This document shows, one piece after another, positions 1 through 35,016 of a stretch of 35,016 nt of DNA. A model generated the notes under the pieces. It saw only the letters and a list, made by a program, of their open reading frames with translations, made no database searches and had not been told where the DNA came from. Positions within the stretch are counted from its first letter, which is position 1; the number at the start of each line of letters is the position of its first letter. Both the position numbers and the translations under genes were made by a program. The DNA is from a virus, in the IMG/VR virus record IMGVR_UViG_3300025133_000352, positions 1-35,016 of that record, one strand, 5' to 3'.

Positions 1-1428
1 GATCTTTACATTTCTCATCGGCCACTCGCCCTCTTCTAGGGCATGTACCTTAAAAAGCTGCTTTGTCGATCGTGTATAGTCGTAATCAGAGAATTGCTCT
101 GTGGCCTGACTGAGAATCCAGCCAGAAGATGCCGCAGAGTAAGCCTGTTGATTAACTCCACCTTCATAATCTGCACTATTGGTTCTTATTGGAACAATTG
201 CGCCGTACATGACATTGCTGGAAGCCATGGAAGATACTGTCGAACCCGACTCAGGCTGAGCGAGAAGACGCTCATTTGTTTGACCCAAGAAATATGGCTC
301 AACTGTTGACTCTAGGCTGCTATTGGTCTTTGTAGGATCGGTGTTAAATACTTTGCGAATAAACTTTTCTGAACCTTTGTCAAAGTTGAATTCAACTTTC
401 TTATATACGCCGTCGGCTCCGCCAGTGAAGGTCGACGAAATGGTGACGTTGGTGCAATTTTCTGTTATCGTGGTGTTACCATCAACGCCTGCGATGGCCT
501 GAGTGATTGTGAACGAGCCGCCAGAAACTGCGGAGCAGGCAATTTTACCGTTATGTCCAGCCGCGTTCAATATAGCGTCCCTTATAGAGCCTGCAATATC
601 ATCGGGGGCTGCGCCGTTTTCATCTCTATCAAACTGGTTGGCGGCGAAATTCTGATCGTTCTTTGCGATATATCGTATCAATGTTCCATCTGTAGAAACA
701 AGATCGATGTATTCATCGAGGCCGACGGCTCCTGCGACAGTTATTGTCGCAGTTGCTGCGACGGCGGTGGCGGTGGTGGCTGTGGTTGCAATTTCCATTA
801 CAAAGTTGTTACTCGAATTGGTCTTCAAAAATGCGCCAGCAGAGGAAGTACCATGTGCAAACGCACCAGCGCGAGAACCGTCATAACCAATATAAGAACC
901 AGAGAGTTTGAAAGCTGTGTCGCTGCCGGGTCGAGCATAGAATATTGCTGCCACTGATCCTGTGTTATATCCGTGCACGAATGTGTTAGTTGCATCTGCA
1001 GTGCTGCCACTTGGGGCCACAATAAGAGCGTATGCTCCGCCGTGGTTTGCCCCTCTGCCAACAGACCCCATTGTCCAACCAGCGAGACCAGCGGTGTTTG
1101 CAGAAGAATTAGCATCGCCAAGGAGGCGCATAAACGTCAAAGGTCCACCATTACGAAGGAAAGCCTTTGCTGCATAGGCGGCATATGTTGGAGAGGTATA
1201 ATTGCCGTCACGCCAGACATCTCCGCTGCCATCACCGGGAATTGGTTCTCCAAACAATTGGACAAACTCTTGAAAACTCTGAACTTCGACAGGACGAAGG
1301 GCAGGACCGCGTTCTGAGCGGCCAATAACTAATGGTCCAGAGGCCGCAGGCTCTGCTGGAACCCTAGATCTATCTATTTCTTGTAGAAAGACTCCGGGTG
1401 ATACGAATTTAAACTTGCTGGCAGACAT
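1..1428 (-). CDS. Tail sheath protein, second paralogue (3' end beyond window)
   Basis: This gene encodes the N-terminal 476 residues of a gp18-type contractile sheath subunit and is cut off by the window edge. The start is MSASKFKFVSPGVFLQEIDR, preceded by AAGGAG ten bases upstream. It is clearly homologous to the complete sheath gene just upstream: both contain GPL(V/I)IGRSERGP, FGEPIPG, SGDVWRDGNYTSPTYAAYAA and, later, an F-(K/R)-(V/L)-HA-(L/V)-EEG-x-WPMRN segment, here at the very end of the visible part. The middle region (about residues 110-330) diverges and is rich in Ala, Thr and Gly. Only 48 bases separate it from the upstream sheath gene and there is no terminator between them, so the two are probably co-transcribed. 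A complete, functional C-terminal domain cannot be confirmed here. Confidence 0.9.
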   Translation of the reverse strand, partial: MSASKFKFVSPGVFLQEIDRSRVPAEPAASGPLVIGRSERGPALRPVEVQSFQEFVQLFGEPIPGDGSGDVWRDGNYTSPTYAAYAAKAFLRNGGPLTFMRLLGDANSSANTAGLAGWTMGSVGRGANHGGAYALIVAPSGSTADATNTFVHGYNTGSVAAIFYARPGSDTAFKLSGSYIGYDGSRAGAFAHGTSSAGAFLKTNSSNNFVMEIATTATTATAVAATATITVAGAVGLDEYIDLVSTDGTLIRYIAKNDQNFAANQFDRDENGAAPDDIAGSIRDAILNAAGHNGKIACSAVSGGSFTITQAIAGVDGNTTITENCTNVTISSTFTGGADGVYKKVEFNFDKGSEKFIRKVFNTDPTKTNSSLESTVEPYFLGQTNERLLAQPESGSTVSSMASSNVMYGAIVPIRTNSADYEGGVNQQAYSAASSGWILSQATEQFSDYDYTRSTKQLFKVHALEEGEWPMRNVKI

Positions 1429-1476
1429 TAACTATTTTCTCCTTGTCTTTTCAAAAACTTACTTGCCTCTTTATAA

Positions 1477-4400
1477 TTAGTCATCAAAAGAAGCACCAGA
1501 TCTTGTAATAACAAAATCAATTGCGATAAATTCTACGGCCCTTGCTGGCTTTAAGAAAATCTTTGCGTACATAATATTTCTATCAATCATATCAGGTGTT
1601 GTGGTTGAATCATCAAGCACAACTCTAAAATCTGTAAGGCCGCCTGCTTGCCTGATAGAACCAAGAAGCGGATTAACCTGTGACAAGAACCTATTCCACG
1701 TTGCTTCTACGTTGTTGTCAAACAACAGTCTTGAAGAAATGAAAGATACTCGGCGCTTAATGAATAACATCAGGCGACGAACGTTAATTCGGTCCAAGGC
1801 AGAGGCTGCTTTCTGAAGAGTCTTTTGTCCGAAGACTGTAATTCCCTCATTCGCAAAGTCTGCGATTGGATTAATATCCAGAGCGTACAACTCGTCCCTA
1901 TCTGATCGGTCAAAACGATGAGTAAGGCCAGTAACACTAATGCCAGCTGCGCCGTCGGAAAGATTACCTCTATTATAACCTGCGGGAGAGAACCATGGAC
2001 CTGCTACTTTGTCGTTGTGGGCAAGAACGCCCGCGACTGCCACAGAAGGCGGCATCCACACTTTTCTACCGGAAATTGGCACTCCGATCCATGGTGCATA
2101 TGCAGCGCCATAGCTAGAATTAAGTGCTCTAGCTTTGTGACGACCTGTGATAACCGTGACTGCCTTTTTTCTAGTCATATAATCATCTGTCGACCAAGTC
2201 TTTGGCATATAAAGATTTGGAATGTCTACAATAGCGAGGGCGTCGGCTCTATTTTCACAAGTCGTGATCATATGATCTGTGATTGAAGCGTTTGTGATGC
2301 CCGGGGCCATAAGAGTATTGTACTCTGCAAACTCTGGGTCTGCTACTGTATCAATTGCTCTCTTTACTGTCTGATAAACTGAGTTTGATTCGTTCGTATC
2401 AGTTGAGATTCCCTTAAATTGTCCAGACTGGTCCTGACGGAGGGGGTCGCTTTCTTTAATATCCCAACCATCAAACCCACCAAACATTGGCATTGTGAAT
2501 CCCTTAACTCTTGGGATGTTACGAGAAACAGACCCCGTGATCCAAAAACTTCCACTTGCTCTGGAGTAAGACTGGTGCCCGCCAGTGCCTGCAGCTATCC
2601 CAGCCAATGATCCAATCGTCTGGCCGCCAGAACCTGAGTGCCAAACAAGATCCTGAGAGGCGTGATTACCTCCAGCAGTTGGAGGGCAAATGTCGTCCAT
2701 CGTGAAAAAGAACGATGCCGAAACATGCAAGTTAGAATCTGAAAGAGACCCGGGCAGTTTCCTGAGGTAGTCGACATAAGACTGGTTGTGCTCCTTGGAT
2801 CCCACAGAGACAGTATTGTCAACCCCAAAGTAAGCCTTTGTAGGCTGTAACCCGCCGGCGGAAGAGGAGACTCTGCATCTAAGGACAGGTTGACGAAGAC
2901 ATATACCAGTTAATGCATCTGGTGCAAGGCCGTCAGTGTTTCCGCCGAAAGCAATTCTCTTATTTGCTGCACCTTGGGTCATATTGGAGCCGCCGTCGCC
3001 ATTGTTTAATGTAACATTTCCCAAATCCGAACCCGGAGACATATAGGCAGCTGTGTCGGCGACGTTGTTATGAAACGGACCGTTTCTTCCGGGAGGACCA
3101 TGAGGGTTACCAGAGTTTATACCCACTGTATAAACGGCGGTATTTGTAGCGCTAGAAAGAAGATGGATCGGCATAAGCGAGGGTGGACCTTCAAACCCAA
3201 AGGGTAGTGCATCTTCATTCGCAGAACCATTTGATACTGCCGGGGAAACCTCGACTCTTATATAGTTAGACATATTTTCAAATTCGCCAACGAAAACCAA
3301 TCTTCTGTTCGTAGAGTCCCACTGAGCATAGGCATCTCCGATTCTTCTCGCTATATAATTCATTGAATCTGGGTTTAAGTCTAGGTTGTCGAACCTCTCT
3401 AGGACCTCTGGTTTGTTGTCGTTGTCTTTCGCGTTACGAACGACCAAACTGAACCTACCAAATGGATCAACATTGCTATTCTTAGGTGGTTTAACATTTT
3501 CGATTGAAATCTTAAGGTTCCGCATTGGCCATGTGCCTTCTTCAACTGCGTGAAGCCTAAACAATTTCTGCACAGAAGCGCTACTGGCCGGGTCAAAGCG
3601 ATCCCAGCTTCCGATATTTTGACTAAATACCCAACCGGAGCGCGCAGCGGAAGCTTCCTGTTGATTAATACCAAACGATGTTCCACCGGTGGCGGCAGAT
3701 TGTGCGAGGCCTGCCACAAATCCCATCATCTGAGCAGATGAGTTAACCGACGAGCCGGTGGGGAACAGGTTGAGTGTTTCATATGTTTCGCCCAAGAAGT
3801 ATTTTTCTGTTGCTGAGTGTATATTGGAGTTTGTTTTTGTTGGGTCTGTGTTGAAAACTTTACGGATAAACTTTTCTGAATTTCTGTCAAAATTGAACTC
3901 TATAAGGTTTTCAGCGCTGACGCCTGATGAGATGGCCATCAAAAAGTTACCAGAAGTATCTGACTTTACAATTCCGGCGTGACCATCAAGAGTAAGACTG
4001 GCCCCTTTTAAGTTTGTGGTTCCACGCAGACCAAATGTCAACCAATCGACAGAATTTGGATTAGCATAGAAAACAGCTGCCAGAGTACCTGTGGCTTCGG
4101 TGTCCGCGGCTGGGTTGCCCAATGGTGCAACGAAAAGACCGTAAGCGCCTTGGGGGTCTGTACTGTCGTTGGTTGCTGCTCCGCCGTTGTTGGAGATAGT
4201 TCCAAAATTCCAGCCGGCTTGTGCGTCATCGGTGGTAGAGGCTTGTGCATCTTCTGTACCCATAAGCCTAAGGAAGGTTACAGGCCCGCCATTCTTTAAA
4301 AAGGCTTTTGCAGCATAGGCAGCATAGGTCGGGGATGTATAATTTCCATCTCTCCATACATCTCCACTTGTTCCGCCGGGGATGGGCTCACCAAAGACTT

Positions 4401-4569
4401 CTGTAAACTCCTGAAAAGACCTTACAGAAATAGGTCTCATTCCCGGTCCTCGTTCTGACCGCCCTATAATAAGAGGGCCTACGTCGGCTTGTTCCGCAGG
4501 AAGCCTTGACTTGTCTATTTCTTCGAGGAAAACACCGGGGGAAATGAATTTAAACTTGCTAGCAGACAT
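1477..4569 (-). CDS. Tail sheath protein, gp18-like, 1030 aa
   Basis: This is the contractile tail sheath subunit, which polymerises around the tail tube and contracts to drive infection. The C-terminal third carries conserved gp18-family blocks: WFSPAGYNRG, RDELYALDINPIADF, DRINVRRLMLFIKRR, then RVVLDDSTTTPDMIDRNIMY and a final ARAVEFIAIDF. These match T4 gp18 in order. The protein is 1030 aa against 659 aa in T4. The extra length lies mainly in the middle (roughly residues 120-720), as inserted, probably surface-exposed domains. The start MSASKFKF has GGAG upstream. A terminator and an ACTATTTA motif lie upstream, so the gene probably begins its own late transcript, which continues into the second sheath gene. 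Confidence 0.95.
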   Translation of the reverse strand: MSASKFKFISPGVFLEEIDKSRLPAEQADVGPLIIGRSERGPGMRPISVRSFQEFTEVFGEPIPGGTSGDVWRDGNYTSPTYAAYAAKAFLKNGGPVTFLRLMGTEDAQASTTDDAQAGWNFGTISNNGGAATNDSTDPQGAYGLFVAPLGNPAADTEATGTLAAVFYANPNSVDWLTFGLRGTTNLKGASLTLDGHAGIVKSDTSGNFLMAISSGVSAENLIEFNFDRNSEKFIRKVFNTDPTKTNSNIHSATEKYFLGETYETLNLFPTGSSVNSSAQMMGFVAGLAQSAATGGTSFGINQQEASAARSGWVFSQNIGSWDRFDPASSASVQKLFRLHAVEEGTWPMRNLKISIENVKPPKNSNVDPFGRFSLVVRNAKDNDNKPEVLERFDNLDLNPDSMNYIARRIGDAYAQWDSTNRRLVFVGEFENMSNYIRVEVSPAVSNGSANEDALPFGFEGPPSLMPIHLLSSATNTAVYTVGINSGNPHGPPGRNGPFHNNVADTAAYMSPGSDLGNVTLNNGDGGSNMTQGAANKRIAFGGNTDGLAPDALTGICLRQPVLRCRVSSSAGGLQPTKAYFGVDNTVSVGSKEHNQSYVDYLRKLPGSLSDSNLHVSASFFFTMDDICPPTAGGNHASQDLVWHSGSGGQTIGSLAGIAAGTGGHQSYSRASGSFWITGSVSRNIPRVKGFTMPMFGGFDGWDIKESDPLRQDQSGQFKGISTDTNESNSVYQTVKRAIDTVADPEFAEYNTLMAPGITNASITDHMITTCENRADALAIVDIPNLYMPKTWSTDDYMTRKKAVTVITGRHKARALNSSYGAAYAPWIGVPISGRKVWMPPSVAVAGVLAHNDKVAGPWFSPAGYNRGNLSDGAAGISVTGLTHRFDRSDRDELYALDINPIADFANEGITVFGQKTLQKAASALDRINVRRLMLFIKRRVSFISSRLLFDNNVEATWNRFLSQVNPLLGSIRQAGGLTDFRVVLDDSTTTPDMIDRNIMYAKIFLKPARAVEFIAIDFVITRSGASFDD

Positions 4570-4658
4570 ATGATCACTTTCTCCATTCTTGAACTATACC
4601 ACAAACGCTCACTAATTTTCAGGTAAAAAACGGAGCATATAATTATACTTTTCTAAGA

Positions 4659-4666
4659 TAAATAGT
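4659..4666 (-). promoter_or_regulatory. ACTATTTA motif upstream of the tail sheath gene (candidate late promoter)
   Basis: The octamer ACTATTTA on the minus strand lies 89 bases before the sheath start and just past the strong terminator of the preceding fibre gene. A TATAAT hexamer follows 13 bases after the octamer. It is one of six intergenic copies in this window. The role as a promoter is inferred from its recurrence and placement. Confidence 0.5.
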
Positions 4667-4724
4667 TATTCAAAAGATGAAATGACACCCTATTATCAAA
4701 ATAAGGCACTAGACACAAAAGAAA

Positions 4725-4748
4725 GGACCCACTCCGAAGAGTGGGCCC
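4725..4748 (-). terminator. Intrinsic terminator after the 900-aa fibre gene
   Basis: On the minus strand a 10-bp stem (GGGCCCACTC with GAGTGGGTCC, including one G-U pair) closes a TTCG tetraloop. It is followed directly by TTTCTTTT. It begins 27 bases past the stop codon of the 900-aa fibre gene. The plus strand lacks a T tract, so it acts in the direction of the genes. Confidence 0.9.
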
Positions 4749-4774
4749 CAAAAATCACACACAAAGTAATAATA

Positions 4775-7477
4775 TTACTTGGCGATGAAGTGGAAGGTCA
4801 ACACATCGTTTGCTTCCATCTCTGAATAGAGGTTGGTACTAGCTGTGAAGTAGGCATCACCAGAATTGAGTATGCCAACAGCACCGTCGTCGTTTGTTGC
4901 GTCCGAAGAATCAAGCAACTGACCGTTGTGGAAAACCATAACGCCTGCTGCACTGATTGGATCCTCAGCACTAGAGCCAGAGACCTGAATAACGCTGAAA
5001 TCGCCGGATGGGACGGAAGCATGAAGTTCGGCCTTTGTCACTCGCTGAACGATAGGCTTAATAGCAATTGTGACAGTCGTACCACTTGCGGAAGTACTAA
5101 CACCGTCGCCGCCCGCTATAGTAAGGGTTTCACTGTCCAAGTCAACGTCAATGGTACCACTGTCAGAAGTGATGTCCATATCCTGTCCAGTCAACTGAGC
5201 GTCTACATACGCTTTGATCGACTGCTGAGTTGCCAATGCGGTAGCACTATCGGTACCCATACCATCTTCATCAAGAATGGTGGTAACTCTAGCGCCAGTA
5301 CCAACTTGCAGACCAGAATCACTAAGATTCATGCGAGCGGTACCGCCCGTTTCAAATGACTGGGTATCTGTACCAAAAGCAATCTTATTATTAACATCGC
5401 CAGTGTGAACAAGATCACCTGCCATAGAGAGGGTGCCAGCAACTGCAGCGTCACCAGTAACCGAAAGGTTATCGTTGACTGTAGTTTCTGAGGTTGAGTG
5501 GCCGATCGAAACCGCTACGCCGCTTGTCGCAGTAGCAAGATTCAAACCACCTGTGCCATCAATAGCAACTGCTCCGCCGTCAGCGTCCATGTCGATTGTT
5601 GCACCGCCAATAGTCAATGCTGCGTCGGAATCCACTGTAACTGCTGCAGCGCCGTCGACGACGAATGCGCCGGCAGATGCCAAAGTAGCTCCAGTGCCAC
5701 CATCGTGAGTGATTGTCACGTCCTTACCAGCGCCGAGACCGAGTACGGCCGAGTCGCTCAGTAGGAATACGTCATCGCCAGCAATGATGTCCTTAGCAAC
5801 ACTCAAACCGCCGTCGGTCTGCAAAGCGCCGTCGGTTGTTGAGGTAGCTTCAGTAGTGTCATCGGTGATGAGCCTACCACTAGCTGTAATGGCAGCAGCA
5901 GTAAGTGCAGCGACTCGAAGAGGCGCATAACCACTGATGGTAACGTTACCAGAAGTGGAAGCATCTTCTTCGTCACAAGCAATGAAAGCGAAAGTGTCAG
6001 CAGATTCATCCCAAAGCATAGCCTTGTTAGCCTTATCTGCAGCAGATCCGTTACCACGTGAAATGACAAGACCCTGATCTAATGAAGGAGATGCAGTCTG
6101 GCCCTTGTTCAGCTTGATAAGCGGGTCTTCAACCAACATGTTTGAAGCAGAAACAGTGACGGTTGCACCGTTTACTGTAAGATCACCAGTAACAACAAGG
6201 TTATCGTTGACTGTGGTCTCTGAAGTTGAGTGACCAATTGAAATTGCCACTCCGCTAGTTGCAGTACCAAGGTTTACACCGCCGGTACCATCGATAGCAA
6301 CGGCTCCACCGTCAGCGTCCATGTCAATCGATGCGCCACCAACAACCAGTGCAGCGTCCGAATCTACTGTAACTGCGCCTGCGCCATCAAGAATGAAAGC
6401 ACCTGCCGAAGCTAGTGTAGCTCCAGTTCCACCGTCATGCGTAATTGTTACATCCTTACCAGCACCAAGACCAAGAACAGCCGAGTCACTTAACAAGAAT
6501 ACATCATCACCAGCAATAATGTCTTTGACAACACTCAAGCCACCGTCGGTCTGTAGAGAGCCGTCGGTTGTTGAAGTAGCTTCTGTGGCATCATCAACAA
6601 GTAATCTACCTGTAATGTTCAAGTTGTCAGCAACGGTAACTTCAGAAGTACTGTGACCAATAGTAACGGCAATGCCGCTAGTTTCGGTTGCGATCTTCAG
6701 TGCACCTTCTGCGTTTGTAATATAGGAATTCGTACCATCATGATAAAGCTGCAAGTCGGAACCAGTACCGAGCTTGAGGTTCTTACTGTCAGCCATTGTA
6801 ATGTGGTGGCTAGTGAAGTCCAGAGCACTAGTGCTAAGGATGACACCGTTAGAGCCACCCGAATCGATGAGCTGTAGGTTGCCACCACTCGTTGCGGCGA
6901 AGCGGTTGTTGCCGCCTGAGTCCTTAATACGACCATTGGTACCAAGCTTGATGCTATCCTCAAAAATGGCGAGGTTATCACCTTCGTCAAGTTTAAGCAT
7001 CTCGTTACCATTTGAGTCCTTGAATACCATGTCTTCGCTAGCGGTACCACACTCGATTGAAGCAACGCCGCCAGATCCCCACTTGAAAACTAACCCGGGG
7101 CTAGAGCCCTTGTAGAATTTCGCTGCTGGGGCTGAAAAATCAGAGTGAAAGTTGAAACAAACCCCACTGGTTTGGCCAGCGCTAAACTTAAGACCTGCAC
7201 TACCGCTGAGGTCCAATCGACCTGTACCGGGGGCACTGATGTTTGAATCTGCACTGTTGAACTGTAGTTCTCTTGTACTGTTGAGTAGAAGACCTTCGTC
7301 TGCTACATGTGTGAGCGAAACGTCTTGGTCTGCACCAAGATAAATCACACCTCCGTCAGACAGATAGAGATCTGCCCATTCAGCTGAAGTGCTACCAAGA
7401 GCGGCACCATTAGCTGAAGCTGGAACTAGATCTGTTGCGATCTCCAGCTGCTTATTATTAATCCTTGTCCTTGCCAT
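4775..7477 (-). CDS. Repetitive tail fibre / virion structural protein, 900 aa
   Basis: This is a long beta-rich protein of the kind found in fibres and appendages of aquatic T4-like phages. The N-terminus (MARTRINNKQLEI) is followed by low-complexity Asp/Gly/Thr/Ser-rich beta repeats. A module of about 135 residues with IAGDDVFLLSDSAVLGLGAG, HDGGTGATLASAGAF, DMDADGGAVAIDGTGG and IGHSTSETTVNDNL occurs twice, around residues 293-428 and 537-672. An LTHV-x-D-x-GLLL element near residue 55 recurs in the 645-aa protein at 16034-17971. The C-terminal end contains VMVFHNGQLL and a final LTFHFIAK, resembling the last domain of the 382-aa neck-region protein. Position directly before the sheath genes suggests a virion-attached fibre. 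No enzymatic motif is visible. The start has AGGAGA upstream. Confidence 0.8.
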   Translation of the reverse strand: MARTRINNKQLEIATDLVPASANGAALGSTSAEWADLYLSDGGVIYLGADQDVSLTHVADEGLLLNSTRELQFNSADSNISAPGTGRLDLSGSAGLKFSAGQTSGVCFNFHSDFSAPAAKFYKGSSPGLVFKWGSGGVASIECGTASEDMVFKDSNGNEMLKLDEGDNLAIFEDSIKLGTNGRIKDSGGNNRFAATSGGNLQLIDSGGSNGVILSTSALDFTSHHITMADSKNLKLGTGSDLQLYHDGTNSYITNAEGALKIATETSGIAVTIGHSTSEVTVADNLNITGRLLVDDATEATSTTDGSLQTDGGLSVVKDIIAGDDVFLLSDSAVLGLGAGKDVTITHDGGTGATLASAGAFILDGAGAVTVDSDAALVVGGASIDMDADGGAVAIDGTGGVNLGTATSGVAISIGHSTSETTVNDNLVVTGDLTVNGATVTVSASNMLVEDPLIKLNKGQTASPSLDQGLVISRGNGSAADKANKAMLWDESADTFAFIACDEEDASTSGNVTISGYAPLRVAALTAAAITASGRLITDDTTEATSTTDGALQTDGGLSVAKDIIAGDDVFLLSDSAVLGLGAGKDVTITHDGGTGATLASAGAFVVDGAAAVTVDSDAALTIGGATIDMDADGGAVAIDGTGGLNLATATSGVAVSIGHSTSETTVNDNLSVTGDAAVAGTLSMAGDLVHTGDVNNKIAFGTDTQSFETGGTARMNLSDSGLQVGTGARVTTILDEDGMGTDSATALATQQSIKAYVDAQLTGQDMDITSDSGTIDVDLDSETLTIAGGDGVSTSASGTTVTIAIKPIVQRVTKAELHASVPSGDFSVIQVSGSSAEDPISAAGVMVFHNGQLLDSSDATNDDGAVGILNSGDAYFTASTNLYSEMEANDVLTFHFIAK
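5461..6598 (-). repeat. Two direct copies of a ~405-bp fibre module, offset 732 bp
   Basis: Bases 5461-5866 and 6193-6598 are similar in sequence and lie exactly 732 bases (244 codons) apart, so the duplication is in frame. They encode the two near-identical beta modules of the 900-aa fibre. Differences are mostly at third codon positions, indicating selection on the protein since duplication. Confidence 0.85.
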
Positions 7478-7599
7478 TAGTTTTTTTCTCCTATTGAATA
7501 TAATGGTTTATGGCAAACTATAACATACTCATACGATACTTAACTGGGCAAACGAAGTGGAATTAAACTGAAACGGATATTAACGCAAAAAGGTCTTTT

Positions 7600-7833
7600 T
7601 TAGCGCCGATCAAAGAGGAGTTTTTTTAAATTTCTTATATGATTGTCGAATTTACAAAAATCAGAATTAACAAACTCTAAAGATTTTGATTCACAATCGT
7701 TGTCAAGATCTTCAAATTCAAAGCGGAATCTTCCATTTTGGTCTCTTGTGCACAATAAGAGCTTTTTACCTAAAAGCTGTAAATATGCAGCGATCCCTAT
7801 ATCGGAAGTAACAAATTTGTTTGCATCATTCAT
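7600..7833 (-). CDS. Small conserved phage protein, DUF5659-like, 77 aa
   Basis: The sequence reads KFVTSDIGIAAYLQLLGKKL, then a charged stretch RDQNGRFRFEFEDLDND, then FCKFDNHIRNLKKLLFDRR. This is the pattern of the DUF5659 family of small phage proteins: a TSD-(I/L)-x-x-AAYL opening, a lysine-rich turn, an FxFED strand pair and a C-terminal helix. Its biochemical role is unknown to me. The ribosome-binding site is weak. It lies between a structured non-coding region and the 900-aa fibre gene. Family assignment is from memory of the pattern. Confidence 0.7.
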   Translation of the reverse strand: MNDANKFVTSDIGIAAYLQLLGKKLLLCTRDQNGRFRFEFEDLDNDCESKSLEFVNSDFCKFDNHIRNLKKLLFDRR

Positions 7834-7892
7834 TTAAATGTACCCATCATTCTTCTTGGCTGTTATTATTATTTTCAGTGTTTGATAGTAAG

Positions 7893-8027
7893 TAGTGTGA
7901 GGGTATCGTAAACCCGAAAGAAAACAGGCGTTGAGGCCTGAAACAAACCCGTCGTCAGGAAGTAGACAGGACTCTGTAACGAAAAGTGTACTCACCTGCT
8001 ACCACATGGTAACAAGTGAACACACTA
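7893..8027 (-). ncRNA. Structured intergenic RNA region of unknown function
   Basis: This 206-base gap has no usable reading frame but is full of inverted repeats. A 7-bp outer stem (7893-7899 with 8021-8027) encloses several elements. The first is a hairpin at 7990-8017 whose minus-strand RNA has a continuous 12-bp stem around an AUGU loop, with two G-U pairs that would be C-A mismatches on the plus strand. The others are a CAGGC/GCCTG hairpin at 7925-7940 followed by a T-rich tract, and a GGGT/ACCC hairpin at 7901-7915. A CCTGA/TCAGG pairing would compete with the CAGGC hairpin. The G-U pairs favour a minus-strand RNA. I match it to no known RNA family. Confidence 0.5.
7911..7940 (-). terminator. 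Weak intrinsic terminator candidate inside the structured region
   Basis: On the minus strand CAGGC pairs with GCCTG around a six-base loop, followed by TTTTCTTTC. The stem is only 5 bp, so it would be a weak terminator, or a conditional one given the competing upstream pairing. Confidence 0.35.
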
Positions 8028-8039
8028 GAAGGCTGGAGA

Positions 8040-8432
8040 TTAGTTGTTGGTTTCGTCGTCGAAATCTCTAATGACAAATTTGGCTGAGCCGCCTTCCTCA
8101 TCAGGTAAATTAAGATAACAATCAACATCTTCAGAAATGTTAGTTTCTGATCGGAGACGCTGAACCTCGTTCTGGATGGCTGTCTGGGCTTCTCCGAGAT
8201 TTCGAAGAATTCCTGTCTTGCGACGTTCAAACTCTGCGGTTAACTGGCCAAGTTGGGTTTCGGCCATCGAAAGATTGCCTCGATTAAAAAGTACTGTCTG
8301 TACGTTTTCCCATGGAACCTCTACAGTTCCTTCCGTAATCTTCTCCACAGTAGTTTCTGTGGTTTCTGTGGTTTCTGTGGTTTCTGTGGTTTCTGTCACA
8401 GTATCTTCTGTGTTGCTATTTTTTTCAGACAT
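8040..8432 (-). CDS. Hypothetical protein with (ETT)n linker, 130 aa
   Basis: The start is taken at MSEKNSNTED because AAAGGAGG sits just upstream. An in-frame ATG 48 bases earlier lacks such a site. Residues 1-30 are an acidic, Thr-rich linker with repeated ETT units. The rest is a folded-looking region with a predicted helix of about 45 residues (roughly AETQLGQLTAEFERRKTG onward) and a short acidic tail ending DDETNN. No family is recognised. It follows the gp15-like gene and precedes the structured RNA, within the tail gene block. A sigma-70-like promoter candidate lies about 50 bases upstream of the start. Confidence 0.75.
   Translation of the reverse strand: MSEKNSNTEDTVTETTETTETTETTETTVEKITEGTVEVPWENVQTVLFNRGNLSMAETQLGQLTAEFERRKTGILRNLGEAQTAIQNEVQRLRSETNISEDVDCYLNLPDEEGGSAKFVIRDFDDETNN
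8354..8396 (-). repeat. 9-bp in-frame tandem repeat coding for ETT
   Basis: The plus-strand unit tttctgtgg occurs four times without error from 8354 to 8389, with a partial fifth copy to 8396. Each unit adds Glu-Thr-Thr to the linker of the 130-aa protein, so changes in copy number keep the frame. Confidence 0.9.
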
Positions 8433-8481
8433 AATAACCTCCTTTATATTTGTTATGCATGCATGCCTATGAAGCAACACT

Positions 8482-8510
8482 ATAGTACTACACTTTTTTA
8501 CAAAAGTAAA
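8482..8510 (-). promoter_or_regulatory. Sigma-70-like promoter candidate
   Basis: On the minus strand TTTACT and TACTAT are separated by exactly 17 bases, 4 of 6 matches each to the -35 and -10 consensus. They lie in the gap before the 130-aa gene. In an AT-rich gap this could be chance. Confidence 0.3.
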
Positions 8511-8534
8511 GCATATTTTGGGATATTTTGTTCT

Positions 8535-9683
8535 TTATACGGTTCCGACTTTTCTCAGATAATCAACAGTTACCACATCTAAGGCAAAGGGGGCCTCGAC
8601 GAAGGTGATCGACACACTGTCACCAGCCTCAACATAGTCGTTGCCGGCACCGGGGTATTGAAGCTGACCATTTAAGAACACTTTTAAGGTCCCGGGCTCA
8701 TAATAGTACTGCGTTGTAAAAGTCTCTATAGAGCCATCAGCATCTTCAATGACGGAGCCGTTGATCACTCTCTGATTTGCAAACTGACTTCCGAAGTCAA
8801 TGCTCGATTCGCTCAAGCTTCCCGCCCTAGAAATTAGATTGCGATTTACAACGTCAACCAGATCATCGATGTTTGTTGCAAAAACTGTTGTTTCTCTGTT
8901 CATCTTGAATTCAACAGCGTTTTGCCTTCTGACAATTTTTGGAGTGTCTTGATTTTTATCCGCGCCGATGACGTACCCTAAAACTTTAATCTCAACAGCT
9001 GTTTCATACTTTCTCTCATCCTCTCCTAAATCTGCAGCGTTGTCGGTTTGCGAGAAGTCCTCTTGCATAAACGCTTCGAAGTTATGGCCGTCTTTGTGTA
9101 CGTTAAAGTAGTTTATGCCACCCGGGAAAGTCAAAAATGGCGTAAGCATCTCGTTGATCTGTTGCTGGTATTCTGAACGAAGCACAACTCGATATGTCAT
9201 TTCCAAATACGAGGGCATCGGGATTGATATTGTCTCATATACAACTTTGTTGTTGTTTTTATTAAAACCAAGAGTTCCGCGGGCTGACATTGTGTCGACG
9301 TGGGCAAAGTTGCTGGACTTTTCTTGGTTTATCTCTCTCGCTATTGTAACAGAAGCGCCCTTGTAATCATCCACAGGAGGTATATGCAACCTAGCTGTGC
9401 CTTTTCTGGTAAGACTTTTCACGACGCTAGTTCTCTGCACTGACATAATTGGCAAAATGAGTGCGCCAGAAGAATCTCTAAGCTTCTTATCGTGTTTTAT
9501 CTGGTACGCTCTCTCTGATGAGACCCAAACCATTGGTACTTTTTTCCAGCCAGTGTTTGTTGTTGCAAAAACGTTTAATTGCTCAAGCCAATCAAAAACA
9601 GCGCCGTCGACGGTCTCAAGAGTCGATGGCATGAATTTTATATCCTTAAGAGGGGGGGGATCTGTATAATATCTACTGGGCAT
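8535..9683 (-). CDS. Tail-completion / sheath-stabiliser protein, gp15-like, 382 aa
   Basis: Third gene of a block in the T4 order 13-14-15. The central segment SIPMPSYLEMTYRVVLRSEY followed by QQQINEMLTPF resembles the T4 gp15 pattern of a beta strand with a D-x-x-Q-I-x-E-x-x-L-P-(Y/F)-F-type helix. That protein caps the tail tube and sheath and joins the tail to the head. At 382 aa it is longer than T4 gp15 (272 aa). The extra C-terminal ~100 residues contain YYYEPGTLKVFLNGQLQYP and end in VTVDYLRKVG, a beta module related to the end of the 900-aa fibre. It overlaps the upstream gene by 11 bases, suggesting coupled translation. The family call rests on synteny plus a short motif, so a generic virion protein remains possible. 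Confidence 0.6.
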   Translation of the reverse strand: MPSRYYTDPPPLKDIKFMPSTLETVDGAVFDWLEQLNVFATTNTGWKKVPMVWVSSERAYQIKHDKKLRDSSGALILPIMSVQRTSVVKSLTRKGTARLHIPPVDDYKGASVTIAREINQEKSSNFAHVDTMSARGTLGFNKNNNKVVYETISIPMPSYLEMTYRVVLRSEYQQQINEMLTPFLTFPGGINYFNVHKDGHNFEAFMQEDFSQTDNAADLGEDERKYETAVEIKVLGYVIGADKNQDTPKIVRRQNAVEFKMNRETTVFATNIDDLVDVVNRNLISRAGSLSESSIDFGSQFANQRVINGSVIEDADGSIETFTTQYYYEPGTLKVFLNGQLQYPGAGNDYVEAGDSVSITFVEAPFALDVVTVDYLRKVGTV

Positions 9684-10161
9684 CGAATAATCCCTCGCGG
9701 GCCTTTATGCATTTGGCCGAAATTTCAAATAAGTGATCAGTCTGACCGAAGAGCTGCCTTGGTTGATTCAATGAGACAATCTCAAAATAAATATCACCAT
9801 ACCTCACGAAGTCTCCCTCTCTAACAAAAAGGTTCTGATCTTCTGTTAATCTTCTTTTATGGAAATGAATCGTGATGGAAGTCAGACGATCTATCCCATT
9901 GAAGCCGGTTGTTGTCTGTTGTCCTTCCCAGTCTACGAGCACCGCCACTTTTACAGGAGGCAAGAATGTTTTGTTTATTGCTTCACCGTATAAATCATGA
10001 AAACTTGTATGCTCTAAACTTATCGGATAATACAAAACCTGTTGTCCAACAACTCTTTCGATGATTTCATCGTTTACTTGCTTAACATAGTCGCGCTCTT
10101 TCTTACCAAAAAAAAGTGGTGGTGGGGGCGCATCTGGTTGTGACCATTTATCATCTGCCAT
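9673..10161 (-). CDS. Neck protein, gp14-like, 162 aa
   Basis: Probable head-completion/neck protein at the portal-tail interface. Visible gp14-type features, in order, are GQQVLYYPISLEHTSFHDLY followed by GEAINKTF, a strand VAVLVDWEGQQ, and EGDFVRYGDIYFEIVSLNQP. The last corresponds to the T4 gp14 element in which a GD turn precedes an F-E-I strand. T4 gp14 is 256 aa, so this version is shorter at the C-terminus. The N-terminus is Pro-rich (DAPPPPLFF). It lies between the gp13-like and gp15-like genes, 16 bases after the former, and overlaps the latter by 11 bases. Confidence 0.65.
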   Translation of the reverse strand: MADDKWSQPDAPPPPLFFGKKERDYVKQVNDEIIERVVGQQVLYYPISLEHTSFHDLYGEAINKTFLPPVKVAVLVDWEGQQTTTGFNGIDRLTSITIHFHKRRLTEDQNLFVREGDFVRYGDIYFEIVSLNQPRQLFGQTDHLFEISAKCIKAREGLFDAQ

Positions 10162-10177
10162 TCCAGTTCAGCCTCCT

Positions 10178-11524
10178 TTATCCTGCAAATATCCCAGTAG
10201 GTATATTCTTTTGTATGTCGTTGGTACTATCCATGATAGCTGCGTCTCTTTCGACGAGCTTAGCGTACGTTAATTCTGCAAGTGTAGACTTAAGCTCTTC
10301 TCTGAGTTTGTCTTGTTCTGTTTGCGCTTGGGATATCAAGTCTGAACCATTGAGGGTCACCGATTCGCCGGGAATCGGCACTGTCCCAAACTTGCTTCGC
10401 ACTTGGCCAAGCATCTCTTTAGACAAGGCTAGAGCAAATCGACGGATCCACTGCTTACCAATACTGTTTATATTCTTATATGGTATATTACCAAGAGGCA
10501 ATGTGTTCATATTATTGACACCGTCGGTGCCGTCATCGACATCTGACTCGGTCGACCATGCATCTTCTGGTATTGAGAATTTTATCCACATCCTATTCTG
10601 AAGAAACGTTTGAGTCGGAGAAGGGAATATTCTTATGTTGTTGTTGTGAATCTCATATGAGAAATGAGACATCCTTGTATATATCGCATCCTCATATGCG
10701 AGGGCTTGGGCTTTGTTTTGCCATGCCGGAACCAACTGAAAGGTTGAATCATCTGAGAACTGGCCATAGTTGCCTAAATTACCCACCACGTTAAGGCCGC
10801 CATAATATCCGTAAAACCTCCACATCGCATGGGGAGTCTTATAAAATACCTGCTTTACTACAATTCTTTTCGGGGCTGTTCCGTCGATAATTCTAGTGTA
10901 TCTTACATCCCCGTCTCCCGCTGTTATTGCTGCAAGCGCGCTTGATGAGACGATTGTCTGCAAATTATAGTCTTGGACAGAGGCTGTGGGAATAAATGAC
11001 GCTGAGTATATATTGTTCGAGCCGTTTGTGCCTGCTTGAGTTGCGACACCTTCTGTGACTCTCTTTGCATACGAATATTCAAACTTTGTGTATTTAAGTG
11101 CTGCGCCGGGGGCGGCCATGGAGGCATCGACACCGGTCGGATCTCCAAAAGATGATGATAATTCGCCGGATTGAAGGTTGCCTTTGTGATCAAAAGTTCC
11201 TGTTGTATTACCTAGAGCATCCGAAAGCATGTTTGTTGCTTGATGCACATTTACAATGTACGAATATTCTAGAGTTGCTTCTTCATATGCAGAGTATACA
11301 TTTCCGGGTGTTAGCTCAATATCAAGGACATCGCCGCCGAGCTTCTTGTAAACATAAGCAACTTGCTCAACAGCGCCGGACAAAAAGTTCTCCGAATATA
11401 GAGGAGAAGTTTCATCGGAATATATACGATATGGAACAGTACCATCTACAGAAGTTGTCGTTCCCGTGACTGGTAAAACAACTACACTACCTGATTGCGC
11501 CGGAACTAGATCTGGATGAGACAT
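10178..11524 (-). CDS. Neck protein, gp13-like, 448 aa
   Basis: Probable neck/head-completion protein, the first of the 13-14-15 block. The most diagnostic part is the C-terminal region: WIRRFALALSKEMLGQVRSK, followed by FGTVPIPGESVTLNG and a helix EQDKLREELKSTLAEL. This matches the T4-type gp13 pattern in which an ALxLxKE helix precedes a VPIPG loop and an LNG turn. The N-terminal two thirds contain several beta strands and a Tyr-rich stretch (MWRFYGYYGG). T4 gp13 is 309 aa, so there are insertions here. An ACTATTTA motif ends 24 bases before the start codon, and the ribosome-binding site GAGGG could pair with an upstream CCCTC. Confidence 0.7.
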   Translation of the reverse strand: MSHPDLVPAQSGSVVVLPVTGTTTSVDGTVPYRIYSDETSPLYSENFLSGAVEQVAYVYKKLGGDVLDIELTPGNVYSAYEEATLEYSYIVNVHQATNMLSDALGNTTGTFDHKGNLQSGELSSSFGDPTGVDASMAAPGAALKYTKFEYSYAKRVTEGVATQAGTNGSNNIYSASFIPTASVQDYNLQTIVSSSALAAITAGDGDVRYTRIIDGTAPKRIVVKQVFYKTPHAMWRFYGYYGGLNVVGNLGNYGQFSDDSTFQLVPAWQNKAQALAYEDAIYTRMSHFSYEIHNNNIRIFPSPTQTFLQNRMWIKFSIPEDAWSTESDVDDGTDGVNNMNTLPLGNIPYKNINSIGKQWIRRFALALSKEMLGQVRSKFGTVPIPGESVTLNGSDLISQAQTEQDKLREELKSTLAELTYAKLVERDAAIMDSTNDIQKNIPTGIFAG

Positions 11525-11529
11525 TAATT

Positions 11530-11591
11530 AACCCTCGTTTAATTATAATAAATAGTCAGCAGAAAGGGGAATACATAGTAGATAGAGGGTT
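11530..11591 (-). promoter_or_regulatory. Possible RBS-sequestering stem upstream of the gp13-like gene
   Basis: AACCCTC (11585-11591, minus strand) can pair over 7 bp with GAGGGTT (11530-11536), which contains the only ribosome-binding site of the gp13-like gene. The ACTATTTA motif at 11549-11556 lies in the loop. A transcript starting at that motif would lack the upstream arm and leave the site free. Confidence 0.4.
11549..11556 (-). promoter_or_regulatory. ACTATTTA motif upstream of the gp13-like gene
   Basis: Minus-strand GACTATTTAT, immediately followed by TATAAT, 24 bases before the start codon of the neck gene. It is one of six intergenic copies of the candidate late-promoter motif. 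Confidence 0.5.
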
Positions 11592-11601
11592 TTACTGCAA
11601 A

Positions 11602-11994
11602 TTAATTATTTTCTTTGGTGTTAGCCTTCTTTCTAGTTCTTGATTTTCTAGTTGTTTTCGACCCTGTTGTCGTGTTGGCCTTGCGGGTTTTGGTGGTCTT
11701 TGGCTTTGTTGTGTTGGTTCTTGTGCCTTTGTCCAGCATCTTTAAGCCGGCGGGGGCCTTGTCGACTGCAGTCTTTGTTGTGGTTTCGACGATAGCTTCT
11801 TGGAGTGTCTCGACTATTTCATCAATGGTCTCTGTGACCTCCTCTACCACTGCTGTAGTCGATTCTGTTACTGCTTCGGCCACTGCCTCAACAGTGTTGG
11901 CTACTTCGCCTCTAAGCTTAGCTATATTAGCTCTAATGGTGGCATACTTTTTAGCATACTTCTTCATTGTCATTCTCTTGTTGCGCTTTCCCAT
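11602..11994 (-). CDS. Lys/Thr-rich histone-H1-like protein, 130 aa
   Basis: The start is taken at MGKRNKRMTMKKYAKKYA because AAAGGAG lies just upstream. An ATG 33 bases earlier would place the start within the likely promoter region. The N-terminus (1-25) is strongly basic. Residues 26-75 are an acidic amphipathic helix (ANTVEAVAEAVTESTTAVVE and EIVETLQEAIVETT). Residues 85-130 are a disordered basic tail of Lys, Arg and Thr (PKTTKTRKANTTTG, KTTRKSRTRKKA). The tail resembles histone H1-like and DNA-condensing proteins, and it lies between capsid and neck genes. A role in DNA condensation or as a capsid internal protein is inference. It has its own upstream terminator and ACTATTTA motif. Confidence 0.75.
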   Translation of the reverse strand: MGKRNKRMTMKKYAKKYATIRANIAKLRGEVANTVEAVAEAVTESTTAVVEEVTETIDEIVETLQEAIVETTTKTAVDKAPAGLKMLDKGTRTNTTKPKTTKTRKANTTTGSKTTRKSRTRKKANTKENN

Positions 11995-12015
11995 TATAAA
12001 CTCCTTTCTTTTATA

Positions 12016-12023
12016 TAAATAGT
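12016..12023 (-). promoter_or_regulatory. ACTATTTA motif upstream of the histone-like gene
   Basis: Minus-strand GGACTATTTATATAA, 21 bases before the start codon and 13 bases after the arm of a strong terminator. A promoter here would restart transcription after that terminator, giving a short leader that begins near the AAAGGAG site. Confidence 0.55.
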
Positions 12024-12036
12024 CCAAATAATAGAA

Positions 12037-12062
12037 AACCCCAAGCCATAAGACTTGGGGTT
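12037..12062 (-). terminator. Intrinsic terminator after the 139-aa protein gene
   Basis: A perfect 9-bp stem on the minus strand (AACCCCAAG with CTTGGGGTT) with an 8-base loop, followed by TTCTATT. It begins 26 bases past the stop codon of the 139-aa gene. Confidence 0.9.
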
Positions 12063-12088
12063 GATTCTATGATAAGGCGATTTAGCTA

Positions 12089-12508
12089 TTAAGCGACTGT
12101 AACAGCGGCATCTTCGTCGATGTGGACTAACGCATGATACAACGTACCGTCGCAGAAGATTTCGACTTGATCTCCGAGAGTCGATGCGTTGGCGGCATTA
12201 AGCGTTATTGTCGTTAATCCGCCGGCACTGAGTGCCTTAACGTCACCGCCTTGAGAGCTATGTGTCGACACCGACATGATTGCTCCCGGAGCAGTTATTA
12301 CAATATCTTCTGTACCTTCGTCGACGTTAACAAATTTACACCACCAGCCGGCACCTGCGTCGGCAACGGCGGGCAAGGTGGGCGTAGCTGCTGTATCGCA
12401 ATCAACAAGAAAAATTGTACCACACTTTGCCGCGGCAATTGTAGAGGCACCTGCTGCTAATGTTGCGACCTTCTTTCTATCCGCACTATATCTTCCTAGT
12501 TTACTCAT
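12089..12508 (-). CDS. Small beta-rich virion protein, possible capsid decoration, 139 aa
   Basis: A compact Ala/Thr/Gly-rich protein with alternating short strands and an N-terminal basic MSKLGRYSADRKKVATL. A WWCKFVNVDEG strand lies around residue 55. There are five Cys or fewer, no signal peptide and no membrane segment. It sits directly after the major capsid gene and is framed by its own terminators and ACTATTTA motif, implying separate, strong late expression. That fits a decoration or accessory capsid protein, but no family is recognised with certainty. The ribosome-binding site AAAGGAGAG is strong. Confidence 0.65.
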   Translation of the reverse strand: MSKLGRYSADRKKVATLAAGASTIAAAKCGTIFLVDCDTAATPTLPAVADAGAGWWCKFVNVDEGTEDIVITAPGAIMSVSTHSSQGGDVKALSAGGLTTITLNAANASTLGDQVEIFCDGTLYHALVHIDEDAAVTVA

Positions 12509-12570
12509 TTTTTAAATCTCTCCTTTAAAAATATATTAAAGGCATCACTCGCCTTATCCTTATACAGTAT

Positions 12571-12578
12571 TAAATAGT
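12571..12578 (-). promoter_or_regulatory. ACTATTTA motif upstream of the 139-aa protein gene
   Basis: Minus-strand ATACTATTTAATACTGTATAA, 62 bases before the start codon and just after the capsid-gene terminator. It is another copy of the candidate late-promoter motif. Confidence 0.5.
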
Positions 12579-12593
12579 ATGCAATAAATGAAA

Positions 12594-12621
12594 AAGCCCC
12601 CCCAAATTAATGGGGAGGCTT
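12594..12621 (-). terminator. Intrinsic terminator after the major capsid gene
   Basis: A 10-bp stem on the minus strand (AAGCCTCCCC with GGGGGGGCTT, one G-U pair) with an 8-base loop, followed by TTTCATTT. It begins 24 bases past the capsid stop codon. Confidence 0.9.
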
Positions 12622-12645
12622 AATCTTTTTAGTTACCGGACGCTA

Positions 12646-14499
12646 TCAGGAAGCGCCAGACTCACCAAGAAGTCCTCGGACGATAACGAGACCGTACATA
12701 TCCGGTCGGACCATCTTCTTCGCATAGCGAGTCATGACGCCCTTACGGGGTACGAAATCTTCCGTTCCGAAGATCGTAGGTGTGACCTGCAGTGGTACGT
12801 ATGGAGCGTAAACAAATCCACTTTCGAGGAAGCTACTACCCTTACGACCAACAAGGATCACGTTACGCAGGAAGTAAGGGTCGACATATACGTCCCACTT
12901 CTTGCTGATTGATCCAGACCTGACTGCACCAACCGTTCCACGATCGGAATCGGCGGTCACGCTTGCGCGGAAACCACTGGTGAACTCAAGAATGTTAGCA
13001 ACCTCGGGTGAACAAACGATGAAGTTTGCTCCGCCGCGAAGCGTCTTACGGTGGATCTGAGCTGACACATCATTGATTGTTTCAATGAGAGTCTCATACC
13101 ATTCACTGACAGTACCAGTGAAGTCAGGAGCTGCGGCAGTAGCACCGAGTTCCGCACCAGTCTCGCGATTAACGAAGAGACCCGGAGCACGTGACCAGTG
13201 GTAAGTACCAGCTGTAGCACCCTGAACAAGATCGCCGAGAATTTCACGGTCAATTTCAAGAGCAATCTGCTCTGAAAGAATACCGGTCAACTCAACCTCT
13301 GCGTCCAAGTTGTGATAGGCGTTGAGGTCCTGACCTAATTCAGGGCTCCACTTGGCCTTCAGCTTCTTGGTTACAGCTGTAATGGCGAGAGAATCGACCT
13401 TGATGTCGATCTCTGGAATGGTGTTCTTTGTAGCACCATCAAAAGTACCGTCAGCAGTTGCACTAGCACCTTCAAGGCCCCATGCGTCTGCACCAACAAC
13501 AGCACCAACTTCAGCGGCGGCGTTGAAGTTATCAGCCAATGGATACTTCATGGTGATGTCAGTGTCATGAACGTTGTTCGCAGTTGATGCACCGAGAGTG
13601 TAGAACGAAATGTGCTGGGCTGTTGATCCAGCGACGATTACGCCGTTCGAATCACGGTAACCAAGCTCAGTAAGCCTACGAATACATTCTACTGCGCCAC
13701 CAGCGCCGCCTTCGAGCTGCGTGCCGTCGTCGTCAGTCAGAACTGCGCCGGCAAGTGCCTTAAGGTTAACTGTAGCCATGTTAGCGACACTCAATCTACA
13801 AACGATAGCCGAAACGACCTTGGTCTGATCTGAGTCGTTGAGAAGATCAGCGTCGAAACGAAGTGCTCGCTTCTGGGGTTCACTGAGGGCAGACAGAGCG
13901 ACTGGGGCGGCAAGAATACCACCGGTTGCTGCAGCGTCACCCGCTTCATTATCGACCCAGTCAGTTATTGCGGCATCGGTGTTGGGACCATCACCGAAGC
14001 TAATTGATCCAGTCGGTGAAGAATACGCTGTGCTCAAGTCGTAAAAACCACCTGCGCCTTCGACAGTGTTACCGTCAAGAGAAACGCCATCGGCGAGTCC
14101 TTTACCAACGACGTTACCACCGTGTACGGAAGCACCAGCAGCAACTTCACCCGAACGGGCATCAGTCTTCAAGAAGTCAAGGAAGAAGATGAGACCCGAG
14201 GGCAAACTCATCGGCTGAACCGAGACAAGATCATTAGCGATCAATCCACCGAAAACACGGCGAACGATCGGAAAAGCAACAGCGGCGAAACCTTCAACAT
14301 CACCACCGGCCATTGAGGAAGCCTCACGGAGAAGCTCCTTAGCCTGATTCTCTAAGAGAACGGCCATTGTATTTTTACTGCGATCATCGTCGAGACCCTC
14401 AAGAAGTCCAGTCTTCTCCCATTTAGAGAGAATGGCTGCGCCTTCTTTGGAGACGTCACGTGATACGATGCCTTCAGTCAATTTTTGTAAAACAGACAT
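12646..14499 (-). CDS. Major capsid protein, gp23-like, 617 aa
   Basis: This is the shell subunit of the capsid. T4-type blocks include NTMAVLLENQAKELL, EGFAAVAFPIVRRVFG, DLVSVQPMSLPSGLIFFLDF, and later KLKAKWSPELGQDLNAYHNL with VELTGILSEQIALEIDREIL. T4 gp23 is 521 aa, so there are insertions here, mainly in the Ala/Gly-rich region of residues 130-340. T4 gp23 is cut by the prohead protease after an (I/L)-x-E site near residue 65. The equivalent candidate here is LRE at residues 57-59, just before ASSMAGG, which is inference. AGGAGG is a strong ribosome-binding site. A strong terminator follows, and the scaffold gene is 19 bases upstream. Confidence 0.97.
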   Translation of the reverse strand: MSVLQKLTEGIVSRDVSKEGAAILSKWEKTGLLEGLDDDRSKNTMAVLLENQAKELLREASSMAGGDVEGFAAVAFPIVRRVFGGLIANDLVSVQPMSLPSGLIFFLDFLKTDARSGEVAAGASVHGGNVVGKGLADGVSLDGNTVEGAGGFYDLSTAYSSPTGSISFGDGPNTDAAITDWVDNEAGDAAATGGILAAPVALSALSEPQKRALRFDADLLNDSDQTKVVSAIVCRLSVANMATVNLKALAGAVLTDDDGTQLEGGAGGAVECIRRLTELGYRDSNGVIVAGSTAQHISFYTLGASTANNVHDTDITMKYPLADNFNAAAEVGAVVGADAWGLEGASATADGTFDGATKNTIPEIDIKVDSLAITAVTKKLKAKWSPELGQDLNAYHNLDAEVELTGILSEQIALEIDREILGDLVQGATAGTYHWSRAPGLFVNRETGAELGATAAAPDFTGTVSEWYETLIETINDVSAQIHRKTLRGGANFIVCSPEVANILEFTSGFRASVTADSDRGTVGAVRSGSISKKWDVYVDPYFLRNVILVGRKGSSFLESGFVYAPYVPLQVTPTIFGTEDFVPRKGVMTRYAKKMVRPDMYGLVIVRGLLGESGAS

Positions 14500-14518
14500 G
14501 TTTAAAACCTCCTAATCA

Positions 14519-15613
14519 TTAATTTGTTATGCCTGCTAAACGCTTCATTCTCATAGAGAAGTCTTCGTTTAGAGTTTTTGTCTTCCCTTTGGAAGACACA
14601 ATTAATGAAGGTTTCCTACTAACGGCTTCGCTCAGTGATTTCGGCAATGATTTCTTTTCAGTGCTTCCCACAGTGCTTTGAAGTGTTTCATAAATAACCT
14701 TCGCTTCGTGTGCTGTATCCGCTTTTGAAATAGCTTCGACAATCTTTTCTTTTTGTCGCTCATTCAGGGAGATGCTTTCCAGTGTGCGGTTAATATACAG
14801 CAACTTTGCATTTGAAATGTTAACTTGGTTAAATTTCTCGTGCATTTCTTCAATAACTGCATGGAGCTTTTCATTTTCCTCACCGAGGATGCTCCCTGCA
14901 TTTATAAGATTCTTGTTTTCTTTTGTAAGCTCTTCTACGTTTCCACGGAGTGCTTCCATTTCTGCCTTGACTTCATCGTCGTTCTGCATAGCGAGGTATT
15001 CGTCCTCTGCGTGCTCCATCTCTGAGTCAGGGCGATTGATCCAGCCGCTCTTTTGTGGATTAAGATCAACTGTGAGTTTCTCTAGGAGATCATTAAGGAG
15101 ATCTTCATCCAGAGCTATTTCTTCAACGTTTTCTTCTACTTTTTCTTCTTCGGAGTCTTCGGCTGCAGCCTTCATAGATTCTTCTTTGTCGCCATCTTTA
15201 TCTAAATCCAAGAAGTCAGGCTTTGCTGCTTCTTCTAACGGCATGGACGCGGCGAGTGATTCTTGGCTTTCAGTGTCGTCGCCGTTAAGAGCGCCCTCTT
15301 CTTTGGCCATATCTGCAGTCAATTGATTAAGATCTACTTCGATTGTCTCGTCTTTATCTGGACAACCACAGAGATTTTCACCTTCTGCGAATGCTTGTGG
15401 GGGATCTTGGCTAAGTTCCTGCATCTCTTCAGCTGGAGCGTCTGCGATTGGGTCTTCCTCTTCGAGACCAAACTCATCCTGCTCAAGTATGGTAGACATA
15501 GCTTCCTTTACTTCTGCTGCATATTTTTCAATGATTGCTGTTTCGGCATTTTTGAGTGCCGCTTCTTTCAGCGCCTTAGCATCGATGACGGCTTGCTCTA
15601 ATAACGAAGACAT
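14519..15613 (-). CDS. Prohead core scaffolding protein, gp22-like, 364 aa
   Basis: Scaffold that forms the core of the prohead and is removed by proteolysis during maturation. The composition is typical: a short basic helical N-terminus (VIDAKALKEAALKNAETA), a very acidic region at about residues 45-190, a coiled coil at about 210-265 (EALRGNVEELTKENKNL), and a conserved C-terminal helical block with INRTLESISLNERQKEKIVE and AHEAKVIYETLQSTVG. The basic end includes FSMRMKRLAGITN. It is longer than T4 gp22 (269 aa). It lies immediately upstream of the major capsid gene, as in T4, and an ACTATTTA motif precedes it. Confidence 0.85.
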   Translation of the reverse strand: MSSLLEQAVIDAKALKEAALKNAETAIIEKYAAEVKEAMSTILEQDEFGLEEEDPIADAPAEEMQELSQDPPQAFAEGENLCGCPDKDETIEVDLNQLTADMAKEEGALNGDDTESQESLAASMPLEEAAKPDFLDLDKDGDKEESMKAAAEDSEEEKVEENVEEIALDEDLLNDLLEKLTVDLNPQKSGWINRPDSEMEHAEDEYLAMQNDDEVKAEMEALRGNVEELTKENKNLINAGSILGEENEKLHAVIEEMHEKFNQVNISNAKLLYINRTLESISLNERQKEKIVEAISKADTAHEAKVIYETLQSTVGSTEKKSLPKSLSEAVSRKPSLIVSSKGKTKTLNEDFSMRMKRLAGITN

Positions 15614-15658
15614 ATTAACTTAACTCCTAATAGTAAATAAAAGAATATTATTCTCTAT

Positions 15659-15666
15659 TAAATAGT
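15659..15666 (-). promoter_or_regulatory. ACTATTTA motif upstream of the scaffold-capsid operon
   Basis: Minus-strand GGACTATTTAATAG, 45 bases before the scaffold start codon, in the only sizeable gap upstream of the scaffold and capsid genes. No strong terminator precedes it. Confidence 0.5.
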
Positions 15667-15725
15667 CCATGCTGACCTAAAAAGACATGAATATTTGTAG
15701 CCAAGTGTAGGGGGCTCGTTTCCGA

Positions 15726-15995
15726 CTAGTCTGCGACGAAGACAAGGTGCATTAAATGATTTAAACTTTCCTCATCAGGGGGCGTATCTCTAACATGGGC
15801 TTCAATGGGCCTGATGTCTCCAAAGCGCATGCTCAAGTCGCGACGATCTTTGCCGGCCATCCTTGGTCCATGAGTCTGGTCAGGACTTAAAACAAGGAGA
15901 GTCATAACCCATCCGTCATCATCGACGGGCCCGATGGCCAATGCGTGAACTCCTGATTTGTATTTTATGTTGTAAACTTTGCCTTCTGTTATCAT
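15726..15995 (-). CDS. Hypothetical protein, 89 aa
   Basis: The reading MITEGKVYNIKYKSGVHALA followed by IGPVDDDGWVMTLLVLS suggests a small SH3-like beta barrel at the N-terminus. An acidic C-terminal part (RDTPPDEESLNHLMHLVFVAD) follows. GGAGAG lies upstream of the ATG. It is the last gene of the fibre cassette, just before the scaffold promoter region. No family is recognised and there is no signal or membrane segment. Confidence 0.65.
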   Translation of the reverse strand: MITEGKVYNIKYKSGVHALAIGPVDDDGWVMTLLVLSPDQTHGPRMAGKDRRDLSMRFGDIRPIEAHVRDTPPDEESLNHLMHLVFVAD

Positions 15996-16033
15996 TGTAC
16001 TCTCCAGTGCTGCAATTGCACTCTAATTTATTC

Positions 16034-17971
16034 TTATTGTGGTGTCATTTCTACAGTCAGTCGACCATACACGTCACCCGTGCATGAAGCACTTTGTCCG
16101 GCCATGACATAAATCATAGTATCACCCGAGGCGAATGAATGATCCACAGTGCCACTAACATTTATCAACTCATCTCCGTCGTGATTTAAGTTTATTGTAG
16201 CAACGTGCACCAAGGCGATGGCTGAATCTTCAGCTCCGCTGTCGGTCCACCCTGCGGTCGTTGCTTTGAAAAGAAAGATTGCAGGGTCATCAGTATCTGA
16301 GCCGTTGGTCCATCCATGGAACCTGTACCCCGTGCATTTCGAAGAAACATGCGCGGCTCCGATCGATGCATATCTTGCAACAAATCTATAATCGAATCCC
16401 TCCTCAAAAGACTCACCAGAGCCGTCAAAGTTCGTGGCAGAGTCATTCAAAGTAACGCCATATGCACCATTGGCCGACTTGTAATAATATGATCCTGTTC
16501 CTACAGTATTCACCTGCTGTATCGGCTCATTAAATTGATAAGTAGCGCCAGCGCCTTCTCCTCCGCCGGCTGCAGCCTCCCAACCGGGCACTGCACCGTC
16601 CAAAGTGAGGACATGGTTGTCACTACCAACAGCGATGCGGGTAAGAACGCCGCTGGAGTTTCTGTAGTACATATCACCAGATGCATCAGACCCAAGAGCG
16701 AAGCCACCATTTGGAATGTCCAAATCACCAGAAATAGTCACAAGTGAGTCGGCACCGTTACCAATGGTTACATCTACTTCATCTTCAGCTGAGCCGTCGG
16801 CTATTATGAGCCCGGGTTGTGATTCGCCATCATGGGATGCAACTGAGAGTGTCAGCTTTCCGCCCTCTTGACCATCCGTATGAACTGCAACTTGAGACTT
16901 AATCTCAGAGAACAGAACCTGATCTTGGTTAGCATCATCGGCGTAGAACTCTATGAGACCTGCTACGTCATTGGCTGCACCTGCTGCGCCCTTATCTTTA
17001 ACAAAGCGGAGTCTTGCACCATCAGCATCACTTGTAGTGTTCTTAATAATAAATAACGGATCGGTTGCGTTAGCAGAAGCCACTGTTACCGTGTCGGTAT
17101 CAATAGTAACTGCGGTAGAGGCGTCAATGTCCAAAGTTGGAGCAGTGACGTTAATAATTGAATCAGCGTCAATCCCCAACTCTCCATCGGCTTGCTGTTG
17201 AATAAAGCATGCAGAGTCGCCGAACATGAGTTTGGTTGTTCCAACGCCAGATGCATCTGATAGAAGAAGACCTGTGTCGTGTACGTGTGTGAGAGTTACT
17301 TCGCCGTCAGCGCCAAACTTAATTGCTGCGCCGTCGGTCTTGAATGCGACACCTGCTGCAGCGTCGAGGATCCTGAAGTTTTCTGCGTCTCCATTGTCTG
17401 TAAAGATCAGATCTTTTGCATTGGTAACTAGCTTTACTGTGACGTCGCCAGAGTTACCCTCAGTGATGGTTAAAACAGAAGATCCGCCGTCTTGTATATC
17501 TATAATGCCTGTAACAGAATCGAGAGTGACGTTGCCAGAACTAGTTGATGCGATCTTAACCCCAGTATGTCCGTCTAGCTCTGTGCTGCCGGCATTAGAA
17601 TCAATTGTTATATTTCCGGTCGACGTTGAAATGCTTACCGCGGCGTCACCTGCTGAAATATCGTCAGCTGCTGTCGAGCCGCCGCCAGTGGCAGTTAAAT
17701 CTGTTTCGGAAATATCATAAGAGCGCCAATAGATCTTGCCATCAGATTTCGTATAAAGATAACCCTTGCCATTTGCAGGTTGGGCGGGCGTACTGCTCTC
17801 TGACGATATGGCTATCTTCCCCGCTACGTCTAACTCAGCAATGCACTGTGACGTACCAATACCAACCTTAGAAAAAGAACCAGTACCGCAAATATCCATA
17901 CTTCCAGTAACTTGGATGAGGTCTCCACATGAGCCCGATGATTGAATCCTACCTAGATGAATGCCTGCCAT
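16034..17971 (-). CDS. Tail fibre / adhesin-like virion protein, 645 aa
   Basis: Beta-rich fibre-type protein. The N-terminus (MAGIHLGRIQSSGSCGDLIQ) leads into a VGIGTSQ element. A long series of Asp/Thr/Ser/Gly repeats follows, including VSISTSTGNITIDSNAGS and TLTHVHDTGLLLSDASG; the latter recurs in the 900-aa fibre. The C-terminal domain of about 165 residues looks globular and non-repetitive (FNEPIQQVNTVGTGSYYY, FRFHGWTNGSDTDDPA-type strands, LTVEMTPQ at the end) and is a good candidate for receptor binding. No S74 chaperone domain is present in this protein. It is four bases after the 144-aa gene, whose Glu-rich 3' end supplies the ribosome-binding site GAGGAA. Confidence 0.8.
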   Translation of the reverse strand: MAGIHLGRIQSSGSCGDLIQVTGSMDICGTGSFSKVGIGTSQCIAELDVAGKIAISSESSTPAQPANGKGYLYTKSDGKIYWRSYDISETDLTATGGGSTAADDISAGDAAVSISTSTGNITIDSNAGSTELDGHTGVKIASTSSGNVTLDSVTGIIDIQDGGSSVLTITEGNSGDVTVKLVTNAKDLIFTDNGDAENFRILDAAAGVAFKTDGAAIKFGADGEVTLTHVHDTGLLLSDASGVGTTKLMFGDSACFIQQQADGELGIDADSIINVTAPTLDIDASTAVTIDTDTVTVASANATDPLFIIKNTTSDADGARLRFVKDKGAAGAANDVAGLIEFYADDANQDQVLFSEIKSQVAVHTDGQEGGKLTLSVASHDGESQPGLIIADGSAEDEVDVTIGNGADSLVTISGDLDIPNGGFALGSDASGDMYYRNSSGVLTRIAVGSDNHVLTLDGAVPGWEAAAGGGEGAGATYQFNEPIQQVNTVGTGSYYYKSANGAYGVTLNDSATNFDGSGESFEEGFDYRFVARYASIGAAHVSSKCTGYRFHGWTNGSDTDDPAIFLFKATTAGWTDSGAEDSAIALVHVATINLNHDGDELINVSGTVDHSFASGDTMIYVMAGQSASCTGDVYGRLTVEMTPQ

Positions 17972-17975
17972 GTTT

Positions 17976-18410
17976 TTATTCCTCTTCTGTTAGTTCCTTA
18001 AGAACCATTTCATATAATTTGCCGGTAATGTTGTTTTTTACAACCAGTTTATCTCTCTTTTCGTAAATAGTCCAGTCGCCCTCTTTATTCCTCAAATGTA
18101 AGTCGCCTGTATAAACATTTGCAAAACGTTTTGAAGCGGAACCTAAATTGTAAGTACTGTCGGCTGATGGTATAATACTACCTGTCATTCCAAAAGTGCC
18201 CTTGAACGCATGATGGTCACCCGTTGAGTCGCCGAAGGTAGTAGATCCGTATTGCTCAACTTTAGAGACAATCACTTCGGTTGACTCAACAACGTATTGT
18301 TGAGCATATATTGCGCCAGATATATGAAGATTACCTGTCACGACATGGTCGCTTCCAGATAGTGCAAGTTCTGAATTGATAATACTGTTTGATGATACAA
18401 AGAAGCTCAT
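17976..18410 (-). CDS. Small fibre protein with shared C-terminal domain, 144 aa
   Basis: This looks like a short version of the 340-aa fibre at 20055-21077. Both have a GSTTFGD or GSTVFGD element, a phage-fibre turn (YNLGS-(A/S)-(S/T)-(K/Q)-RFANVYTGDLHL) and a closing GDWTI plus a NN-(I/A)-TGK segment. It lacks the two 102-residue repeats of that protein. It may assemble with the larger fibre as an alternative end piece or act as a minor adhesin. The start overlaps the end of the preceding gene region: AGGGAAAG in that gene's 3' end acts as the ribosome-binding site. Confidence 0.75.
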   Translation of the reverse strand: MSFFVSSNSIINSELALSGSDHVVTGNLHISGAIYAQQYVVESTEVIVSKVEQYGSTTFGDSTGDHHAFKGTFGMTGSIIPSADSTYNLGSASKRFANVYTGDLHLRNKEGDWTIYEKRDKLVVKNNITGKLYEMVLKELTEEE

Positions 18411-18411
18411 T

Positions 18412-18975
18412 TTACTTTCCCTCGTTGACTGCTAAGCCGAGTGTACTGTCATTTTCGCCGGCAACAAGACCAGCAGTAGTTAAACCAGAGCCAGTGAGAG
18501 GAAACATACTTCCGCTAGGAATTGATGTCAATTCTGCTATGACTTGATAATATCCGAGACCGTCGTCGCCGCTGGTGTATCTGTGTGTCTTTAGTTTTGT
18601 TGTGTTAGCACCAGTTCCGCCATTAGCAGCATTGTTTGCTACGCGAGCTACAGTGGGGCGATATATATAAACTTCTGTACATTTCGTGTCCATTGTCAAA
18701 GCTGCTCCGTGCGATGATAATTGCCAATAGTGCTCACCTTTAAAGTGTTCTGCATCCTGATCGTCGCCTACTGGGTTGGAGCCGCTGGCAAAAAATACAA
18801 AAATTGGCCGGGTTAACCTCCTGTGATTGCGGATTGTCACGCTCTTTGCGACAGTTGGGAATTTTATCCTGTGAGTTTCACCTATTGCAAGCGCAATTGA
18901 GCCGGTCATCCAGACTGATCCTGCTGATTTGTAAGACTCAGAATTTCGAAGACCTGAACTATAATTAAACGGCAT
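18412..18975 (-). CDS. Virion protein, paralogue A of a tandem pair, 187 aa
   Basis: Beta-rich protein homologous to the next upstream gene. Shared elements in order are GLRN-x-x-SY, G-(S/T)-VWMTGS, HRI-(K/R)-FP, KS-(V/L)-TI-(R/N)-N, FFASGS-x-P, AEHFKG-(E/M)-HY, KCTEVYIYR and AELT-x-I-x-SGSM-x-x-LTGSGL. Such proteins in T4-like aquatic phages are usually annotated only as virion structural proteins. This copy carries an extra Asn/Gly/Thr-rich insert (NNAANGGTGANTT) and a longer C-terminus. AGGAG lies upstream of the ATG. Function beyond being part of the fibre cassette is unknown. Confidence 0.75.
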   Translation of the reverse strand: MPFNYSSGLRNSESYKSAGSVWMTGSIALAIGETHRIKFPTVAKSVTIRNHRRLTRPIFVFFASGSNPVGDDQDAEHFKGEHYWQLSSHGAALTMDTKCTEVYIYRPTVARVANNAANGGTGANTTKLKTHRYTSGDDGLGYYQVIAELTSIPSGSMFPLTGSGLTTAGLVAGENDSTLGLAVNEGK

Positions 18976-18988
18976 CAGCTATCTCCTA

Positions 18989-19504
18989 TCACGTCGCCGA
19001 CCAATAATTGGCATGAAGATCGTTGGTGGCATCAGTCAGGCCAGATCCAGTGAGCGCGTACATGCTTCCAGATAAGATACCTGTCAACTCAGCAAACATC
19101 TGATACGTCGCATTAGTTGCAGCCTCTCGGTTTGAGCCTGCGCCGGAAGCTGTTGTTCCTGAGTTGACTTCTCGATAAATATACACTTCAGTACATTTAA
19201 CATCAACACTTAGGGTCGATCCACCCTCTAATGAAAAATAGTGCATACCCTTGAAGTGCTCTGCATTATCTCTATCTGCTTGTGGTTCTGACCCACTAGC
19301 GAAGAAAACACGGAGTGTGTGCTCGTTTGCGCCGCCGGTGGGGCTCATGTTGTTTATTGTTAGACTCTTTGTGACATAAGGAAACCTTATCCTATGTTCG
19401 ACGTCTGGTGCGATTGTAGAGCCAGTCATCCAAACTGTGCCCGGGACAAGGTACGAGTTAGTGTTTCTTAGTCCAACTCCGGGATTTCCATTATAAGTTG
19501 CCAT
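18989..19504 (-). CDS. Virion protein, paralogue B of a tandem pair, 171 aa
   Basis: Paralogue of the 187-aa product downstream, with the same ordered motifs (GLRNTNSY, GTVWMTGS, HRIRFP, FFASGS, AEHFKGMHYFSL, KCTEVYIYR, LTGSGL). The two differ most in the middle loop after TEVYIYR and in the last 15 residues. The pair probably arose by tandem duplication, since only 13 bases separate them. AAGGAGG lies about 20 bases upstream of the ATG with a weaker GAAGGG nearer. Likely a small beta-sandwich subunit of a virion appendage. Confidence 0.75.
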   Translation of the reverse strand: MATYNGNPGVGLRNTNSYLVPGTVWMTGSTIAPDVEHRIRFPYVTKSLTINNMSPTGGANEHTLRVFFASGSEPQADRDNAEHFKGMHYFSLEGGSTLSVDVKCTEVYIYREVNSGTTASGAGSNREAATNATYQMFAELTGILSGSMYALTGSGLTDATNDLHANYWSAT

Positions 19505-19537
19505 TGTTATTGCCCTTCAACCTCCTTGTTGCTAGAT

Positions 19538-19975
19538 CTAGAAAGTTGAACATGCGGCAAAGATATTAACTTCTGAGGCGTCTAATGCAAAGAAAGCAAC
19601 GCGGTCGACGCCTGCGATCTCATAACATCGATATTGACGCAGATCTGGGGTTTGATTCGCTGGAGCGAGATCAGCATCTTCGCCTGCTATATTTACTTCG
19701 GTTGAACCACCAACCGTTGTGGATAGCGGAAACCACCTCAAGAAAGCATGGCAGTACCCGTAAACAGTTACGGTCTCGCCGTTATCTTCATTGCTATCTT
19801 CAACCAAAACGTGCAAATATCTTTGATTCTCGGTCGGGTACCCTTGCGTCCCAATCGCAGATGTAACGCCGCGAAGAGTGTTTAGGGTTTCCACCGGCGT
19901 TACGGTGCCACCCTGAGTGCCAGTCAAGTTTTTCGGGCTTCGTGTCCTGCCCCAACTTGTGTGCTTAAATGCCAT
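19538..19975 (-). CDS. Hypothetical virion-associated protein, 145 aa
   Basis: The N-terminus is basic (MAFKHTSWGRTRSPKN), followed by a beta-rich body including RYLHVLVEDSNEDNGETVTV, YGYCHAFLRWFPLS and DLRQYRCYEIAGVDRVAFFA. There is no signal or membrane segment. Size, composition and position in the fibre cassette fit a small virion subunit, but I recognise no family. AGGAG precedes the ATG. Confidence 0.65.
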   Translation of the reverse strand: MAFKHTSWGRTRSPKNLTGTQGGTVTPVETLNTLRGVTSAIGTQGYPTENQRYLHVLVEDSNEDNGETVTVYGYCHAFLRWFPLSTTVGGSTEVNIAGEDADLAPANQTPDLRQYRCYEIAGVDRVAFFALDASEVNIFAACSTF

Positions 19976-20054
19976 CTATATACTCTCCTAACCAAACATT
20001 TTCTCTACTAATTAGTGCAAGAAAGTGCAAAATACTTCGCTATTTCTTCAACAA

Positions 20055-21077
20055 TTATTCTGGCAGCTGTTCCAGCATCATCTTGTATTTTTTACCTGTT
20101 GCATTATTGATAACACATAAGAAATCTTCTTCTTCAAGAATCGTCCAGTCGCCGCGTTCATTCTTCAGATGAAGGTCACCAGTATATACGTTTGCGAATC
20201 TCTGTGTCGAGGAACCCAAATTGTATGTAATGTTTGCTCCCGGCAAAATACTGCCAGTTACATTGATGCCACCATTGACATCCAGCTTTGCTACTGGACT
20301 AGTAGTGCCTATGCCAACTTTGCCAGCGCTAGTAATCCGCACTCTTTCTGCCGGGGTTGTATCATCAACAGCGGTGTGAAAAACCATAGCAGAAGCAGAA
20401 TCAGCGTCACTTTCTGCTTCCTTGACAACCGCTACGGTGCCGCCGTGGTCAGAGCCGCCAGTTTCGCCAACATAAAAAGTAATGCCGGGGCCGTGACCAG
20501 CAGCCATGTCGACGCCGGCATCTTCCACCTCTAACCGTAACATCTCTAATGGCAATGCCGAGGCCGCGATGGCTGTCTTATATAAGTGTGTCAGTGCTGC
20601 TGGGCTGTTTGTCCCTATGCCAACATTGCCCGTGCTGCCAATCCGCATTCTCTCTGCGGGATAGGTATCATCAATAGCAGTATGAAAAACCATGGCGGAA
20701 GCGGAGTCGGCATCGCCTTCCGCCTCTCTGACGACTGCGACCGTGCCGCCCCAGTCAGTGCCACTAGTCTCCCCAACATAAAAAGTGATGCCCGGGCCAT
20801 GGCCAGCAGCCATATCGACGCCGGTGTCTTCCACTTCCAATCTTAACATTTCCAATGGGGTCGGAGTTGCCGAAACTGCTGGCTTATACAAGTGTGCTAA
20901 TGCCGCAGGGCTAGATTTGCCAAAGCCAACATTTCCAGTAAAATAATGGGTATCATCTGAAGTGTCGCCGAAGACGGTTGAGCCAGAAGTCGTGACCTGA
21001 AACTTCATTGAGTTGGCTGTGATCGACCCTGTAACTATGAGGTCTCCGTTAACAGTAGTGCTTAAAAGAGTTGCCAT
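20055..21077 (-). CDS. Tail fibre protein with two 102-aa repeats, 340 aa
   Basis: Fibre protein built from three parts. Residues 1-49 are an N-terminal domain with GSTVFGDTSDDTHYFTG. Residues 50-151 and 152-253 are two tandem repeats, each starting VG-(F/I)-G-x-x-SPAAL and containing PLEMLRLEVED, GVDMAAGHGPGITFYVGET, GGTVAVV and DADSASAMVFHTA. Residues 254-340 begin a third VGIGTTSP turn and end in the YNLGSSTQRFANVYTGDLHL domain with GDWTILEEEDF. The last domain is shared with the 144-aa protein at 17976-18410. The VGIG-x-x-SP element is common in phage fibres whose assembly is helped by an S74 chaperone, and an S74 gene lies three bases upstream. Confidence 0.8.
   Translation of the reverse strand: MATLLSTTVNGDLIVTGSITANSMKFQVTTSGSTVFGDTSDDTHYFTGNVGFGKSSPAALAHLYKPAVSATPTPLEMLRLEVEDTGVDMAAGHGPGITFYVGETSGTDWGGTVAVVREAEGDADSASAMVFHTAIDDTYPAERMRIGSTGNVGIGTNSPAALTHLYKTAIAASALPLEMLRLEVEDAGVDMAAGHGPGITFYVGETGGSDHGGTVAVVKEAESDADSASAMVFHTAVDDTTPAERVRITSAGKVGIGTTSPVAKLDVNGGINVTGSILPGANITYNLGSSTQRFANVYTGDLHLKNERGDWTILEEEDFLCVINNATGKKYKMMLEQLPE
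20319..20930 (-). repeat. Two 306-bp tandem repeats in the fibre gene
   Basis: The units 20625-20930 and 20319-20624 are in-frame tandem copies (306 bases, 102 codons). Their products are closely similar, with changes concentrated near the unit starts and in a variable loop after YVGET. Confidence 0.85.
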
Positions 21078-21080
21078 GCT

Positions 21081-21848
21081 CTAACGTTCTCCCCCTAAGT
21101 TCTTTAGTTTTTCTTCTTGTTCTTTGATTTTATTACTTAATTCTTTGATCGACTCCAACAGCACTGCTGTCATCTTACTGTAAGACACAGCAACTGGCTT
21201 GTTGTTTTCATCCTTTTTGACAAGTTCAGGAAAGACTTCGTCCAGCTCCTCTGCAATAAATCCGAAACTTTCATCTCCGGAATCTTTGTATTCAAACTTG
21301 ACGGCATTTATCTTCTCTACGTTGTGGAGTTGAGGGCCGATTACTTCTATGTTATCTTTGATATCTCTGGAAGATGATTCTGTGAACGATCCTACGACTT
21401 GGACGTTTGTTCCACTGGTGGTAATCGAAGAGTCGAAATTCCTAACCCTAAAATATTTTCCGGTTCCTTCTGCCACAACCCAATCGCCCTTATCCCACAC
21501 TGTAATAGCCGGAGAATTGTCGATTGCGGACGTCAGTGACAACCCACTAGATGATCCAGTGGTGACAATAAAGTAATCGCCCTTATTGATTGTTCCAGAA
21601 ATACCTGCTGCTGTGGCTGTGCTCTGAGACGCATCACAAGCGCCCTTGAAAGTTACTCCTCCTGCCATTTGTATTGCTCTCCTTAAACTTAGCACGCCCG
21701 GGTGGGCTAGTTTTAAAATGGCTTGGCCCGGGCCTTGGTCATCGTTTCCGTCATTAGTGCTCGTAAATTGAGATCCGAGGCCAGTATTTTTTGTTATGAT
21801 GCCTGATGCATCGGATGGTACTCTACCTCTACCCATGTTGATACTCAC
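21081..21848 (-). CDS. Fibre-associated protein with S74 intramolecular chaperone domain, 255 aa
   Basis: The C-terminal ~100 residues are a peptidase S74 / endosialidase-type chaperone domain. They begin with a Ser-rich SSSRDIKDNIEVIG at residues 158-171 and continue with FGFIAEELDEVFPELV at 195-210 and VSYSKMTAVLLESIKEL at 221-237. The end is a Lys/Glu-rich coiled coil. Such domains trimerise and fold beta fibres and then usually cut themselves off at a Ser, using a Lys five residues on. Ser159 and Lys164 have that spacing, although the usual SD-x-R-x-K motif is altered. Residues 60-155 form a beta domain with GDYFIVTTG and WDKGDWVVAEG. The ribosome-binding site is weak (GTGAG). It is the first fibre gene of the cassette. 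Confidence 0.85.
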   Translation of the reverse strand: MSINMGRGRVPSDASGIITKNTGLGSQFTSTNDGNDDQGPGQAILKLAHPGVLSLRRAIQMAGGVTFKGACDASQSTATAAGISGTINKGDYFIVTTGSSSGLSLTSAIDNSPAITVWDKGDWVVAEGTGKYFRVRNFDSSITTSGTNVQVVGSFTESSSRDIKDNIEVIGPQLHNVEKINAVKFEYKDSGDESFGFIAEELDEVFPELVKKDENNKPVAVSYSKMTAVLLESIKELSNKIKEQEEKLKNLGGER

Positions 21849-21886
21849 TATATAATTACGTCATAAGTAATTAGTGGAATTAAGAG

Positions 21887-22111
21887 TTATTTACCTTTTT
21901 TGCGCTTGAGGGCTTCTATTTCAAGAACGCGTTTCTTTTTGCGGTTTCTTCTATTTTTCTTGGAGGAGGGCTTCTCAAAGTATCTTCTGTCTCGAACTTC
22001 GTCCAAAATACCACATTTCTTAACCTTTCGGCTAAACTTTTTGATCATTCTTTCTAGTTCGTCTTGACTGTATATTTCTATCTCAACGTTTATTGGTGTT
22101 CTTCTACCCAT
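21887..22111 (-). CDS. rpsU: Ribosomal protein bS21 homologue, 74 aa
   Basis: Phage-encoded homologue of the small-subunit protein bS21, which sits near the anti-Shine-Dalgarno end of 16S rRNA and aids translation initiation. The diagnostic core is residues 24-53: KKFSRKVKKCGILDEVRDRR followed by YFEKPSSKKN. This matches the bacterial pattern of a basic (F/L)-K-R helix, (G/A)-(I/V)-L-x-E-(V/L)-(R/K), then R-x-(Y/F)-(Y/F)-E-K-P-(S/T). A strongly basic helix (RRNRKKKRVLEIEALKRKKG) follows, as in bS21. The length of 74 aa is normal for the family. AGGAAC lies upstream of the ATG. It stands between the prohead protease block and the fibre cassette, implying late expression. bS21 is among the ribosomal proteins known from phage genomes. 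Assembly into host ribosomes is inference. Confidence 0.88.
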   Translation of the reverse strand: MGRRTPINVEIEIYSQDELERMIKKFSRKVKKCGILDEVRDRRYFEKPSSKKNRRNRKKKRVLEIEALKRKKGK

Positions 22112-22124
22112 TGGTGTTCCTAAA

Positions 22125-22553
22125 TTAAATTAATTTTTTCCAGACCTTTGATTGTTCTCCAAAGATCGATGCAATATCAACACCCCCATCTTTTGGATCA
22201 ATGCCCGAGAATGGAGAAGTCGGGCTGGAGGACGGGCCTGTAGTTCCGCCAGAAGGCATCGGGGTTGTATTTTCAAACAAGTCAATTCCGTTATAAGAAT
22301 CGCTTCCGATGGCGTCTAGCATTTTCTTCCTGTTTTCTTGAAGCTTTCGTCGAGCGGCTTCTTCAGTTGCCTCTATTTCTTCTTGTGAAGGAGAATCGTT
22401 TGGTATCACTTCTTTTACCACTGTTGGGTGGCGAGTCAGACCTGAAGCTATTTCAGTAACTATACCTGACAAAACGCCTTCCTCAAATAGTGATTCTTTA
22501 ATACACTCTTTTATGAGAGGTTTAAGGATCTTTTTCAAATCTTCTTTGTTCAT
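22125..22553 (-). CDS. Conserved hypothetical protein, possible prohead-associated, 142 aa
   Basis: The N-terminus is an amphipathic helix (DLKKILKPLIKECIKESLFE). A charged helical part around residues 55-80 (EEIEATEEAARRKLQENRKK) and a Pro/Ser/Gly/Thr-rich linker (TTPMPSGGTTGPSSSPTSPF) follow. The end is SIFGEQSKVWKKLI. It is probably largely disordered with helical ends, like minor prohead core or scaffold-binding proteins. Its start codon lies one base past the protease stop region, so translation is likely coupled. No family function is known to me. Confidence 0.65.
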   Translation of the reverse strand: MNKEDLKKILKPLIKECIKESLFEEGVLSGIVTEIASGLTRHPTVVKEVIPNDSPSQEEIEATEEAARRKLQENRKKMLDAIGSDSYNGIDLFENTTPMPSGGTTGPSSSPTSPFSGIDPKDGGVDIASIFGEQSKVWKKLI

Positions 22554-22554
22554 A

Positions 22555-23154
22555 CTATCTTCGTTTCAAAATGTCATTTAAGGCGCGATTGATTTTATCA
22601 GCCTTGTTAAATATGTTTGGAATCTTTTTGGCTTCTGTTACCATGAAGGCATTGGGAGTCGATGGCTCTGAAACCATGTCGAAACAGATTAACTGAAAGT
22701 CGTCTCCAACTGTTGTGACTCCATTCGACTCATGTACCGAACCCATCCCTCTAGATGAGATACCGCACGGTATATTTGATTTAATAAGAGACTTTAAAAT
22801 CTGCCCAGATGGAGTCTCTAAAACCTCTATCTTCCCCCTCACCACTCCATCGTTCATCCAAATATCAGTGACAACGTGAGATGCATTCTTTAAGTTTATT
22901 ACTGAGTCGTCTGGATGGTCGAGTTCGCCTAGTGCCCTGCGCTCATCAACAAGCTTCTTATAGTTCTTGACCTCTCGTGCTAGCACGCTTTCAGGATAAA
23001 CACGACCGTTGTGGTTTTTTGTTTCTGCCATTTGCATAATACCAGAAAGTATCACAGCGCCTTCGTCACGAACGCGGCGTTTTTCATCCTCAGTTAGCAA
23101 GTCTTGACATATGCCACCGTCGCAAAGTTCATAATATTCTCTAAGAAGTTTCAT
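22555..23154 (-). CDS. Prohead maturation protease, gp21-like, 199 aa
   Basis: Serine protease that cuts scaffold and capsid subunits during head maturation (T4 gp21-type family). Visible catalytic motifs are the His in ALGELDHPDD (His80) and the Ser in IPCGISSRGMGS (Ser133/134). A downstream Asp in ICFDMVSEPS (Asp159) is probably the third member. The N-terminal half includes GAVILSGIMQMAETKNHNGR and YPESVLAREV, typical of this family. The length of 199 aa is close to T4 gp21 (212 aa). The upstream leader of about 100 bases has a GC-rich hairpin just before the ribosome-binding site GAGGAAC. Confidence 0.93.
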   Translation of the reverse strand: MKLLREYYELCDGGICQDLLTEDEKRRVRDEGAVILSGIMQMAETKNHNGRVYPESVLAREVKNYKKLVDERRALGELDHPDDSVINLKNASHVVTDIWMNDGVVRGKIEVLETPSGQILKSLIKSNIPCGISSRGMGSVHESNGVTTVGDDFQLICFDMVSEPSTPNAFMVTEAKKIPNIFNKADKINRALNDILKRR

Positions 23155-23167
23155 ATTTGTTCCTCAG

Positions 23168-23184
23168 TGCGGGGGCCACCCGCA
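23168..23184 (-). promoter_or_regulatory. GC-rich hairpin in the protease leader
   Basis: TGCGGG pairs with CCCGCA around a 5-base loop, ending 3 bases before the GAGGAAC ribosome-binding site of the protease gene. There is no T tract on either strand, so it is not a terminator. It might slow translation or protect the mRNA. Confidence 0.4.
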
Positions 23185-23188
23185 TCAT

Positions 23189-23254
23189 CTAAGATCCCTT
23201 ACAGCAATTTGCAACAGGTCTAATATACCATCGTATGGTTGTAAGTGGTCTCAT
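23189..23254 (-). CDS. Possible 21-aa ORF coupled to the membrane-protein gene
   Basis: An ATG overlapping the stop of the 112-aa gene as ATGA has AGGAG six bases upstream. It opens a short frame, MRPLTTIRWYIRPVANCCKG then Ser and stop. The signal for initiation is good, but the peptide is short and resembles nothing I know. It may be a leader peptide for the protease gene or a chance frame. Confidence 0.3.
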   Translation of the reverse strand: MRPLTTIRWYIRPVANCCKGS

Positions 23255-23589
23255 TTCCATCTCCTATAATTTGTTTTCGTTCGTCGTTCTTTGTTAGTTG
23301 AGTGTACTTTAATACCGTCGTCGTCGAACAACACGCTAATAATATAACTGGTTCCCGAACTCAACCAACCCAAACACAAACCTGTAAACAAAAAAGTATC
23401 AAAACTAAATAGTCGAGTTTGACCGTTTAGCGTCCACAAAAATATACCGACCCAAAAGCCAGTGCACATTGGGCACGACAAAAGATCACCAAGAAAACCG
23501 CCGGATGGACGGATCTTACTAAATATCTTACCATATACTAGTATCTGAGTTAAGCCAAAAGAGCAAAGTATAAAATATATTAGGTCCAC
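23251..23589 (-). CDS. Small membrane protein with CPMCTGFW motif, 112 aa
   Basis: Integral membrane protein with an N-terminal hydrophobic helix (LIYFILCSFGLTQILVYG), then LLSCPMCTGFWVGIFLW, and a third helix around LFTGLCLGWLSSGTSYIISV. A basic C-terminal tail follows (TNKERRTKTNYRRWK). The C-x-x-C-x-GFW motif at the start of a membrane helix is the signature of small membrane proteins of the DUF1360 type, found in bacteria and phages. Their role is unknown. The gene starts with GTG overlapping the stop codon of the upstream gene (TAGTG), so translation is coupled. Confidence 0.7.
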   Translation of the reverse strand: MDLIYFILCSFGLTQILVYGKIFSKIRPSGGFLGDLLSCPMCTGFWVGIFLWTLNGQTRLFSFDTFLFTGLCLGWLSSGTSYIISVLFDDDGIKVHSTNKERRTKTNYRRWK

Positions 23590-24176
23590 TATTCGTCGCT
23601 TTCGTTTTCTCTTATTAGTGAGTAGTTGTACATAAACCCATAAGGCCTTACACCGGTGTGCATCGAACCTTTTGTATCTGAATGTGGAACTTCTCCAAGC
23701 TCAGTGGATCGTTCTGGGTCTGGCGAAAGCAAGAAGTCATCTTCCATCTTTTCCATCTTATCTGCATATCGGAAGTATGGTTCTTCCTCTTCGATAAATT
23801 TAGTTAAAGAAAGCAGCAATGCCTCAGTATCATTAATAGACTCATCTTTAACAGCTGGTATCGCTGCTTGCATAGATCCATATATGTTCCCGCCTTGGAC
23901 AGTGGAAGGGTCAACTACCCCCTTCTTAGACAGGAAATCAAACAACCTATCTTGAGTTGCGTAAACTCTATCATTTGGTTTGTCTTTTGCTAGGGCCAAC
24001 ACTCTTCTCTTTTCAGGCACCAATACAATATCTATATCTTCGTGATCGGTGACCAAATAATTTCCATCTAGAGTTGATCTTATCGCAAGTTCAACTTTAG
24101 CATCAGGCTTCTTTTCCCGTTGCTGTATTTTGACCCTTAATTTCTTGGGTCTTTCGACTTTTATCTTTATAACCAT
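23589..24176 (-). CDS. Conserved hypothetical protein of the prohead block, 195 aa
   Basis: The N-terminus is basic and beta-rich (MVIKIKVERPKKLRVKIQQR). A strand-rich domain with IRSTLDGNYLVTDHEDIDIV and VYATQDRLFDFLSKKGVVDP follows. The C-terminal part is acidic and ends VRPYGFMYNYSLIRENESDE. It occupies the place where T4 carries prohead core genes 67 and 68 (between portal and protease) but does not resemble them. The ATG overlaps the stop codon of the upstream gene (TAATG). Function unknown; a head-assembly role is suggested only by position. Confidence 0.7.
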   Translation of the reverse strand: MVIKIKVERPKKLRVKIQQREKKPDAKVELAIRSTLDGNYLVTDHEDIDIVLVPEKRRVLALAKDKPNDRVYATQDRLFDFLSKKGVVDPSTVQGGNIYGSMQAAIPAVKDESINDTEALLLSLTKFIEEEEPYFRYADKMEKMEDDFLLSPDPERSTELGEVPHSDTKGSMHTGVRPYGFMYNYSLIRENESDE

Positions 24177-24997
24177 TAGGTCGTCAACTCTTCGCTCAAG
24201 TTCTGTATTTTCAATATGTCGATGATATCATTCTCTGTTAATTCTCTTGTACTGAACGATTCCAAAATATTGAGGACTTCGTTTGTTTTTTCTGTCATTG
24301 CTTTATCTTCCGAAATCTCAGGCATAGACACAGATTCTCGGACGGTTTCTTTGAGACGCCCGATCTCTTCATTAGCATATACTCGGAAGGATATTCCGTC
24401 ATCAGCGAAAGATAAAATATACTTACTGAGAAACTCCTTTTGAGATTCGTTTAGCTTATTCCCGTAAGATTCATTGAATTTTGAAACGAAAGACTTATAA
24501 ACCAAATTATCTATTGGGGTCTTTTCTGACTCTTCTTTTGCTGTTTCGCTAGTGAGTGTTTCTATTACTTTTTCCTCTAGCAGTACTCTCTGTTTTACGT
24601 TCATGTCGCGATTAAATAGGGAATAGACTGTTGCTATGTTTCTATAGTTTGGAACAAAGTTATTAAAAATCTCACCTGCGAAGGTTTTATTTATTTTATT
24701 TATCAATTCACTCTGTGTGTTGAATATTTCCTTCTTGCTCAAATCAGAGTAAGCTAATTTTGTTTCGAATAATAGTTTCTCGGCAGTGTTTTTCTTCAGT
24801 CCGGTAGTTTCTGTGAGAGTCCTGTATAATTCTAACTCTTGAGTTAAGATAGAATTTGCGTTGAAAAACTCCCTTATAAGAGATACGACTTTTTGCTTTC
24901 TATTTGAGTTGTTTTTTATTATTGATTTGACCAACTCTCGATGCATTGCTTCGTAAATAAGGGCCGTGTTTCGTTTCTTATTGTGCTTAAGTCTCAT
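24176..24997 (-). CDS. Conserved hypothetical helical protein after portal, 273 aa
   Basis: Almost entirely alpha-helical and charged. It opens with LKHNKKRNTALIYEAMHREL and continues with VKSIIKNNSNRKQKVVSLI. Several further helices follow, such as KEFLSKYILSFADDG and ENDIIDILKIQNLSEEL. It starts inside the last codons of the portal gene (11-base overlap) and ends overlapping the next gene, so the three are translated together. Placement between portal and protease suggests a prohead core or connector-assembly role, which is inference. I recognise no catalytic motif. Confidence 0.7.
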   Translation of the reverse strand: MRLKHNKKRNTALIYEAMHRELVKSIIKNNSNRKQKVVSLIREFFNANSILTQELELYRTLTETTGLKKNTAEKLLFETKLAYSDLSKKEIFNTQSELINKINKTFAGEIFNNFVPNYRNIATVYSLFNRDMNVKQRVLLEEKVIETLTSETAKEESEKTPIDNLVYKSFVSKFNESYGNKLNESQKEFLSKYILSFADDGISFRVYANEEIGRLKETVRESVSMPEISEDKAMTEKTNEVLNILESFSTRELTENDIIDILKIQNLSEELTT

Positions 24998-26918
24998 CTT
25001 TGTTCCTCATTTTTTCGTTTAGGCTATTGATCAGATTCTTAACTTCCTTGCTCATTTCAAAAATCTGTCTCTCTTCCTTTAAGTAATTAGTGTCTTTTGA
25101 CTCGTATAATCCGGATAATTCAGAATAACCTTTCATGGTGTTTCTCTTGGTGTTCTTGCCCACTTCAGTCGCCACCGAGCCTAACATCCTCTTGCGGCGG
25201 CCGGCTACTCTTCTCATATCTTTTGAAGGATGTTTTAGTTTATAGGCACTTTTCTCATACCTCCTTACATCATCCCTCTTTCCGGGAGGGGCAGGCGATG
25301 GGGTATCCGGTGACACAATTAGCGGACTATCCGCTTCGGGCTCATCTAAGTCTTCAGGGTCAAAATCAGGAAGACCCTCTGGCGACTCCAGATCATCCCC
25401 CAACTCTACATCTGCTGCGTCTCCGCCCTCAAGTGTGCCCGAGGCACTATAAGCCGCGGCCTGTTCGGCTTCGCCGGCAACTTCTAGTGAAGATTCAAAC
25501 TTTCTGTCATAGAACATCTCTCTCTGATTTCTTAAGAATTCTTCTTCAGACATTCCAAAAAGCTTTCTCGCCAGCCAGCGGTGACTAAAGAAGCCTTCAG
25601 TTGCTTTTGATGCAGTGTCAAATTTAGCACCCCAATGCTCAAGCTCCTGAAGCTCTGCGATCTTCGATGGATTATTTAAACTCAACTTGAATGAGAGTAA
25701 ATCTTCTGAGCGGAAGCCCAGTACATAAAGATGAATTAAGCCAATCTTCTCCAATTCCGTAATGACTGAGCGCTGAAGTCTTTGTATGGTTCTCGCAAAG
25801 CGAATATCCTTTTGTGCAAGGGTTGTCTTGTCTTCGTCAGCGCCTTCGCCTCTTGACATGTAAGACTGTGGCACCTTAAGTGCAGAGAATAGTTTATCCC
25901 TAAGATACTTTACATCCTCGATGTCACCAGTGTAAGTGCCACCCGGCAAAGTTTCGACCCTTGAGTTGGTGCCACCTCGAACTGGAATAAAGTAATCTTC
26001 ATCAACCGACATTGGATTGTAGCGAAGGTCTACTCGGCCAGTGTTAGCATCCACAACTTGATGGCGTTTCATTTGAGTCATTACTTTTTGCATGTATTGC
26101 TCTACGTCTTGGGTTGGAACATTGCCAACGTCGACATAGAAAACTCTTCTCTCTGGTGATCGTACTATTCGATATGCCATCATGGCATCCTCAAGAAGAG
26201 TGAGTTGTCTCCAGATTCTTCGCGCAGGTTCAAGTGCAGAGCTACCATATGGTGCGTATTTATCGTTGCCCAGAATTCTAAAATGTGCAACTTGCCAGTT
26301 TTCAAAAGTCATACCACCAGAGTTCCATTGATACTGAACATAGTTGGGGTTTGTCCTATCTTCGCCTTCAAGACGCTCAAGCTCACTAGTTGGAAGACCT
26401 ATAACACTTGATACTCCTATCTTCTCGTCGATGTCTAAATACAAAAAGAAGTCCCCGTACTTGCACATCGAACGACACCAACCAAAAAGATTGAACTCTA
26501 CATTCATTATGTCGTGATATAGTGAATATAATAAACTAGAAATCTCCTCGTTGGGGCAATCTATTGTTAATAGCGGTTGAAGTCTAGATGATGTGGTCAT
26601 TTCGTCTGCATAGATGTCTAGAGCTGAGGCGATCTCTGGGGTATACTCCATCTGATCGAAGTCGACATATCGTTCCGTTCGCTGCTGGTTGGACATGACA
26701 TTTGCCTGCAGGTTGTCGAAAGGATTGTAAGAAACCTTCTTAAAGTTCTGACCAGAGGCTGATTTGAATCTCGACGCGTAATAATCTAATTGTCTTCTAC
26801 GCAGTCTGTGGTTTGTTTGTGTCCTATGATTTACAAGAGGGCCAGACAAAAGCCTTGTTAGCTTCTTAAATAATGTAGAGTTTTCATTGTTCGGATTCTG
26901 TTGATTAGTGTCTGACAT
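24987..26918 (-). CDS. Portal protein, gp20-like, 643 aa
   Basis: Dodecameric portal at the head vertex through which DNA is packaged and ejected. T4-type blocks are visible: MEYTPEIASALDIYADEMTT (residues 90-109), YAPYGSSALEPARRIWRQLT (221-240), YRIVRSPERRVFYVDVGN (249-266), YFIPVRGG (309-316), and DKLFSALKVPQSYMSR (341-356). T4 gp20 is 524 aa. The extra length here is mainly a C-terminal acidic/Pro-rich region (about 480-570), then a basic stretch (RRVAGRRKRMLGS). It lies directly after the terminase gene with a 5-base gap. The ribosome-binding site is weak, so coupling to the terminase is likely. Confidence 0.95.
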   Translation of the reverse strand: MSDTNQQNPNNENSTLFKKLTRLLSGPLVNHRTQTNHRLRRRQLDYYASRFKSASGQNFKKVSYNPFDNLQANVMSNQQRTERYVDFDQMEYTPEIASALDIYADEMTTSSRLQPLLTIDCPNEEISSLLYSLYHDIMNVEFNLFGWCRSMCKYGDFFLYLDIDEKIGVSSVIGLPTSELERLEGEDRTNPNYVQYQWNSGGMTFENWQVAHFRILGNDKYAPYGSSALEPARRIWRQLTLLEDAMMAYRIVRSPERRVFYVDVGNVPTQDVEQYMQKVMTQMKRHQVVDANTGRVDLRYNPMSVDEDYFIPVRGGTNSRVETLPGGTYTGDIEDVKYLRDKLFSALKVPQSYMSRGEGADEDKTTLAQKDIRFARTIQRLQRSVITELEKIGLIHLYVLGFRSEDLLSFKLSLNNPSKIAELQELEHWGAKFDTASKATEGFFSHRWLARKLFGMSEEEFLRNQREMFYDRKFESSLEVAGEAEQAAAYSASGTLEGGDAADVELGDDLESPEGLPDFDPEDLDEPEADSPLIVSPDTPSPAPPGKRDDVRRYEKSAYKLKHPSKDMRRVAGRRKRMLGSVATEVGKNTKRNTMKGYSELSGLYESKDTNYLKEERQIFEMSKEVKNLINSLNEKMRNKDET

Positions 26919-26923
26919 TTATA

Positions 26924-28510
26924 TTACCCTTTGTAGAGCCACGAAAACTGCTCTTGATTTTTTCTATGCTCTGCCATCTTATCAAATGTTGAGTCATTTT
27001 TATAGTGATTTTGGCCGGGAATGTTGGTATTCAAGCTTGTATTCACTTTTATCATAGAATCTAACATCACTTTCTTATATTCAATATCTCTATAACTATC
27101 TGTTAACACCGTGTCACGGATCCAGCACCCAATAGAACAAGCCAAAACCAAGTCATCGTTGTATGATCTCATAGCTTCTGGCTTTCCGTGATTCCAGACA
27201 AAAGTCTTCATTTCCCCATGGAGTCTCGAAGAATATATTTTAATTAGTTTATTTCTTATGAATTCTTCCATCTTAGCGATGATAAGTGGCCTAGTTTTAG
27301 AAGAGGTGGTAAAACCAGCGACGGCGTTGCTTTTATATTCCGCCTCAAGGGCTGTAATATATTCGTGAGTCGACTTTATAGAATGGTATACGTTTTCGTA
27401 ACCCTTTTCTTTTAACTTTTGCAAAACAGCAAACCCTACTGAATTATTCTCAACCACCAGCATGCATGTACCGTACTCTTTTCCTGCACTATAAAGAACG
27501 TCTGCGAAAATGTCCGGGGCTATCTTTCCCTGATACTCTGCAACTATCTCCATCGTATTTACGTTAAACACGTGAAACACTGAGTAATCTTTTCCATCGC
27601 CCCTTGCTACATCGGCTGAAATAAAATACTCACTGTCTGGTTCGCGTTCTTTCCAGATCCAGTAATTTCTGTCAAAGCCCGTTCTGTATTTCGGCTCGCA
27701 AATCAAACTCTCTACAAAGGACATATCGTCAGAATGAAACACAGTCTCGCCAGACATATTAAAGTTACACTCAAGCTCTTGAGCAATTTCTCGTCGAGAC
27801 ATATTCTTTGTTTCTTTTTCGAACCATTCTTGATCTCGGTCTGGGTGGACATCCCACAACAATTTAGTAGGAAAGAAGTCATTCGATTGATGCTCCGCTT
27901 CGGAGTACGTCTTGTGAAACCAATTGCCTACGCCGTTTGGAGTGGATAATGCAATGCAGCGGCCGCCGGTGGACAAAGTAGGGTATAGGCCCATCCACAA
28001 CTCACCCAAACCTTCAACGTGGGCGGCTTCGTCGATCACCAAGAGCGATAGAGCCTCAGAACGACCAGCGTCCCCACTAGTTGAGGATGCTTTAATCTGA
28101 GAGCCATTGTACAACTGAAAAGACGTTCTGTTATCTATTGCTACATCCGAGATTCTTATCCATGGAGGTAAGTTCTTTAGAATTAATTTAACTTTTTTGA
28201 CAAGATTGGCAGCGGTGCCAAACTTTGTTGCAATGACGAGAACGTTCTTTTCTCGATGAAACATCATAAGCCAAACAACATATGCAGCAGTAACAGTAGA
28301 AATACCTAGCTGCCGCGCTTTAAGAATGACATTAAAACGATTGTCGTTAAAATTGTCAATCAAATCTTTTTGGAAGTCATATAGACGAAAAGGTATCAGA
28401 CCCCTCTGTGGGTGGGATATCTTTGCGTAGTTCGTTATAAAATAGGATGGATCGCGGCCGCAACGAACGACCTCTTTCATAATCTCTTTCTTGGAAAGTC
28501 GATATGTCAT
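26924..28510 (-). CDS. Terminase large subunit, gp17-like, 528 aa
   Basis: DNA packaging motor with N-terminal ATPase and C-terminal nuclease. The P-loop-type segment is LKARQLGISTVTAAYV (residues 63-78), Walker B is LLVIDEAAHVE (156-166), and the coupling motif is ALSTPNG (187-193). The RNase H-like nuclease residues are Asp300 in FISADVARGDGKDY, Glu354 in LVVENNSVGF, and Asp452/453 in SYNDDLVLA. T4 gp17 is 610 aa. The usual lysine of the P-loop (T4 RQLGKT) is replaced by isoleucine here, a variation seen in other phage terminases with an ARQLG-x-(S/T)-T motif, where an upstream Lys or Arg is thought to serve. It lies ten bases after the pre-terminase gene and five before portal. Confidence 0.95.
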   Translation of the reverse strand: MTYRLSKKEIMKEVVRCGRDPSYFITNYAKISHPQRGLIPFRLYDFQKDLIDNFNDNRFNVILKARQLGISTVTAAYVVWLMMFHREKNVLVIATKFGTAANLVKKVKLILKNLPPWIRISDVAIDNRTSFQLYNGSQIKASSTSGDAGRSEALSLLVIDEAAHVEGLGELWMGLYPTLSTGGRCIALSTPNGVGNWFHKTYSEAEHQSNDFFPTKLLWDVHPDRDQEWFEKETKNMSRREIAQELECNFNMSGETVFHSDDMSFVESLICEPKYRTGFDRNYWIWKEREPDSEYFISADVARGDGKDYSVFHVFNVNTMEIVAEYQGKIAPDIFADVLYSAGKEYGTCMLVVENNSVGFAVLQKLKEKGYENVYHSIKSTHEYITALEAEYKSNAVAGFTTSSKTRPLIIAKMEEFIRNKLIKIYSSRLHGEMKTFVWNHGKPEAMRSYNDDLVLACSIGCWIRDTVLTDSYRDIEYKKVMLDSMIKVNTSLNTNIPGQNHYKNDSTFDKMAEHRKNQEQFSWLYKG

Positions 28511-28519
28511 TAAAACTTA

Positions 28520-29098
28520 CTAGTTTCTTTGGCCGGATTTTATACTCCAAGCCTTAAAGTGTTCGAACTTTTCGTCATCTCTGGTGACGTTTTCGGGGCT
28601 TTTTTCTTCTGCGCCCATGGACAAGAACTTTTTAATGTTATCGTCCAAGTTATCTGTGCTCTCTTCTGATATCGCCTCTGCGTCGGTGCCAGACATACGA
28701 TACATGCAAGAGGCTTGAACAAAAGATCGGACTCGCGAGGTGCTTTGCACCATCACGTCTACCTCGCCTTCTTTTACGAGATCCAAAGAGTTGCCAGTTA
28801 ACTTCTTGTATTCCTTTTTGAGAAAACCAGCAATGGAAGCGATCTTAGACTCTACCTCCGACTCGAACCCATTCTCGTGAACTTCTTTGAGTTTCACATC
28901 TGCATGGTAATGTACAGACATAGCATTACCATGAAACTTTACAGAAAACCCGTCCATAACTCTTGAGTCATTAATTACGTGACCTTCTTCCCTGTTGAGG
29001 CCAATTTTAATTGGTTCTCCATTTTCATCAAGGGCTCCATCGTATGTGTTCGATAAAACCTGCGAGATTCCGTTTACAATTTCTAGTGTTTTCGACAT
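28520..29098 (-). CDS. Conserved protein preceding terminase, 192 aa
   Basis: The protein has a beta-rich middle (VMDGFSVKFHGNAMSVHYHA), a helical section FLKKEYKKLTGNSLDLVKEG and a strand with SRVRSFVQASCMYRM. An acidic C-terminal tail follows. It occupies the place of the T4 small terminase (gp16), directly before gp17, but I see no helix-turn-helix or coiled-coil pattern typical of gp16. It could be a packaging accessory or a virion protein. AGAGGAAG precedes the ATG, and an ACTATTTA motif ends 25 bases before it, so the packaging operon may start here. Confidence 0.75.
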   Translation of the reverse strand: MSKTLEIVNGISQVLSNTYDGALDENGEPIKIGLNREEGHVINDSRVMDGFSVKFHGNAMSVHYHADVKLKEVHENGFESEVESKIASIAGFLKKEYKKLTGNSLDLVKEGEVDVMVQSTSRVRSFVQASCMYRMSGTDAEAISEESTDNLDDNIKKFLSMGAEEKSPENVTRDDEKFEHFKAWSIKSGQRN

Positions 29099-29123
29099 AT
29101 TGGTCTTCCTCTAAAGCCTATTA

Positions 29124-29131
29124 TAAATAGT
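29124..29131 (-). promoter_or_regulatory. ACTATTTA motif upstream of the packaging operon
   Basis: Minus-strand CTACTATTTATAATAGG, 25 bases before the start of the 192-aa gene. Here CTATT-TAT-AATAG is also a perfect inverted repeat and contains TATAAT. Confidence 0.5.
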
Positions 29132-29149
29132 AGTCAGTTTTATAAAAGG

Positions 29150-29542
29150 TCAGTTATTAACTTCTGGACGCCAACCTGATTGCCAGCGATCCTCGCGATG
29201 TTCTACATAAATAATGTAGCATTTAAAACAACATTGAAATTTATTCATATAAAGGTCATCCTTTTGTTTGAAAGAATATTCATGACAAACAGGGCAAGTT
29301 CTGTCTACTGTCCCCTTTGATGCCGCATTCTTCGATATGAAAAATCCGTTACACTCTTGTCTGTCTTTTGATTTTCTATTTTCCGATTGTTTCCTGTAGA
29401 ATTCTTTCATTTCTTTGATAAACTTAAGCTCCTTTTTATCATCCCATCGGCTCTTAGGGTTGAGGATCGCTTCGGAACCATACTTTTCTTTAATTGCTTT
29501 TTCGAGCTTTGCTATATAATCGTAATCTATCTTCTTATTCAT
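29150..29542 (-). CDS. Small zinc-ribbon protein, 130 aa
   Basis: The N-terminal half is a charged helical part with KAIKEKYGSEAILNPKSRWD and ELKFIKEMKEFYRKQSENR. The C-terminal half carries two Cys pairs, TCPVCHEYS (Cys83, Cys86) and CCFKCYIIYVEHREDRW (Cys105, Cys108), which probably bind one zinc as a ribbon. Similar small proteins occur in aquatic T4-like phages, but I know no function. A nucleic-acid-binding or transcription-factor role is plausible. GAGAGGA is the ribosome-binding site, and an ACTATTTA motif follows the gene. Confidence 0.75.
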   Translation of the reverse strand: MNKKIDYDYIAKLEKAIKEKYGSEAILNPKSRWDDKKELKFIKEMKEFYRKQSENRKSKDRQECNGFFISKNAASKGTVDRTCPVCHEYSFKQKDDLYMNKFQCCFKCYIIYVEHREDRWQSGWRPEVNN

Positions 29543-29554
29543 TGACTGATCCTC

Positions 29555-30025
29555 TCAATTTGATACAGGCAACATCACTGCATATATAATTAGAGTAGTA
29601 GTTATTGCCCCCAACACAAATCCTCCTGTTGCCCACCAGTGGCTATAGTCGTTTGGCCTCTTTAGTGCTGCTATCTCTAATTCTTTGATTTCTATGTTTT
29701 TGATCTCAAGCTCTGCTCTGAATTGGGCTGTCGAAGATTCAAGTCTTAATTGTAAATTTTTCAAAACCAAATCAGTCTCTGCCTTAAGAAGGGCTAAAGA
29801 TTTATCTACCCTAAGATTGCAACGTTGCTCTGAGTACTCTATCTTTGACATTATAGTTGCCCATGCGAAGTCATCGAAGCACCAACCTGTAAGAGGAGAT
29901 GGTTGACCCTCTTGGATCCTAAAATACTTACCATCAGAACCATCAGTAGCAGATACGCTAAGCGGAAAAAAACTAATTAATATGAGTAAAATTAAACATT
30001 TCTTTAATCTGTCGTTTAACTTCAT
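29555..30025 (-). CDS. Secreted coiled-coil protein with C-terminal membrane anchor, 156 aa
   Basis: The N-terminus is a signal peptide (LKKCLILLILISFFPLSVSA, then TDGSDG) without a lipobox Cys. A periplasmic part with GQPSPLTGWCFDDFAWATIM follows. A coiled coil of about 60 residues (DKSLALLKAETDLVLKNLQL and onward) leads to a C-terminal membrane helix (TGGFVLGAITTTLIIYAVML). The topology spans the periplasm like a spanin but reversed, with the inner-membrane anchor at the C-terminus. The start lies inside the 3' end of the upstream coiled-coil gene (53-base overlap), an arrangement also seen in Rz/Rz1 spanin pairs. A lysis role is inference. AAGGAG precedes the ATG. Confidence 0.65.
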   Translation of the reverse strand: MKLNDRLKKCLILLILISFFPLSVSATDGSDGKYFRIQEGQPSPLTGWCFDDFAWATIMSKIEYSEQRCNLRVDKSLALLKAETDLVLKNLQLRLESSTAQFRAELEIKNIEIKELEIAALKRPNDYSHWWATGGFVLGAITTTLIIYAVMLPVSN

Positions 30026-30377
30026 CGGCGTCTCCTTTTGAGTTTGCTACTATTTCTTTTATCTTCTCTTTTTCGAGTTCTGATATTGTTCTCTCTTTTT
30101 CCTTAAAGCTGCTCTCTATATTCTCTAGTGTTTTCTTATATTTCTCTATTAGGTTGTCCCTTTTGAGTATCTCATCTAAATGCTTCTCTTTTAGAGATTT
30201 AATTTGGGCATCGTGTGATTTCTTCTTTGTTTCTAGGACGTCTTCTGTTGCAGCTGTATTCTTCCGAGAAAAGAAAAAAACTATGAGAGTCCAAACTAAT
30301 AAAAACGGAATCTTCCAATTCTCTCTTAACCAAGCGTAGCATGATTTAACTGAATTTATAATAGCCAACCAAGTCAT
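29973..30377 (-). CDS. Membrane-anchored coiled-coil protein, spanin-like topology, 134 aa
   Basis: A single membrane helix near the N-terminus (IPFLLVWTLIVFFFSRKN) is followed by a long charged coiled coil (KKKSHDAQIKSLKEKHLDEI through ERTISELEKEKIKEIV). This is the topology of an inner-membrane spanin (Rz-type), but other roles are possible. The ATG overlaps the stop codon of the upstream 67-aa gene (TGATG) and the 3' end overlaps the next gene by 53 bases, so the three genes are tightly coupled. No endolysin is present in the window to support a complete lysis cassette. Confidence 0.6.
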   Translation of the reverse strand: MTWLAIINSVKSCYAWLRENWKIPFLLVWTLIVFFFSRKNTAATEDVLETKKKSHDAQIKSLKEKHLDEILKRDNLIEKYKKTLENIESSFKEKERTISELEKEKIKEIVANSKGDADEVKRQIKEMFNFTHIN

Positions 30378-30580
30378 CAGATATTATTGCCATGCTTCCA
30401 CTTAGCTGCCATATCAACCAAAGCCTGCGTCCCAATATAAGCCAAAGTTATTGCTGTCCAGTTGTCACTAGTGACTGTACCATACGCACAAAGGCCTGTA
30501 GCCGTTAACCATGCTAAAAACTTTCTCGATATAAATCGCTCTATATACTTGTCTGCGAACGCTTTCATCTGTTCTACCAT
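30377..30580 (-). CDS. Small membrane protein, possible holin, 67 aa
   Basis: A short basic/amphipathic N-terminus (MKAFADKYIERFISRKF) is followed by two hydrophobic stretches, LAWLTATGLCAYGTV and WTAITLAYIGTQALVDM, and a basic end (AAKWKHGNNI). Size and layout resemble small phage holins with an SRKF-x-A-W opening and an AYIG-x-Q-A-x-(V)-D second helix. It begins a three-gene overlapping set of membrane and coiled-coil proteins. AGGAG precedes the ATG, 8 bases after the stop of the SbcDC fusion gene. The holin call is tentative. Confidence 0.5.
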   Translation of the reverse strand: MVEQMKAFADKYIERFISRKFLAWLTATGLCAYGTVTSDNWTAITLAYIGTQALVDMAAKWKHGNNI

Positions 30581-30588
30581 TTTAACTC

Positions 30589-33500
30589 CTACATATCAAT
30601 ATGGGCATAGCCATTGTATTTATCTATTATTATCTGCGAATCAACGCAATCTTTTAAAGCATCTAAGTGAGATATTAATACCACAGTTTTGAAGTAATTT
30701 TTAACCATATCTAATATTCTCACAAAACCTTCCATGTTCTCTTCGTCCAGAGCGGTGCCGGGTTCATCCAGAATAAACACATCAGGTTTTGGCAAGCTTG
30801 ATACCGACAGAAACGCTAGTCGAATTGCCATTGATGCGATAGTCTTCTCGGCGCCCGAGCCCAACTCCAGTGGTCTCGGTGAGTGCTTCGGGTGTTTTAT
30901 ATAGATATTCAGTTTATTGCTATCGTTTTCTATAAAAACCTCAAATTCAACAATATTAGTTAAAATCTTGGCTATCTCAGTGTTAATCAAAGGCAGACTC
31001 TTCTTGATGATATCGTAAGAAATACCATTAGGGTGACAACAAGTCCCAAGCAAATGATAAGCAGAGTACTCAACACTCAAGTCGTCCATTGTCTGCTTTT
31101 GTTCCTTTAGGGTTTCAAGCCGATGCTCCAAAGAACCGTTCTGCTTATAAAGCATCATCACCTGTTCTTGACATTCAACATGTTCTTTTTCTTTTTCACC
31201 TCTTTGTTCCACCAACGTATTACGAGTTACAATAAGGGCTTCAAGATTTTCTATTGCCTCTTTGTTATTTTCGTAATCCAAAATCTTAGATCTTAAATTA
31301 TCTGCCTCCATGTCGTTCTTTACCAGTTCCATATCGTTCTTCTCTAGTCGGATTTGATCGGAAGTCAAGGACGAGGCTATAGAATTCTTTCTATCAACCA
31401 CTTGTTGATATCTTTCTAGATGTTTCGTCACCGTGTTCGGATCCAAATCGTCAATAGAGTTTCGAAGAAATACGGTCTGATTTGCGTATTCGATCGCTCG
31501 CTTTTCGCAGATTTGAATCAAATCACTAGCTTCATATGCATCTCTGATAAACTTACAGTGAGAAAACTCTGATCCACAAGGCACTTCATCGAGTCTGGTC
31601 TTCTTCTTTCTATTTCTCTCTAACTCTTCTGTTTGGCGCTGAATCTTCGAAGCGATTTCTTCTAGTTCTTTTGTCTTATCTTTTATTAAGACGTCTTTAG
31701 ACAAAACCTCCTCTAGATCAAATGTATCTAAAAATGCGACAATTTTCTCGTAAAAGGCATTTCGCTCAGTAATGGATTCCTGAAGGCGGGCACTTTCCTC
31801 TCTTATCTCTATTGACCTCTTAGTCGAATTAGACAAATCCCTCTTAACTGATGTGATATTTATTATTTCAGCCGGAACTGATTCTATGTCTGACTGTATT
31901 TCTTGTATTTGTTCGTTGAGTTCGCCTATCTCTTGCGACAACCTCACACAACCTTCTTTGTTCCTATCTGTTAAAATCAGACTCTTTTCGATATCAAGTT
32001 CCGTGTCTGCTATTTCTTGTTTATAGTCGCGACCTTCGAGCTTCTTGAGGGCCCCTTTTGTCTCTTGGGAATCCTCTTTAACCATCTTAAACTTACGATC
32101 AAAAACTTCGAGATCCAGAAACTTTGCTAAAATCTCCTTCCTCTTTGTTGACCCCTCGTTAATGAAGGACAAAGAACCCAATTGGCTAGACATTGACGTC
32201 ATCAAGAAATCATCTATGGATCCAAAAACTCTTCTTATATTTTTATCGGTATCTTGTCTAGATAACCCGTTCATGCTGATTTTATTACCCAACATGTCTT
32301 GCTGATAGAAGTTAACGTCTGTCTTTGCTTCTTCGGTTTCTTCACCCTTGAGTCTCTTAATATATTTTTCAGAATTTCTCTCTACTACATATTCTTTATC
32401 GTTCACGCAGATAGAAACTCTACCAACAGCTTCGTCTTTATTTTGATTGATTATATTCAAGTTTCTTCGAACAGGCTTTGAAGTAGAGTTGTATATAGTG
32501 TACAATAAGCTGTCCACTATCGAGGATTTTCCAGAAAAATTCTTACCAAATATTCCGACTATTCCATTCAACTTTTCGAAATTAATCTTGTTTCCCTCTC
32601 CATAGTTAAAGAGGTTGCTCCATTCGAGACCACGAAGAGACCAGTTAACGTTTCTAGATACTTCCTCATTTTGTTCTACTACGGAGTTGTATTTCTGATT
32701 CAATTGGAGTACCTTTTTCATCACTCCCTCTTCCATTTGGAAGTCCTTTAGGTATTCCTTGATTAAATTCTCTTGGACCTTGATGTCTCTCAGGTCCTCT
32801 TGGCCTAGGTTGTTTGTGATATTTTCAACCGATATGTTCTCTCCCGCGGCCCTATTCAGAAATGTGATCGCCTCTGGCTTAAACCTGTGTTTTGCAATCT
32901 GCACTGCCCTTCTTACTTTGTCTAGGGAAATATTTGTTGACGAAACTAACCTCAGTCGTGCTCCCTCTGGAACTGTTAGTTTATTAGGCATTCTGCCCTT
33001 AGGGGTTAGATTAATCGTAATAAAGGGTTTAGGGTTAACAAAGGAAATATGCTCAACTGTGAAGTCATCCTTGTCCTCAATGTCCCAAAGCAAATAACCT
33101 TTATCTAGAGATTCTCCAAAATTCTGCTGAACAGTGGATCCACAATACCTGATTCGACCAGCATCATCGAGGGTTTGTGCCTTGTGGATATCTCCAAGCA
33201 TCGCAAAATCGAATTCATCAAATATGTCAATATTGTGATCGACAGACTCCATTATCCATCCGATATCAGTTGAACAACTAAGCACGGATCCATGATATAG
33301 TGCAATGTTAACCTTGCTTGGGTCCGATGGAGAAGTCCAATTATCCTCATCAAACACAGAAAGAACGTTCAAGGTATGGGATTCGTCGATCTGTACCTCG
33401 CCGGCATCTTTTAACAGGTGCAACTGAGGGTGGCTCATTGCGTCTACTATTGGAGTTATCGCATCCTGACGACTACTATTTTTGAGATTGCCGTCGTGAT

Positions 33501-33735
33501 TGCCCAAAATAATATATGTCGGCGCAATGTCTGCAAGATTTCTGAAAAAATCTGTGCACAATTCCACAAACTCAGGTGAAATTTGAGTCTTAGTATGTGC
33601 GATGTCACCACAGTGAACAATATAATCGACATTACTGTCTTTAAGAGATTTGTATAGTTGTTTAAACACTTCCCTATACTCGAAGTGATATTTTAAGTTA
33701 CGAATATGTGTATCCGCAATGTGCGCAAAACGCAT
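30589..33735 (-). CDS. SbcD-SbcC (gp47-gp46) fusion nuclease-ATPase, 1048 aa
   Basis: A single polypeptide joins a Mre11/SbcD-type nuclease (residues 1-~340) to a Rad50/SbcC-type SMC ATPase (~365-1048). Nuclease motifs are ADTH (Asp8, His10), CGDIAH (Asp44), GNHD (Asn79, His80), YHGS (His148) and GDIHK (His184). ATPase motifs are Walker A GKNFSGKSS (397-405), signature LGSGAEKT (958-965), Walker B FILDE (987-991), D-loop ALDEEN and H-loop His1023. Coiled-coil arms lie between. The hook region is VPCGSEFSHCKF, with Cys720 and Cys727 spaced by six residues instead of the usual C-x-x-C. In T4 the two parts are separate genes 47 and 46 (339 and 560 aa) that resect ends for recombination-dependent replication. 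GGAGG precedes the ATG. Confidence 0.95.
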   Translation of the reverse strand: MRFAHIADTHIRNLKYHFEYREVFKQLYKSLKDSNVDYIVHCGDIAHTKTQISPEFVELCTDFFRNLADIAPTYIILGNHDGNLKNSSRQDAITPIVDAMSHPQLHLLKDAGEVQIDESHTLNVLSVFDEDNWTSPSDPSKVNIALYHGSVLSCSTDIGWIMESVDHNIDIFDEFDFAMLGDIHKAQTLDDAGRIRYCGSTVQQNFGESLDKGYLLWDIEDKDDFTVEHISFVNPKPFITINLTPKGRMPNKLTVPEGARLRLVSSTNISLDKVRRAVQIAKHRFKPEAITFLNRAAGENISVENITNNLGQEDLRDIKVQENLIKEYLKDFQMEEGVMKKVLQLNQKYNSVVEQNEEVSRNVNWSLRGLEWSNLFNYGEGNKINFEKLNGIVGIFGKNFSGKSSIVDSLLYTIYNSTSKPVRRNLNIINQNKDEAVGRVSICVNDKEYVVERNSEKYIKRLKGEETEEAKTDVNFYQQDMLGNKISMNGLSRQDTDKNIRRVFGSIDDFLMTSMSSQLGSLSFINEGSTKRKEILAKFLDLEVFDRKFKMVKEDSQETKGALKKLEGRDYKQEIADTELDIEKSLILTDRNKEGCVRLSQEIGELNEQIQEIQSDIESVPAEIINITSVKRDLSNSTKRSIEIREESARLQESITERNAFYEKIVAFLDTFDLEEVLSKDVLIKDKTKELEEIASKIQRQTEELERNRKKKTRLDEVPCGSEFSHCKFIRDAYEASDLIQICEKRAIEYANQTVFLRNSIDDLDPNTVTKHLERYQQVVDRKNSIASSLTSDQIRLEKNDMELVKNDMEADNLRSKILDYENNKEAIENLEALIVTRNTLVEQRGEKEKEHVECQEQVMMLYKQNGSLEHRLETLKEQKQTMDDLSVEYSAYHLLGTCCHPNGISYDIIKKSLPLINTEIAKILTNIVEFEVFIENDSNKLNIYIKHPKHSPRPLELGSGAEKTIASMAIRLAFLSVSSLPKPDVFILDEPGTALDEENMEGFVRILDMVKNYFKTVVLISHLDALKDCVDSQIIIDKYNGYAHIDM

Positions 33736-33759
33736 GTAGCCTCCACTTGTCTTGTAATA

Positions 33760-33788
33760 AGTTTACATCAAACTTAAAGAAAAGTCAA
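33760..33788 (-). promoter_or_regulatory. Sigma-70-like promoter candidate before the SbcDC gene
   Basis: On the minus strand TTGACT (5 of 6 to the -35 consensus) and TAAACT (4 of 6 to the -10) are exactly 17 bases apart. The -10 box is 24 bases before the ATG of the fusion gene. Early or middle expression of a recombination gene by host polymerase would make sense. Confidence 0.4.
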
Positions 33789-33982
33789 GTGTTTTTAATT
33801 CGATTAGCAATTTTTTCAAAAATTTCTACATTCTCTCGGACGAGAGTTGGATTAGCCTGTGACAGGACTTCGAGAGCTTCAAGAACCTGCTCGGCAGTTG
33901 GGCCAGACTGAGCTTCCAGTTCTGCTATTCTGGAAATTTCTTCCTTGATAATCTGTGTTAATCTGCTTTTTTTAATTTGCAT
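33785..33982 (-). CDS. Small helical protein, 65 aa
   Basis: The sequence opens MQIKKSRLTQIIKEEISRIA and continues with a second helix pair (TAEQVLEALEVLSQANP, ENVEIFEKIANRIKNT). The K-x-x-L-x-x-IIKEE opening recurs in many small or structural proteins of aquatic T4-like phages and may be a docking helix. That comment comes from memory of such sequences. AGGAG precedes the ATG. It lies 13 bases after the primase gene. Function unknown. Confidence 0.65.
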   Translation of the reverse strand: MQIKKSRLTQIIKEEISRIAELEAQSGPTAEQVLEALEVLSQANPTLVRENVEIFEKIANRIKNT

Positions 33983-33995
33983 TATTAAATTCTCC

Positions 33996-34931
33996 TTACA
34001 GTCCTATGGACTCGTACAGTAAATAGTATTCGTCTTCAATAAAAGACGCTTCCCTTTTAAACTTCTCAAACTCGACTTTACTCATAGATCCCACGTCTTC
34101 ATATCCTCGGACATCGATCATATACACTGATAGGCCATATTGCAAGAACTTCTTAGCTATCTTAAGTGCTTTTTGCTTGGCGTCGGGATCTAGCGCTAGG
34201 TATATTTCTTTCTTGTTATCCACGATGCTCTTGAAAATAAATGAAGTTTCACGAAGGGTCGAACCCAATAAAGGAATGGCATTGCTGGCCTTGATCGCAT
34301 CAAAAGCGCCTTCGACTAAAACAACATCTTCATCCCAGTCTATATTTAACTCATTGAAAACAACGTCCTTATTGCATTTTGGATTCATATATTTTGGCCA
34401 TTGGTCTCCGTACGATCTTGCAATATAATAAGTTAATTCACCAGATGAATCAAAAGACGGTATTATTATTCTATCTGCATGAACCCCCTCACTACAATAC
34501 CCTATCCTCCACTTATATACGTCATCAAGGCCCAAACCCCTAGACTTCAAGTAATTTATTGGTGCGATATCTAGGTCGCCGTTATCTTTACCTAGAAACC
34601 TAAATCCCTTAGGAAGCTCCAAAGAGATCTTCTTTTGTTCAGCTCCTCTCTTATCTGTAGAGAACAAATCATCAAAAGCTGTTATCTCAACCTTCCCCGT
34701 GAGTTCCCTCCACTTGTTTGCGGAACCGGATTCTCCATAGTATCTCAACAAAGAGGAGACATCTTTACCGGAATACTCACAAATCCAACATTTAAAGACA
34801 TTTTTATCCACATTGATGGATAGCTTCTTTTTAGGATGTTTGCACTTTGGACAAGAAAACAAAAGCTCAGAAGTCGATTTGTAAAAGGAACCCAGAGAAT
34901 CTCTAAGGATCTTTATTTTTTTTGATTGCAT
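33996..34931 (-). CDS. DnaG-type DNA primase, gp61-like, 311 aa
   Basis: Primase that makes RNA primers for lagging-strand synthesis. An N-terminal zinc finger is formed by SCPKCKHPKKK and FKCWICEYSG (Cys27, Cys30, Cys48, Cys51 from this start). The TOPRIM catalytic core has VVLVEGAFDAIKA (Glu207) and YLALDPDAKQ (Asp248, Asp250). A basic middle region with IIIPSFDSSGELTYYIAR precedes the core, as in bacterial primases. The length is near T4 gp61 (342 aa). The ATG start at 34931 is chosen, overlapping the upstream gene by 19 bases. A TTG ten codons earlier (34961) is possible, but neither has a good ribosome-binding site. Confidence 0.9.
   Translation of the reverse strand: MQSKKIKILRDSLGSFYKSTSELLFSCPKCKHPKKKLSINVDKNVFKCWICEYSGKDVSSLLRYYGESGSANKWRELTGKVEITAFDDLFSTDKRGAEQKKISLELPKGFRFLGKDNGDLDIAPINYLKSRGLGLDDVYKWRIGYCSEGVHADRIIIPSFDSSGELTYYIARSYGDQWPKYMNPKCNKDVVFNELNIDWDEDVVLVEGAFDAIKASNAIPLLGSTLRETSFIFKSIVDNKKEIYLALDPDAKQKALKIAKKFLQYGLSVYMIDVRGYEDVGSMSKVEFEKFKREASFIEDEYYLLYESIGL
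34020..34027 (-). promoter_or_regulatory. ACTATTTA motif inside the 3' end of the primase gene
   Basis: A seventh copy (TACTATTTACT) lies 25 bases before the end of the primase gene and 37 bases before the start of the 65-aa gene. It codes for Tyr-Tyr-Leu-Leu, so it could be fortuitous. Confidence 0.25.
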
Positions 34932-35016
34932 AAGGTCAGGCCCGCTTTGGCAATCACCCAACTATCTGACCGGTCGTATGCACCGGGTTTCGGATTGCCA
35001 TTCTTTGTATATTGTA
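34913..35016 (-). CDS. 3' end of an upstream gene, possibly a RuvC-like nuclease (partial)
   Basis: An open frame runs in from the window edge and encodes QYTKNGNPKPGAYDRSDSWV, then IAKAGLTLCNQKK and stop. The Y-D-x-x-D-(S/A)-(W/F/Y)-x-(I/L)-A-x-A pattern resembles the last catalytic helix of RuvC-type or other RNase H-fold phage nucleases, which usually end soon after it. Only 34 codons are visible, so the family is a guess. It overlaps the primase start by 19 bases. Of the three frames in this segment it is the longest open one and the most protein-like. Confidence 0.5.
   Translation of the reverse strand, partial: QYTKNGNPKPGAYDRSDSWVIAKAGLTLCNQKK

Follow-up and report, generated by a model that had tools for sequence, protein, structure and literature searches.

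Sheath genes and their context in the window

The window analysed here, a virus sequence of 35,016 bases, carries on its minus strand, in this order, genes for the terminase, portal, protease, capsid, neck proteins, a fibre-like protein of 900 aa, sheath 1 and sheath 2, and its source is a T4-like marine myophage. The terminase call was checked by search, and the portal, protease and capsid were named from their translations and gene order. A neck-region protein (8535-9683, minus strand) served as the syntenic marker for a survey of relatives, in which protein searches gave about 240 related loci, denoted here by L-numbers. The repetitive fibre-like protein (4775-7477, minus strand; an ORF) lies between the neck and sheath genes and outside the duplication. 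In single-sheath relatives the sheath adjoins the neck gene and no 900-aa fibre-like gene is present at that place.

Sheath 1 is a complete gene of 1030 aa (4569-1477, minus strand) that matches the PHROG tail sheath family (1.4e-63) and PF17482 (2.6e-9). PF17482 scores above its cut-off in both copies, with copy 2 scored on the sister contig L018, and the subtilisin-like domain PF04984 is matched slightly under its cut-off. A profile of sheath 1 relatives matches the solved chain of T4 gp18 (E 2e-62), the alignment covering the C-terminal 300 residues and an N-terminal motif. The AlphaFold2 model of sheath 1 has a pLDDT of 77 and a pTM of 0.82; its core is confident except for residues 1-23, and the low-confidence stretches (179-197, 473-553 and 652-683) fall mostly within the variable middle. 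These matches identify sheath 1 as a T4-type tail sheath.

The first 476 aa of sheath 2 are encoded at 1428-1 on the minus strand, in a frame that is open at the contig end and was recognized as an ORF with BLASTP similarity to sheath 1 in two segments, one of 223 aa (55% identity, 2e-65) and one of 136 aa (51%, 5e-35). The initial annotation had described two tandem, diverged sheath genes 48 nt apart, and both the ORFs and this similarity, which is far beyond chance, agree with that description. A search with copy 2 found a single close relative, the 153.8-kb contig IMGVR_UViG_3300025133_000030 (L018), which begins at copy 2 residue 45 and shows 1106 residues before a normal stop (L018 3-3323), with an intact Phage_sheath_1C domain at the C-terminus (PF17482, 1e-9). 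Full-length copy 2 is known from this sister virus and residues 1-476 from the window virus; the question raised in the annotation about the sequence beyond the window edge is thus answered through L018, where the C-terminal domain is present and the frame stays open to its stop. The tail tube gene lies directly after copy 2 (L018 3395-3967) and is followed by more tail genes, and the sheath-then-tube order is the same in single-sheath relatives. Copy 2 of L025, from a different metagenome, is identical to that of L018 across the last 650 residues. The window and L018 are about 90-94% identical in nucleotides outside one variable block. Within copy 2, an insert separates two alignable stretches of 94% and 90% identity. 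As neither a second sheath nor a terminase match was found in L018, this contig seems to cover the part of a similar genome that the window lacks; the window contig and L018 both break within copy 2, and L018 starts there.

The motif ACTATTTA, a putative late-promoter element, is located 97 nt upstream of sheath 1 (4659-4666, minus strand). Of 161 regions upstream of sheath genes in relatives, 139 contain it in forward orientation and none in reverse, against 1.85 expected from shuffles; across 2.6 Mb of loci whose orientation was set by the tail genes, there are 597 forward and 18 reverse occurrences. All nine sites in the window (4666, 11556, 12023, 12578, 15666, 18071, 23413, 29131 and 34027) are on the coding (minus) strand. 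A search of the coding strand for the T4-consensus late promoter TATAAATA gave no hit. From this distribution, ACTATTTA is probably the late promoter element of the clade. It also precedes many tube and neck-region genes in relatives. As the 48-nt stretch between the sheath genes (1429-1476, minus strand) contains no ACTATTTA, the pair is probably co-transcribed; an AAGGAG ribosome-binding site (about 1439-1444) lies ahead of sheath 2, and both copies have ribosome-binding sites. The second sheath has its own ACTATTTA in L053, L126 and L143, and in L126 the sequence around the motif is visibly similar at both genes, suggesting that the duplication took in the promoter as well as the gene.

Divergence of the copies and variable outer blocks

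Sheath 1 is 51% identical to copy 2 of L018 over 849 aa, with the similarity reaching the last residue. Between the copies, residues 1-104 are 79% identical in amino acids (67% in nucleotides) and the last 110 residues 85%, whereas parts of the middle range from 24% to 54%. Calling the first ~95 residues almost identical, as the initial annotation did, is therefore too strong, although their similarity is high. The shared EEG-x-WPMRN block that it noted reads EEGTWPMRN in the first sheath and EEGEWPMRN in the second, and the middle is indeed different, being diverged and, in sheath 2, enlarged by an extra stretch.

Synonymous differences between the copies are saturated or nearly so along the whole gene (pS 0.68-0.88), including the conserved ends (0.83 and 0.68), and dN is about 0.4 overall, rising from 0.14-0.19 at the two ends to 0.4-0.6 between them. 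Because the ends are similar despite synonymous saturation, it is selection on the protein that keeps them alike. Recent gene conversion is ruled out as the origin of their similarity by this same saturation. When set against 1821 pairs of relatives of equal middle identity, the window pair falls in the top 0.1% for the N-terminal end (80% identity versus a control mean of 63%) and in the top 1.7% for the C-terminal end (85% versus 73%). This excess is limited to the window pair and is absent in the three other duplicated lineages tested. Between the sister viruses, copy 2 has a dN/dS of 0.07-0.29 outside the insert, and the tree branch lengths of the two copies are alike (0.49 and 0.36), so neither copy is running free. 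Taken together, these substitution patterns indicate that both copies have long coexisted under purifying selection.

The insert in paralogue 2, placed by alignment at residues of about 206-345 (394-813, minus strand), adds about 120 residues and faces just ~11 residues of sheath 1, where the counterpart is a hairpin between predicted strands 209-214 and 221-226. Between the window and L018, the insert has an amino acid identity of 50%, in contrast to 96-97% in its flanks. It is modelled poorly in the AlphaFold2 prediction for L018 copy 2, the core of which is confident, and it gave no match to Pfam or phage records. Judging from sheath architecture, the insert would face outward. Two single sheaths are unusually long, those of L234 (3848-7936; 1362 aa) and L240 (3090-7301; 1403 aa), suggesting further added domains.

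Within pairs of strains, sheath blocks at about residues 120-300 and 440-590 differ strongly despite flanks that are 95-100% identical, examples being L036 (3106-6438) versus L041/L042 (5854-9204), L167 (3888-6962) versus L171 (7001-10117), and L096 versus L046. Two of the strain pairs carry two sheaths. Between L126 and L128 (flanks 97.7%), copy 1 is 99.4% identical and copy 2 is strongly changed in two blocks, residues 121-200 and 441-545; between L167 and L171, the changes are in copy 1, with 98.6% identity across the visible portion of copy 2. Replaced blocks in corresponding regions also distinguish single-sheath strain pairs (flanks of 100% for L036 and L041), so that turnover of the outer domains is a general trait of these sheaths. 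The pattern indicates that outer sheath domains are rapidly replaced in strains with near-identical flanking DNA. Since single-sheath relatives vary alike, surface variability alone does not argue that the second copy has a function of its own, and the idea that hypervariability is peculiar to duplicated sheaths is rejected. Compared with the sister paralogue as their possible source, the replaced blocks gave no recent match. There is some chance, although a rather small one, that the clade repeatedly evolves mosaic sheaths with one constant subunit and one that has a fast-changing outward domain; the constant/variable split comes from two strain pairs and may be due to chance. If true, a mosaic sheath would turn the contractile tail into a variable outer coat distinct from the fibres.

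Sheath duplication among related loci

A single sheath is present in 160 of the 166 loci that span neck, sheath and tube (119 clusters at 90% sheath identity). Besides the window lineage, two sheaths occur in at least four other lineages, namely L053 (1076 and 1094 aa, both complete, the identical 8.4-kb sequence being present also as L055), L126 and L128 (complete, on contigs of 102 and 203 kb), L143 (the second sheath cut), and L165, L167, L169 and L171, in which the order is sheath-tube-sheath (L167 3888-10692). A more distant pair is encoded by a 484-kb uncultured phage (LR756508.1, L104), with two sheaths (2503-4977 and 5992-8466) of equal length, 824 aa, and 29% identity. In about ten relatives, a second tail-tube-like gene lies directly after the tube gene; in L010 the two (9391-9999 and 10034-10876) are 30% identical, and such tandem genes are found also in L141, L131, L100, L088, L073, L091, L239, L035, L138 and L242.

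Every marine sheath pair forms its own branch with 100% support in both a FastTree tree (163 rows) and an IQ-TREE mixture-model tree (48 rows), nested among single-sheath relatives. A single ancient duplication for all two-sheath lineages is unsupported, as each pair forms its own clade. In the simplest reading of the trees, the sheath was apparently duplicated separately at least five times in the clade, including the window lineage, although repeated old conversion of whole genes may instead account for the pairs. The branching also indicates one duplication common to L165, L167 and L171 and another common to L126 and L128, with both copies retained since. As related viruses have duplicated the sheath several times independently, a two-sheath tail seems to be useful and no accident.

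Proposed two-subunit tail and comparison with known systems

The explanation that we favour, and regard as fairly probable, is a tandem sheath duplication particular to this lineage, yielding two complete subunits that are probably expressed from one late transcript and assemble together in one tail. The sheath gene would have been duplicated in tandem inside the virus's own lineage, with each copy retaining the N- and C-terminal core through which subunits of known sheaths lock into one another and contact the tube, and with the copies differing in their outward domains, to which copy 2 would add its variable insert. A single late transcript, initiated ahead of copy 1, would serve both genes, each translated from its own ribosome-binding site, and both subunits would enter one tail through the shared core, giving a surface on which two subunit types are mixed or layered. 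That both genes encode genuine, functional sheath subunits, as first proposed, is supported by their full length, their conserved ends, synonymous saturation combined with low dN, and the recurrence of such pairs elsewhere. Conservation of the interlocking ends together with divergence of the outside favours co-assembly with different surfaces; co-expression and co-assembly in one virion would follow from this arrangement, and the benefit could involve, for example, host-surface contact or altered sheath stability.

The copies might instead be specialized by layer, one forming the bulk sheath and the other only a ring next to the baseplate or neck. Such an arrangement has a precedent in the PVC and AFP particles, which contain multiple sheath proteins (PMC8894135) and of which Pvc3 and Pvc4 contribute six chains each, or one hexamer, to PDB 6j0n. 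We consider it possible but distinctly less probable for the present pair, as both copies have complete N- and C-terminal arms and a near-same core, with neither trimmed nor adapted to an end, and as one protein serves both tail ends in single-sheath relatives. It is unlikely that the genes are alternative coats, with one copy used per virion and the other held as a reserve or as a recombination donor for variable outer domains. The fast turnover of outer blocks within near-identical DNA, in copy 2 of L126/L128 and copy 1 of L167/L171, would fit such a system, but comparison with the sister paralogue gave no recent match for the replaced blocks, the same turnover takes place in single-sheath viruses that have no second copy, and neither copy is silent or broken, ribosome-binding sites being present on both. 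An assembly artefact joining two related viruses in one contig is suggested by the position of the junction, 1.4 kb away from the contig end, and by its presence in the window contig alone in an exact-match scan of viral contigs; it is nonetheless very improbable, since copy 2 groups with copy 1 and no other relative at 100% support and four other lineages have two sheath genes, one of them on the 203-kb contig of L128. Least credible is a decaying or neutral duplicate, which is rejected in spite of the incompleteness of copy 2 in the window because copy 2 is cut by the contig end only, is intact and full length in L018 without a premature stop, and has a dN/dS well below 1 with saturated synonymous sites.

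Contractile sheaths are usually regarded as homopolymers, with T4 as the single-sheath model. The proteins reported here resemble T4 gp18 in sequence and in their place ahead of the tail tube gene, and differ from it in being longer and duplicated. A survey has recorded that some phage genomes encode two sheath copies and that sheath proteins have a conserved N- and C-terminal core at the tube and assembly interfaces with additional domains outside (PMC9230969). A close likeness in gene content is to Pseudomonas phage PaBG and its relatives, which are jumbo phages of a single group. In PaBG, two 58-kDa sheath proteins with 38% identity, gp76 and gp213, arose by duplication and are both found in the virion (PMC7412058). 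The window phage and PaBG are contractile phages with two duplication-derived sheath genes. They differ in that the genes here are tandem, encode proteins of about 1000 aa, belong to a T4-like marine clade and reflect several separate duplications, whereas the gene numbers 76 and 213 imply that the PaBG sheath genes are not neighbours. The two-sheath phages that we found described in the literature are jumbo phages. With PVC and AFP, the present pair would share the use of several sheath proteins in one particle (PMC8894135; chains of 6j0n and 6rao), but those sheaths have 350-450 aa, are partly confined to a single ring and have only the core in common with the proteins described here. Two-component sheaths are thus already known, and to these the present case adds genes in tandem and duplications that recurred within a single marine clade. 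With apparently at least five sheath duplications and the retention of complete copies, this clade provides material for asking whether heteromeric sheaths are mixed or layered, and why a phage diversifies the exterior of its tail.
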